Of a DNA stretch of 64,000 bases, positions 1-64,000 are shown one piece after another. The first letter of the stretch is position 1, and the number at the start of each line of letters is the position of its first letter. The stretch comes from Chytridium lagenaria. Its lineage: Eukaryota; Chytridiomycota; Chytridiomycetes; Chytridiales; Chytridiaceae. The stretch covers positions 1 through 64,000 of the forward strand of contig JAHLKC010000120.1 of NCBI GenBank assembly GCA_025449115.1, read 5' to 3'. The position numbers and the translations under genes were made by a program. The notes beneath the pieces are model-generated. The model was not told the origin of the DNA and did no database searches. It saw nothing but the letters and a program-made list of their open reading frames with translations.

Positions 1-190
1 GGCAGATCAACCGATCCTTATCCAATGCTTCCAGCTTTCTCTCTCGAGTAGCTGGAGACGTTGAGCGGCGTTTAGAGGAGGAGTAAGCGGTGTTTCAGAG
101 AGCTGGGTGGGAGCGATGGGTGTTTGGTTCTTCGACGATGTTTGGTTTTCAGTTCTTTTGGCACTTTGGATGTTTTTTGTGCAAAAGAGA
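1..190 (-). mobile_element. 5' end of type A LINE copy A0 (cut by window edge)
   Basis: The minus strand repeats the first part of the type A non-LTR retrotransposons that follow: the 5'-terminal motif TCTCTTTTGCACAAAAA, the GTGCCAAAAGAACTGAAAACC-like stretch, and the start of the zinc-ribbon coding region near position 1. It is the 5' tip of another element in the same orientation, so the array continues beyond the left edge of the window. Nothing can be said about its integrity. Confidence 0.85.
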
Positions 191-193
191 TTT

Positions 194-205
194 CCCTAAC
201 CCTAA
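194..205 (-). repeat. Telomere-repeat doublet at A1/A0 junction
   Basis: CCCTAACCCTAA on the plus strand, TTAGGGTTAGGG on the element sense strand. It separates the 3' end of A1 from the 5' end of A0. Three A residues (sense strand) lie between the doublet and the A0 5' end. Confidence 0.95.
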
Positions 206-579
206 GCGTAACAATGAATATATTGTCCCTGACCCGTCAAACTTACGTAAGACTAAGGTGGGCTCTCAAAACACATTACAGGCGTTCGGAACTAAGAGCG
301 GCACTCCCCATAAAGAAAATACGCGAAAACGCGTAAAAAGAATCAAGAAACACGTACAAAAGTCAGAAAGACACGGGGAAAGCGTGGAAGTCGCGTAAAG
401 AAAAACACATAGAGAACCGACGAAGTAAAAACACGTAATTAAACAGAGATGGGAAAGAAAGTAAGACAAGGGAAGAAAGGAAAGAATAGTATAGGGAATG
501 AGAACACAAGATGAAAGAAAATACTTAGTAGAGGGAAAGAGAGAGAAAGGAAAAACATGAAAAGTAAGAAAAGAAAACC

Positions 580-3500
580 TCACAGAGGCTCTTCAGGAGC
601 CAGCACCCAGTGTTCCTCTAGCGCCTCCCTCGTAAGTCGTCGTGTCCTTGCCGATATCGCCGCCGCAGTACCCCTTGCCTCATCCAAAATATTGTGAAGT
701 TCTTGTTCCCGGGTATTGACGGAAGAATCCCAAAATGGTCGTTGACCAAAACAGCACCATCGAATCCGCTCAATCGCCTCCACACATAGGCGAATCTCAA
801 CGCGTGATGAGTGGTGACGATCGGCGTGTGGTAGGAAACGTAGTCGTGCCAGTAATGAATCGATGATGGTAGATCCAGGCGCGTCAGGGAGGGATGGTGG
901 GAGGTGTGGTATTGCAGCGGCTAAGAGAATGTTGGCGCCAGTGCAGTCCGTCGTGTGTTCACGGCTTCCCAAGGTGTCGTCGTCACAGTTGAGACAGGGT
1001 TGATGAAAGGAGACTCTGCCTAAAGCCCAGCAGACAAGGGCTCGAAATTGGTGGCGGTGAAGCAGAGAACCTGACGCGATAAGACGGTGACGGCGACCCC
1101 TGGGGAGCACTGGAAAGACCTGTGAAGTACGTGGGCCCTCAGCAAGGACTGTAGTTAAGGCTTGTCGATGCGCAGTGTCGAAGAAGACCGGGGGAGGCGA
1201 GGAGAGGAACCAACAGGGCGGCCGGCGACTGGGTTGGGAACAATAAGACGGAGAAGGTTAAAAACAATGTTTTGAAGATAAGGAATGACAGAGGGCCACA
1301 AAGGGTTGTAAAACGATAAGTAAGAGATGTTGAGCGATGAGTAAAAGAGGTTGGAATGGGGTGTTGGCGGGAGTGCCGATAAAGACGAGCGGCAAGGTTG
1401 CTAGAGTCGTTGCATTGATGAAGACGGAAAAAGAAGGAAGCGTTGAGGGTGTGGTTTCGTGAGGATATGGGAACAACATTACATAGAAGATGGAGGGAGG
1501 CAAAACTAGTAGAACGAGAGACAGAAAAGATAGAACGGAGAGCGAGGGTTTGGATATTTTGGAGAGGGAGTAATTCAACACGGGAGAGGGGTCGGAGAGC
1601 TAAACCGTATTCAAAAAGAGGGCGAAGAAACATTTTATAAAGAAAAAGTGAGAGAGAAGGTCGCCATCCCCAACTATTCATCCCTTTACTGCGAAAGAAA
1701 TTGATCATCACATGAGCTTTCCTGACCCTCTTTTCCAGAGAGGCAGGAATATCCACTCCGGTCGTATCCATCACCACCCCAAGAAATCCGGCTGAGCGAA
1801 CCGGCCGAATAAGAGTCCCCCCCATAGTGACGGTGTCGTTGCCGTCGGTAACCAGAGCCGACTTGTTTGGTGCATACTCGATTCCAACTTCTCGTCCCCA
1901 GTCAAAGCACTCCTGTGCAAGATATTGAAGGCCTTGTAACGATGTCGAAAAGATGGTGGTGTCGTCAGCTAAAAGAAGGGAGTTAAGACGGCGACCGCCG
2001 CACATAATCGAGGGAACATGTTGCAACGAGAGGAGGCGAGAAGGAAGAGGATTTATAAAGAAAAGGAACAAGGATGGAGCAAGGCGTGTGCCTTGAAGGA
2101 GCCCACGCCGAACAGGGATGGGTGGAGATTTGCGATTAAGAACCAAAAGAAAAGCAGTATTATAATCAAAAAGGCAACGGAGTAGGGGAACAACAGAATT
2201 GGTAGTTTCATTAGTGAAGGCATCCCCCGACCAAGGTACTACAGGTTGAGCCGGTAGGTGTGCAAAACGGGACCACAGCAATCGCCGATCAACAGTGTCG
2301 TAGGCCGCCTTAATGTCTAAGTACATAGTTTTGAGTCCAGGGTGGTGTTGGAGGATCTCGTGCAGATTGAAGACCTGGTCTAGGCATGATCGTTGAGCTC
2401 GAAAGCCTCCTTGTGCGATGTCGATGTAAGGAAGGATGCGTTTGTCCATGAGAGGTCGGAAGATGGCTTCAAACAATTTGCGGGTGACCGAGATTAGAGA
2501 GATGGGGCGGTAATTAACGACTTCCCGATTACTACCCTTGTTCTTATACACCAATGCCACGTTCGCAACCAACCATGAGGATGGAACGCAGTTAAAGATC
2601 ACCACCAAATTGAAAAGCACCTGGAGGGGGCCTCTTACCTCAGGGATGGCTTTTGAAAGCATTTCCCCGAAGATTTGGTCTTCTCCAGTTGCCTTCCCCG
2701 ATGGGGTCTCACAAAGAACTTTGGTCATTGTCGCATCGTTAATCCAAGTCGGGTATGGGAGAACATGGCGAGGGTGTTGTGGGTCGGTAGAATGGAGGAA
2801 CTCGTTATTTGGGATGGCGGTACCTGTCGGGAGAGCACCAAAGGTACGACTAAAGTGATCGGCGTATTCGTTGAGCTTGTCGGGGTCCAGGGCACAGTGG
2901 GATCTTTGGTGACGGGTGAGTTGGCAGGAAAGGACCTTAGCGTTGGCGATCTGGCGGAGGGCGGCAAGGTGGGGTGTGTCGAATCCAGAGTGAGGGGTGC
3001 CGCCTTTGTACCGGAATCTACCAACAGAGTTTTCAGCAGCCCCCAAAATCCATCCAGTTACGGCATTTGATGCCTCGTTAATGATCTCTTGCCGAACATC
3101 CCATTCTACCATTCTATTTGTGACCCTGTACCCTGCAGCTCTAACCTCCAGCAGTCCTAGTGTTGTCATCAGCTCATTCCGTCCCTCCATCAGTCGTTCC
3201 CGAACTGTACAATCCATCCGCCTCCAACTTACTAATGTTAATTCTTGAGAAAGGAGGCTTCCAAAACGGCGTTGGCAGCGGGATGTCTATCGTGAGCAAC
3301 GAGTGATCACTCCCCATAGTGGATGCCTCATGCACTACCAGGTCAGGTGCGATGGGGAGTGCGGCAGTGTTTAAGAACACGAAATCCGTGATGCCGTGGC
3401 CGTTGCGTGCATGAGTAGTCCATTTTCCTCGGGACGGCTCCAATCTCGTCCATTCAGGGTCCTCCATCCAGTTTTGCATCCAAACTCTCCTATTGTTATC

Positions 3501-4029
3501 CCCAACCACATTCCCGTCCCCCGTTAAGGCCCCCATTCTTTGCGGTTGAAGTCCCCCTACCACAATCATTGGGGATGCTGGGTATTGTTGGCCAATGTTT
3601 TCACGAAACTCATCAAAATCCTCAAGCATCGTTTCGCCACTGCCCCTTGACCTGCCATAGGAGGCAGGTACCCCACAATAATAACCAGAGTTCCCACCTT
3701 AATTGCAGTCCATTTCCCTCCAGCATCAACCCCCAACACCTCAGCTCCAATCTCCAATTCCCCCAGGTGATGCCACAAGCACCCCCCATTGTCCTTTCCG
3801 TCCCGTAAGCCTTACCGTCCACATGTCGGGGGCGAGGTGGAGCCGTACCGTTAACAAGGACGCGCTTGAGAGGGACTCCGTCAGTCGGGGATAACCATGT
3901 TTCGACTACGGCGATGAGGTCAATTCCTAATGAGGTACATGTGTTAGTGAGTAAGTCGGCTTTACCTGTTAATCCTTGGCGTTCCAGAAGCCAAGCCGCA
4001 TGATATGAGGTTTCACCGGCGTCAGACAT
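580..4029 (-). pseudogene. A1 ORF2: APE endonuclease / reverse transcriptase, frameshifted
   Basis: The ATG at 4029 overlaps the ORF1 stop (ATGTCTGA). Endonuclease motifs appear in several frames: VVETWLSP, GHGITDFVF, MGSDHSLL; the usual GDFNARMG motif is damaged to a GGLQPQRMG-like string. The RT domain (about 1,900-2,560) is clear: YRPISLIS, FRAQRSCLDQVFNLHE, LDIKAAYD, RRGLLQGTRLAPSL and the catalytic LLADD. A C-terminal C-x2-C-x9-H-x3-C knuckle (CLNC...HTTDC) lies near 1,000. The reading frame changes near 3,770, 3,600, 3,200 and 1,140. About 70 residues present in A4 (the RWRYRVEANRIYRAA region) are missing. ORF2 would supply nicking and target-primed reverse transcription; this copy should be dead. 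Confidence 0.9.
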
Positions 4030-6058
4030 TAACACGAGTGTTAGTGTCTGAAGCAACATGTGACTCATCCATTGCGTCGTCGTCGTCAGAAAGTTGTTCA
4101 AACGAATTGCTGTTGGCGGGGTTGCTGGGGTGTGGACCTTCAACACGGCGGCGGGCGATTTTGCGGGGGTATGCAAAAGGACGCTCTTTTTCAAAGGAGG
4201 ATTCGGCCTGGCGGAAAATAAGCTCAGCGTCACGGCGCTGGCGTTCTTCAGCGTAAAGTCGAGCTTGGATTCGTATTTCCTCGGCTAAGGTGTCGTTTAG
4301 GCCCTCTAAGCATGCCTGCTTAATCTGCTGCCCTCCCCGGCTGTATAGGGCACCCAGTCTCTTGGTGCAGTTTAGTCGGCCTTCTTTTTCTCTTTCTTCA
4401 TGGGATTTGCTGCTGGCGACGTTGAGTTTGGGAACCTCCAGTGGATCGAAGGCGGGGAGAAATACGCCTTTGTCGGTCAGTTTCTTCTCAATGAACGCGG
4501 CTTTACTTGAATCACACATGAGGTGTACCACGGATTGGCCTATAAAACTCATTTCCATGATGCCGGAGTCGATGCCGATGGCCATAAGAGCGTTGCGGAC
4601 CATGAGGTATCTCTTGGGTCCCCTCTGAACGTAGCCACGCATATAGAGGTTGGTGACTCCAGGGACCGTGCTGCGAGGGTAAGTGCTCCTGAATACGACT
4701 CTGGCGGCGTGATCGGGGGTGGCATTTCCTCGTGCAATTTGACGGGCGGCAGCGGCGAAACTAAGAGGGCCTGGAGTTTGGCGGGGTGCGTTAACGTCGA
4801 AATTCACCGAGAACGTTGGTGGTGGGGGTCTCTGAGCATATGTGCTTGATGATGGACGGGCAAGTCCTTCTTCCTTCATGGCCACAATGAGTTCGGCGAC
4901 CACCGTCTTAGTAAGGTCGGCTTTAAATGCTGCGAGTTTTGTAGCTGATAATTCTTCAAGAACTTCCCCGTCCTCGGTCTCCATGGTATTCTCATCTTCT
5001 GGGTCGGCAGTGGAGGGGAGCTTCTCAGGTGCAGACGCCGTGGTGGGTTTGAGAGCTTGGCGATTAAGGCGGTGGATCTCGGCGTCCTTGTCGTCGAGTC
5101 TCTTCTGGAGACGAGCATTATCTTCACGTAGCGCTTTCACTTCTAAAAGTAGGTCCTCCATTCTGGCATCCATTCTAGAGATGATGTTAGCATATTGTTT
5201 AAGACTTTCCTCGATGGATACTGAGGTGGAGCTGGATACCGAGGCCGTGTTGGGAGTGGTCTTCTTTGTCAACGGTGTTGACATGTTTACTTCTGTTAAA
5301 TTTCCGGTCGAAATTGTTGGTAGGTCACGTGATTGAAAAGAAAAAGCCGCAAGCCTGGATTGAGTTGAGGGATGTCTGTTGTCGGGATGGGTGGAGGTAT
5401 GGGTTGGAGGAGCCGTGAGGGTAGAGGAAGAGGTTGCAGGGGGTTTCGGTGATGTAGGCAGGGTGGAAGCTGCTAGGGTGGAGAGGGATGGTGAGGTTGC
5501 TGGATTATACGTAGGTGGGTTGGGTGGTGCCGGGGTAGGTGAGATGTGTGAGGAAGCGGTTGGGGGGTATGTATTGATGGATGGGATGGGTGTGGAGTCG
5601 ATGGGTCTTTTCTTAGGTTGTCGAAGGGAGGCTGATGCGGATTTGGAGATTACTTCCAGCTGTTGGTGGGCCGTAGCTATTTGATGTCCTATGTCGAGGT
5701 AATCAGAGTCTTGCTGTTGTTGCAGTATGGTTACAAGTCGTCCAGAGCTCCCACACGGTCTGGTAAGTGTGCCGTCGCAGCGTATTGATAGTCGGCGGGC
5801 TCCAGTGGCGGCGTGGCTTCCAGATGGGCCTTTGTTTGTCCACTTGACGGATTGTTGACCACAGATAGGGCAGATCAGCCTAGCCTTATCCAAATTCTTC
5901 CAGCTTAGCTTCTCAAGCTGGTGGAATTGGTTAACGGCGGCTGACAACGGGGATGAGAGATCGGGGTCTGGATGATGGGAGATGGGGGTTGATGGCTTCG
6001 TCGATGTTTTGGTTTTCAGTTCTTTTGGCACTTTGGATGTTTTTTGTGCAAAAGAGAG
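4022..6058 (-). CDS. A1 ORF1 (Gag-like nucleic-acid-binding protein), no AUG in its first third
   Basis: One frame is open from the telomere repeats to the TGA at 4022. An N-terminal zinc ribbon (C-x2-C, then C-x7-C; ICPICGQQ...RCDGTLTRPC) is followed by a Pro/Ser/Thr-rich linker. The first in-frame ATG is at 5284 (MSTPLTKK), 266 codons in. From that ATG come a coiled coil (residues about 20-75), an acidic stretch, and a conserved domain (about 195-370) with VVFRSTYPRS, GPKRYLMVRNAL, EMSFIGQSVVHL and RGGQQIKQACLEG. The protein presumably coats the RNA and drives RNP assembly at telomeres. It is the best-preserved type A ORF1 here. Translation could start at 5284 (420 aa), or at a non-AUG codon upstream if the zinc ribbon is used. 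Confidence 0.85.
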   Translation of the reverse strand, partial: LSFAQKTSKVPKELKTKTSTKPSTPISHHPDPDLSSPLSAAVNQFHQLEKLSWKNLDKARLICPICGQQSVKWTNKGPSGSHAATGARRLSIRCDGTLTRPCGSSGRLVTILQQQQDSDYLDIGHQIATAHQQLEVISKSASASLRQPKKRPIDSTPIPSINTYPPTASSHISPTPAPPNPPTYNPATSPSLSTLAASTLPTSPKPPATSSSTLTAPPTHTSTHPDNRHPSTQSRLAAFSFQSRDLPTISTGNLTEVNMSTPLTKKTTPNTASVSSSTSVSIEESLKQYANIISRMDARMEDLLLEVKALREDNARLQKRLDDKDAEIHRLNRQALKPTTASAPEKLPSTADPEDENTMETEDGEVLEELSATKLAAFKADLTKTVVAELIVAMKEEGLARPSSSTYAQRPPPPTFSVNFDVNAPRQTPGPLSFAAAARQIARGNATPDHAARVVFRSTYPRSTVPGVTNLYMRGYVQRGPKRYLMVRNALMAIGIDSGIMEMSFIGQSVVHLMCDSSKAAFIEKKLTDKGVFLPAFDPLEVPKLNVASSKSHEEREKEGRLNCTKRLGALYSRGGQQIKQACLEGLNDTLAEEIRIQARLYAEERQRRDAELIFRQAESSFEKERPFAYPRKIARRRVEGPHPSNPANSNSFEQLSDDDDAMDESHVASDTNTRVNV
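4023..4050 (-). promoter_or_regulatory. Hairpin over ORF1 stop / ORF2 start in A1
   Basis: The RNA can form a stem of about 12 bp with one mismatch and a tiny loop. Its 3' arm contains the ORF2 AUG and its outer edge reaches the ORF1 UGA. The same fold occurs at the same place in A2, A3 and A4 with different stem bases, pointing to a role in ORF2 translation (termination-reinitiation or pausing). Confidence 0.6.
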
Positions 6059-6073
6059 TAACCCTAACCCTAA
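6059..6073 (-). repeat. Telomere-repeat tract at A2/A1 junction
   Basis: TTAGGGTTAGGGTTA on the sense strand (two and a half units) directly abuts the A1 5' motif CTCTCTTTTGC. This junction alone has no A-run. Confidence 0.95.
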
Positions 6074-6451
6074 GCGTAACAAAGAATATATTGTCCCTGA
6101 CCCGTCAAACTTACGTAAGACTAAGGTGGGCTCTCAAAACACATTACAGGCGTGAAAGATACTAAGTTCGGCACTCCCATGGAAATAAGGGACGCGAAAA
6201 ACGCGTAAAAAGAATCAACAACACGTACAAAAGTTAAAAGACACGTGGAGAAGCGAGTAAATCACGTAAAGAGAAACACATAGAGAACCGACGAAGTAAG
6301 CACAACGTAATTAAACAGAGACGGGAAAGAAGGTAAGACGAGAAAAGAAAGGGAAGAAAAGTAAAGAGAATGGGAACACAAGATGAAAGGAAATACTTAG
6401 TAGAGTGAAAGAAAGGGAAAGGAAAAACACGAAAAGTAAGAAACAACAGCC

Positions 6452-9400
6452 TCAAAGAGGCTCTTCAGGAGCCAGGACCCAGTGTTCCTCTAGCGCCTCC
6501 CTCGTAAGCCGCCGTGTCCTTGCCGAGATCGCTGCCGCGGTACCCCGTGCCTCATCCAGGATATTGTGGAGTTCTTGTTCCCTAGTGTTGACGGATGAAT
6601 CCCAAAATGGGCGTTGACCAAAACAGCACCACCGAATCCGCTCAATCGCCTCCACACACAGGCGAATCTCAACGCGTGATGAGTGGTGGCGATCGGCGTT
6701 TGGTAGAAAGCGTAGTCGTGCCAGTAATGAATCGATGATGGTAGATCCAGGCGCGTCGGGGAGAGATGGTGGGAGGTGTGGTATTGCAGCGGCTAAGAGA
6801 ATATTGGCGCCAGTGCAGTCCGTCGTGTGTTCACGGCTTCCCAAGGTGTCGTCGTCACAGTTGAGACAGGGTTGGTGAAAGGAAACTCTGCCTAAAGCCC
6901 AGCAGACAAGGGCTCGAAATTGGTGGCGGTGAAGCAGGGAACCTGACGCGATAAGACGGTGACGGCGACCCCTGGGAAGCACTGGGAAGACCTGTGAGGT
7001 ACGTGGTCCCTCGGCGAGGACTGTGGTTAAGGATTGTCGATGTGCGGCGTCGAAAAAGACCGAAGGGAGGCGTGTAGATGGTCCGTCTGGGCGACCGGCA
7101 ACTGGATTGGGAACAATAAGACGGAGGAGGTTAAAAACAATGTTCTGAAGGTAAGGAGTGACAGAGGGCCATAAAGGATTGTGAAAACGATAAGTGAGAC
7201 ATGTTGAGCGGTAAGTAAAAGAAGTTGGGATGGGATGTTGGCGGGAGTGCCGATAAAGACGGGCGGCAAGGTTACTAGAGTCGTTACTTGATGAAGACGG
7301 AAAAAGAAGGAAGCGTTGAGGGTGTGGTTACGTGAAGATATGGGAACAACATTACAAAGAAGATGGAGGGAGGCAGAACTAGTGGAACGAGAGACTGAAA
7401 AAATAGAACGGAGAGCGAGGGTTTGGGTATTTTGGAGAGGGAGTAGTTCAGTGCGAGATAAAGGTCGAAGAGCTAAACCATATTCAAAAAGGGGGCGAAT
7501 AAACATCTTATAAAGAAAAGAGAGAGAGAAGGTCTCCATCCCCAACTATTCATCCCTTTACTCGGAAAAAATTGATAAGAACCCCTGCCTTTCGAACCCG
7601 TTTCTCAAGTGAAGCCGAAATATCTACCCCAGCCGTACCCATCACCACCCCCAAAAAGCCGGCTGAGCGTGTAGGTCTTACAGTAATCCCTCCCATCGTT
7701 ACGGTGTCGTTTCCTGTGATCACTAGTGCCGACTTGGATGGTGCGTATTCAATGCCGACTTCACGTCCCCAGTCAAAACACTCCTGTGCGAGGCGTTGAA
7801 GTCCTTGTACCGTAGTCGAAAAGATGTGGTGTCGTCGCTAGAAGAAGAGAGTTAAGACGGCGACCGCCGCAGGTAATTGAGGGACATGTTGTAAAGAAGA
7901 AGACGGGAAGGAAGAGGGTTAATGAAAAATAGAAATAAAGAGGGGCTAGACGTGTTCCCTGGAGAAGTCCACGCCGTACAGGAATGGGAGGGGATTTTCG
8001 GTTAAGAACGAGGAGGGAGGCAACATTATGGTCAAACAAACAACGAAGGAGAGGGACGACAGAAGTTGAAGTTTCAATAGTGAATGCATCCCTGCCCATG
8101 GGACTGCAGGGTGAGCCGGGAGATTTGAAAAACGGGACCAAAGCAGTCTCCTGTCCACGGTATCGTAGGCCGCCTTAATGTCGAGGTACATAGTCTTCAA
8201 TCCTGGGTGATGTTGGAGTATCTCGTGAAGGTTGAAGATTTGGTCCAGGCAAGAACGGTGGGCTCGAAATCCTCCTTGGGCGATGTCAGGTAAGGCAGGA
8301 TGCGTTTATCCATGACAGGGCGAAGAATGGCCTCAAACAGTTTCCGGACCACCGAGATTAGCGATATAGGTCTGTAGTTGACGACGTCTCTATTACTTCC
8401 CTTGTTCTTAAAGACTAACGCCACGTTCGCAACCAACCATGAGGATGGAACGCAGTTATATATAACGACCAAATTGAAAAGTGTTGGAGAGGCCCTTGTA
8501 CTTCAGGGATAGCTCGTGAGAGCATTTCCCCAAAGATTTGGTCATCACCAGCAGCTTTACCAGATGGCGTTTCTCGTAGAACTTTGGTCATGGTCGCCTC
8601 ATTGATCCAGGTCGGGTAAGGGAGAACTAGGCGGGGTTCCGAGGGTCGGTGGATTGTAGAAAGGTTCATCCGGGGCCATGGTGCCTGTCGGTAAGGCTCC
8701 AAAAGTGTTACCGAAATGTGCCGCATATTCTTCAAGCTTCTCGGGGTCAAGAGCACAGTGTGAGCGGTGCCGTGTAAGTTGACATGATAGACCTTGGCTG
8801 CGACTTGAGGTTTAGCGAGTATGGCATCAGATCCATGTCGATATAGTCGTCTTGTGTAAACGTGCTGCTGCCGATAAATGCGATTGCCTCAACCCGATAC
8901 CTCCATCGTAAGGGTTTAAGGTGGGGAGGAGACCTAAGAAGGTTGGTGAGCCGTGACAGCCAGTTGACGTAAGGCGGCTAGTGTGGTGTATCAAATCCCG
9001 TGTGTGGAGTACCGCCGCGGAACTTAAAGCGCCCAACAGAGTCTTGTGCCGCCTCTATAATCCAGGTTATTACGGCTTCAGAGGCCTCGTTTATCTCTGA
9101 TTGCCTTCCTCCCATCCCATTAAGCTATTCGTCACTACGACCCGCAGCCCGTACTTCCAGGAAACCCAATTTCGTCATGACGTCCTGTCTACCCTCCTTC
9201 AGCCGATCACGGAACCGTACGCATCCTTCTCCTTCAAGTTTGCTGATGTTGATGCGGAGAATGGAGGTTTCCAGAATGTAGTCGGTAGTGGGATGTCGAT
9301 TGTGAGCAAAAGAATGATCACTCCCCATCGTCGTGTCCTCATGCACCACAAGATCGGGTGCTAATGGAAGTGCCGCCGTGTTCAGGAAGACGAAATCCGT

Positions 9401-10033
9401 TATGCCGTTGCCGTTCCTCGCGTGAGTGGTCCATTTACCCTTAGAGGTTCCAGCCTCGTCCAGCCAGGATCATGGATCCAGTTGTGCATCCATGTTTTCC
9501 TTTGATTATCCCCAACCGTATTAGAATCCCCGTAAGTATTCCCATCCTTGCATTAAAATCCCCGACCACAACCATTGGGGATGCCGGGTACTGTTGTTCA
9601 ATAACCGTCTCGAAAGCGTTAAAATCTTCCAACATCGTTCTAGCCGCACCGCCATTACTGCCATGGGCGGCAGGTACCCCACTATAATAACCAAGATTCC
9701 CACCTTGACAGCCGTCCATTTCCCCCCAGTGTCCACACCCAGCACCTCCAACCCTATCTCCTTTTCCCCAGGTGACATCACAAGTACTCCCCATTGACCT
9801 TTGCGGCCTGTAGCCTTCCCGTCGACGTGCCTGTTGCGAGGCGGAGCGGTACCATTAACCACCACGCGTTTGAGGGGGATACCGTCGGTTGGCGCGAGCC
9901 ATGTTTCAACGATAGCCATGAGGTCGATGTCTAATGAGGTACATGTATTAGTAAGTAAATCAGCCTTACCTGTTAATCCTTGGGCATTCCAGAATCCAAG
10001 CCGTATTATATGGTGCTCATCGACGTCAGACAT
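6452..10033 (-). pseudogene. A2 ORF2: endonuclease / reverse transcriptase, broken
   Basis: Begins at the ATG in the conserved ATGTCTGA overlap. Endonuclease motifs seen: LRLGFWNAQGLTGKADLL, VVETWLAPTDG, VVGDFNARMG, and a partial SDH. RT motifs YRPISLISVVRKLFEA, LDIKAAYDTVDRRLLWSRF and RRGLLQGTRLAP are present but in different frames. The ADD box region near 7,840 is damaged by indels. The C-terminal 176 residues, with the CLNC...HTTDC knuckle, are intact. At least six frame changes exclude a functional product. Confidence 0.88.
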
Positions 10034-12046
10034 TAACACGTTTGTTAATATCCGAGTCTACATTGGCGTCATCCATGTCTTCATCGTCGTCTGATAGTTG
10101 TGCAAAGCGGTTGGCGTTGTGGTGTTGCCGGGGGTTGAGCCGACGACTGGTCGTTTGATGATTTCCGAGGGTATGCGAAAAGTCTTTCTTCGGTGGATGA
10201 GGGCTCAGTATGGCGGAAAATGAGTCGGCATCACGGCGTGGCGTTCCTCGGCATACAGACGTGCTTGCTCTCTGACTTCGTTGGCGAATGTTTCGTCAAG
10301 ACCTCTAGACAGGCCTTCTTAATCTGTTGTCCTCCTCTGCTGTATAGCGCTCCCAATCTTTTGGCACAATTAATTCGACCCTCCTTTTCTCGTTCCTCAA
10401 GAGATTTGCTGCTGGCGACGTTCAATTTTGGGACTTCGAGAGGGTCAAATGCAGGGATGAGAACGCCTTTGTCGGTGAGTTTCTTCTCGATGGCGGCGGC
10501 TTTACTTGAGTCAACATGAGATGAACAACTGATTGACCAATGAAGCTCATCTCCATTACGCCAGAGTCGATGCCAATAGCCAGAAGGGCATTTCTGACCA
10601 TAAGGTAACGTTTGGGGCCTCTTTGGACGTATCCCCGCATGTAAAGACTCGTAACCCCAGGACTTCACTACGAGGATAGGTGCTCCTAAAGACGACTCTA
10701 GCGGCGTGGTCAGGAGTGGCGTTTCCTCTGGCAATTTGGCGGACACGGCGGCGAAGCTGATAGGACCGTGGGTTGCGTGGGGCGTTAACGTCAAAGTTCA
10801 CCGAAAAGGTAGGTGGTGGAGTCTGCGGGCGTATGCGGTGGGAGTTGGTCGAGGGAATCCTTCTTCCTTCATGGCAACTAGGAGTTCTGCAACCACGGTT
10901 TTGGTAAGGTCGGCCTTAAAGGCCGCAAGCTTTGTAGCAGAAAGATCTTCAATGACTTCACCGTCTTCGTGTTCCATGCCATTATCTTCAACTGGGGCTG
11001 GGACGGTGGGAATCTTAACAGGTGCGGTTTGGTTGGTGGGTCCCAGGGCTTGGCGGTTGAGGCGATGGATTTCGGCATCTTTGTCGTCAAGGCGTTTTTG
11101 GAGACGAGCGTTGTCCTCCCTCAATGCTTTAACTTCTAGTAGGAGATCTTCCATTCTGGTGTCCATTCTAGAAATGATGTTAATATATTGTTGCATACTT
11201 TCCTCAATGGATGCCGGTGTGGAACTGGGTGTGGAGACCATGTTGGACGTTGTTTTCTTTGTCGGCGGAGTTGACATGTTTGCATCAATTAAATTTCCGG
11301 TTGGGATTGTCGAGAGATCACGTGACTGGAAAAGAAAAAGCTGAAAGCCTGGATTGAATCGTCGAGTGCTTGTTGTCGGAGAGAGTGGGGATGGAGTGTG
11401 GGGTGGAAGGAGACGTTAAGGCGGGGTTTCTAGGGTGATCGAGGGTGTATGCAGGTTGGGTAGTGAACTGGTAGGTGGAGAAGATCGGAGGATGTTGGCA
11501 GGCGGGGGTGGGATGGATGGAGTTAAGGGAGTGAGAAGTGTGCAGGAATGGTTTGGGAAGAGATGGTGGATGGAGGGGTACAAGGGGGTTCGCTGTTACG
11601 TTTCTTGGGTTGACGAAGAGTAGCTGAAGCGGTCCTTGAGATGACGTCGAGTTGCTGATGAGCCGTAGCAATTTGTTGTCCAATGTCGAGGTAGTCCGAG
11701 TCCTGTTGTTGCTGCAGGATGTTAACAAGGCGTCCAGTGCTTCCACAGGTCTGGTAAGTGTGCCGTCGCAGCGTATCGAGAGGCGTCGGGCTCCAGTGGC
11801 TGCGTGACTTCCAGATGGCCCTTTGTTTGTCCACTTGACGGATTGTTGACCACAGATAGGACAGATCAGCCGAGTCTTATCCAAGTTCTTCCAGCTTAGT
11901 TTCTCAAGCTGATGGAACTGGTTGACGGCAGCTGACAATGGGATGAGGGATCAGGGTCTGGATGATGCGAGATGGGGGTTGATGGCTTCGTCGATGATTT
12001 GGTTTTCAGTTCTTTTGGCACTTTGGATGATTTTTGTGCAAAAGAG
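10026..12046 (-). pseudogene. A2 ORF1, frameshifted
   Basis: Three segments in different frames cover the ORF1 family. 11,318-11,938 holds the zinc ribbon (ICPICGQQSVKW) and linker. 10,798-11,277 starts with MSTPPTKK and holds the coiled coil. 10,026-10,794 holds the conserved C-terminal domain (VVFRSTYPRS, EMSFIGQSVVHL, RGGQQIKKACLE). Breaks lie near 11,740, 10,800, 10,650 and 10,290. As in A1, the zinc-ribbon part has no in-frame ATG ahead of it. Confidence 0.88.
10029..10052 (-). promoter_or_regulatory. Hairpin over ORF1 stop / ORF2 start in A2
   Basis: A 10-bp stem (GAUAUUAACA with UGUUAAUGUC, one G-U pair) with a 4-nt loop at the same place as in the other type A copies. The ORF2 AUG lies in the 3' arm. 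Confidence 0.6.
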
Positions 12047-12052
12047 TTTTTT

Positions 12053-12068
12053 CCCTCCCTAACCCTAA
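12053..12068 (-). repeat. Telomere-repeat tract at A3/A2 junction
   Basis: Plus strand CCCTCCCTAACCCTAA: two full units plus one degenerate unit, with six T residues towards A2. Confidence 0.93.
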
Positions 12069-12380
12069 GCGCATCAATTAATATATTGTCCCTGACCCGT
12101 CTATTCCCGTGGGGATAGACTAAGGTGGGCATTCAAAAACAAATACATGTGATAACACAGAAACGTATAAAAGCTTGAATGAGAAGAGATGTGATAGGAA
12201 TGAAAAGACATAAAAGAGCCACATAACGCAATCATACCGGTAAAAGCCTCAGATAGTAAACACATGAAAGAGAAAAAGAGATGGGGAGAGTAAAGTAAAA
12301 TTGGAGATAAGCGTCAAAAGTAAAGGAGGTGAAAAAGAGAAGAAACAAGAGTAAAATCACAAAAACGTAAATTAACGACC

Positions 12381-15300
12381 TCAAAGAGGTTCTTCAGGTG
12401 CCAACACCCAGTGGTCCTCGAGCGCCTCCCTCGTAAGCCGCCGGGTCCGTGCCGATATAGCCACCGCGTGTCCTCGTGCCTCGTCCAAAATGCCTTGAAG
12501 TTCCTGCTCGCGTGAGTTGACAGAGGAATCCCAGAATGGTCGTTGTCCAAAGCAGCACCATCGTATACGTTCGATCACCTTCCACACACAGGCGAATCTC
12601 GACGCGGGTGTGGGTGGCGATCAACATCTCTTGGGAAGCTAAGGCGGGTAATGAGGGAGTCGATGACGGTGGAGCCAGGTGCAGTGGGAATGGACAAAGG
12701 GATTCTTGGGAATGCGGTGGGAATAAGAATGTTTGCTCCAGTACACTCAACCGTGTGCTCACGGCTGCCGGGGGTTGTTGTCGCAATTGAGGCAGGGTTG
12801 GTGGTATGCCACTCTCCCCAGCAGCCAGCAAACTAAGGCACGGAATTGGTGTCGATGGAGGGTTGACCCTGATGCGAGAAGGTGATGGCGGCGGCCGCGG
12901 CAAGAACAGGAAAGATGTGCGAGGTACGGGGTCCAGAGGCGCGTAAGGTTGTCAGGGCACGGACATGGACAGTATCGAAAAAGCTAGGAGGGAGGCGGGG
13001 AGAGGATCCAACGTGGCGGCCGACATCTGGTACATGTATAATGAAACGGAGAAGGTTAAAGACTAAGTTTTGTAAGGACGGGAGGACGAGAGGCCATAAA
13101 GGATTGCGATAACGGTAAGTAGGTGAGGATGTATAACGAACAAGGGATGAAGGTTTAACGTGTTGAAGGGAGAACGATAAAGTCTCGCTGCCAAGTGGCT
13201 GGCGTCATTAGTTTGATGGATACGAAAGAAGAAGGAGGCATTAAGAGTATGATGCGCGTCGACATGGAACAATATTACATATAAGGTGGAGGGAGGGATA
13301 CTGGTGGAACGGCAACAGAAAAGATGGCACGAAGAGCAAGGTCTGAATACGTTGGATGGGGAGAATTTCAGAGGAAGTAAGAGGCGGAGGGCAAGGCCTA
13401 TTCAACTAAAGGGCGAATAAAACTTTATAAAGAAGGAGTGAGAGTGATGGTCGCCATCCCCAACAGTTAAGTCCCTACTACGAAAAAACCGAACCATTGA
13501 TTCCGCCTTTTGAGTCCGCTTCACCATAGAAGCCGTACATCCACCCCCTTAGGTCCATGATCATCCCCAAAAATCCCGCTGAGGCCACTGGTGCAATAAC
13601 AACCCCACCCATCGTCACCGTGTCGTTCCCTTCAACACTAGAGCCGATTTGGTAGGTGCATATTCGATGCCGACTTCCTTCCCCCCAGTCGTAGCATGCA
13701 TTGCAAGCGGCGTAGTCCGCGAGGTTGGAGAAAATAGTCGTGTCATCGGCTAAAAGAAGAGAGTTAAGGCGTTGACCGCCGCATGTAACAAGAGGAACAT
13801 CATGTAAAGAGCGGAGCGTTGGGGAGGGAATTAATGAAAAGTAAGAATAAGGATGGGGCTAAACGCGTCCCTTGAAGAGGCCGCGACGTACAGGATGGGA
13901 GTGGATTTAAAACCAAGACGAGAAGGAAGGCAATATTGAAATCAAAAAGACATCGAAGGAGAGGAACCAAGAATTACGGGTTCCGCGTCGTACTCTGCAC
14001 CAGCCCACGGTAGGACTGGGATCGCCGGGGGTGCGCAAAGCGAGACCAGAGAAGTCGTCTGTCCACGGTATCGTATGCCGCTTTAATATCAAGATACATT
14101 GTCTTTAGGCCAGGATTATGTTGGATGAGCTCGTGAAGGTTGAAGACTTGGTCTAGGCAGGAACGTTGTGCTCGGAAACCTCCCTGGGCAATATCGAGGT
14201 ACGGGAGGATGCGTTTGTCCATGACGGGGCGGAGGACAGCCTCAAAAAGTTTTCTGACGACCGAGATAAGGGAGATAGGTCGGTAATTGGCGACGTCACG
14301 ATTACTACCCTTATTCTTGTATACTAATGCCACGTTCGCAACCAGCCACGAGGATGGAACGCAGTTGTAAATAGCAACCAAGTTAAAGAGTAGCTTAAGT
14401 GGGATCATCACTTCAGGTATAGCTCTCGAGAGCATTTCGCCGAAGATTTGATCGTCACCAGTCGCTTTACCCGCTGGTATATCCTTGAGCACCGTTTCCA
14501 GGACCATGTCGTTTATCCAGGTTGGGTCGTGGAGCACTTGACGGCGGTGTCGTGGATCCGTGTCAAGAAGGAAGGCCTGATCAGGTATTTCGGTGCCAGT
14601 GGGCAAAGCGCCAAAAGTATTGTTGAAGTGCGCAACGTACGTATCCAGGTGGTCGGGGTCGAGTGCACAGTGTGAACGGTGATGGCGTGACAGTTGACAG
14701 GATATGACTTTAGTGGCAACTTGGGGTTGGGCAATAAAGGAGTCAGAGTTTTGTCGGAAGACTCGTGTCTTATGCAAACGAACGGCGGCACGATAAATAC
14801 GGTTAGCTTCAACTCGGTAGCGCCAGCGTAAAGGTCGTAGGTCAGCGGGTGAGTCGACGTATCTCAAGTGAGCATTATTGGCCAAAGTGCGTAAGGCGGC
14901 CAAATGTGGGGTACCGAATCCATTATGTGGGGATCCACCTTTGAACTTAAAACGACCAACCGATGATTCAGCCGAGTGGATAATCCACTGAGTGACCGCT
15001 GTGGACGCCTCATCCACTATTCGTTGGCGTTCAGCCCATTCAACAAACGTGTGCGTCACTCGACTAGCTGCCGCCGCAACTTCTAAAGTGCCCAGTTTCG
15101 TCATAACCTCCCGTCGTCCCTCCCGCAGCTTTGAACGAAAAAAGCTCTATACCGTCGCCCTTGAGTTGGTGAATGTTGATGCGCGAAAACGCTGGTTTCC
15201 AGAACGCTGTCGGTAACGTATTTCCAGTGTGAGCAGCGAATGATCACTTCCAAGAGTAACGTCCTCGTGTACAACCAAATCAGGAGCTAGCGGAGGGCAA

Positions 15301-15954
15301 GGGAGTTGAGGAAGACGAAGTCTGTTATCCCTCTGCCGTTCCTAGCATGAGTAGTCCATTTACCCCTCGATGGCTCAAGCCGCGTCCATTCAGGATCCTC
15401 CATCCATGTCGTCATCCAATTCCTCCTAGTCGGTTCCCCAACCGTCATCGTATCCCCCGTGAGTGCACCCATCCGAGCGTTAAAGTCTCCTATCACCACC
15501 AAGGGTGATGTAGGAACTTTTGCATTATCCCTGTCCTAAATCTATCAAACCCCTCCAGCATCTCAGCCGCCCCTAAAGCATCCCCAACCATTGGCGGAGG
15601 TAACCCACAATTATCACCAATATCCCCAACTTAACTGCTACCCAACGACCCCCCAAATCCGAACCCAGAACTTCAATACCAATCTCCCGTTCCCCTGGTC
15701 CACCATTAATACACCTCTATGTCCTCGTCGGCCAGTTTGCGGTACCATCAGCATGCGGGGTCGTGGAGGGCGGGCTGTTAACCACAACACGTCGTAAGGG
15801 TACCCCGTCGGTTGGCGCTAACCACGTCTCTACTAGCCCATGAGGTCAATATCTAGAGAAAGAAGAGTGTCAGTAATCAAGTCGGCTTTCCACTCAACCC
15901 TTGTGTATTCAGGAACCCAAAACGTAATATATGGTGATTGTCGTCCTCAGACAT
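12381..15954 (-). pseudogene. A3 ORF2: endonuclease / reverse transcriptase, decayed C-terminal half
   Basis: Starts at the ATG in ATGTCTGA (MSEDDNHH). The endonuclease part is fragmented (VVIGDFNARMG, GRGITDFVF). An open stretch of 376 codons (13,974-15,104) holds the linker (RWRYRVEANRIYRAAVRL, intact here) and RT motifs up to LDIKAAYDTVDRRLLWSRF. Downstream (12,381-13,900) the ADD box region and knuckle can be traced only through many indels. The terminal residues VLAPEEPL match the other copies. Confidence 0.88.
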
Positions 15955-17991
15955 TAACATTCATGTTAATGTCGGTATCACTGTGTGTCGGTTCATCTGA
16001 ACATCCATTTCTGAAAGAGCTGAGAATCGATTAGTTGGAACGGCAGTGGTGGGGTTATTGTCCTCGTCAACGCGTCTTCTGGCAATCTTGCGGGGTTGAG
16101 CAAAGTACGATCGTCCAAAGATGTTGTCGGAGTTGACGAGAAAACCCTCTCAGCATCCTGTTGTGCTCTATCCATCTCGAGTTGTTTAGCAAAGGTACGG
16201 ACTTCAGAGGCCAGGTCGTCGTCAAAGCCTTCCAGGCAAGCTTTTTTAATCTGTTGGCCCCCGCGACAGTATAGGCCTCCAAGGCGACGGATACAGTTAA
16301 CGCGGCCTTCTTTCTCACGCTCTTCAAGGGACTTGCCGGAAGATACCACAAGTTCAGGGACCTCAAGCGGATTGAAACCTGGGAGGAAAACACCTTTCTT
16401 GGTAAGGCATTCTTGAATGTGCGCGGCTTTGCTAGAGTCACAGAGCAGATGAACGACCGACTTCCCAATGAAACTCATCTCGAGAATACCAGAGGTGATG
16501 CCGAGGGTGAATAAGGCGTTGCGGACCGTAACAAAGCGTTTGGGGCCTGGTTGGACGTATCCTTTCATATATATGTTGGTGATGCCTTCCACATTGCTAC
16601 GCGGGTATGTACTGCGAAAAACGACTCTAGCAGCATGGTCGGGTGTGGCGTTTCCTTTCGCGATTTGTCGGACAGCAGTTGCAAAGCTCATGGGGCCGGA
16701 ATGTTGTCGAGGTTGGTTAACGTCAAAGTTTTCACTGAAGGTCTTGGGAGGTGGACGTCGAATACCATATGAGGACAGGGGTGGGGATGTCATACCGGCT
16801 TCCTTCATAGCGACAAGGATTTCTGCAACGACTGTCTTGGTAAGGTCTTGTTTGAAGGCCGCAAGTTTGGTTGACGAGAGTGATTCCAGGACCTCCCCTT
16901 CTTCAGTGTCCATGCCGTCGGCGGTGTTGTCGATGGCAGCGGTGAGAGGGTGATGGGCGAGACTGTTGAGAGGAGATTGGGCTGGTTGACGGGTGAGTCG
17001 ATTGATTTCTTCATCTTTAGCGTCAAGGCGTTTCTGGAGTTTGGCGTTGTCCTCCCGCAGCCCTTTAATCTCTTCAAGTAGGGCATCCAGACGATCCTCC
17101 ATGCGGGCGAACTGTTCGGCGGAGATGGTCTCTTCAGGTACGGCGGAACGGTGAATGGAGGATGTAGGAGTAGGCATTGATGGATCAGAACGGGTGAGCG
17201 ATGGTTTTCTTCATGGACATATTGTCTTTGTTTTGATCTTGGAAATTTAAGGGTCTTGCGTCACGGGGCTGGTAGGAAAATTCGATAAGGCGGGTGCGAG
17301 GTGTGAGGGGTGGTGCTTGGCCGGGTGTAGTATCAACGGGGGAGGATGGGATGAGAGCCGGGGAAGAAGGAGTGGTAGGTATGGTGGTGAGTGAGGGTTG
17401 AGAGGTGGTTGAAGTGTCACTAGAGGAAGTGTTGGGAGTGTGAGAGATGCTGGAGTGGGATGATGATGCGGGGGGTAGAAAGTGGGATCGGATGGTTGGG
17501 GACAACGTGGGATCAGAGGGAGGAGGTGTAGGAGTGGAGGGACGGGTTTTAGGTCGGCGGAGAGAGATGGTTTCGGCACGGGTTAACACCTCGAGGTGTT
17601 GATGAGCTGCTGCAAGTTGATGACCAATGTCCAGGTAGTCGGTGTCTTGTTGTTTCAACAGGATTGCCACAAGACGTCCAGTATGTCCACAGGTTCGTCC
17701 AGTAGGTGTACCGTCGCAGCGAATGGAGAAACGGCGAACACCCGTAGCTGATGCACTTCCAGATGGGCCTCGATTAGACCACTTGACTCCAGATTGACAA
17801 CAGGTGGGCAGATCAGCCGGGATTTATCAAGGTTCCTCCAGCTTTCTTCTCCAAAGCTGGAAACGAGTGATGGCACTAGTGGAGGAGTTTAGAGGGATCG
17901 GGATCTATATGGGAGGATGGGGGTTGGTGGCTTCGACGATGTTTTGGTTTTCAAGTCTTTTGGCACTTTGGATGTTTTTGTGCAAAAGAGA
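15947..17991 (-). pseudogene. A3 ORF1 with an intact coiled-coil/C-terminal core
   Basis: 15,993-17,177 is open for 394 codons: coiled coil (EDRLDALLEEIKGLREDNAK), acidic spacer, and the conserved domain (VVFRSTYPRSNVEGITNIYM, EMSFIGKSVVHLLCDSSKAA, YCRGGQQIKKACLEGFDDD). A frame change near 15,995 separates this from the family C-terminus that ends at 15,947. Upstream, 17,185-17,670 (Pro/Ser/Thr-rich linker) and the zinc ribbon near 17,700-17,830 are in shifted frames. Confidence 0.87.
15950..15973 (-). promoter_or_regulatory. Hairpin over ORF1 stop / ORF2 start in A3
   Basis: A perfect 11-bp stem (GACAUUAACAU pairing with AUGUUAAUGUC) with a 2-nt nominal loop. Compared with A1 and A4 the loop-closing C-G pair is U-A, a compensatory change. 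Confidence 0.65.
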
Positions 17992-18003
17992 TTTTTTTTT
18001 TTT

Positions 18004-18015
18004 CCCTAACCCTAA
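18004..18015 (-). repeat. Telomere-repeat doublet at B1/A3 junction
   Basis: TTAGGGTTAGGG on the sense strand followed by 12 A residues (12 T, plus strand 17,992-18,003) and then the A3 5' end; the longest A-run in the array. Confidence 0.95.
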
Positions 18016-20007
18016 GTTTATCAAGGTAATTTATTCCTGACCCGCATTCCAGCGTTCATATAGGCTCAGACCTCACAGTCCGAGGCTGGCGCTAAGGTGG
18101 ACATCCGTGACTTTATGGAGTGAAACAGAAGGGGGGTACGCGTACATATGCGTTACGTGAACAAAGAAAAGAAGAAAAGAAGAAAAGGAGAAGAAAAGGA
18201 GAAAGATGGACCTCAGGACGCGTCCATGGACGCGTCAAGAGTATCGCTGATGAGGTTAGACCAGGCTTGAGAAGGCGAAGAGGGTCGTTACGAAAAGAGG
18301 ATGCAAGTGTTGTAGCTTCAAGGGCGATATCGTCGGCAAATGGGCGAGTGATGGCGTCAGCTTTGAGGGAACCAGAACGAGAGAGGAGGATGGCGAGTCG
18401 GCGAATACAGTTGGTGCGAGCAAGTGAGAGTTGATGCGGGGAGTCAGGTCCATTTTCGCGGTGTGCAGGGAGAGCAAGAGGGTCAAAATCTTCAAGGAGA
18501 AAGCCGTGGCGACGGAGGCGGGTGGTGATGTTGAGAGTCTCAGAGGAGTCGACGAGGAGGTGGATGACAGAGGAGCCGACAAAACTCATGTCAATGACAC
18601 CAGTCTTGATACCGAGGGTTCGAAGAGCTTCGCGGACGACGACAAAACGCTGGCGCTTGATATCGCCCTTGGGAGGTGAGCCTTTGAAGTAGATGTTGTC
18701 GATGCGGGTGATAGAGCGGGTGGGATAGGTATGGCGGAAAACAATTCTGGAGGCATCTTCAGGGGCGGCGGCGTGTTGAGCAATGGAACGAGCAGCTTGG
18801 GCGTAACTTCGAGGAAGAGTTGGGTCAGGAGGAGAGGTCGTGGAGGTGGAGCTTGTGAAGGTGCGGCGGGAGGAAAAGTCGTTAACGGGTCGGGAGGTTG
18901 GGAGTGGAGTTGTTCCCTTCTCAAAGACACCAGCTTCCCTCAAGGCAAGCATGACGTCTTCAAGCAGGGATTTTCGAAAAGTGAGGGGATCAAAAGGAGG
19001 GGAGGGATCAGTTTGAGGAGGTGTCGGGAGGGCCAGGGATGGTGTTGAAGATGAGGTGACGGCGGCGAGAGAGGCTTCAAGTTGGCTAATTCGAGAATCA
19101 CGGTATTCCAAGGCTGTCTGCATACGGGTAAGAGCGGCGGTGACTTCCTTGAGCTGGGCTTCATATTGGACGACAAGGGTAGCGAGGTCGGCGGCAGAGG
19201 ATTGGGGAGCGGTGGGTGTTGGGGGAGCCATACTGACTGAGTTGTCGGGGTTTGGAGATGAACGGGGTGTGGCTTTATCAGAAAAAAGAATTTCGGGATT
19301 GTCAGAAATTGATGGATCAGGAGTTGGATCAGAAGTGTGCGGGGGGTCAAGAGGTGTGCTGGTGGTGCTGGGATCAGGTCGAAATGTGAAGAAGGAGGAG
19401 AGGAGGCGAGATGGGTTGTGTGGTGGAACAGAAGGTGAGTTGGCCTTGATGGATTTTGGGCGGGGATGGGATGTGGAAGGTGGGGAGTCCAGTCTTGCTC
19501 TTTTGATGGAGATGGATGGATCAGCTGAGATGATGGAGATGGCCGGATGGAGGAGTGCCGGAGCGAAGAACGTGAGATGTGGCCAAGGATGGGTAGGTTT
19601 AGCCAGGAGGATTCGAGATGGGAATTGAGTGCAAGGTGATCAGGTGAGGTTTGGGCTTTGATGAGGGCAGCAAAACGAAGGCTTTTTCCACAGCTCTTGC
19701 CAGGTGACTTCCCGTCACAGCGTACAGAGAGACGCCGAACACCAGAGGAGTCCAGGTCCCCACTGACACCGCGATTGGACCACTTGGTTCCAGTCTGCTT
19801 GCAAGTTGGACAGGTGAGCGAATCCTTAGATAACGAGGCCCAGGAGCTCGTTTCGAAGGCAGAGAAGGCTTCAGGAGTGGTGATGAGAGGGAAGGTCGAG
19901 GGTGGGTGAGGAGGTGATGGTGCTATGGGTGAGGAGGCAGCAGAACGAGATGGGGGATGGTTTTGTTGTGATGGTTTGTGCAGTGTGATGATTTGTAAAA
20001 ATGTAAG
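18016..20007 (-). mobile_element. Type B (ORF1-only) telomere-anchored retroelement, copy B1
   Basis: A 2.0-kb element in the same orientation and with the same junctions as the type A copies. It encodes only an ORF1 homologue; there is no endonuclease or RT, and no ATGTCTGA junction. Its 3' end carries CCACCTTAG, a hairpin and CGGGTCAGG, as in type A. The ORF1 is too different from type A to be a recent internal deletion, so B is a separate lineage presumably mobilised by type A RT. The analogy is HeT-A in Drosophila. Confidence 0.85.
18113..20007 (-). CDS. B1 ORF1-like (Gag) protein, frameshifted
   Basis: Zinc ribbon in 18,940-20,034 (TCPTCKQTGTKW then RCDGKSPGKSC) with no in-frame ATG. 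The first ATG of the downstream part is at 19,231 (MAPPTPTAPQSS), just before a coiled coil (about residues 15-55). The conserved domain follows: RIVFRHTYPTRSITRIDNIY, KRQRFVVVREALRTLGI, DMSFVGSSVIHLLVDSSE, FDPLALPAHR and RTNCIRRLAILLSRSGS. The last 40 residues before the stop at 18,113 look shifted (Phe/Ser-rich) compared with B2. Breaks near 19,230 and 18,260 suggest an inactive copy. Confidence 0.8.
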
Positions 20008-20013
20008 TTTTTT

Positions 20014-20025
20014 CCCTAACCCTAA
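20014..20025 (-). repeat. Telomere-repeat doublet at A4/B1 junction
   Basis: TTAGGGTTAGGG on the sense strand, then six A residues and the B1 5' end, whose sequence differs from the type A 5' end. Confidence 0.95.
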
Positions 20026-20378
20026 GCGTAACAATGAATATATTGTCCCTGACCCGTCAAACTTACGTAAGACTAAGGTGGGCTCTCAAAACACATTACA
20101 GGCGTGAAAGAATAAGTTCGACACTCCAAGAAAAAAAGACGCGAAAACGCGTAAAAAGAACAACAACACGTACAAAGATTAAAGACACGTGGAAAAGCAG
20201 GTAATGGTAAGAAAACACATAGAGAACCGCGCGGTAAAAGCACGTATTAAACAGAGATGGAAAGAGAGTAAGACCAGGAAGAAAGGAAGAAATAGAGGGA
20301 ATGAAAACAAAGATAAAAGAAAATACTAAGTAGAGGAGAAAGAGAAGAGGAAAAACCAGGAAAGTAAGAAAGAAAACC

Positions 20379-23300
20379 TCACAGAGGCTCTTCAGGAGCC
20401 AGTACCCAGTGTTCCTCTAGCGCCTCCCTCGTAAGACGCGTGTCCTTGCCGATATCGCCGCCGCAGTACCCTTGCCTCATCCAAAATATTGTGAAGTTCT
20501 TGTTCTCGGGTATTGACGGAGAGTCCCAAAATGGTCGTTGACCAAAACAGCACCATCCGAATCCGCTCAACCGCTCCACACACAGGCGAATTTCAACGCG
20601 TGATGAGTGGTGACGATCAGCGTTTGGAAGAAAACGAAGTCGGGACAGTAAGGAGTCGATGATGGTGGAGCCAGGAGCGGTGGGGAGAGAGGTGGGAGGT
20701 GTGGGATGCAGCGGCTAGAAGAACAGTGGCGCCAGTGCATTCCGTCGTGTGTTCACGGCTTCCCAGGGCGTCATCGTCACAGTTGAGACATGGTTGGTGA
20801 AAGGAGACTCTGCCTAAAGCCCAGCAGACAAGGGCTCGAATTGGTGGCGGTGGAGCAGAGAACCCGACGCGAGAAGACGGTGACGACGACCCCTGGGTAG
20901 CACCGGGAAGACCTGGGAGGTACGTGGTCCCTCGGCGAGGATGTGGTCAAGGATTGGCGGTGTGCAGCGTCGAAGAAGACCGGAGGGAGGCGTGGAGAGG
21001 ATTAACTGGGCGACCGGCAGCTGGATGGTGAATAACAGGCCGAAGAAGATTAAAAACAATATTTTGTAAGTAAGGAAAGACAGAAGGCCATAAAGGATTG
21101 TGGTAACGATAAGCAATAAAGGTGGTGCGATAGGTAAGGGAAGAGGGAATGGGGTGTTGACGGGAGTGTCGATAAAGACGTGCGGTGAGGTTACCAGAAT
21201 CGTTGCATTGATGAAGACGAAAAAAGAATGAAGCGTTAAGCGTGTGTTGCGAGAAGAAAGAGGACAATATTACAAGAAGGTGAAGAGATGCAGAACTAGT
21301 GGATCGAGAGACAGAAAAATAGAGCGGAGGCAAGGTTTTGGGTGTTTTGAAGGGGAAGTAATTCGGAACGGGGAGGGGTCGAAGGGCTAGTCCATATTCA
21401 AAAAGGGGGCGGATGAACATCTTGTAAAGAAAAGTGAAAGGGAAGGCTCCATCCCCAGCCATTCATCCCTTTACTACGAAAGAAGTTGATGAGCACATGG
21501 CTTTACGGACCCTCTTCTCCAGAGAAGCAGGGATATCCACTCCAGTTGTATCCATCACCACCCCTAAAAATCCAGCCGACCGCACCGGCCTTACAACGGT
21601 CCCCCCATCGTGACGGTGTCATTGCCTGTAATGACGAGTGCTGATTTGTTTGGTGCGTATTCGATGCCAACCTCATCCCCCAGTCATAGCATTCTTGCGC
21701 GAGACGTTGAAGGCCGGGTAACGTAGTTGAAAAAATCGTGGTGTGTCAGCTAGAAGAAGAGAGTTAAGACGGCGACCGCCGCACATGATTGAGGGTACAT
21801 GTTGAAGTGAAAGGAGACGGGATGGGAGGGGTTGATGAAAAATAAAAACAAGGATGGAGCCAGACGTGTTCCCTGAAGAAGACCACGGCGTACAGGGATG
21901 GGAGGTGATTTGCGGTTAAGAACAAGGAGAGAGGCAACATTATAATCAAATAAACATCGAAGTAAGGAACAACAGAGTCATGAGTTTCAGTGTCGAAGGC
22001 ATCACCAGACCAGGGAACTACCGGATGTGCCGGTAAGTTAGCAAAACGGGACCAAAGAAGTCGTCGGTCGACGGTATCGTAAGCTGCCTTGATGTCGAGG
22101 TACATGGTTTTGAGGTTGGGGTGGTGTTGGAGTATTTCATGGAGGTTAAAGACTTGATCAAGACAAGAGCGTTGAGCACGGAAGCCTCCCTGTGCGATAT
22201 CGAGGTATGGGAGGATACGCTTGTCCATGACGGGTCGGAAAATGGCTTCAAACACCTTTCGAATGACTGAGATCAAAGAGATAGGGCGATAATTGACGAC
22301 CTCACGATTGCTGCCTTTGTTCTTGTAAACCAATGCCACGTTCGCAACCAGCCATGAGGATGGAACGCAGGTATACATCACCACCAAGTTGAAAAGAACT
22401 TGGAGGGGACCAAGAATTTCAGGGATAGCTTGCGAGAGCATTTCCCCGAAAATTTGATCATCTCCAGTTGCTTTACCCGACGGCGTGTCTCTGAGAACCG
22501 TATGCATAGTGGCGTCGTTAATCCAGGGTGGGTATGGGAGCACTTGACGAGGGTTGCGGGGGTCGGTGGACCTGAGAAAGTCTTGGTTTGGAATAGCGGT
22601 GCCGGTGGGAAGGGCGCCAAAGGTGTTGTTGAAGTGATCTGCATATTCAGGGAGTTTGTCGGGGTCTAGAGCGCAGTGAGAGCGTTGGTATCGAGTAAGT
22701 TGACATGAAAGAACTTTGGCGGCGACCTGTGGTTTGGCGAGTATGGCGTCGGATCCATGGCGGTAAATACGGGTTTTATGAGACGGGCTGCGGCACGATA
22801 GATACGGTTGGCCTCAACACGGTAGCGCCATCGAATAGGTTTGAGTTGTGGAGGTGATTCGATGAAGTCTTGATGGGCAGTATGCGCCATTTGGCGTAAG
22901 GCGGCGAGATGCGGTGTGTCAAAACCTGAATGCGGGGTGCCGCCTTTGAATTTGAATCTACCAACAGATTCTTCAGCGGCACGTAGAATCCAGCTAGAGA
23001 CAGCTTCTGATGCCTCGTTCACATCATTCTGTCGTTCCTCCCACCCTACCAAAGTATTTGTAACCCTATAACCGGCAACTCTGACCTCCAACAGTCCCAG
23101 CCGCGTCATCAGATCGTCCCTACCCTCCCGAAGCTTATCCCTGAAGTGTATGAGTCCGTCGCCTTCCAGCTTATTGATGTTGATTCTTGAAAACGGCGGT
23201 TTCCAGAATGGCGTCGGTAAAGGTATGTCAACCGTGAGCAAGGAATGATCACTTCCCATCGTATGGTTCTCATGCACCACCAAGTCAGGTGCTAATGGTA

Positions 23301-23965
23301 GTGCAGCCGTGTTTAAAAATACGAAATCCGTTATGCCGTGACCGTTTCTGGCGTGTGTGGTCCATTTTCCTCGTGAGGGCTCTAACCGTGTCCATTCTGG
23401 ATCCTCCATCCAGTTTTGCATCCACATCTTACGATGATTATCCCCGACCGTATTCACATCCCCCGTCAATACCCCCATCCGTGCATTGAAATCACCCACG
23501 ATCACTATGGGAGAAGCCGGGTGTTGCAGGCTAATCCCTGCCCTAAAGGCGTCAAAACCCTCCAGCATCGTCCTCGCTGCCGCACCATTACCCGACATAG
23601 GCGGTAAATATCCAACAACAATGATTAACAGTCCCACTTTCACCGCCGTCCATTTACCCCCTGCATCAATCCCAGCACTTCCGCACCAACCTCCTTCTCT
23701 CCAGACGACGTCACTAGTACCCCCATTGTCCTTTCCGTCCCGTTGCTTTCCCATCCACATGCCTGGTGCGAGGTGGAGCCGTACCGTTGACCAGAACGCG
23801 TTTCAGAGGGATCCCGTCCGTTGGTGACAACCAGGTTTCGACAACGGCCATGAGGTCAATTTCTAATGAGGTACATATGTTAGTAAGTAGTTCGGCTTTA
23901 CCTGTTAATCCTTGGGCATTCCAGAAGCCAAGCCGAAGTATGTGATGGTCACCGTCGTCAGACAT
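20379..23965 (-). pseudogene. A4 ORF2: endonuclease / reverse transcriptase, frameshifted
   Basis: ATG at 23,965 in ATGTCTGA (MSDDGDHHILRLGFWNAQG). 22,666-23,760 is one long open frame with IVIGDFNARMG, GHGITDFVF, MGSDHSLL and the linker RWRYRVEANRIYRAA, so the endonuclease is nearly complete. 21,764-22,543 carries the RT start (LVYKNKGSNREVVNYRPISL, LDIKAAYDTVDRRLLWSRF). The ADD box lies near 21,745 beyond a frame break. The C-terminus ends VLAPEEPL at 20,379. Breaks near 23,700, 22,780, 21,960 and several further left. Confidence 0.9.
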
Positions 23966-25984
23966 TAACACGAGTGTTAACGTCTGCGGCACCATGTGAT
24001 ACATCCATTTCATCCTCAGTGTCGGATAAATGTTCAAACCGATTGGAGTTGGGTGGTTGGTCGGTGGCTGGATCCTCAACCCTGCGTCTGGCAACTTTGC
24101 GGGGGTAGGCAAAGGTCGGTCCGTGTCTATAGAAGGGTCAGCATAGCGGAAAACTAAAGCGGTCTCTCGGCGTTGTCGTTCTTCTGCGTACAGGCGTGCC
24201 TGTTCACGCACCTCTCCAGCAAAGGTGTCATCTAAGCCTTCCAAGCAAGCCTGCTTGATCTGTTGCCCTCCACGGCTGTACAGGGCTCCCAATCTCTTAG
24301 CGCAATTGAGTCGGCCTTCCTTTTCTCGTTCAGCGTGGGATTTATTGCTGGCGACATTGAGCTTTGGGACTTCGAGGGGGTCAAAGGAGGGGAGAAATAC
24401 CCCTTTGTCGGTCAATTTTTCTCGATGAAGGCGGCTTTGCTGGCGTCACAAAGGAGGTGGACGACAGATTGACCGATAAAGCTCATTTCGAGTACCCAGA
24501 GTCGATGCCGATGGAGATAAGGGCCTTACGGATCATGAGATAACGTTTGGGACCACGTTGTGCGTATCCACGCATATAAATGCTAGTGACGCAGGAACTT
24601 CGCTGCGTGGATAGTGCTCTAAAGACAACTCGGGCAGCATGGTCTGGCGTGGCGTTACCTCGAGCAATTTGTCGGACTGCCGATGCAAAACTGATGGGAC
24701 CAGTGGGAGGACGGGTGAGCATTGACATCAAAATGTTCTGAGACGTCTTCATTGGCGGTCGGCGGTTTGGAGCGGGATGTTGTTGGGGTCGATGAAAGCC
24801 TTCGTCTTTCATAGCAAGAAGAAGTTCGGCTACAACTGTCTTGGTGAGGTCGGCCTTGAATGCAGCAAGCTTGGTGACTGAGAGATCTTCAAGGACTTCC
24901 CCATCCTCCGTTTCCATGGCAGTCGGTTTCTCAATGGTCGTATTATGGGAGGTCTTTTCTGAAGCCGTTGGAGTGGGGATGACATTGTTGGAGCTGGTGA
25001 GGCGGCGGATCTCGTCGTCTTTGTCATCTAGTCGCTTCTGGAGGCGGGAGTTGTCTTCTCTAAGAGCTCGAACTTCCAGTACAAGGTCCTCCATCCTGGC
25101 ATCCATCCTGGAAATGATGGCGGTGTAATACTTCATGTTCTCTTCGATGGATGCCGGGAGAGGGCTAGAGGTCGACGGAGCGGTGGTCGGTGTTTTCTTA
25201 CCTAAAGGTGTTGACATGTTTGCTGAAGTTAAATTTCCTATAGGGGTTGTCAGTAGGTCACGTGACTGGAAAGAAAAAGCGGAAAGTCTGGATTGAGTTG
25301 GTGGGTGCTTGGTTCCGTCAAGGAGATGGGCGGTGTTGGAGGAGGTGGGTGGGGAATGGCACTTGCTGCTGAGGTCTGGGATGAGGACAGGATGGAGAGT
25401 GGTGTGGGATAGGGAGGTGGTTGGGTTATGTCAGGGGACGGAGGTGGAAGAGGTGATGCGGTGGGAGGTGCGAGGTGTGCAGGGATGGTTGAATGGGGAA
25501 TGTTGATGGAGGAGGTGTCGGTTTGGTCTATTTGTCGTTTCTTGGGTTGTCGTAGGGTGGCTGACGCCGATCTGGAGATGACTTCCAATTGCTGATGGGC
25601 TGTAGCGATTTGGTGACCGATGTCCAGGTAGTCGGAATCTTGTTGTTGTTGCAAGATGGATACGAGTCGTCCAGTGCTTCCGCAGGTTTGGTGAGTGTGC
25701 CGTCACAGCGTATCGACAGACGGCGGGCTCCAGTGGCGGCGTGGCTTCCAGATGGGCCTTTGTTTGTCCACTTAACTGCGGTTTGATCACAAATAGGACA
25801 GATCAGCCGAGCCTTATCCAAGTTCTTCCAGCTTAGTCTCTCAAGCTGATGGAACTGGTTGACGGCAGCTGACAATGGGGATGAGGGATCAGGGTCGGGA
25901 TGATGGGAGATGGGGGTTGGGGGCTTCGTCGATGATTTGGTTTTCAGTTCTTTTGGCACTTTGGGTGATTTTTGTGCAAAAGAG
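23958..25984 (-). pseudogene. A4 ORF1, frameshifted
   Basis: 25,528-26,016 holds the zinc ribbon (ICPICDQTAVKW, RCDGT) with no in-frame ATG and reads through the telomere doublet. 24,483-25,217 starts MSTPLGKK and holds the coiled coil and part of the conserved domain. 23,958-24,415 holds the rest (FDPLEVPKLNVASNKS, RGGQQIKQACLEG). Indels near 25,690, 24,730, 24,590, 24,490 and 24,420 break it. Confidence 0.87.
23959..23986 (-). promoter_or_regulatory. Hairpin over ORF1 stop / ORF2 start in A4
   Basis: A 13-bp stem, all positions paired if one G-U is allowed, closing on a 2-nt (effectively tetra-) loop; the best version of this hairpin. The ORF2 AUG lies in the 3' arm. Confidence 0.65.
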
Positions 25985-25995
25985 TTTTTTTTTTC

Positions 25996-26007
25996 CCCTA
26001 ACCCTAA
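25996..26007 (-). repeat. Telomere-repeat doublet at B2/A4 junction
   Basis: TTAGGGTTAGGG plus one extra G on the sense strand, then ten A residues and the A4 5' end. Confidence 0.95.
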
Positions 26008-28232
26008 GCGTAACAATAATATTTATTCCTGACCCGCATTCCCGCATTCAGAGACACTCGTCTAAGGCTGGCGCTAAGGTGGACAACCGTGACTTACAAG
26101 ATTTCGATGGGGGGGTGAGATAGAAATATACGGTACATAAGCGTAAGAGTAATGAGTAAAAAAGAGAAAAGGAAAAGAAAATCGTAAAAGTGAAACATCC
26201 GTAAAGTAAGTATCATGAAAAGGAAAGGTACAAGGAAGAAGAAAACGAACGAGGGGAAAACAATTATGCTTAGGTGTCAGCCATGGCTAAGTCGGGAGCA
26301 GGAGTCGGTGGAATAGGTTTGGTGACAGGGGGATTAAAGATGGAGGCGATACGAAAGGTTGCGGCGAGTTGAGAGGCTTCAGTGATGACATCGGCGGGGA
26401 AAGAACGAGTAATGGCGTCAGTTTTGATGCTGCCGGATCGGGAGAGAAGGATAGCAAGGCGACGAATACAGTTGGTGCGAGCCAGGGCGATTTGAGAGGA
26501 GGATGGACGAGCGCCGCCATCGCCGTTGTACCTATGAGCAGGGACTGCGAGAGGATCAAAGTTTTCAAGAAGGAGACCATGGCGACGAAGAGTTGCTGTG
26601 ATGGTGGGAAGTTCGGCGGGGTCGACGAGAATGTGAATGACGGATGAGCCAACGAAGCTCATATCGATGACGCCAGAGGAGATGCCGAGGGTACGAAGAG
26701 CTTCACGAACAATCACGAATCGTTGACGCTTGATGGTACCTTTAGGGCATGAGCCCTTAAAGTAAACGTTCTCAAGGCGTTCAATTTGACGAGTTGGGTA
26801 GGTATGGCGAAAAACAATGCGTGCGGCATCTTCAGGCGAGGCGTCGTGACGAGAGATGGATCGGGCTGCTTGAGCGTAGCTGCGGGGTGGTGGGGGGTCT
26901 GTGGAAGTGGAGGCGTTGGCAGGGAGTGGGAAGGTGCGGCGTGATGAAAAATCATTAACTGGGCGAGAGGAGAGGGCTGGAGAACCTTTCTCGAGGATGC
27001 CAGCCTCCCTCAAGGCAAGCATGACATCCTGGAGAAGAGATTTCCTGAAGGATTGAGGGTCAAACGAGGAAGGTGGAGAGGAAGAGGAGTCCAGAGTAGC
27101 GTGGGTGGGAGGAGTGGAGGTGGCGGCGGCAAGAGCAGCTTCAAGGTGAGCAATACGGGCATCTCGTTCTTCTAAGGCAATTCTCAGCGTAGAGGTGGTG
27201 TCAGCATCAGTAGAGGAGGTTGCGGCAGAAGGAGAGGGCTGTGCGGCGAGAGCAGCTTCCAGGCGGGCTTGAACGGCATCAGCTTCAGTGAGACGGGCAA
27301 GGAGAGAGTTTCGTTCAGCAATCATTGAGTGGGCTTTGTCGAGGGTGGAGGTCATTTTCTTCAGTTGTTGGTCATAGTCGGCGATGATGGCGCGTAATTC
27401 CTCTTCAGTACGAGCGGTGGATGAGGGTGGGTGGACCATATCTTCCCAGTGGTCAAGGATGGGTGATGGTGGAGGTGGTGTGGATGGGTGAGGTGCGGGG
27501 GGAGACCCCGTAAACAAAAAGGAAAAATTCGGATTGTCAGATGGGGGTGTGAAAGAAAAAGTTGGATCAGAAGTGCTTGGATCAAGAGATGGTGAGCTAG
27601 GGAGGGGAGTAGGATCAGAACGAGAAGGGAAGAAGGAGGAGATAGGGCGAGTTTGCTGGGTGTCAGAGGAAGAAGGGTTCAAGTCCTTTCTTGCCTTAGA
27701 ACGAGAGATGGAGGTGGATGGAGGAGAGTCAGCGAGTTTTCGTTTGCTGGCCTGTGAGCGATCCAGGGTGGTGGGAGGTTGAGGTGATGGGTTGGGAGGT
27801 TGTTTAGGTTGCCGTAGGGAGGAGGATTCGGAACGGGACAGGGTGGATAGCTGCTGATGGGCTGATGCAAGTTGTTGGCCAATATCCAAGAAATCCGAGT
27901 CTTTCTGCTTGTTCAGGATGGTGGTGAGTCTGCCAGAGTGGCCACAGGGCCTGCTAGGGGTGCCGTCGCAACGAATGGAGAGCCGACGAGTCCCTGTAGC
28001 AGAGTAGCTGCCTGTGGGCCCTTTGTTGGTCCAGTGAACTCCTTTTTGATGACAGATAGGGCAAATGAGGCGAGTTTTGTCGAGATTCTTCCAGGTTTCT
28101 TTCTCCAGGTGCTGGAAACGAGCAGCATCAGCGAGGGTGGAGGAGGTGAGGTGATCAGTGGTGGGGATGAGGTCGGGGATGGTGAGATCTTGGGAGATGA
28201 TGGTGTTTGAGATCTTTTGGCACTGTTGATGA
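26008..28232 (-). mobile_element. Type B (ORF1-only) telomere-anchored retroelement, copy B2
   Basis: A 2.2-kb element, the innermost of the array, touching the copia remnant through a telomere doublet. It is the best-preserved type B copy: a single uninterrupted frame and a 3' UTR of about 260 nt. The 3' end has CCACCTTAG, a hairpin and CGGGTCAGG. Its 5' end shares GTGCCAAAAGA with type A. No endonuclease or RT. Confidence 0.87.
26270..28232 (-). CDS. B2 ORF1-like (Gag) protein, full open frame without early AUG
   Basis: The frame is open from a TAG in the telomere repeat to the stop at 26,270, about 650 codons. Order: zinc ribbon (ICPICHQKGVHW...RCDGTPSRPC), linker rich in Ser/Pro, first in-frame ATG (MVHPPSST) near 27,440, two coiled-coil stretches (about 27,050-27,400), and the conserved domain (RIVFRHTYPTRQIERLENVY, KRQRFVIVREALRTLGISSG, DMSFVGSSVIHILVDPAE, RTNCIRRLAILLSRSGSIK). 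It ends DLAMADT. It has no frameshift, suggesting recent activity or selection. Likely role: RNA-binding Gag supplied to telomeric RNPs. Confidence 0.87.
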
Positions 28233-28238
28233 TTTTTT

Positions 28239-28250
28239 CCCTAACCCTAA
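28239..28250 (-). repeat. Telomere-repeat doublet joining B2 to a broken copia element
   Basis: CCCTAACCCTAA, oriented as a left chromosome end, lies directly against the interior of a copia integrase gene. Six T residues lie on the B2 side. Confidence 0.95.
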
Positions 28251-30882
28251 GTTTGGAAATGAAACCGGACTCCGCGTCGCGGAATTCAGATCTGACACAG
28301 GCGAAATTGCTACGTCTACAGACTTCCAGAAGTTCTGCACGGAAAAACTTCCGCCGATCACAATCTCACCATCACCACCTTACACTAAGGAGCTCAATGG
28401 TTTGGTTGAACGGACTATCAGAAGCCTCAAAGTGATGGCATCCTGTATGCTTACTCAGTCCAAGCTTCCTGATATTTTCTACTCTCATGCACTCCTGTAT
28501 AGCGCCCTTGTTAAGAACACGCTTTGGCACCCTTTTCTGAAAGGAACACCATATCAGTCGTTTACTGACAAGAAACCCGATTTGACACGTATCAGATCGT
28601 TTGGTTGCCTGATCAGCATACACTTGCATCCAGATCAGCGGCGTGCGCTACATACCCGCGACAAATCCGAACTCGGGTTATTTTTGGGATATGAAGGACA
28701 GTCGCTTAAAGTAGTGAAAGCTTACAATTACCGAACGGGTACGATACGTCCCTACTATCATGTATACTTTCACGATGGTGTATTCCCCGGAAACAGCCCA
28801 TCGAAATCAGTCCTTGATGATCTACTATCAACTTATCCTGTTTCGACATTTTCCTTTGACGAAATACCAATTGAAACAGAAGAGGAAGTCATTCCTGAGG
28901 ATATTACTTCGGAAGTACTTATCCCAAATGATGATAGTGACTCCGAAGAAGAGGACCCGATTCCTTTCGTCACTTTCCCTATAAACTTTGACGATGAAAT
29001 CACGCTTGTAGTACCTCCCGTTGTACTTGTTGCACCTCCTGAGGATGCACCACTATCAAGACGAACCAGATCACGTGCACCTGCTCCCGAATGGTCTCGT
29101 ACTCCTGGCGTTACCTTCCGAGGTGATCCAGGCGACCGAGCTGCACGCGTAAAGTCATCAAACCAAAGATTGTTTTCCCTGAACCGCTCCGAGTTCACTC
29201 CTCCTCAGAAAATCCCTATGTCACAAGTTCTTCCTTTACCTTCATCCGTTGAAGAAGCTATGTCACGGCCAGATGAAGCACCATTTTGGTACGCGGCAAT
29301 GTTGAAGGAATACAACGAACTTAAGCGACGTGGGACGTGGGATGAAGTACCTTTTCCGAAAGGTGCTCATCTAATTGATGGAAGATGGGTTTTCGATCAT
29401 AAGTTCGATCAAGACGGTAACCTTATCCGTTATAAGGCCCGTTGGGTTGCTCGAGGTTTCAGTCAAATTCCAGGCAAAGAATATACCGAAGTGTTTTCGC
29501 CTGTCGCAAACGCTAATACTATTCGGTTTTTCACTTGCTGGAGTGCGATTCTATGCCTTCTTATCTATCAGATAGATATTACTGGCGCATACCTCTTTGG
29601 AACTCTCCACGATCTGAATTATTTGGTGATGCCACATGGTTTTGAAAAGTTCGCAGCTGACGGTGCTATGATTGTCTGTCGATTGAATCAGGCCATCTAT
29701 GGTTTACATCAATCCGGACGAGAATGGTACATAACACTGTGTCTTTGGCTTGTAAAAGATGAAGGTTTTACGCGCAATAGAGCTGATGTCTGTCATTTCG
29801 TCAAATATGACAAAGAGTCTAATACTCTTATCCACGTAATCATTTATGTGGATGATATCATTATCATTACTGTTAATGTAAGCTTTATTCACGCCTTCAT
29901 TGATCGAGTGGACAAGCGATTCAAAGTTGGAACCAAAGGGCCTATTGACTGGATGACCAAAATCCAAGTTATTCACACCGTTGAAGGAACGTTTATTTGC
30001 CAACGATTCTATATCAAGCATTTATTAGAGTCCTGTGGATTATGGGATACGGGTATCACCTCGAAACCCACTCCTATGACCATCAACTGGTGTCACGATG
30101 ATTCAGCAGCTGAGTTATCGCAAAACGAACGCGATCAATTCCGTTCAATCCTGCAAAAGATTTCCTATCTCGCGCAGAAGACCAGACCTGATCTGGCATT
30201 TACCGTCAGTAAACTAGGGCAATATCAAGCTAACCCAAATGCTGGGGACTTTGTTGCACTAGTTCGAGTTTTACGTTATTTACTTGACACGCATGACTAT
30301 GGTATACTATACTCAAAATCGGCGTTGTCTTCTATGACACAACTCACTGAAGGTAGAACCGCCATCTTGGACATAGAAGAAGCACCTCTTTGTTATGCAG
30401 ACGCCAGTCACGCATGTGAAGATGACTTTAAGTCACGTACCGGTTACGTGGTGTTATTCGGTGGCGGCGCCATTTCATGGCAGTCCAAGAAGCAAACGGT
30501 TGTTGCGCAATCATCTTCTGAAGCGGAGCTCATTGCACTCAGTGAAGCTACCCGCGAGATGATATGGTATCAAAGTCTCATGGATGAAGCCTTAATCCAA
30601 CATCCTGGTGTATCCCGTATATATCAAGATAACGACTCAACCATTGCTATAGCGAAAAATCCGATGCATCATCAACGTGTCAAACACATGAACGTGAAAC
30701 ACAGATTTGTCAACGACAAGATTGATGAACGCCGCATCGAACTCGCCTATTGCTGGTCAGAAGACATGGTCGCTGACGTCTTAACGAAGTCTTTACCTAC
30801 TGAAGCACATCAACGGCATGTCCGCAGCCTTGGTATGCGACGATTCAGAGACTTGACCACACTGCCATCAGAAAAGCAATAG
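28251..30882 (+). CDS. Copia pol fragment: integrase C-terminal part, RT, RNase H
   Basis: One open frame of about 877 codons. It begins just before the second integrase aspartate (FRSDTGEIAT) and includes the catalytic glutamate (LNGLVERTIRSLK). A Glu/Asp-rich linker follows, then copia RT: WVFDHKFDQDGNLIRYKARW, TGAYLFGTL and the catalytic YVDD at 29,845-29,856. RNase H follows, with CYADASHA, VVAQSSSEAEL, DNDSTIAIAKN and DVLTKSLP. No stop or frameshift is seen, so the truncation is the only lesion. The apparent first residues upstream come from the LINE and telomere repeat and are not native. Confidence 0.93.
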
Positions 30883-30890
30883 TTCCTTGA

Positions 30891-30902
30891 ATTGCGGGGG
30901 TG
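30891..30902 (+). promoter_or_regulatory. Copia polypurine tract
   Basis: GCGGGGGTG just before the TGTTGAAT start of the LTR, 10 nt after the pol stop; the expected plus-strand primer site. Confidence 0.6.
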
Positions 30903-31269
30903 TGTTGAATCTCTGTTGTATCGTTATAACAATTCAATAAACTCTTACTTTGCGATTCATGATGTTCATCCGTCGAACATGTTCATCCGACTGAACCAGA
31001 GAGACGACCTTTACGTCGCACGTTATAGATCTATATTCACGTTTGACTCGTATTTAACATGATCACATATCAGCTTTAACGCTGTAGCAAAACTCAACTT
31101 GTTATTGCGGTACGCCAAATGACTAAGAGTTGCAGTTTTGCTACGTTGCGGAATGCCGATAGATCAAGTTAACTCGACGACGAGAATGTATACTATAGAT
31201 CTCAGCTCCGAGCACGCGTGATTATGTTCCGCACATAAGGTCTTTACACTTTATCATCTTATCGTCATT

Positions 31270-31470
31270 ACACCCCAGGGTCCCGCACCCTTGGGTCAGC
31301 GCGTCAGGGTCCCGCTCCCCAGGGTCCCGCTCCCCAGGGTCCTGCACCCTGGGGTCCTGCACCCTGGGGACGTCGCTCCAAGCACCCTGAATCACCTCCC
31401 AGGGTCCTGAACCCTGGGGCGTCTCTCCGGTGTCTACCGCACCCTGGGATAGACCCTGCGGCAGACCCCC
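31270..31470 (+). repeat. GC-rich palindromic tandem block in the LTR U3
   Basis: About eight copies of CAGGGTCCTGCACCCTGGGG-like units. Each half-site (CCAGGGTCC) is the inverse of the other (GGACCCTGG), so units can form hairpins or bind dimeric proteins. The location upstream of the TATA box suggests an enhancer. Confidence 0.7.
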
Positions 31471-31652
31471 GGGCTCTTACACATGTTTATCATGTGTAAG
31501 GACATATGTCAGCATATGTCACAGCCACCGTGAGAAGCAAGAGAAGCTGAGAAGCGCCACCAAAAGGCGTTATATGGAAACATCCCATCAATTCTCAGCA
31601 TCTGAGTGAGAAGTGCACTTTAAGTTCCCAGAGGACTTTTATTGAAAATGAC

Positions 31653-31660
31653 TATAAAAA
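31653..31660 (+). promoter_or_regulatory. TATA box of copia LTR
   Basis: TATAAAAA about 95 bp before the LTR end and downstream of the GC-rich block. Confidence 0.55.
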
Positions 31661-31747
31661 GGGATCACTTTCCCCTCCAAGTGGAAGTATCAGTTCAATC
31701 CTGTACTCTCTGCAATATCTATCGCGCATTCTCTCTAAACGTTAACA

Positions 31748-33289
31748 GTCTATGACGGGAGGGCTCTTCCAAATCGGGGCCATCGTCAGCTGGAGTTTCC
31801 AGCAGAGCTTTTGTGACAAAGTCAGGAAGAGGGGGAATATCAGGCATTGAGCCGTATCCTCGTCGACGGGATCTAACTCTTTTTGTGAAGTCAGGATATC
31901 CGTGTCGAGCACATCCAAGAGGGGGTCTCGAGACTCCTCTGGTGGCAGTTTCGCTTTTTCAAGCTTTTGTAAGGTGGAAGTACGTTGCTCTGTGGGTACT
32001 TCCTTTATCGTGCTCTTCCTAAGAAGGCGGCGGGTGTCAGTACGGCTGACCTTTCTTTTACCATCGTCATCACAGCACCATGCCGTTAATGAGAAGGTTG
32101 AGATGGTTTCCAAAATCTTGGAGTGTTTTTAATCCGCCTATTTGCGGTGACCTCTGTTTTGATATAGAGGCATGCAGCAGGGTCATCCTGATCATCCTCA
32201 TGGATGGGGATGAAGTAGTGAACTGTTGTTTTGGGTCGTCGTGGATATACCCAAAGCACGTTCCTGGTGGTAAAGAGCTTTGGAAAGGTCCTCGATGACC
32301 AACCTGTAGGGGGAATGGTTCCATGTCCGGTACAAGGCGACCATCGTCGCGACGTACGGCCTGCATTCCGTTGGGAAACAGGTCTGCATGTGAGTATACT
32401 GTCCGTTCCGCGTCAAAGTCAGTAAAATCCTGACGAGGAAGAACGGTGTAATTTGCGGAAGGAACGTCTGGCAGCCTATCAAAGACACACCACACAGTTG
32501 TTCCGTAGTCAGGGTCGAACTGAGCCTCCTTAGCGAGGACAATTCGTATGTAAGGTGAACTTACTCTTGTAAGTGAACCCTGTCGCTATTACCTTTAAAG
32601 GTGTCTCGTAAGCTTTTACTCTTCTGCCCTTCAGAGTAGGTGCATAGTAGAAATTGCGTAGTTTGTGGGAACTAGCTAGGATATCCATATGGAAGGCTAG
32701 GATAGTAGGCATGCCAAGAATAACTGGCCGCGGACAGTGTTCCACTATATAGAAGGGAGTTTCTTCTTAACTCCGGGAGTACTTCCGGAGATACGTTGAG
32801 TCTGCATATTCCAAGAATAACGCTCTCGTCCACCAATTCATTTGAGAACTTGGGTAATGGAATGGTGTAATGTCAAACTCCACTCCTCGTGAATAAAGAT
32901 CACGTAAGAGGGACTTAGTTACAAGATTGCCATCAGAACCTGTATCGATGAGTGCATCACCAATGTGGACGCCACCAAGGTTTGCAACAAACCTGAGTGA
33001 TACAAGGAGCATCGTTTTCAATAAGATCAGATGGTACATCATCTACTATGACGTCATCAGTTTGGCACTCCATTTCTCGAGTCTCCTTAAAAGGTGCGGG
33101 ATGATTACTAGATGTCTTTTCAACACATACATCGTAGAGTTTGGATACTGCGTAAAGAACAACAGGACCTTTATCAGACTGAGTCTGGTTGGAGCTGTCG
33201 CTGGTGCTAACATGTGTATTAACACCTGCTGAAATCATTACTGGAGTTTTTACTCGCAGAGTCAGAACCAACGGCTTGATGTAAAGCAA
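31748..33289 (-). pseudogene. Gypsy-like protease and pol N-terminal region, frameshifted
   Basis: Retropepsin active site LIDTGSDGNLVTKSLL (near 32,930) and the C-terminal flap motif PVILGMPTILAFHMDIL (near 32,710) are about 70 residues apart, normal for this fold. Between and after them frames change near 32,760, 32,540 and 32,100. The left part (EESRDPLLDVL, then PPLPDF-like residues) looks like the linker before RT and is cut by the copia LTR at 31,748. It would have processed the polyprotein. Confidence 0.65.
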
Positions 33290-33408
33290 GCACAGGGGCC
33301 CGGGTCTTTAAGGAATGTTCTGCACCTGAGCAGAGAACGCATCAGGGAGGGAGGGCAGGGATAAACTCTTCGAAGTCAAAGTTATAGCAGACTGACGGAG
33401 AGCACCTG

Positions 33409-33759
33409 TTATGGGTATAGGTTGACAATTACGATGTCGCCGTAAATACGGGATGTTGCAAGAAGTGCTCGGATGAAAGGAGCAACCTGTTTAGGGTCTT
33501 CTCGTGCACAGACCTTGTACAGCGTCAAGTGTATTGGTACAGGAAGTGCCGACGTGACCGTAACAAGGTCGTGGGTATAGAGAAGTGTATCCAAATACAC
33601 GGAGTCAGGTTTGGACGAGACAAACCAAGCAGTAGAGTAGACGTTTGGTTCGTGGGACAACACGTGTAGATGAGGTAGCATACACCTTATAGAAAGAGGG
33701 TGTTTGATACTCAAATTGGTTAAGTGTGGTAAGGCGGAAGCTCTTACATTAGGTTGCAT
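33409..33759 (-). pseudogene. Unrecognised open segment inside the Gypsy-like element
   Basis: 116 codons in the same strand as the protease and upstream of it, rich in hydrophobic strands (SIKHPLSIRCMLPHLHVLS, YGDIVIVNLYP). I do not recognise a domain. It may be part of the polyprotein between Gag and protease; frame changes separate it from both. Confidence 0.3.
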
Positions 33760-34395
33760 TATAATAATAACGTCGAGAGGATATGCTAGTAAAGCAATAA
33801 GGAAACGATCAAGCTCATCATCATCCTAGGCATATAAATATACGGATGTGAGAGTTCTGGAGATGTATTCTGGACCAACAGATTCAACATCAATTAATGG
33901 GACAGGAAGTAGGAAAACAAAAATGTTTATTGTTATGATTCCAAACTACTGATGGTACTGATGTAAGACTTTCAAGAAAAAAGGAGCTCACGGCGTAAAT
34001 GAAGTGAAACGGAACTTCATAAGTTGCCATAGCCATGGGCGGAGGTACAGATTCCGGCATCAAGGCTTGAGTTGAGCTATCCAGAAGCATCAGTGTGTGA
34101 AGAAGTATGCGGGATCTTACCAGAAGAATCAAAACGAGACAAAACTTCATCAGGGTCTTCAAGATCGGCAAAGGGTCGTCCACTAAAGGGGTCAAAAGAG
34201 AACATTTGGTAGTAGTGGGCGGGGTAACGACGCGCAGCTGGAGGGGCTGCGGTGGTCCCCGGTTGAAGTGGTGCCAGTACTGAGTCGGGTAGACTGAGTA
34301 CCAGCAGTATGCATAATAGACGCGTTAGAAGCGTCAGAAGTAAAAGACCATTACGATGGTCACTCTGAGCAGAGCTCTGACGACTGCGATTATAG

Positions 34396-36491
34396 TCAGA
34401 GTTGTTGTAACTGCCCTGACAGAGCGGTTGTTAAAGTCATTATTGCGAGGAGGATATCCTTGGCGATAGGGTTGGCGCTGATAAGGCTCACGAGCCCATT
34501 GCGTATCATTTCGATATCCGCACGAAGACTGATGATGTCAACGTCGGATAATTCAGAATCTCCGTCAGAAGTAAGGACAGAGTTCAACGTGTGAATGTAC
34601 GTGTTGAGCGTACGATTCACAAGTTCATCACTCATGTTGACAAAAGGCAACGGGAGCTCAGTGTTCTCAGCGATATGAACTAAGAGGTTATCGCGAGTGT
34701 TGGGAGCTTTCTTAAGCTCACGACGGAGGCGAACAACTTCGCGTTGGCTATCAGCAACAACCTGCGTCAAGTTTTCGAATTTCTCATTGAAAGCGTGCAT
34801 AATAGCAGCAGTCTCAGAGGAGTCAGACTTAGCAATCACCCGAGGGTGATGAAGCTGCATGTGGTCAACGATATCGTCGACAGTTATAGTGAGATCATCC
34901 CACTTCTTTCCAGAGTAAGACTCCTTCTTGACGAGCGACTTCCATCGGTCGTCTTGACATCCTGAAATAAGGATGGTTTTTAAGCCTGTCGTCCTGAGAC
35001 GATTAGCAAAGGTAAAGACGTGTTAAGATACGTCAGTTTATTGAGAGCTTCAAGAGGACCCATGCGGGAGGTGTCCCATTGAAACTGCTCAACTTTTGTA
35101 ACAAGATCCGACTCGTCCGTATTAGGAGCAAAGTTACGGCGAAGGACCTTCTGAAGTTGACTCAACGTCGTTGAGGCTCTAGGAACCAGATGAGCCACAG
35201 TATCAACTGGGGTCGTAAGTTTATGACAGGGTTCCAGGTCACGCGGAAAGCGTGCTCCAGATCGTCAAAGGACGAGCAAGATCCGGCTTAGTCGGATCAG
35301 TAACGTACTGTGAGAGAATACTCTCAATCTTCGCTATGAAGCGATAGATGGACGCAGGCTGCGGTGGAGTCAAGAACCACCGTAGCCATATCATCCTTTG
35401 CACTCTTGGCATTCATGCCATCTTTTATCTTACCAGATCCAGCCAAAGAGGCAGTGGACGAGGACCTGGAAAAAGAAGTGAAACCACCGGCACCAGACAT
35501 AGTGGGAACGGGAGGTATAGGTGAAGGTGGCTAGTGAAAGACCGACCTCGTTATCTGTGTGTGAAAAACGAACTGCACGAGATGAATCTCAGCAGCTGTA
35601 ACTGGAATAACGCGTGAAGCGTCAACTAATTCACTGGATGCAGCAGGGGTTGGACCTGGAGCAGTCCACGTAGAATCAATTGGAGCAACGTTAGAGGTAA
35701 AACGTTGTCCAAGTGTTAAAGATAGACGTCGGCGAGTAAGGGGTGCCTCCGACTCGTCAGATTCAGTATTAACGGGGTGAGAATCAGTGGGACTGGCGTG
35801 GGATTCGTCGTCGTCGAATAAATCCAAAGATCTAGAAAGTCCAGAACGAGGTAAAACCTGTCGAGACGGCGGAGCAAGACTTACACCGACAACTGGGGAG
35901 AAGTCAGGTAAGGATGGTGAAAATAACCCTTGCCGCGAGTCAATGATCGCGACAGAGGGTGCTGGAACGGATAAATCCGTTAAGGTACCTGACGTAGGAA
36001 CGTAAGGTAAGTTTGCTGGAGCAGGAGCTCTGGCAGAGTGTAGAGCAGAAAGACTCGTGGAACGAGGATCCTTAAGCTCAAGGTGGAACGGCGGTTCCAA
36101 ATGGCGGGGGCTGTAAGAACAGGTCCCGTGCCGAGAATCCTAGAGAGGTCCGCCCTAGTGAGAAGGCAATCGCGGTGCAAGGAAAGAAAATCCAGAGATT
36201 CCTTCTCGCGACGTGACCTCGAGTAAGAGACCCCGGAGAAGGTAAGGTCGGAGAGGTGGAAGATTCGAGGGTGAAACAAAACGGACCCTCGGCCGTGATC
36301 TCGTCAACGAGCTGTAAGGTAGTAACTAGGTTAGAAGGAGTTGACGTACCTACAAAGTTGAGAGATACAAAAATAAACCACCAAGTCTCCTTGATGGCAG
36401 GTCGTCCGCGATGGATGTTGGTGGTGAGAGATGCCTTGAAGAAGAAGGCGTCGGATGGGTGTTCAATAGTAAAAAGTGGATAGTTTTCCAT
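34396..36491 (-). pseudogene. Gag-like region of the Gypsy-like element
   Basis: Segments 34,396-34,860 (helical, coiled-coil-like, with DSQREVVRLRRELKKAP), 34,980-35,198 (VLRRNFAPNTDESDLVTKVE, capsid-like), 35,531-36,100 (Ser/Pro-rich) and 36,078-36,491 lie in changing frames on one strand. The capsid-like helices and their place ahead of the protease suggest Gag. No CCHC knuckle was found. Confidence 0.45.
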
Positions 36492-36901
36492 CTTTTTGCT
36501 AAGGAGAAGTAATGAGAGTGTGTGGAGATCTAGCGAGTAAATCGCTTAAAGATCACCCACACTATAGTATCGTATTGCATCCACATGGGCGAGTTGAAGC
36601 TCATGGGTGCAGAAGATGAAAAGAGAATCTCCCGATAAGGAGATTTACCATCGGTGGTGGTGAGCAGACTCTGACGGTTGAACCGTCATGTCCGAAAAAT
36701 TTCATATTAAGTATTAAAAGAAAGAATGCATGACACGCCAAATGGCGTGCAAATTTTTTTGACTAAGAAATTCAACCATTCATGACGAAAGGTAAGAAGG
36801 GAAGGAAATCTATTAGTCTAATGGTTTCTATCACTACAGATCGAGAGAGAAGAAAGGTGAGAGATGAAGGTCTCATCGTGTGTACTAACGAATAGGCGGC
36901 G

Positions 36902-39085
36902 TTAGATAACGAGGTCCCGAAGAGTGGGTGAAGGTGAGCGGGATGGGGTAGATGATGTACTAATCATGTCTTCATCATCTACAACAACCAACTCACTAGA
37001 CTCGACAGGCATCACCGCATCATCCTCGACGACAAGAGCCGTGTGGAGGACGGGAGCGATGGGGTCGGAGCATATCAGCGGCGGCGTCTGCGGAAACGGT
37101 GGGAGCAGAACCAGGGCGACGCCTTTCACAGGGAAGAGGTAGGTCGTTTGATGAAGTCTTGACGACCTCAACTAATTCATGAGTCCTAGCGCCGCTGGCA
37201 TCGGGTTTCTTAAAGAGAACCAGAGCCTTACGAGAAGGAGACGAGGAACCAGCACGACGTTGGCGATACTGGAGAAGGGTGAGTCTATTAGTGATGCCAT
37301 CACGTCTAACGTCTTATGCACAGCATCACCAACTCCATGAGGTCGAGGGCGAGACACCAGATAGCGTGGGGCTTTGGGACGAGACGAGGAGGAAGGAGGA
37401 ACCACTTGACGAGAGTCAAGAAGGTTGTCGTCGTCGCTGACAGAACCAGCGGAAGCGGTGGTTGTGTCAGTAAGCCAGTCACTATCAACTGAGGCCGTAG
37501 AGGTAGGTGAAACCTTCTTCTTTCCCACAGAGTTGAGGAAATGGTTTGGAGGAAGGTTAACTGGGTCTTTTTCTTCAGTGGAACCGAAGGGAAGGGGTCA
37601 GACCGAGGCCGCAAGAGGTGTGGGAGCGGAGCTGGAGGCGGAGGAGGCGGAGGCGGCGGTGAACGTGAGGTACGTTGTTCACGTAGGTTATTCGCCTTTA
37701 TCTGACTCTCCATTGCAGAACTAGTAAGGTCCTTACGAATAGCTGTAAGCGCCGCATCGGTGTATGCTGGACTGAACGTCAAGCTGGCGGATGGCAAAAG
37801 CCTCAGTACCGGTAAGCATAGCAATCTCTTTGGTGGATTGAACTAACATGTCTCTCGCACCACACATCAGACTGTAAAGTCGTTCACGGCGATCGGCGAT
37901 GAGGGAGGTGAAGGACTCAATCTTCTCAGTGCGGTAAGCAACACTGCTTTTAACTCGTCTCTCACTAACTGTGACTCCACACCTAGGTCTTCAAGGCGTT
38001 TAGCAAGCTTGAAGACGAGGTCGATATTGTAGCGGTTGCTACCAGGCTTCCTCTCAGGCTTTGAGTCGCGACGGTGCGGGAGCGGTGAGGCTCAGGATCC
38101 AAAGTGGTGGGGTGCGAAGGAGGAGCAACGGTGGGTACTCTAGGACGCACGGTGACGAGGATGTGAGGGCTGAGGCAGCCATCCTGACGCTGGAGGATGG
38201 CATGTCACGATCAGGACCGACGAGCTCCTCGTAGGAAGAGGGATCAGTGGCCTTTGGACGAAGGAAGACTTCCTCGTATTCAAGTAAGGGTTGTTTTCCT
38301 TTGTCGTTAGGTTGCTCAGAGTTGGCGGGTTCGAGGCCTGCCCTGAGCTGGTTGGAGGTGGATGGTCGTTCATCGTCAGATAGGATATGAACCACGGCGT
38401 CATCCTCATCCATAGGATCATGATCAGATGATCCCTGAGTCGAATGACGACGACGAGGAGGAGGAGAACGAGTTGAGGATCCAAGGTGAGATCGATTGTC
38501 GAAGTCATTCTTCTTTTCTGATGACTTGGAGGGAACGAACCCCGAGGGTGCAGCTTTGGTCTTCTGAGAGACAGGGCCTCTCGAGATGGAGGAGGGCGAC
38601 GACTCGAGGTGGGATCAGCAAGAAGTCTTTGATGCTGACCAACGGTAGCTCGAGGGTCGAGGACAGTAAGGTTGTGCCGACGGCACTCCTCTTCGTTAAG
38701 GTAAGGCTCTGAGAGTTGGCCCTTCCCTTTTGGTCGCTGGTTTCTGATGAAGCGACTTAGGTTTTCTTGGCAAAGAGGAACCCAAAGATAGCGCATGTAG
38801 CGCGAAACTCGGAGATGATCCATTAGAGCGTTCGGTAATGGAAGGGAGGTCTCTTCCAGCCTTGATCTGGAAGAGACGAGAGTTCTCAGGGATTCCAGAC
38901 CCGGTAAGTTTAGGCCTCCTCTTTTCGACTTTGCCGCCGTTCTTGCGAGGGTATTCGTCACTAATCCTTCTTTTATCACTTCCACGATCACGCCAGTTTC
39001 GATCGTTGTGAGCGGAGGACACTAAGGAAGAGTGTGCTGGTAAGTAGGTGCGCTGTAACGAGAGGTATGGCGCTGGAGAGCACAC
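36902..39085 (-). pseudogene. Low-complexity N-terminal Gag-like region
   Basis: Fragments 36,902-37,528, 37,306-37,824, 38,054-38,413, 38,140-38,991 and 38,696-39,085 form a chain of Ser/Pro/Arg/Glu-rich sequence with frame changes. Phrases such as YMRYLWVPLCQENLSRFIR and EYEEVFLRPKATDPSSYEEL look like real coding remains. There is no recognisable catalytic domain. 36,492-36,901 between this and the capsid-like part shows no coding sequence. Confidence 0.4.
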
Positions 39086-40142
39086 ACTTACTTGTTATAA
39101 TTGAATAATAGTATTAATAAACTACCTGTCAAAACCAATGTTTTCTTATTTTGTTTTTATTTGTAAATCATTATTGCCGTATGAGGCATATAATAAAAAA
39201 CAGTGTGTTATAAACGTATTGGATAAAAATCCTTTTGAAATCCTACGATGCCGCGTTAATAAGCAGAACGCTTTTTACGGCATCGTTATAGGATTAGTTT
39301 TCATAGAGATCCTGCCGCACCATCACTCGCTTCGGATTCTAGTCCAGCGAGGGTGGTGGGACAGGTCACTTTTTGAAAAACGAATTGTCACGATTAATTT
39401 TTCGCGAAATTTGGCTAAGTCCAAACTTCGTTAACAAAATAAAATGAAAATAAAGTGGTTTTTTTCGCGGGGAAACCCCTTTATAATGCATTTCGAAATT
39501 AGAAAAGCGCCTCCTACGTGTGGAATACGCGTAGGGGAGGGTGGTCAATGCCAATATTAATCACATTTTTAATTTGAAATCATATACATGGTCATAATGA
39601 CTATGAAAATGAAAAAATGCGAGCTAGAAGCTCGAAAATTGACGAGGATGTGTAAAACATGCTCGTGATCATCTTTAGAGATGATATAAAGCCTGAGAGG
39701 CGAGGAATCGCGGTCTCATAGGCAAAAGTGTCTTTGTAGAGAAAGCAAGTCATAAGACAGCATCTACAAAGGGTATATCACATATAGCATGGCCTAGCCG
39801 CGTGAGAACGCGTCATGAGAACGCGGCGTGAGAACGCGACGTGATGGCCATGCAGTGATGAGGTGGGCTCTGGTGGGCCTCCCATGAGGTCCAGATCATT
39901 CTGAGGGATCAGAACAATGACGGGACAATGGGAGGTGACACAAAATGATTCTGGGCATGCCGGGAGGGAGGTAGGAGGTCCCTGCATGCCCATCAACCAT
40001 CCAGAGGTCCATTTTCAGCGGGGGAACGCGTCCAGATCGGTCCAGAGCGTCGGTGACGTCGACTTTGCGAAAGAAATAAAGCAAAAGAAGCAAAATTCGA
40101 CGAGAAACTCACCAAAACACCCATTTTAGGTTGGGCCCCCAC
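39086..40142 (-). other. Leader of the Gypsy-like element with an inserted hairpin-rich segment
   Basis: No gene. 39,130-39,470 is AT-rich with two clear stems (the TCCTACGATGCCG / CGGCATCGTTATAGGA pair near 39,240-39,295, and an ACCATCACTCGC / GCGAGGGTGGT pair near 39,316-39,357). It is flanked by roughly inverted TTATTTTGTTTTTATTT / AAAATAAAATGAAAATAAA tracts, suggesting a small non-autonomous insertion. 39,800-39,845 has three GAGAACGCG units. TGGGGGCCCAACC (minus strand, near 40,130) is a candidate primer-binding site. Confidence 0.4.
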
Positions 40143-40770
40143 TGTGATCTTCTCTTGACCCATCCCTCCCTACCTAGCTTCGACTAGGGGGTAGGGGAGA
40201 AGAGTAAAGGAGTTGCTCCAGCAGAGCAAGTCCACAGAGCACCTAGGGACAGGATGTACTCCTGAATCTAAGTGATGTTGTTGTTGTTTGGCGATGGTGT
40301 GGGTGAGTGATCGCGAGGTTCTGCTTAATTAAAGGGAGAAGGGAACGTGTTTAGTATCTTCATTATCGACTTACCTTGCTAATAAACCAATATGAGCACC
40401 AGATCGTCTCCTGGCGATCGGGGATGGCTAAAGCTCCATGCCTCCTGCTATGGCACCTTTTGGAACTGGGATCTCGTTTGCCTCAGAGCTGGCACAGGGT
40501 AACCTCACTCATTCACCTGCCTGCGCTGATCATCGGTCGGGATCACAGAGGTGGAATGTAGCGACCAAGCCTAGACTAAAGGACACTGGAATGAGGAGGA
40601 TTCTCCATCACAGCCTTCTGCTTCAGACGCTGGATTGCAGCTTCACCAGGTGGCAGGGGGCAGAGGGGTGGACTGCCATCCAAGAAGGAGTGAAGGGGAG
40701 ATCACGGCGAGGCCACGCGCGTGAGATAGAGGATGGGGGATCAACTCAATATCAACCACTTAATTCAACA
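40143..40770 (-). repeat. Candidate 5' LTR of the Gypsy-like element
   Basis: On the minus strand it runs from TGTTGAATTAAG to GAAGATCACA (TG...CA, about 628 bp) and ends beside the candidate primer site. No second copy is in the window to confirm the limits, so this is inference. Confidence 0.35.
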
Positions 40771-41112
40771 TGTACAAATTAAATCAAGAAATCTCTCATA
40801 TTAAAGTAATACACAAAATACAAATAAATAATAGACACAACATATGCACACACACATAAACGGCACATATGCGCGCCACCTCCTTCAATAAAAACCCTAT
40901 AAACGTGGGGAAAAACTATATATAAAAAACCCAAAGGGAAAAGAAGGGAGGATTCAATATGACGCGTAAATATACGCGTCGACGCGGGATATAACGGAAC
41001 TCAACGGACTTAGACAAAATGTCCTTATGAGCCATAGGCCATGTGAATAATGTAATTCTTCACAATAGGCCTTCGCGAAGGAATATTCACTGAAGAGCAA
41101 TGGTGGTTTCTT
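40771..41112. other. AT-rich spacer without recognisable gene
   Basis: Contains an ACATATGC-type dinucleotide-rich stretch, a TATATATAA motif near 40,918 and a short GACGCG/CGCGTC palindrome near 40,965. Nothing else is supported. Confidence 0.4.
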
Positions 41113-41858
41113 ATGACACAAACTCCAGGTAATTTGACAGCGGCTGGACAAGATCTTGAATGTGACTTTGGTAATGCAGTGCGAATCTACACGCCCAATT
41201 CCAAGGTTGATCAACATAGCGTCAGCTGCCTATGTAAGCTCAACAGACCCATCGCTCGTATTGTTGAAATTAACGATTCCGGTCAATATCTACCTGCGGA
41301 CAGGTTTAATGGTTTGGAAAACGTTCTCTACTTTGCTGTTGGTGCGCGGGTCTCCCTCACAGCAACATACTACCAGAAGCAGGCCTCACCAACGGAGCGC
41401 TTGGTTACGTGCGGGACTTGGTTTACATAAGCTATGGTGATGCCATGCCTTCATTTATTGTGGTGGAATTGCATGACTACCGTGGCTCTCAGTTCTTTGG
41501 GGATGCTGATAAGATAAATTGGATACCTATCGGAGCCATTAATGCGGACTCGGACGACTACAAGTGCCATGGAACGCAATTACCGCTATAGCTTGCCTAC
41601 GCGATGACAATTTATAAGTCGCAAGGGCAGACATTGTCCAAGGCTGTTGTTGATATCGGTGACGTTGTTGAGAAGATGATCAGTATTTCATTTGTAGCGT
41701 TTTCTCGAGTCAAGCATTATCATGATCTTTGTGTTCAACCATTTGCTTATGACCGCATCCAGAGGTTAAGAGGACATCAACTTTTACATGATCGTATACG
41801 TGAAGATATCCGACTTGATACCTTTATGTCTTTGGTCACGCTAACTCAACATGTTTGA
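41113..41858 (+). pseudogene. PIF1-like (Helitron-type) helicase C-terminal remnant
   Basis: Three segments of one protein in plus-strand order: LENVLYFAVGARVSLTA (the classic metal-free 'v G a r V m l t' region), then IPIGAINADSDDYKCHGTQLPL, a stop codon near 41,590, then LAYAMTIYKSQGQTLSKAVV and SFVAFSRVKHYHDL, matching motifs V/VI of PIF1-family helicases. A frameshift lies near 41,370. The Walker A half is absent. In fungi such fragments usually derive from Helitrons, but no Helitron 3' hairpin end was identified. Confidence 0.75.
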
Positions 41859-42689
41859 ACCCCATAGCGCAGAGTGCGCTTAGGTTACCTTATATATATT
41901 CATCTTTTTTTCTTTTTTCCCTTTTCATCTATTTGTCTATTCATATTTTCGGAGCCTGCCGACTTTTCTCTGCTCCACCGCGGTGATGTCCCCAGATGTC
42001 CTTTTGCCTGGTTGCCTGGGTGGTCATTCTGCCTGCATGGATCTTACTGTGAGTCTCCATTGAGTCGCCCTACTTTTATGCCAGGGGAAGCTGTTCCTCA
42101 AACATCAGGCCCATTGTGATGCTTTTCATTTTACTTTTATTACTTTTGACCACCTTGGTGTTTCTGCTACTTTCCTTCTGAAACGCCTTGAATGCCTTCC
42201 TTCCTGCATGAAACAAGTCCGAAACCCTGTAGCTGATCAAGCCTAGTGTTCTGATAACTCTAGGTGTTCAGCCTTGCGATTCAGCTGGGGGTCAAAACTC
42301 TTTTTTCTCAACAAATAAAGGAGCTACAAAAAAAAATTCCCTTTGACTGAAAGGATGCAGATTTTTCTCAACAAATAAAAGTTTTACAAAAATTCCCTTT
42401 GAATGAAAATATGTGCATTAGGCTCAAAAACACTTTCTCAAAATACCAGGATCCTACCTCAAACGTTGCACAACCAGTACCTGAATAACCCCAACCTTTA
42501 TCAACACAAGATTATCAGTGACCTTGTATTTTTTGGCACATTTTAGCCTTCTTGTGCACTGACCAGTTGTAATCTAGGTGGACGTGAAATGTAAATTTAA
42601 AGGGAACGTTAAAAAAAATTAATTTAACCGGGAACGTTAAAAAATTAAATTTAACGGGGAACGTTAAAAAAAATCAAATGTAACACTAA
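41859..42689. repeat. Non-coding spacer with two short tandem duplications
   Basis: A unit of about 60 bp (TTTTTCTCAACAAATAAA ... AATTCCCTTTGA) is doubled at 42,300-42,415. A unit of about 28 bp built on GGGAACGTTAAAAAA occurs three times at 42,600-42,680, just left of the TIR element. No gene seen. Confidence 0.6.
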
Positions 42690-43604
42690 GGGGTACTTTA
42701 TAAACCCGTTGAGATTTTTTTTTTGGTCAGGATTCAAATTCAAACGAATTTTGGATTCAGATATTTTGAATTTGAATCCGGATTTCAAAATGGCCCAAAT
42801 CGCTGTTTTTCAAAACTTGACTGTTATAAAGATTTCGAGGATTTTACTTATACTCCCCTTTGTTTTCTTTTCACACTCAGATTGTCACCATCTCGATGTC
42901 CACATTCGCCGTCGACGACTGCGATCGACTCACTGCATCCTCCTTGATTTGCGCAGTCTTCTTCTTTTGATCTAGAGGCGACAGCATTAGGCTCAATTGC
43001 CTTACCTTCAACTCCAACAGCCCTATCCATCACCCCGGATCCGCCAATCGCTTGTCCATTCCAGTCGTTGTTATCCTCACCATCACCATCTTCCACATCT
43101 GCTTGAACTTGGGCTACTGGATCCCTCAACACTATTATCCTTTTCCATCAAGGCATTTTCAACATCCCTGGCTTCCCTACTACCGCTGGTGGCTCCCTTC
43201 TTTCTCATTGAAAGCATGCAAACAAGTACTTTTTATGGAAGGTGGTGTATTTATTATTATATACGAAAAGGGGCTTACACAGGAACAAGGGGAGGGTGGA
43301 GTTGTACTTCTTACCAGAGGGAAGATTGATTGCCGAAGTGGGAGGCTGTTGACGGGTGTCCTGGTGACCATTGCCATGACACCACCAAATATCTTTAAAT
43401 AAATAGCGAAAAAGTCGAAATGTTCGTCGTTTCCGTCTTCGAAATGAATTGCTTTTTTCACTTGTTTTGATTTTGAAACCACCTCCTGAGGTGGTTTCAA
43501 AATTTTTGAAATCCGGATTCAAATTCAAAATATTTGAATCCAAAATTCGTTTGATTTTGAATCCTGACCAAAAAAAAATCTCAATCGGGTTTATAAAGTA
43601 CCCC
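42690..43604. mobile_element. PIF/Harbinger-like TIR element, non-autonomous (915 bp)
   Basis: Terminal inverted repeats of about 100 bp start GGGGTACTTTATAAACCCG and contain GGTCAGGATTCAAA and TTGAATTTGAATCCGG. Both ends are flanked by TAA, the 3-bp target duplication expected for PIF/Harbinger. The interior (42,848-43,132) holds a Gly/Asp/Glu-rich minus-strand open stretch without recognised domain. No transposase is present, so it is probably a deletion derivative. Confidence 0.75.
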
Positions 43605-43989
43605 TAATTCCTGAGTACAGAAATATCTGCTTTAAATTTCTAGGTAGTATTGCAAATTTTAAGGGTCTCAATAAATTTACAATACTTTTGTGAGGTTTGA
43701 AGTCAATTTAAATGATGTATCAAGCAAATGGTATGTCCAGACGCCCCGGCCCCCGACTGCCATATTAGCCACACCGATCGGCTTTGGACAGAGAATCTGT
43801 TTTTGGCCAATGTTAGTAGATCACTTACTAAAATTACTTTACACAAAATAGTTGTTCTAAATGGTAACTGTGTAATATAAGTTTGGATAATATTTATTTA
43901 TTCATTATTGATGGAAAAACGATTTAAAAATTATTACTGTCAAAGGGAAGATGTTGAAGCAAATATCAATTTAAAAAAAGGGGGTTAAA
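43605..43989. other. Spacer with no recognisable feature
   Basis: AT-rich, short mixed-frame stretches only; nothing supported. Confidence 0.4.
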
Positions 43990-44425
43990 CTGAGGATTGA
44001 ACTTGCGCCGTTTCCTTGCACAAATAAAAGGTATGGGTGTAACATGTTGGAATTGAACCTGTGCCGTTCCTTTCATAAATATAAGGTATGGATGTAAGAA
44101 GTGGGAATTGAACCTATGCCTTTTCCTTTGACAAATATTAGTTAAGGATGGAAAAAGTGGGAATTGAACCCACACCACTTGATTCAAAGACCAAGTGGGA
44201 ATTGAACCTGTGCCTTTTCCTTTGACAAATATTAGTAAAGGATGGACAAAGTGGGAATTGAACCCACACCACTTCATTCAAAGACCAAGTGGGAATTGAA
44301 CCTGTGCCTTTTCCTTTGACAAATACTTGTTAAGGGTGGAAAAAGTGGGAATTGAACCCACACCATTTCCTTCCAAGACCAAAAAGGTGGCGCCTTCCCA
44401 ATTTGACCATGTCTTTAATGTGTTA
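43990..44425 (-). repeat. Array of tRNA T-arm / B-box copies with one degenerate tRNA-Leu-like gene
   Basis: GGTTCAATTCC (minus strand), which fits the pol III B-box consensus GGTTCRANNCC, occurs seven times (near 44,049, 44,104, 44,159, 44,199, 44,254, 44,292, 44,348) and once degenerate near 43,995. Spacing is 38-56 bp. The last copy (44,341-44,418) extends to a tRNA-Leu-like D-arm (TGGTCAAATTGGGAAGGCGCC), but the acceptor stem and anticodon arm do not pair properly. The array seems to have grown by duplication of the 3' half of a tRNA gene. Confidence 0.7.
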
Positions 44426-44504
44426 ATTACTTTTTAACATTTAAGTTAGTATATATACATAGAAACGTCTAAAAACCCGATCCCGATCAACAGCAACAGA
44501 AAAC

Positions 44505-45290
44505 CTCGATCCAAATTCTTTGGGGGGATTTGAGAATTTCTGATGATGTTTTGCAAGTGGGGTAGAGTGGGTTGTGATGGTGCCTCTGGGCTCACACTAT
44601 CTTTTGTAAGCTCTCACACCACTTGTACCATTGTGTCCTGGGTATCTCATGATGCCTAGGATATCCCTATGGACATCTGCCTGGGAAAAAGGATTAGTGT
44701 GGGTTCATTGAGCCTGATCACTCCTCTTCCCCCATTTGCAATCACATCAGTTTCTCTGCACCTCTTTATCATAATGGTTAGCACTTCTCCCCTTCCCCTT
44801 CTTCATCTACTCCTCTTTACTGCCTCCTCTTGGCTGCTGGCAGCCAAGGGGCCTCTTGATCACTACTTGATTAAGAGGCTATTATGTGTAACACTCAGAC
44901 CATGGTCTTTCTGAGGGTTGCACAGACTCTCATTAATTAATTCTATTATCTTTATTAACTTATTCTTTACCACTTTATTATTTTTTTATACACACAGAGC
45001 AGTGCCTCGACGACGCATTGTTTTTCTGTTGGTAGTTTGTTTTAGCTCTGTGTGTGTTATTAACTCATTTCTCTTTCTTTTTCTTTTGTTTTTATCACAT
45101 ATAGTACCCCATATCTCTCGATGACCACCAGGGGCTTAAAGATTCAAAAGAACCAAAGTGACGGTGCACATGAATGCTGTGTCATAGCTGCCATGGAGTC
45201 CGTAGCAGGGAGCTCTTTGCAGAAATGCAGTCTCTCTGACAAAATCTTTCTTACTATTATGTTTTTTTTATGCTTTATAATAACTTTGTA
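44505..45290 (+). repeat. Duplicated non-coding unit X, copy 1
   Basis: Shares long blocks (over 90% identical by eye, for example GAGTGGGTTGTGATGGTGCC) with 48,930-49,910. Conserved pairing arms AAGTGGGGTAGAG / CTCTCACACCACTT at 44,554-44,566 and 44,611-44,624. Conserved blocks are separated by pyrimidine-rich, less conserved stretches with CAG or TAG ends that resemble introns. No conserved protein frame. It may be a structured RNA gene or a dispersed repeat. The 3' end runs straight into the satellite below. Confidence 0.55.
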
Positions 45291-47862
45291 ATAAATTCGG
45301 AATTTAAATTCCATCTTTACTTAATTCGAGTTTTTCCTCTTTACTTAATTCGAGATTTTAAATCTTTATGTAATAAATTTGGAATTTTAAATAGCTCTTT
45401 ACTTAATTCGGAGTTTTTATATGTCTATATTTAATTCGAGTTTTTATATCATTATGTAATAAATTCGGAATTTTAATTCCATCTTTACTAAGTTCGAGTT
45501 TTCCTCTTTACTTAATTCGAGATTTTAAATCTTTATGTAATAAATTCGGAATTTAAAATAGCTCTTTACTTAATTCGAGTTTTTATGTGTCTATATTTAA
45601 TTTGAGTTTTATATCTTTATGTAATAAATTCAGAATTTTAATTCCATCTTTACCAAGTTCGAGTTTTTCCTCTTTACTTAATTCGAGGTTTTAAATCTTT
45701 ATGTAATAAATTCGGAATTTTAAATAGCTCTTTACTTAATTCGAGTTTTTATATGTCTATATTTAATTCGAGTTTTTATATCATTATGTAATAAATTTGG
45801 AATTTTAATTCCATCTTTACTAAGTTCGAGTTTTTCCTCTTTACTTAATTCGAGATTTTAAATCTTTATGTAATAAATTCGGAATTTTAAATAGCTCTTT
45901 ACTTAATTCGAGTTTTATGTGTCTATATTTAATTTGAGTTTTTATATCTTTATGTAATAATTCAGAATTTTAATTCCATCTTTACCAAGTTCGAGTTTTT
46001 CCTCTTTACTTAATTCGAGGTTTTAAATCTTTATGTAATAAATTCGGAATTTTATATAGCTCTTTACTTAATTCGAGTTTTTATATGTCTATATTTAATT
46101 CGAGTTTTTATATCTTTATGTAATAAATCGGAATTTTAATTCCATCTACTGTTCGAGTTTTTCCTCTTTACTTAATTCGAGATTTTAAATCTTTATGTAA
46201 TAAATTCGGAATTTTAAATAGCTCTTGACTTAATTCGAGTTTTTATATGTCTATATTTAATTCGAGTTTTTATATCTTTATGTAATAAATTCGGAATTTT
46301 AATTCCATCTTTACTAGGTTCGAGTTTTTCCTCTTTACTTAATTCGAGTTTTAAATCTTTATGTAATAAATTCGGAATTTTAAATAGCTCTTTACTTAAT
46401 TCGAGTTTTTATATGTCTATATTTAATTCGAGTTTTTATATCATTATGTAATAAATTGGAATTTTAATTCCATCTTTACTAAGTTCGAGTTTTTCCTCTT
46501 TACTTAATTCGAGATTTTAAACTTTATGTAATAAATTCGGAATTTTAAATAGCTCTTTACTTAATTCGAGTTTTTATGTGTCTATATTTAATTCGAGTTT
46601 TTATATCTTTATGTAATAAATTCGGAATTTTAATTCCATCTTTACTAAGTTCGAGTTTTTCCTCTTTACTTAATTCGAGTTTTAAATCTTTATGTAATAA
46701 ATTCGGAATTTTATATAGCTCTTTACTTAATTCGAGTTTTTATATGTCTATATTTAATTCGAGTTTTTAAATCTTTATGTAATAAATTCGGAATTTTAAA
46801 TATCTTTACTTATTTCGAGTTTTTATATTTCTTAATTCGAGTTTTTAAATCTTTATGTAATAAATTCGGAATTTTAATTCATTTCTTTACTAATTCAAGT
46901 TTTTTTATACTTAATTCGAGATATTAAATCTTTAAATAATAAATTCGGAATTTTAAATAGCTCTTTACTTATTTCGAGTTTTTATATTTCTATATGTAAT
47001 TCGAGTTTTTATATCTTTATTTTATATCTTTATGTAATAAATTCAGAATATCAAATAGCATTTTTATACTTAATTCGAGTTTTTATATAGCTATTTTATA
47101 TCTTTAAATAATAAATTCGGAATTTTAAATAGCTCTTTACTAAATTCGAGTTTTTATATCTTTGTACTGAATTCGAGTTTTAGATCTTTATGTAATGAAT
47201 TTGGAATTATAAATAGCTCTTTACTTAATTCGAGTTTTTATATTTCTATATTTAATTCGAGTTTTTATATCTTTTTATTATAAAATCGGAATTTTAAATA
47301 GCTCTTCACTTTTTTCAAGTTTTTATATCTTTATACTTAATTCGAGTTTTTATATCTTTATAAATTCAGAATTATAAATTGCTCTTTACTTAATTCGAGG
47401 TTTTTATCTGTCTATATTAAATTCGAGTTTTTATATCTTTATGTAATAGAATCGGAATTTTAAATAACTCTTTACTAATTTCGAATTTTTATATCTTTAG
47501 ACTGAATTTGATATTTAAATCTTTATGTAATAAATTCGAAATTATAAATAGCTTTTTACTTAATAACAGTTTTTATATTTCTATACTTAAAGTCAGAATT
47601 TTAAATAGCTCTTTACTTTTTCGAGTTTTACTTAATTCGAGTTTCTATATCTTTATTTTAAATCTTTATGTAATAAATTCAGATTATTTAATAGCATCTT
47701 TATACTTAATTCGAGTTTTTATATATTAATTTTATATCTTTACATAAAATTCGGAATTTGAAATAGCTCTTTACTAAAATTGATTTTTAATATCTTTATA
47801 CTGAACTCGAGTTTTTAGATCTTTATGTAATGAATTCGTAATTATAAATAGCTCTTTACTTA
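45262..47862. repeat. AT-rich tandem satellite, 166-bp monomer with dimeric higher-order repeat
   Basis: ATTCCATCTTTAC recurs near 45,309, 45,477, 45,642, 45,809, 45,975, 46,139 and 46,305, a period of 164-168 bp. Each monomer holds about six sub-units of 25-33 bp built on TTTACTTAATTCGAGTTTTT. Alternate monomers share marker variants (ACCAAG/GAGGTTTT/CATTATG versus ACTAAG/GAGATTTT/ATGTGTCT), giving a dimer of about 332 bp. From about 46,780 rightwards the order decays. No coding content. Confidence 0.9.
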
Positions 47863-47864
47863 AT

Positions 47865-50800
47865 TGTGTGCGGCAGGTGATCTGGTGGCGCACCGCGCTA
47901 TAATTCAATAATGACTTTATCACTGAATCATCTACTTTAAAGGATACAGGTGTAATACTCAAAATAAAAACACTGCCAAAAGAAAGGAACGTCTAGTTTA
48001 AATGAAGTAAACGTCTAGTCCAAAAAAAATAAAATTTGGGAGACAAAGTTGGCCGGCCGGCCAATTTTGCTTCCACCACTCAGATATCCTAAGCTTCTAG
48101 TCACTATCGTGTTGATTACATTTCATTACAACAATTTCAATAAATGGGGTTATTCTATTACTTTAATTTGCAGGGCTGGTGATTGGGTCGCTCGTTGACT
48201 ATAATTAAACAATTACTTTATAACTTAATCATTCACTTTTAAGGGTACACGTGTAGTAGTCAAAAGAAAAGAACGTCAAGTCAAAAGAAAAGAATGTCTA
48301 CTTAAGATAAATCAAAAAAATAAAAACTTTGGGAGACATACTTGGCCGGCCGGCCAATTTTGCTTCCACCACTCGGATATCGTTAGCTTAGGGTCACTAT
48401 CTTGTTGATTACATTTCATTCACAAATTTTTTAATACATGGGGGTTATTCTATTACTTTAATGTGCGCGGCTGATGATCAGGTCGCTTGTCAACTATAAT
48501 TTAATAATTTCTTTATAACTTAATCATTCACATTTAAGGATACACGTGTATTGGTCATAACAAAAACATGTCTAGTCAAAAGAAAATAACGTCTAGTTAA
48601 AATAAATTAACGTCTAGTCAAAAAAATTAAATAAGGGTGGAGACAAAGTTGGCCGGCCGGGCAATTTTTCTCCCACCACTTTAATATTGTTTGCTTCTAG
48701 TCACTATTGTTTAAATTACATTTCATTACAACATTTTGAATAAATGGAGTTTTTCTTTTACTTTACTGTGCGCGGCTGGTGATCAGGTCGCTTGGACGCG
48801 CTAAATGGCGCGCCGTGTTATTTAGATTTCACGCATCTAAAGCATTTACACGAATTGTCAAGGAAAAAGGAAAAAAAAAAATCTACTATATATTTATTAC
48901 TTTCAATCCTTTCGATCTGTTTCTACTAGAAATTTCGATCCAAATTTTTTTTGGGGGCGTTTGAGAATCTCTGATGTTGTTTCGCAAGTGGGGGAGAGTG
49001 GGTTGTGATGGTGCCTCTGGGCTCTCACTATCTTTTGCAAGCTCTCACACCACTTGTACCCTTGTGTCCTGGGTATCTCACGATGCCTAGGATATCCCTA
49101 GGGACAACTGCCTGGGAAAAAGGATAGTGTTGGTTCGTTGAGCCTGAACACTCCTCTTCCCCCACTGGCGATCACATCAGTCTCTTCTTGTTCCCGACTC
49201 TTTATTATAATGGTCAGCACTCCTCCCCTTCCCCTCCTCTTCTTTTACTACCTCCTCTTTCGCCGCCTGCCGCCAGAGGGCCTCTTGATCAGTAGCTGAT
49301 CATGGGACTCTGATGGTATAGCGTGTGTAACACTCAGACCATGGTCCTTCTGAATGTTGCACAGACTCTCGTTAATTACTCTTTCTCTTCTTGTTAACTT
49401 TGTCTCTAACCACTCTTTTTTTTTTTTATCTATCCCTCACAGTGTCTCGTCGACCACAAAGGGGCTTCTCGACTCATGGACTTGCAGTGATTGCGGTACG
49501 GCAGTGCCTCGACAGCCTTGACAGCTACCAAGAAACGATAAAGAATCAACTTACTTGGCATTTGTTAGAACAACATCGAGTTCAAAGGTACTTGCTCTCT
49601 TTACTTTGATCTTTTCTTGTATGCGTTTACTCTCGGAAGGTTGTTGTTTTTATTTTTGCATAGATTGTGTTATTAATTTTTTCTTTACTTTTCTTGTTGT
49701 TTGCCATCACGCGCAGTATCCCCCATTTTTTGACGACCGCCATTCAAAACCACAAAGAACCAAAGTGACGGTGGACGTGAATGCTGCAACAGAGCTGAAA
49801 CGGAGTCCGTAGCAGAGAGCACCTTGCAGAAATGTAGTCTCTCTGACAACATCTATTTTCCTTTGACGTTGTTTTTTGATGGGTTTACTTTATAATGATT
49901 TTGTAATATATTTACATCTTTAATTAACATCTCTACTTTTTAACAGTTTTTTCTTTTTATTGTGTTTGACTGGGGTCGCGGCACTAAATATATGTGAAGA
50001 CCATGATCCAGTTCATGTTATAAAAGGCCAAAACGTCTAGTAAAAAAAATTAACGTCTAGTCAAAAAAAAAAAATAAGGGTGGGAGACAAAGTTGGCCGG
50101 CCGGCCAATTTTGCTCTAATCACTTTGATATTGTTTGCTTCTTTGCTTCTAGTCACTATCGTGTCGATTCCATTAAAAATGGGGGTTTTTTCATTACAAT
50201 AATGTGTGGCAGTAGGTGATGGGTGGTGCGTCGACTATAATTAAATAATAACTTTATAATGTAACCATTTACGTTTAAGGGTAAACGGGTAATGGTCAAA
50301 ATAAAAGAACGTCTAGTAAAAAGAGTAAATGCTACTCAAAAAAAAAAAAAATAGGGGTGGGAGACAAAATTGGCCGGCCGGCCAATTTTGCTCTAATCAC
50401 TTTATATTGTTTGCTTCTTTCATTCTAATCACTATCGTGTCGATTCCATTAAAAATGGGGTGTTTTTCATTACAATAAAGTGCTCGGCAAGTGATCGGGT
50501 CGCGTGTCGACTATGATTCAATAATGACTTTATAATTAATCATTCACTTTAAGGGTAACGGGTAATGGTCAAAATAAAAGAACGTCTAGTCAAAATAAAA
50601 GAATCTAGTAAAAAGAAGTAAACGTCTACTCAAAAAAAAAAAAAAAAATAGGGTGTGGGAGACAAGAATTGGCCGGCCGGCCAATTTTGCTCTAATCACT
50701 TTCATATTGTTTGCTTCTTTGCTTCTAGTCACTATCGTGTCGATTCCATTAATAAATGGGGTGTTTTTCATTACAATAATGTGTGCGGCAGGTGATGGGG

Positions 50801-50880
50801 TGGCGCGTCAACCATAATGAAACCATAACTTTATAAGGTAATCATTCACTTTGAAGGGTATATGGGTAATGTTTTACTTT
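47865..50880. repeat. 300-bp satellite with a GGCCGGCC palindrome, split by unit X copy 2
   Basis: The 16-bp palindrome TTGGCCGGCCGGCCAA occurs at about 48,049, 48,342, 48,649 (one base changed), 50,093, 50,370 and 50,669. Around it are shared flanks: GTGATCAGGTCGC, an ACTATAATT-rich stretch, repeated ACGTCTAGTC motifs, A-runs, and AGTCACTATCGTG. Unit length is 277-307 bp. Between the third and fourth copies about 1.14 kb (unit X copy 2) is inserted. Confidence 0.88.
48930..49910 (+). repeat. Duplicated non-coding unit X, copy 2
   Basis: Second copy of X, interrupting the GGCCGGCC satellite. It keeps the pairing arms (48,985-48,998 and 49,042-49,055) and the conserved block ending TAGTCTCTCTGACAA. 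It has an extra middle block (about 49,440-49,590, CTCACAG acceptor-like start) that copy 1 lost or never had. Small open stretches here (49,391-49,812) differ between copies and are not taken as coding. Confidence 0.55.
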
Positions 50881-52585
50881 TTTATTAAAGATTACCACTT
50901 TGATTAGATTTCAAAGTTCATGTTGTGATTAATGATATCATCAACAAACGCGTAGGTTGCCATGGCATTGTAGGCTTGGGCGGATATCGATAAAGCCATT
51001 GTACATCTCTGGTTCCTTATGCCCTTCCCTTCCTCATTTCCCGCTTTCGATCCCAGTCGTGTTTGCAAGTTCCATGAGCCTCATCAGTCCGCCATATCCA
51101 GAACAAGTTGTGCCGTAGTCGAAAGTATACCCCAAAATCGACAATGTAGAAAAACCATCTTTGGTGGTGTTTAGGGTCTCCTTTGGTCCTAGTCTCTTCA
51201 GAATACGTTGTTGCATATCCACCAGCATATAAAAGATTTACTGATGCGTTTTAACCCTGCCTTCTTGTGTCTTTTTTATTCCATGTTAACATCGACAACT
51301 TAGTTGATTGAAATATCTTTATAGCCTCATTCACCATAGCGTCTTTATCTACATGGCACTCGTTTTCAAGACCAATGGATGCAAATGCCTCCCAGCTAAA
51401 GAATGACTGCCATTGCCTCCAGTGCCGGCAATGACACCTTGTAGACTGATGAGCGGCTTGCCGAAAGGAGCTGAGACGGCTATGCCAGGATGGGAGAACA
51501 ACCCGTTTATTGACGACAAGAACAAGACTCAGAAAGGCAGTATACTAAATGGTAAGCGACAAAAGAACATGACGCAACTATAATACATTAAGATAGAGCA
51601 ATTTCGACGATTCAAGGAACGTACGGCAAAATCCCCCTGTGCTTAATGATACTGTTCATAGTATCCAAAGACCAAGAAGTGCGTTACATACAGCAGAAAC
51701 TTAGCAATGGAGGAATGAACTGGAAGCTCCGGCGTTCCGTCCTCTCTCTTCTTAGTGAAGATACTATAACGCAGCTTCTATCTTCGGTTTCCACAGGCGT
51801 GAAAACACGTTGTGGGTTCGACAAAACTTATGTTATGACGGAGTTTGACAGCTACATAGGGAGGACTATATGTAAGTAACGCGAAACTATTTGAAAGATA
51901 GAATAATAAGGAATTCCCGTCACGGGAGGAATAATATTGGCTCCCGTCACGGGAGGATGAATCGTCGCGGGGGAAAGAATGACGGCTCCCGTCACGGGAT
52001 TAGCGATTCTAGGGATGTGAATTGGGGTGAAACTTTTGGGAGATGAAAGCTACAACTTACATTGGAAGGTAACATCGCTGGAGAAAGAAGCTCCTGTCGC
52101 ACAAGTGCAACGAACATAAGGTTTTCAGACCTGCAAAAATGTTTTACGGAACAGACATGTGGCAGCTTGAAATATTAATGTTGATAGGAAAGGAAAACAA
52201 AAGTGAAGGATTGTCAAACTTTAGATCGCAGTTTAGCATTCAGTTATTGAAGTATCTACCGTAAAGTGAAGACAAGTTATTATAACAGCACAAGGCAAAA
52301 CGAGATTACAACGCCAACGTGAAAAGATACCAAGATGCAACCACCAGGTTGGTTTGCCGCCTCTAGGCGCGACAATGGAGACCCTTTTATAAAGGTATAC
52401 GACGGACGTGATAATATCATCAGTCCGGATAAAATTCAAAGCCTTCCGGTTCTCAACCTGCAGGAAGACTACCGCTTACATGCAAGCGGCGTTATTTTGG
52501 TTGGGATTTCCATCAATGTTACAGACGGGAAATTGGCGCTGATAGTCAACATGTTGACCCTGATACTTTTATTGAAGGATGGTGA
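50881..52585. other. Region with short unassigned open stretches
   Basis: No gene can be assigned. A minus-strand open stretch at 51,034-51,228 (ILKRLGPKETLNTTKDGFST) and upstream minus-strand residues near 51,300-51,430 may be exons of a decayed gene. Plus-strand stretches at 51,646-51,879 and 52,335-52,590 (FIKVYDGRDNIISPDKIQSL) look protein-like but match nothing I recognise. The second runs into the inverted structure at 52,586. Confidence 0.3.
51916..52000. repeat. Three copies of CCCGTCACGGGA
   Basis: CTCCCGTCACGGGA-type motifs at about 51,916, 51,943 and 51,988, spaced 27 and 45 bp, plus one degenerate GTCGCGGGGG. Each is a near-palindrome (CCCGT-C-ACGGG), possibly protein binding sites. 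Confidence 0.6.
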
Positions 52586-52992
52586 AAGTAATATGTTACC
52601 GACATTTGTGACGTGTTGGGCGAGTTTAAAACCTTTTTGCCTTAACAAAATCCTTACAAAACTTCAAAACTTAAATAAAAAATAAAAAACGTGTAAATAC
52701 GAAGAAAAATAATATATGTATTATAAAAGTCATATAAAGAAAGTGCTCGCAAGAACTAAATTGAAATGTGCAATTGAAGTGGCAGAAATTTTGGGAAGTC
52801 TTTACTTATGCTGCTAAGGCAAAAAGGTTTTAAACTCGCCCAACACAAATGTCGGTAACATATTACTTTTAGTTTTCTTGCGACCACTTTCTTAATATAT
52901 ATGACTTTAATAATACATTTATTATTTTCTTCGTATTTACACGTTTCTTATTTTTTATTTAAGTTTTGAATTTCTGTAAGGATTTCGTTTTT
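52586..52992. repeat. Crossed inverted repeat with A-B-A'-B' order
   Basis: Segment A (about 52,586-52,645, with TGTTGGGCGAGTTTAAAACC) and B (about 52,648-52,760, with AAACTTAAATAAAAAATAA) are followed, after a 55-bp spacer, by A reversed (52,818-52,875) and then B reversed (52,876-52,992). A normal inverted repeat would read B' then A'. The right half is thus an inverted, circularly permuted copy of the left half. Confidence 0.75.
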
Positions 52993-53724
52993 ACTAAGTT
53001 ATGTCCTGATAATTACAAGTTTACTTTCGAATGCTTGACCCTCACGGAGGGACGACAGAAGATGCTTGTTACGGGAGGAGGCTAAGTTACCTTATAGATG
53101 TCATAACGTTTTCGTTTCATTCGTTTATGTTTGGTATTTTTAGATGTTTGTTTAAGATTATATTCATGATTTCTTTTATTTCATATATTTATATGTACTT
53201 CATTAGTACTCCGATCCCCAGTCATTCCTTTTTTACTTCTATATAATTCCTATTAATTACTACTTCAGATGGCGTCACGTGACTTTCAACAAATGCCTTT
53301 ATTTTTAAAAAAATTATTTTGGCCAATCATGTTCTTTGTTGGGTGTGTTTGTCCGAAATCTCGGATACGGGTGGCGCCATTACATTTTATATTTTCCCCT
53401 AATGGACGGGGTTTTACACAAATCCCGCGACTGGGTTTTTTGAACACACAACATTTTCCACGCGCACAAAATAATGCTTTCAGCAAAAAAAGTTACCTCA
53501 CGTTATTCATGAGACAACGATAAGCGCCATGCGGAATTAGATCAATAATTAAATTGAAGAACATGAGAGGAAGCAGGGTCAATAAAAAAAAGGCAAAGGA
53601 AACTTTTAACGCAAATGTAAAACTGAGATAGAATACGAATTTTGTGAACTTGCGAAAAGAAATAAAATAAAGCAAAAGCACAATTAGTTTGGTTGGATAA
53701 ATAAAGTGAAAGTGTCGCGGGGTG
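52993..53724. other. Intergenic region downstream of the glycosyltransferase gene
   Basis: AT-rich. An open stretch of 84 codons on the plus strand (53,269-53,523) and its antisense are mixed and unconvincing. GGCGTCACGTGACTTT near 53,271 contains an E-box-like CACGTG. Nothing else seen. Confidence 0.4.
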
Positions 53725-55375
53725 TCATAGAACGCATTTCCCATTTTTCATTTTCCACATGCCGAGTTCTTCGAAAATCCATGTCTTGTTATCAGTATGA
53801 ACCCAGATTCGGTCATCTGGCTTTTGCGCTTAAAAATGGAAAGGAAAAAAAAAAAAAAAAAAAAAAAGCGAAAAGGGTTAGATTATTGGGAAACAGAACG
53901 ATATAAACGAGGGTGAAATGACATAGAAATTGTAAAAAGAAATCAAAAAAAGAAAGTTGGCTTATTACCATCCTTCCAGTAGTTCGGATGATACATAACT
54001 TCCTTTTCTCCTCTCTCTTTAGCTCATCCGTATATTTTTCCCATCCTTCCCCACGCAGCCCCGGTGCCCATTGTGGCATCGCATTCGCATACGCAAGCTG
54101 ACTTAAAATTCGTACACGTATCGGATCCCAATTGCTGTCGATATTTGTTTTGTTCAAAGGCTTTCTAGACTTGATGCCGGCGGGCAGCGGGTCAATCATA
54201 ATGGAAGAAGCCTCGTGGTTGAGAATATTATCCAGACCCCATTGATCATTGCCTCCAGATTTGAGAAGGGTGCTGTAGAGGCGAGAAGTGCGAGGATTCG
54301 AACGAACAAAGAAAAATCCACCGCAGATCTTTGGGATGTGGGGTTCGCCTTCGTATGGATCGTTAAGAAGGTGGTATGGCTTTCGAGCATCTGTACTATA
54401 AATCTGAAAAATAATTTGAATTAAAAAAAAAAAAAAAAAAAACGCATAATAAAGTTACGTACAATATCAGGATAATCGCTTAAGAATTTCTTCTCAGGTT
54501 CCGACTTGAACCAGTCGATGTTTGAGGCCGCTTCGTGTCTAGTTTCTGGGTTGGGCACGCCATATGGAAGGTTGAGGTCTTCAAAGGGATTTGCCAAATA
54601 GAATGTGTCGGCGTCCGAGAAGACCATGTTGATACCAATGCTATCAAGAAGACGCGTAAAAAACTGTAAATGTTTTTTTATCAGTATAGATATAACAAAG
54701 CAGGAGATGGAAGGGAGGAAAAAAGAAAAGTAAAAGGAATGAGAATACGCACGCTTTTCCGTAGATTCATCATGCTTAAATATTTGTGCCCGTCAACTGT
54801 TCCGGACGCGAACACAGGTTCCGCGGTGGAATCTGGCTCAAAGTACACCCCCAACGGTGTTTTCCACCTCTTCATGCTTTCTCTCAAACTCTGTTCATCC
54901 CTCCCTGTCCAGTCAAAAAATGATCCATCTAGAATCTCCTTCCTCCAGTTCAATATCTCTGCGACAAGACCCTCGTCCAATGCCCAAATGACAATCTGAT
55001 CCAAGAGATCGGGGGCTACATTAAGTAATGAGCAAACCATGTTTTTGATCATCGGAATACTAGCAGTGTTGGCAGAGGTGACGAACACTGTCTGATAGTG
55101 GTTCAAGCGTGACTGCCACCACCAGCGCTCCGTAGCAAATGTGGATTCGGTTCGATTGAAGAAGGGCGAAGGGATGATGGCTTGTCTGATGGATTGTTGA
55201 TCCTTTGAAGCTGTCGAGATGCCTGTAGTTTTTCATAGTTTTCTCGAACATCCTCCATCCCTAGAGTACTTGAAATGCTGTTGATACTTGTGATGATGAA
55301 AAAAGTGATGACGCATGATATGAGCGTCATGATGCCCATCGCACTTCTCGCCAGCATGGTTGCTTTGCTAGACAT
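53725..55375 (-). CDS. Type II membrane glycosyltransferase (nucleotide-diphospho-sugar transferase type), four exons, two apparent frameshifts
   Basis: Probable exons: 54,753-55,375, 54,463-54,663, 53,969-54,403 and 53,725-53,828, with donors GTGCGT, GTACGT, GTAATA and acceptors ACAG, TCAG, TAAG. Start ATG at 55,375 gives a short cytosolic tail and one signal-anchor helix (GIMTLISCVITFFIITSI), so a Golgi lumenal enzyme is likely. Catalytic features: QTVFVTSAN, VIWALDEG, MVFSDADTFYL (DxD metal site), CGGFFFVRSNPRT, GNDQWGLDNIL, MYHPNYWKDG; these fit the Nucleotid_trans family. Frame slips of one base near 55,200 and 54,010 are needed; they could be assembly errors or real lesions. Donor sugar unknown. 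Confidence 0.8.
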
Positions 55376-55904
55376 GGAGATCTATCGCCTGATCGGACGT
55401 CTTTTTTGCTGGAAGGAAGGATGGAAGAATAATAATGTGTGTGGTTGACGCCAACACTATTTTTCGGGTGGGGAAGGAAAATTCTTTTTTAATAATATTT
55501 AATTATTACCAGATCCATATTTATAATAAATATTACCCAAGGTGCATAGTTCCATATTTTAATAATTAATTCATCTTATTAATCAATAACAAATACGGAG
55601 GAAGGAATTTAATTAATATTTAATAAGCGGGAGCTCGCAAAAGACGGATTGCATCCAACGTTGTATTTAATATCTTTTTGTGTTTGTGATTTTGTGATTA
55701 CTTCTTTGTTACACAGTGCGTGCGCCTTGACTTTGAACCGCCCAGGTCCTTCCTCACTTTCCACTCTTGGCCGTTGGTGATCACCCAGTAAGAAACATTT
55801 CAGAGGTGAAGGAGCAGGTTGAACGTGAGGGGTGGACAATGGAGCAAAGGACTGCACAAGAGATGCAGTTGTTTAGGCAACCCATCTCTGTTGTTGCTTG
55901 AATA
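55376..55904. other. Upstream region of the glycosyltransferase gene
   Basis: AT-rich (several ATATTTAATTATT tracts, 55,480-55,620), no clear TATA position. No second gene recognised; 55,609-55,857 is an unconvincing open stretch. Confidence 0.4.
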
Positions 55905-56352
55905 GTGGTACTCACTTTCTTTTTTTTCCCTCGAAAAATGATTTTTCGAGGGGTAGTACAACTGTTATACACATGTTGCACATTCAAACCTTACGATTTC
56001 GGCCAATCAGAAAATCGAAAAAGAGCTTAAATCCTGTGTAGCAAAAACCGTCCTCGACGACGGTTTTTGCTACACAGAAACATTTTGTAAGACGTCTGTG
56101 AAACGAAAGGAATGCGACTGTTTTCAACCCAAGGTTGAAAAATACAAATCGAGGCAGAGGAAGAGGAAGAGGAGGAGAAAAAAATAAAATAATTAATTAA
56201 ATTACTTCTTATAGTAGTGTCCGTGGTACATAACATGGGATAGAGAGCATTGCTGATGGTGGGGGTCGTCAGTTTATCAAAATTGATCAAATAAGTGTAA
56301 CTAGGCGTTACACATGCAGTTTCTGAAATGTAAAAAAGAAAGTGAGTACCAC
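55905..56352. mobile_element. TA-flanked MITE (Tc1/mariner-like ends), 448 bp
   Basis: Perfect terminal inverted repeats GTGGTACTCACTTTCTTTTT at 55,905 and 56,352, each flanked by TA, the target duplication of Tc1/mariner elements. The interior contains a CCTCGAAAAAT/ATTTTTCGAGG stem near 55,931, an 18-bp perfect stem (TGTGTAGCAAAAACCGTC arms, 56,035-56,077) and a TTTTCAACC/GGTTGAAAA stem near 56,120. No coding sequence. Confidence 0.8.
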
Positions 56353-56774
56353 TATTAATGCCTCACGGTGTCCGAACTGGTCCAGGCTCAGTGTAACATT
56401 ACTGCCAACTCTGGAATCTCGAGTCATTTAGTCGGAATATGATGACAATTATTCACCTAGTGTTCCATGAGAGTCCCCTAGGAGGTACAGAAAAAACTAG
56501 CGAAAATGTCTGTACCTCATGCAGCTAGTGGGGAGATCTGGCCCAGGTTTTACTAGCGAGGACTTTGCGAAAAATTCAAGATGAAATAAGGGGGGGGCCA
56601 GGAGGAGAAAGCGCCGCAGGCGCGGAAAAAAAAAAAAAGACAAAAAAGATAAAAAAAAATAAAAATGGAGGAGGAGAGCGAGAGGAAGCTCTTCTCCTCA
56701 CAATTTCTTTTTCTTTTGTATTTCTTTTATTGATTTCTTCCTTTTATCCATAGAGGCCGTCATGACGGACTCCC
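56353..56774. other. Spacer, purine-rich, no gene
   Basis: Contains a G8 run and an A13 run near 56,590-56,640 and an A/G-rich tract; no supported gene. Confidence 0.4.
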
Positions 56775-57000
56775 CCGCTCCCTCCCTCCCTCCCTCCCTC
56801 TGTCCATCCACCCATCTCATCCACCCATCCATCCACCCATCTCATCCACCCATCCATCCAATCATCCCATCCACCCATCTATCCCATCCACCCATCCATC
56901 TTGCCCACCCATCCCATCCACCCATCCATCTTGCCCACCCATCCCATTCACCCATCCATCTTGCCCATCCATCCCATCCACCCATTCATTCATCCATCGC
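56775..57000 (+). repeat. (CCCATCCA/CCTC)n microsatellite
   Basis: CTCCCTCC units, then CATCCACCCATC units with a secondary period of about 29 bp (CTTGCCCACCCATCCCATCC). The open frame over it is an artefact of the repeat. Confidence 0.9.
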
Positions 57001-57116
57001 TCCACCAACCATTCGGGCCGTCGTTGCTGAACGTATTGGACGGGGGCTGCTGAGCATACTGGGTCGCAGTGCGTTTTGGGTAGGAGGAGCGGTTGGGGAG
57101 GGGCGTTGTCCTTCAG

Positions 57117-57486
57117 TATGTGTAATCCTCCTCCTCCACCTATTCTTTTTTTTCTCCTCTTTTGGCGTCATTGAAGTCTTTGGCAGATGCTCCAGATCTG
57201 ATGGGGTTCAATTCCCCTTCAGGTCTATATTATGCGAAGAGACCAGAGCACGGTGTTAGTGTTTTACGTTTATTACTATGATACTTTTCGCATGTTCTTC
57301 CCCCACTTCTTTTAACAGTCATTATCCTCCCCATCCCTGTCCTCGTCATAATCATCACCAGCGTCTTCCTCCCCTCCCCCTCTTCCTCGTCATCCTCATC
57401 GTCTTCTTGCTCAGTGTCCGCATCATTTTCTCCCATTTCGAGAACATCACCGTTGGCATCATCATCGTCATTCGTCACAAATTCTC
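57117..57486 (+). repeat. Left inverted repeat of the KDZ element
   Basis: Matches 63,262-63,628 in reverse, with indels. It includes the last third of the accessory gene's final exon. It contains GGGGTTCAATTCCCC (57,199-57,213), a tRNA T-arm-like hairpin that also occurs, degenerate, at 63,222 and 63,530. Confidence 0.75.
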
Positions 57487-59856
57487 GAGACAAATGTAAG
57501 GCTTGAGCGCGAACTTCAATTGCAGGAGCAAATTGTGACGCGTGTGGCTTGCGAGCTGATACTTTAAGCCGACCCCAGTTGGACTCGAAATAGTCAATGT
57601 CGTCGGTGTTCCATGGTGGAGTTTTCAGTTTGTCGATTTTATCAGGGCGGTCTTCCCATCCTTCGATCTTAAATCGTGAGCTTGATTGCAAGATCCTATA
57701 GGGAACTTTGGTGAAGAAGGGTGGCCTCCGTATTGGCGCGCCGTAGAGCTTCGTTAAGCACAAGTAAAAATTGATTTCGAAGAATAGTGCGCCGCTGCTC
57801 CAAAAACTCTATGGAGGGTTGCGAGGATGATGCGTCGGATGCTGCAACCATGTCAAGATGCTTGTCCAACGATTCTATCCAGGCAAACCGAATACGGCCG
57901 TTGGCACCCATGTTCGCTACTGCCATTTTTTGCAATGGAATCTAGGGAGAAAAGAGTCATTAGAGCTGCAATCGCGTAATCACCTACTAGAAGCTGTAAT
58001 AAAGAGTGGTGTCTTTGCCTTCGCCATAAAAACCATTGAAATTAGCGGAATATTTGCCTTCGCTATTGTTTGTCAGTGCTCAATAAATTTGCCACGAAAG
58101 CCTACCGCAATATTGCCTAGCATCATCTATCAGCTCCTTTCCTTTCCTATATATCCGACGTTGCTCTGTTACTGACACCTTTATTTTCCCATCTCGAAAT
58201 TCCGCAACACGTTCCAAAGCCAGTTTTTTGTATAAAGCCTCAGTTTCAGGAGTTCGCTTCTTCCATTCCGCTCTGCAAGTATTTCCTGTAAACCTTTCCT
58301 TTGGCAGTGTAGCTATATAGGATGCTTCCGCTAAAAAAAAAAGAAAGAACGATAAATTAATAAATGTATGTCCATTTTGATTTAATTAAAGAAACAAAAA
58401 CCTTTTTTCTTCATCCAGAAATCTTGACGAAACATGTTGAAGGCCATTCCTTCGTCACTACAGCTCAACAAACTGAAAACAGTATTCTACATAAGGCTTT
58501 TAGGAGAAAAAAAACGGTTATTCAGCTTACTTTACTCTTAATGCCTTCTTCCAAGGCTGAAGCAGCAGGCGCACTGGTTTCTGCGTGTAAAAGTACCGTA
58601 TTCGAGGCCCCAGCCTGGTCCGTTGCCTGCATAAATTATTCTGAAGTCCAATAACGCGAAAAAATTACACACCTTTTTTCCGCTATCATTTTTCTGTTAA
58701 GCCAATTCTGTGGCAATAGATATATGCTAAGTAAACACGACCAAATTTAAAAAATTGGCTTACCTTCACCACTTTCTTGTCAAGATTTAGATCTTGAGCA
58801 AGCTTACAGTGGTCAACGTCGTGGGGTTGTTTTCCTGTGACACCCCTCTCGCGCGCTTCCATCAAGGCCTTAAGTTGAAGAGAAGTAAATTCCGTTCTCA
58901 TCCGTTTCGCAGCCTTTGCAGGATTTTGCTTAGGAAATTAGCAAAAAGACATCGGAAGAAGGTGAACTCACAACGGTCTTCTTTGCTGACATATTTTTTT
59001 TGTTTTGCGGGTGGGAGCTGTTGATTGAGAAGCTTGACGCGAGGGGAGGCGTGATAAAGAACTCAGTGTATGTGTGGCCTCACGCGAAACTTCACGCGAA
59101 ATTCTTTCTGAAACTGTTTCGTTTGCTGAGTCTGGCTGCTGAGGTTGCGAATCGGAAAGTTGTGGATACAGAAGTGAGGGCTGCGCTGGATTTGATTGGG
59201 GTTGAGTACGTGACCATTGTAGAGGTGTGGGAGGGTTTGATGCTGGGTAAGGGGGGGTAGCTTGAGGCGCCGCGGTGGAAGGTACAGAAAAGGGTGCAAT
59301 CAAATTTATGTTGCTCGTATTATGCTGCGGTGATTTCGAAAGTGTGTAGGTGGGCTGGCCTGCAGCTGAGTGTTGCTGCTGAATAGGCTTCGGCTGCATA
59401 TGTGGTGGTATATGGGATTGCAGATAGATGGAGTTTGTTGATGGAACAAAAACTCCGTTAGCTGGGGGACTGTAGACAGGACCACCAGAATTGAAGTAAG
59501 GGAAAGGATTATCGATAGGAAAGTCATATGGCGGCCGTGATGATGATGGAGCATGATGCATCATGTTTATTGGTGGTTGAGATTGGCCAGACAGGGGGGG
59601 TTGTAATAAAAAGAGGGGCGGATGTGTGCTGGGATTTTGAAGTAGTCGCGTGAGAAGAGGGGCAATATAATGGATGGGAGGAAACATGATGGTATCCAGA
59701 TGCAGTTGCTGGGCTAGCAACACTGGTAATTCGTGCCATTGCAGTTTGATGGCTCATCGGTGGTCTCAAGCGCTGAGATGCCTCATCCGAGAACATGTTC
59801 GAATTTTTTGACGAATTTGACGAATTGATTTCGGACTTTTTCACTTTGTTCCTCAA
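57230..59856 (-). CDS. Accessory protein of the KDZ element: homeodomain-like and HMG-like DNA-binding protein
   Basis: Several exons joined by short introns (for example donor GTGAGT near 58,967, donor GTAAGC near 58,771, acceptor TTTTTTTTAG near 58,333, acceptor CTCCCTAG near 57,943). N-terminus (about 59,000-59,856): Pro/Gln/Ser-rich. Next RMRTEFTSLQLKALMEARER ... LAQDLNLDKKVVK (58,770-58,915), close to homeodomain helices 1-3 although the WFQN motif is not visible. Then a basic helical part (AEWKKRTPETEALYKKLALE, about 58,150-58,290) that resembles an HMG box. C-terminus: FESNWGRLKVSAR and a long Asp/Glu tail. A one-base slip near 57,735 is needed. Possibly a transposon end-binding or transcription factor; function unproven. 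Confidence 0.5.
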
Positions 59857-60099
59857 TAATTATACTTATCAGTATTCGGCATTCAGGTTTTGAGCCTATG
59901 CTCTTCGATTTACGCTACGCGTAATAATTGTAAAGTGTAAAGTCACCACCTTATAAAGTCCGTAATAAATTGATATCAATATGACGGGGAAAAGCAAAAG
60001 TGGACGTTTTTCGGAATCTCAAAAAAAAAGAGGTATAAACAAAATAATAATGCAACAATTGCGGTTTTAAAAATATATTCTGGCTTCCAAGATTTATTA

Positions 60100-63000
60100 A
60101 AATGTTTTCTCTTACTTCCTCTAAATGGCTTTTCTTGTAAAATCCGTATTCAAAGCTATTAAACTCGTCCAAAACTTGTGCAATAGCATTTGCCAAATGT
60201 TCATCATAGAGCTTTGCCTTACGAATCAGCTTCCGTGCAGTAAGTAAAGACTCTGTTTCGTGGCAAATACTCCTTTTCAACCTCTCCTTCAATCCAATCC
60301 CACTCCTGCTGCTTTTCGTGATAAAACTCTAACATATTTTCTAAATCCTTTGTGTGTAATGCGAAATCCTCCAGTATCCGCCAGTACTCTTGCACATTGT
60401 CCACGTCCACCAAATTTGCAAGACTATCGTAAAATATCTTTTTCTGTCAGTTTGGCAGGAAGATTGGAGGTTGACGACAACGTTGGTGAATTAGTAATGT
60501 TCGCTTTGCTTGCCGTGATCGTCGCCGGAGTCGCCGGAGTTGCAGCGTAGTTATACTCAAAAAACAGCCATCTCATGATCGCTGTCATCACTGTCTTGCT
60601 CCACAAGAAGGTCGAGGCGTGCAATCTCTTCATTGATCTCGGAGCTGTTGGCGTCAAAGTTGTTGTAGGTATTCAGATAGTGGTTGAAGTTTTCTTGATG
60701 CTTTTTCAACTTTCGCTTAAGCTTTGAAGTAATTGTGGTTCCTACGGGCAGGTACTATGTGTGAGAAAGAGCGTAACGCGGGGAATAAATTACCTGAACG
60801 ACGCCTTAGCAAAGTCCTCTCAATGTTTCGTATCTGGGATGCTCTTGATCTAATTTCAGCCTCAACAAATATTTGCTTTTGTTCACGTTGTCCTTGTTCT
60901 TGAAGACAGTAAAGACTTGCTTTCGCGTTTCTCTGTTTCTTTTCACAGCATCCATGTACCCCGATTGTGAGAAGTGTATTTCCGCTTGAACACCAATTTT
61001 GTCCAGGCTAGCTAATTTCTTAAATCCGTTTCGAAAACACCGTCAAAGTACGGATGGGTATTCTGGTTTGGTTATCAGTGACGGAGCCATGAACAGAAAG
61101 TGTAAAATGAAGCAGAACCTCCAAAATAATGTTACCTTTCTATTCTTGAAATGTCTGTCTCATTCATTGCAACAGATATGCTTAAATGTCGATTCCCAGC
61201 CGTTTGTCGTTGTGTACTCCCAATCACTGGAGCCATATCTGACCACCGTCGTTCCGAACCCTCAAGGTCTGCAGTGCCAATGCCCATACAAATATGTGGA
61301 CCATATCCTGCCTGACACCCTTTGTCGTGACAATATGCATGAAGCTTGGGTACCATGGTAATATATGGTACAGGCTGTCCATGTTTAACGAGGTGAGGAT
61401 GGGAGTTTGCATGCAATATCGTAGAAAAAGGCTATTTGTCCGATTTTGGAATCGTTTCCGAGTTTCCATTAATGAGTTTACCGCGTAAGTCAATTTTTCG
61501 CCTTTATCTATATCTGCTACTGTTAGATGAATAACAGTTTTTTTTTACCATAAATAATATCCGAGGCTTCATGCCTGCAAAATGTAGCGAATATGGCGGA
61601 GACATCTGTTTTTGTGGAGGCTTTGGAGCTGATGGATCCGGCTATAAATGATGCAGAGCATTGCTCTTTTACACTTGCATTTGTAACGGTAGATAGATAG
61701 GAGGAATCAGCATTCTAAATTACGCGTTAATGAGTGCAATTAATATATACCACGCTTGCCTTAAAAAATTCTTTGGAGATTATAGATGTCCCGTAATCGC
61801 CACCCCCTCCGTGCTCTCTAGACAGCTTCTTTGCAGAAAAGTAAGCATCCGCTGTCTTTTTAAAGGTTAAAGATAAAAATTATGCCCATTCCCACCCTAA
61901 ATAGCAAGCCTTTGCTCTCCTTGCCGCCTTCACACGGACACTTTGTACGGCCTGGACCGAGTTTTGTCAACAACTGCCTTCACCAGGCGCCCATGCCATG
62001 TCATGTGCCGCAGTATTAATAATTCTCGTATGGCCACAAGAAAATTGCGATAGAACGGGTCTTTACTTCCAAAATTGATGGTAAAATCGTCATAAAAGGT
62101 TGACGCAAAGATAGACTCAAAAGCTTTCTTCAATACACGGCGGTCACGTTCAGCTTTAACCATTTTAAGAATGGAAAAGCCAGGCGCTGAAAAATATTGG
62201 TAAATGTGGAGGCTAAGGAATAAATAAATTCATTACCTGGCTTCAAGGCCGACGAAGGCATAATCCCATTCATCAAAAGCAAGCATGGAAGACTGATATC
62301 ACCAATACAAGCAGTGATACGGATTGTCTCCAGTCCAACAGAGCCAAGAACAGGTATGGAGTATCTTGAAGGTGGTTGAGTGGAGTTTGCGCATGTATCA
62401 CATTCGCACGTAACTGCTTTCGGGAGCTCATTGTAAGATTTGTCCTTGTTATCCGTCATGTAGAACGGGAGAAAAGCCTCAAGAAGTTTAAAACGCAAAG
62501 CCTCAAACTCGACAAGCTCATTTTTTTGCTCCTCGGCGTAGGACATTCCTGTATGCCATCGTCCACGAGACTTGACCGCCTGGAAAGTATGGAATCGCAT
62601 TGGGATTGAAACTGCAAAGCCATCTGAATTATCATCATTGCCCTCCTGAAAGTGATGAAGATCCTCTTCCCTGACCTCATCCCCCCAACTTTCAGCCTCA
62701 TCCTCTGAATCTGTAGGCTCCTGAAGGTTATCAATGCTCCCCCTTAAATCTTCAACTTGCCGTAGCTGATAGACCTCATCCAAGCGTTCCTGGCCCTCTT
62801 GCTGGCGTCGTAAAACGCTTAATCGCGCTCTCTCTGTTGGTATCCCATTGGATGACCTTGCAATGGATAATTGAGTCCATGTAAGGCGGCGCCTTCTGGA
62901 GTCTGCATCAATAATATCTTCTAGATTTGATGGGAATTGCTGCTCCAGGACTCCATCCACATTGGCAGGTATTCCATCTCCAACGGTATCAGACACCAGC

Positions 63001-63122
63001 GCTGTCGACGCCTTTTGACCATGATCCGCAGAGTTCACCGGGCTGGAGTGAAGGGTTATTATTTGTTTTGTTTTGGTTGCCAAAAAATTAAACCCGCTCG
63101 CCTTCGATGTATAATTAAACAT
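60100..63122 (-). CDS. KDZ (Kyakuja-Dileera-Zisupton) transposase, multi-exon, with frame breaks
   Basis: ATG at 63,122. Exon 1 (62,237-63,122): acidic N-terminus, then CECDTCAN and ACIGDISLPCLLLMNGIMPS. Exon 2 from 62,186 (APGFSILKMVKAERDRR). Then TADAYFSAKKLSREHGGGGD near 61,820, TDVSAIFATFCRHEASDIIY near 61,580, FFYDIACKL near 61,405, and the signature GIGTADLEGSERRWSDMAPV with GSTQRQTAGN near 61,200-61,290; these order and spacing fit the KDZ DDE-type core. C-terminal helical part: 60,219-60,413 and 60,780-61,010. A one-base slip near 61,405 and another near 61,935 are required, so the copy may be inactive. It would cut and paste the element. Confidence 0.75.
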
Positions 63123-63261
63123 TGAATAAAAAAGACGTTTATTACAGCAACTGTTAAAATGGACGGGAGTTTGAAATAAAGCCGCTTTAGTGAGGTCAAA
63201 CAGCTAGTGATAGACCTTAAGGGAATTGAACCCCATTAGACCTGGAGCCTCTGCAAAAGCG

Positions 63262-63628
63262 AGAGTTTGTGACGAATGACGATGATGATGCCAACGGTGA
63301 TATCCTCGAAATGAGAGAAAATGATGCGGACACTGAGCAAGATGACGATGAGGATGATGAAGAGGGGAGGGGAGGAACACGCTTGTGATGATTACGAAGA
63401 GGACGGGGATGGGGAGGAGGATAATGACTGTTTAAATAAGTGGGAGAAGAACATGCGAAAACTATTATAGTCATAAAGGTGAAAGCACTAACACCGCGCT
63501 CTGGTGTCTTGGCATATTATAGACCTGAAGGGGGCTTGAACCCAGCAAATCTGGAGCATCTGCGCGATAGACTGCAACGACGCCAAAAGAGGAGGGAAAA
63601 AAGGATGGGAGAAGGAGGATTACACATA
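63262..63628 (-). repeat. Right inverted repeat of the KDZ element
   Basis: Reverse of 57,117-57,486. It carries a non-coding copy of the acidic tail (TNDDDDANGD, then DADTEQDDDEDDEE in plus-strand reading) of the accessory gene. A further short copy of the AGACCTGAAGGG...GGAGCATCTGC box lies just inside at 63,212-63,256. Confidence 0.75.
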
Positions 63629-63802
63629 ATGGAGCACAAGAGCTGGAACGTGTATGGAGGGGCAAACATTGAAAAGGAGCGGAGGGATGAGGAGGCTGCG
63701 AGCGAGATGAAGAAGAGCCGGAGGACTGCGGTAGGTAGTGCTCTGTTCTGTAATGCCACACGTCGAATTGCATTTTAGGAATAAAGAAAAGAAACGACTT
63801 AC

Positions 63803-63902
63803 TTCTGTGCCTCACATTCCTCGCAACACCGAATAAAACCATCAAAATAGCTCCACACGCCATAAGACTCAATAGGTAAATAGGATCGAATCTCATGCTC
63901 AT
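63803..63902 (-). CDS. Possible first exon of a membrane protein, cut off by the KDZ element
   Basis: ATG at 63,902 (or 63,896) gives MSMRFDPIYLLSLMACGAIL followed by more hydrophobic residues and a basic RNVRHR end: a signal anchor. It ends at a strong donor GTAAGT (63,797-63,802). The sequence beyond it to the left is the KDZ element, so the gene would be disrupted or have the transposon in its intron. No second exon was found left of 57,117. It could be chance. Confidence 0.3.
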
Positions 63903-64000
63903 ATCATATATCAAAGGTTAAATATAATTACGCTCTAGGGCCTCCACGTGGAACTCGGCGAATTGCGCAAGGACAACGACTTGGGCTGCTGCGGTTGTGG

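Follow-up and report, generated by a model that had tools for sequence, protein, structure and literature searches.

A Gag-only LINE lineage in Chytridium lagenaria, probably copied in trans by reverse transcriptase-bearing neighbors

Gag-only elements in the window and in the genome

How does an element that codes for a Gag-like ORF1 and nothing else persist, and which enzyme copies it? The question is raised by two elements, B1 and B2, in the window analyzed here (64,000 nucleotides of a Chytridium lagenaria contig, C120), where they lie beside larger elements (type A) with an ORF1 and an ORF2 that codes for an endonuclease and a reverse transcriptase (EN/RT). Both lie on the minus strand and are LINE units with an ORF1 only, which confirms the preliminary description of this DNA. 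A search for type B across the contigs of the genome found ten copies: three of B1, six of B2 and a single copy of a third type, B3 (C293). The further B1 copies (C222 and C69) are 97% identical to the one in the window, and the further B2 copies (C29, C24, C352, C222, truncated at the 3' end, and C152, truncated at the 5' end) are 97 to 99% identical. None of the ten copies found showed a reverse transcriptase, and none was a longer type B element with its own ORF2. Type B is a minority, accounting for 7 of 30 3' ends in a pattern search (the pattern also misses one type A family).

B1 (18016 to 20013, minus strand, 5' end at 20013 and 3' end at 18016) is enclosed by two type A elements and has TTAGGGTTAGGG at either side, at its 3' junction (18004 to 18015, minus strand) and where the 3' end of a type A element meets its 5' end (20014 to 20025, minus strand). 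Its main ORF1 frame (18113 to 19231, minus strand, ATG at 19231) is open for 372 codons, and the 372-aa product contains the coiled coil and an RRM-like domain that aligns to B2 and type A. The zinc ribbon sits in a different frame from the rest of ORF1, upstream (18940 to 20034, minus strand) and without a preceding ATG. The shared 3' signal (18016 to 18102, minus strand) is made up of a CCACCTTAG box, a hairpin, a GGGTCAGG box and a tail ending in CCTTGATAAAC. Between B1 and B2 there is a type A element (20026 to 25994, minus strand) with ORF1 and an EN/RT ORF2, frame-broken in the window, and the tail GTTACGC.

B2 (26008 to 28238, minus strand, 5' end at 28238 and 3' end at 26008) has host DNA on one side and a type A element on the other. 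Its 3' junction is TTAGGGTTAGGG(G) (25995 to 26007, minus strand), and TTAGGGTTAGGG also separates its 5' end from the host DNA, a truncated Copia-type frame (28239 to 28250, minus strand); CTTAGGGTTAGGG bounds both B1 and B2 in the window. The open frame of 656 codons (26270 to 28240, minus strand, first Met at 27439) codes for an A-like zinc ribbon (CPIC...CDGTPSRPC; 27944 to 28063, minus strand), a predicted coiled coil of two long helices (27119 to 27406, minus strand; residues 12-107 of the AlphaFold2 model) and an RRM-like domain with the conserved motif DMSFVGSSVIH (26555 to 26782, minus strand). The 3' signal (26008 to 26085, minus strand) has the same CCACCTTAG box, hairpin and GGGTCAGG box, followed by a tail ending in TTGTTACGC. 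Both elements had been described as complete at their ends, but the 5' end of the window B2 is about 12 bases short of the other copies. Likewise, the frame of B2 is uninterrupted in the window copy, but in this one only among the type B copies found.

Divergence and descent of type B

The ORF1 of type B is ordered as zinc ribbon, coiled coil and VVFR.TYPR/SFVG domain. As proposed earlier, these parts are shared with type A but far diverged, with amino acid identities in the domain of about 67% between B1 and B2 and mostly 30 to 50% between B2 and type A. In the ORF1 tree, B1, B2 and B3 form a single clade (support 92/90), recovered in 90% of 200 bootstrap trees, and the divergence between B1 and B2 amounts to a dN of 0.24 and a dS of 1.6. 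Both results support the view that type B is not a recent deletion of type A, and the sequences support a single, old Gag-only lineage that would have been long-lived.

3' tails and target site

In type A, the last 7 nucleotides track the RT clade. Of 13 type A elements, 10 fall into three tail groups, and on the RT tree the tails need two changes, the minimum, a value equally low in 1 of 200 shuffles. The suffix of each type B subfamily matches a single type A kind, over 12 nucleotides in B1, 10 in B2 and 14 in B3, and all other kinds over at most 4. The sharing of 3' ends thus involves three different type A kinds (the one matched by B3 is a single row of the RT tree, C69), so that the RT partner would have changed within the lineage. 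Apart from the tails, the UTRs of B1 and B2 are homologous. The 3' end is common with type A in all three subfamilies, whereas an A-like 5' end is found in B2 only, B1 differing there from type A. At the 3' ends read, the tail is followed by the repeat with no oligo(A) in between, unlike the oligo(A) 3' end of HeT-A.

The target of B2 is also that of type A, an interstitial TTAGGGTTAGG(G). A repeat-family site with the flank CGCTTTCTTTCG occurs at 10 places, five of them empty, four filled by type A and one by B2, and all five filled sites join exactly at TTAGGGTTAGG. The insertions thus lie at a defined target that is internal, as host DNA follows on their 3' side, and the B2 copy on C152 occupies the type A target in this way. 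The earlier proposal that type B uses type A sites is supported, the shared target being demonstrated for B2. Some 3' ends are without an intact repeat (B2 on C352, a type A relic on C52 and a B2 relic on C21). Since both host flanks are seen at no locus, we only infer a target-site duplication.

A proposed mechanism for copying in trans

The tail matches point to mobilization in trans with partner switching. We consider it probable that type B is a single long-lived ORF1-only non-autonomous LINE lineage, copied in trans by the EN/RT of type A, with changes of partner. The Gag-only anatomy, the single clade, the purifying selection described below, the shared target of B2 and the tail match are direct observations. 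The larger neighbors apparently lend the type B family their copying enzyme, and each branch of the family bears the end tag of a different neighbor. Type B RNA would be coated by its own ORF1 product (a Gag-like, putatively RNA-binding protein) and, judging by the common ends and target, copied in trans by the type A endonuclease/reverse transcriptase. The enzyme would nick the interstitial TTAGGGTTAGG(G), with priming on the short 3' tail located after the GGGTCAGG box, and the insertion would leave the repeat on both sides. As the repeat is kept on both sides, each insertion would offer a fresh target at its flank, and head-to-tail arrays of types A and B could be built up by re-insertion. 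It is about an even call whether, more broadly, an ORF1-only lineage lacking RT survives for long by hopping among several RT-bearing hosts, swapping 10 to 14 nucleotides at the extreme 3' end; Gag would then stay under selection through the need to package its own RNA.

In theory, recombination within the arrays, instead of RT choice, might have spread the tail types. If type B elements were chimeras, with type A ends put by gene conversion in place of the original ends around a B-type ORF1 core, the shared ends would be uninformative about RT use. The zinc ribbon of B2 is up to 75% identical to type A copies (over about 100 residues) and 40% to B1, grouping among type A while the domain groups with B1; type B is not united in any of the 200 bootstrap trees made for the ribbon, and the differences between the B2 copies of C120 and C222 are almost all in the 3' half. 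However, a single B clade for the ribbon is not rejected by the AU test (p 0.086, with long branches present), the tail matches are limited to 10 to 14 nucleotides at the very end of UTRs that in B1 and B2 are otherwise homologous, and on C152, where host DNA follows the insertion, B2 too is found at a type A target. We therefore regard the chimera as unlikely.

Relation to telomeres

The preliminary description compared types A and B to the division of labor between TART and HeT-A. On such a reading the Gag-only type B and the RT-bearing type A, each in need of the other, would jointly maintain or extend the chromosome ends. The Gag-only half of the comparison stands; the telomere system is not supported. 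There is indeed a Gag-only partner in head-to-tail arrays close to contig ends, and only 1 kb separates the B2 copy on C352 from a true telomere tract. However, (TTAGGG)n tracts are found at contig ends (357 matches), a telomerase RNA-binding domain (PF12009) is matched over the cut-off, and the targets used are internal, with host DNA beyond. Polarity is mixed as well, the telomere-facing side being the 3' end on C352 (B2) and the 5' end on C174 (type A). Type A retains an ORF1 of its own (2 nonsynonymous [N] and 7 synonymous [S] changes in one close pair), the analysis gave no sign that it requires the type B protein, and the small share of type B among 3' ends also argues against a joint system, which we consider very doubtful.

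Selection on ORF1 and ORF2

The B2 copies of C120 and C222 differ by 8 N and 41 S changes (P 6e-16 against an expected N fraction of 0.72; a second alignment gives 7/40), which indicates strong purifying selection on the B2 ORF (omega about 0.075). The signal comes from the final 389 codons (6 N / 39 S); changes are too few in the parts nearer the 5' end (1/1 and 0/0). A rival reading takes type B for nothing more than a young non-autonomous derivative or relic, with an ORF that persists by chance and decays neutrally. It could appeal to the broken or partial frame of 9 of the 10 copies in the assembly (B3, a single copy, is broken at more than one place), but it is very unlikely given this excess of synonymous changes, the divergence among B1, B2 and B3 with dN well under dS, and indels that outnumber substitutions in the C24 copy and about equal them in C29, a pattern expected from assembly error. 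The other B2 copies have indels of 1 to 2 bp, mostly private; the near-identical C24 copy has 19 indels versus 3 substitutions, and the C29 copy 11 substitutions and 10 indels. These breaks look more like assembly error than decay, as probably do many of the frame breaks in the assembly.

The claim of a broken ORF2 in every type A copy does not hold across the genome, since an intact EN+RT frame of 1,077 codons, with Exo_endo_phos and RVT_1 matches, is found on C40 (C40:7372-10602). Nor is selection restricted to Gag, as had been suggested, because type A keeps its own ORF1, its RT is constrained according to the substitution analysis, and this intact ORF2 is present. CRE-like elements have a restriction-like endonuclease, and a CRE-like partner for type B does not fit the domains of the type A ORF2. 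As to the RT clade, sequence matches in the PDB are to R2 and L1 chains alike.

Comparison with known elements

Gag-only non-autonomous elements are rare, and the closest known kinds are HAL1, MoTeR2 and HeT-A. Type B resembles HAL1 in being ORF1-only, and it is under selection and a single lineage. HAL1 is not known to be site-specific, whereas B2 inserts at TTAGGGTTAGG and the type B subfamilies match different RT types. This mammalian half-L1 relies on the RT/EN of full-length LINEs and ends in poly(A) (PMC5322556), while the type B tail is fixed and not poly(A).

MoTeR2 of Magnaporthe (Pyricularia) oryzae is described as a short element that has its termini in common with an RT-bearing telomere-repeat element and forms mixed head-to-tail arrays with it (PMC7367193). 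Type B likewise stands in such arrays with type A and has the 3' end in common with it, the 5' end only in B2. The interior of MoTeR2 is given there as unrelated and of no obvious function, whereas the ORF1 of type B is homologous to that of type A, and the RT of MoTeR1 is SLACS/CRE1-like, whereas the type A endonuclease is of the APE type. In MoTeR elements, moreover, the repeat tracts are variable, and it is the 5' end that lies nearest the chromosome end (PMC7367193).

HeT-A of Drosophila is likewise Gag-only and in head-to-tail arrays, with its RT supplied by another unit (PMC5537684). In this fly, which lacks telomerase, HeT-A is the chief constituent of the telomere; its copies join the terminus, apparently with no nick being made, and always point the same way (PMC5537684). 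Type B, by contrast, inserts internally, and its fungal host has TTAGGG ends. The LINEs SART1 and TRAS1 of Bombyx mori have an AP-like endonuclease and telomeric repeats as their target, and SART1 proteins work in trans on RNA carrying the SART1 3' UTR (PMC7265360). SART1 has two ORFs, as type A has, and no Gag-only partner is described in the available part of that paper.

A single genome thus offers three Gag-only subfamilies, several RT clades that each have 3' tails of their own, and a defined target that occurs both empty and filled. Tail swaps can therefore be used here to test how a partner is chosen, how the tail is recognized and whether Gag is needed in cis. The chytrid joins the fungi having LINEs aimed at TTAGGG-type sequence, the others found in the literature being MoTeR and FoTeR.

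Distribution of the ORF1-only elements

The first 28 kb of the window, itself the first 64 kb of contig C120 (125,502 bp in a genome of 41.9 Mb; other C numbers are contigs of the same assembly), is a head-to-tail array on the minus strand: B2, A, B1, A, A, A, followed by the beginning of a further A. Type A elements are LINEs with an ORF1 and an EN/RT ORF2. The type B units B1 (18016-20013) and B2 (26008-28238), both on the minus strand, carry ORF1 only and have CTTAGGGTTAGGG at both borders. A genome search brought the B copies to 10, the two in the window included, all counts being lower bounds: three of B1 (C120, C222, and C69), six of B2 (C120, C29, C24, C352, C222, truncated at 3', and C152, truncated at 5'), and a single copy of a third subfamily, B3 (C293:3595-5778), flanked by an A element on each side. 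B2 relic pieces lie on C21 and C15. None of the 10 B copies showed a reverse transcriptase, in agreement with the preliminary description of B1 and B2 as encoding ORF1 alone. In a 3'-end pattern search of the genome, which skips the A family with GGATCAGG, B accounted for 7/30 ends (33 matches minus the plain telomere-like repeats on C70, C71, and C249; control, 0). The open literature searched (including PMC7367193, PMC8381367, PMC10088271, PMC5537684, PMC7265360, PMC5322556, PMC8535693, and PMC12857005) yielded no comparable Gag-only LINE from a fungus, and none of the open papers searched contained the species name together with "telomere."

A Copia-type polymerase frame (RVT_2, window 28207-30882) is interrupted at the array border (AAAC/TTAGGGTTAGGG, minus strand), so the array sits on a truncated Copia. 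An AT-rich tandem array occupies 45287-47590 (14 copies, period of ~166 bp).

An old lineage with a maintained ORF1

In the conserved ORF1 domain, B1, B2, and B3 group as a single clade (92/90; kept in 90% of 200 bootstrap trees), with dN and dS of 0.24 and 1.6 for B1-B2, 0.28 and 1.1 for B1-B3, and 0.35 and 1.4 for B2-B3, which supports the view that B is not a recent deletion of A. The dN/dS comparison of the window B2 with that on C222 gave 8 nonsynonymous and 41 synonymous changes (omega 0.075, P 6e-16; expected nonsynonymous fraction, 72%), nearly all within the final 389 codons (6 and 39); with another alignment the counts were 7 and 40. Judged from these sequence comparisons, the B lineage is old and its ORF1 protein is maintained. 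Closest to the B clade in the ORF1 domain tree are two ORF1-containing LINEs, C9:9527-13059 and C138:20083-23815, both with RT matches; TTAGGG ends were not seen at either in the pieces covered.

The B2 model from the first Met has long coiled-coil-type helices and an RRM-like domain (pLDDT 74, pTM 0.41; weak matches), the same arrangement as in L1-type ORF1 proteins. In its zinc-ribbon region, B2 is A-like, matching A copies at up to 75% over ~100 residues and B1 at 40%. The ribbon tree places B2 among A (84/87) and B was held together in none of its bootstrap trees, although a single B clade survives the AU test (p 0.086) and the tree contains long branches. The B2 ribbon frame (window 27440-28238) is open to the 5' end, with no ATG ahead of the ribbon, an observation that covers the window copy and the other B copies compared there. 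The first Met immediately precedes the coiled coil; the A ORF1 models in databases begin at the corresponding place (MSTPL).

The B2 frame is indeed uninterrupted in the window, the only copy of the 10 open from end to end; the rest are broken or partial. Relative to it, the B2 copies differ by 3 substitutions and 19 indels (C24), 11 and 10 (C29), and 22 and 14 (C352). This wealth of indels makes much of the frame breakage look like assembly error, and that bears on the broken A ORF2s as well. The claim that every type A ORF2 is broken does not hold genome-wide, as an unbroken EN+RT frame of 1,077 codons lies at C40:7372-10602. The A RT is itself under selection by its substitution counts (102 nonsynonymous and 240 synonymous, C120:1142-3217 versus the 20-23 kb copy), and A ORF1 shows 2 and 7 in one close pair; therefore, selection does not act on Gag alone, contrary to the initial proposal.

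Insertion target and 3' ends

Type A and B 3' ends have in common, in order, CCACCTTAG, a variable hairpin, GGGTCAGG (one A family has GGATCAGG instead), a short tail whose last base is C, and then TTAGGGTTAGGG. Each of the 33 element-element junctions examined has two TTAGGG units (one a G short, a few with extra bases) and none has a longer tract; the patterns required at least two units, and shorter junctions would go undetected. Host-to-5'-end junctions found without demanding a C ahead of the repeat have two units plus this C in 7/7 cases, and two more (C172 and C114) came from a pattern that requires it. Among the 3' ends, an intact repeat is missing at B2 on C352 and at two relics, one of A on C52 and one of B2 on C21.

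A separate repeat family near contig ends carries the flank CGCTTTCTTTCGAAAATATATTATACGC, which occurs 10 times in the genome (≤3 mismatches). Five sites are empty and read TTAGGGTTAGGCGCTTTC (two on C61, C3:601006, C39, and C51), four are filled by A (C3, with the A 3' UTR only, C40, C331, and C155), and one by B2 (C152); in all five filled sites the element stops exactly ahead of TTAGGGTTAGG. Since B2 on C152 fills a copy of the site that A fills elsewhere, B2 inserts at the A target, and the proposed sharing of one site type stands for B2. The repeats on both sides suggest a target duplication of 11 to 12 bp, although no one locus displays both flanks. The duplicated site would be a target again, so that arrays could grow by re-insertion. 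At C222:7714, TTAGGGTTAGGG followed by TACATGGGGGTGCCC forms an unoccupied site-like motif.

Among 13 A elements with RT and tail both available, 10 fall into three tail groups and the other 3 have different tails; 2 changes along the RT tree, the fewest possible, account for the groups, a value equally low in 1/200 shuffles. The 3' end of B2 matches the GTTACGC-type A tail over 10 nt, B1 the GATAAAC type over 12 nt, and B3 the GAAACTC type (a single row in the RT tree) over 14 nt. With each of the remaining A types, the match is ≤4 nt. The B1 and B2 3' UTRs are otherwise homologous over the last ~90 bases. We read the three tails as a match of the B subfamilies to different RT partners.

Telomeres

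A telomere role like that of HeT-A in flies, suggested at first, is not supported, given the (TTAGGG)n runs terminating C9 and C352, a telomerase RNA-binding domain matched on C9 (two adjoining pieces, above cut-off), and mixed polarity, the telomere on C352 lying 1 kb from B2 and facing its 3' side whereas on C174 a truncated A meets the telomere with its 5' side. At C174:70150-70732, the telomere tract is fused directly to the A ORF1 interior, as though a broken end had healed inside the element. Genome-wide, (TTAGGG)4 has 357 matches on the plus strand and 0 on the minus strand, even though arrays also occur at left contig ends; assembly or orientation is the probable cause.
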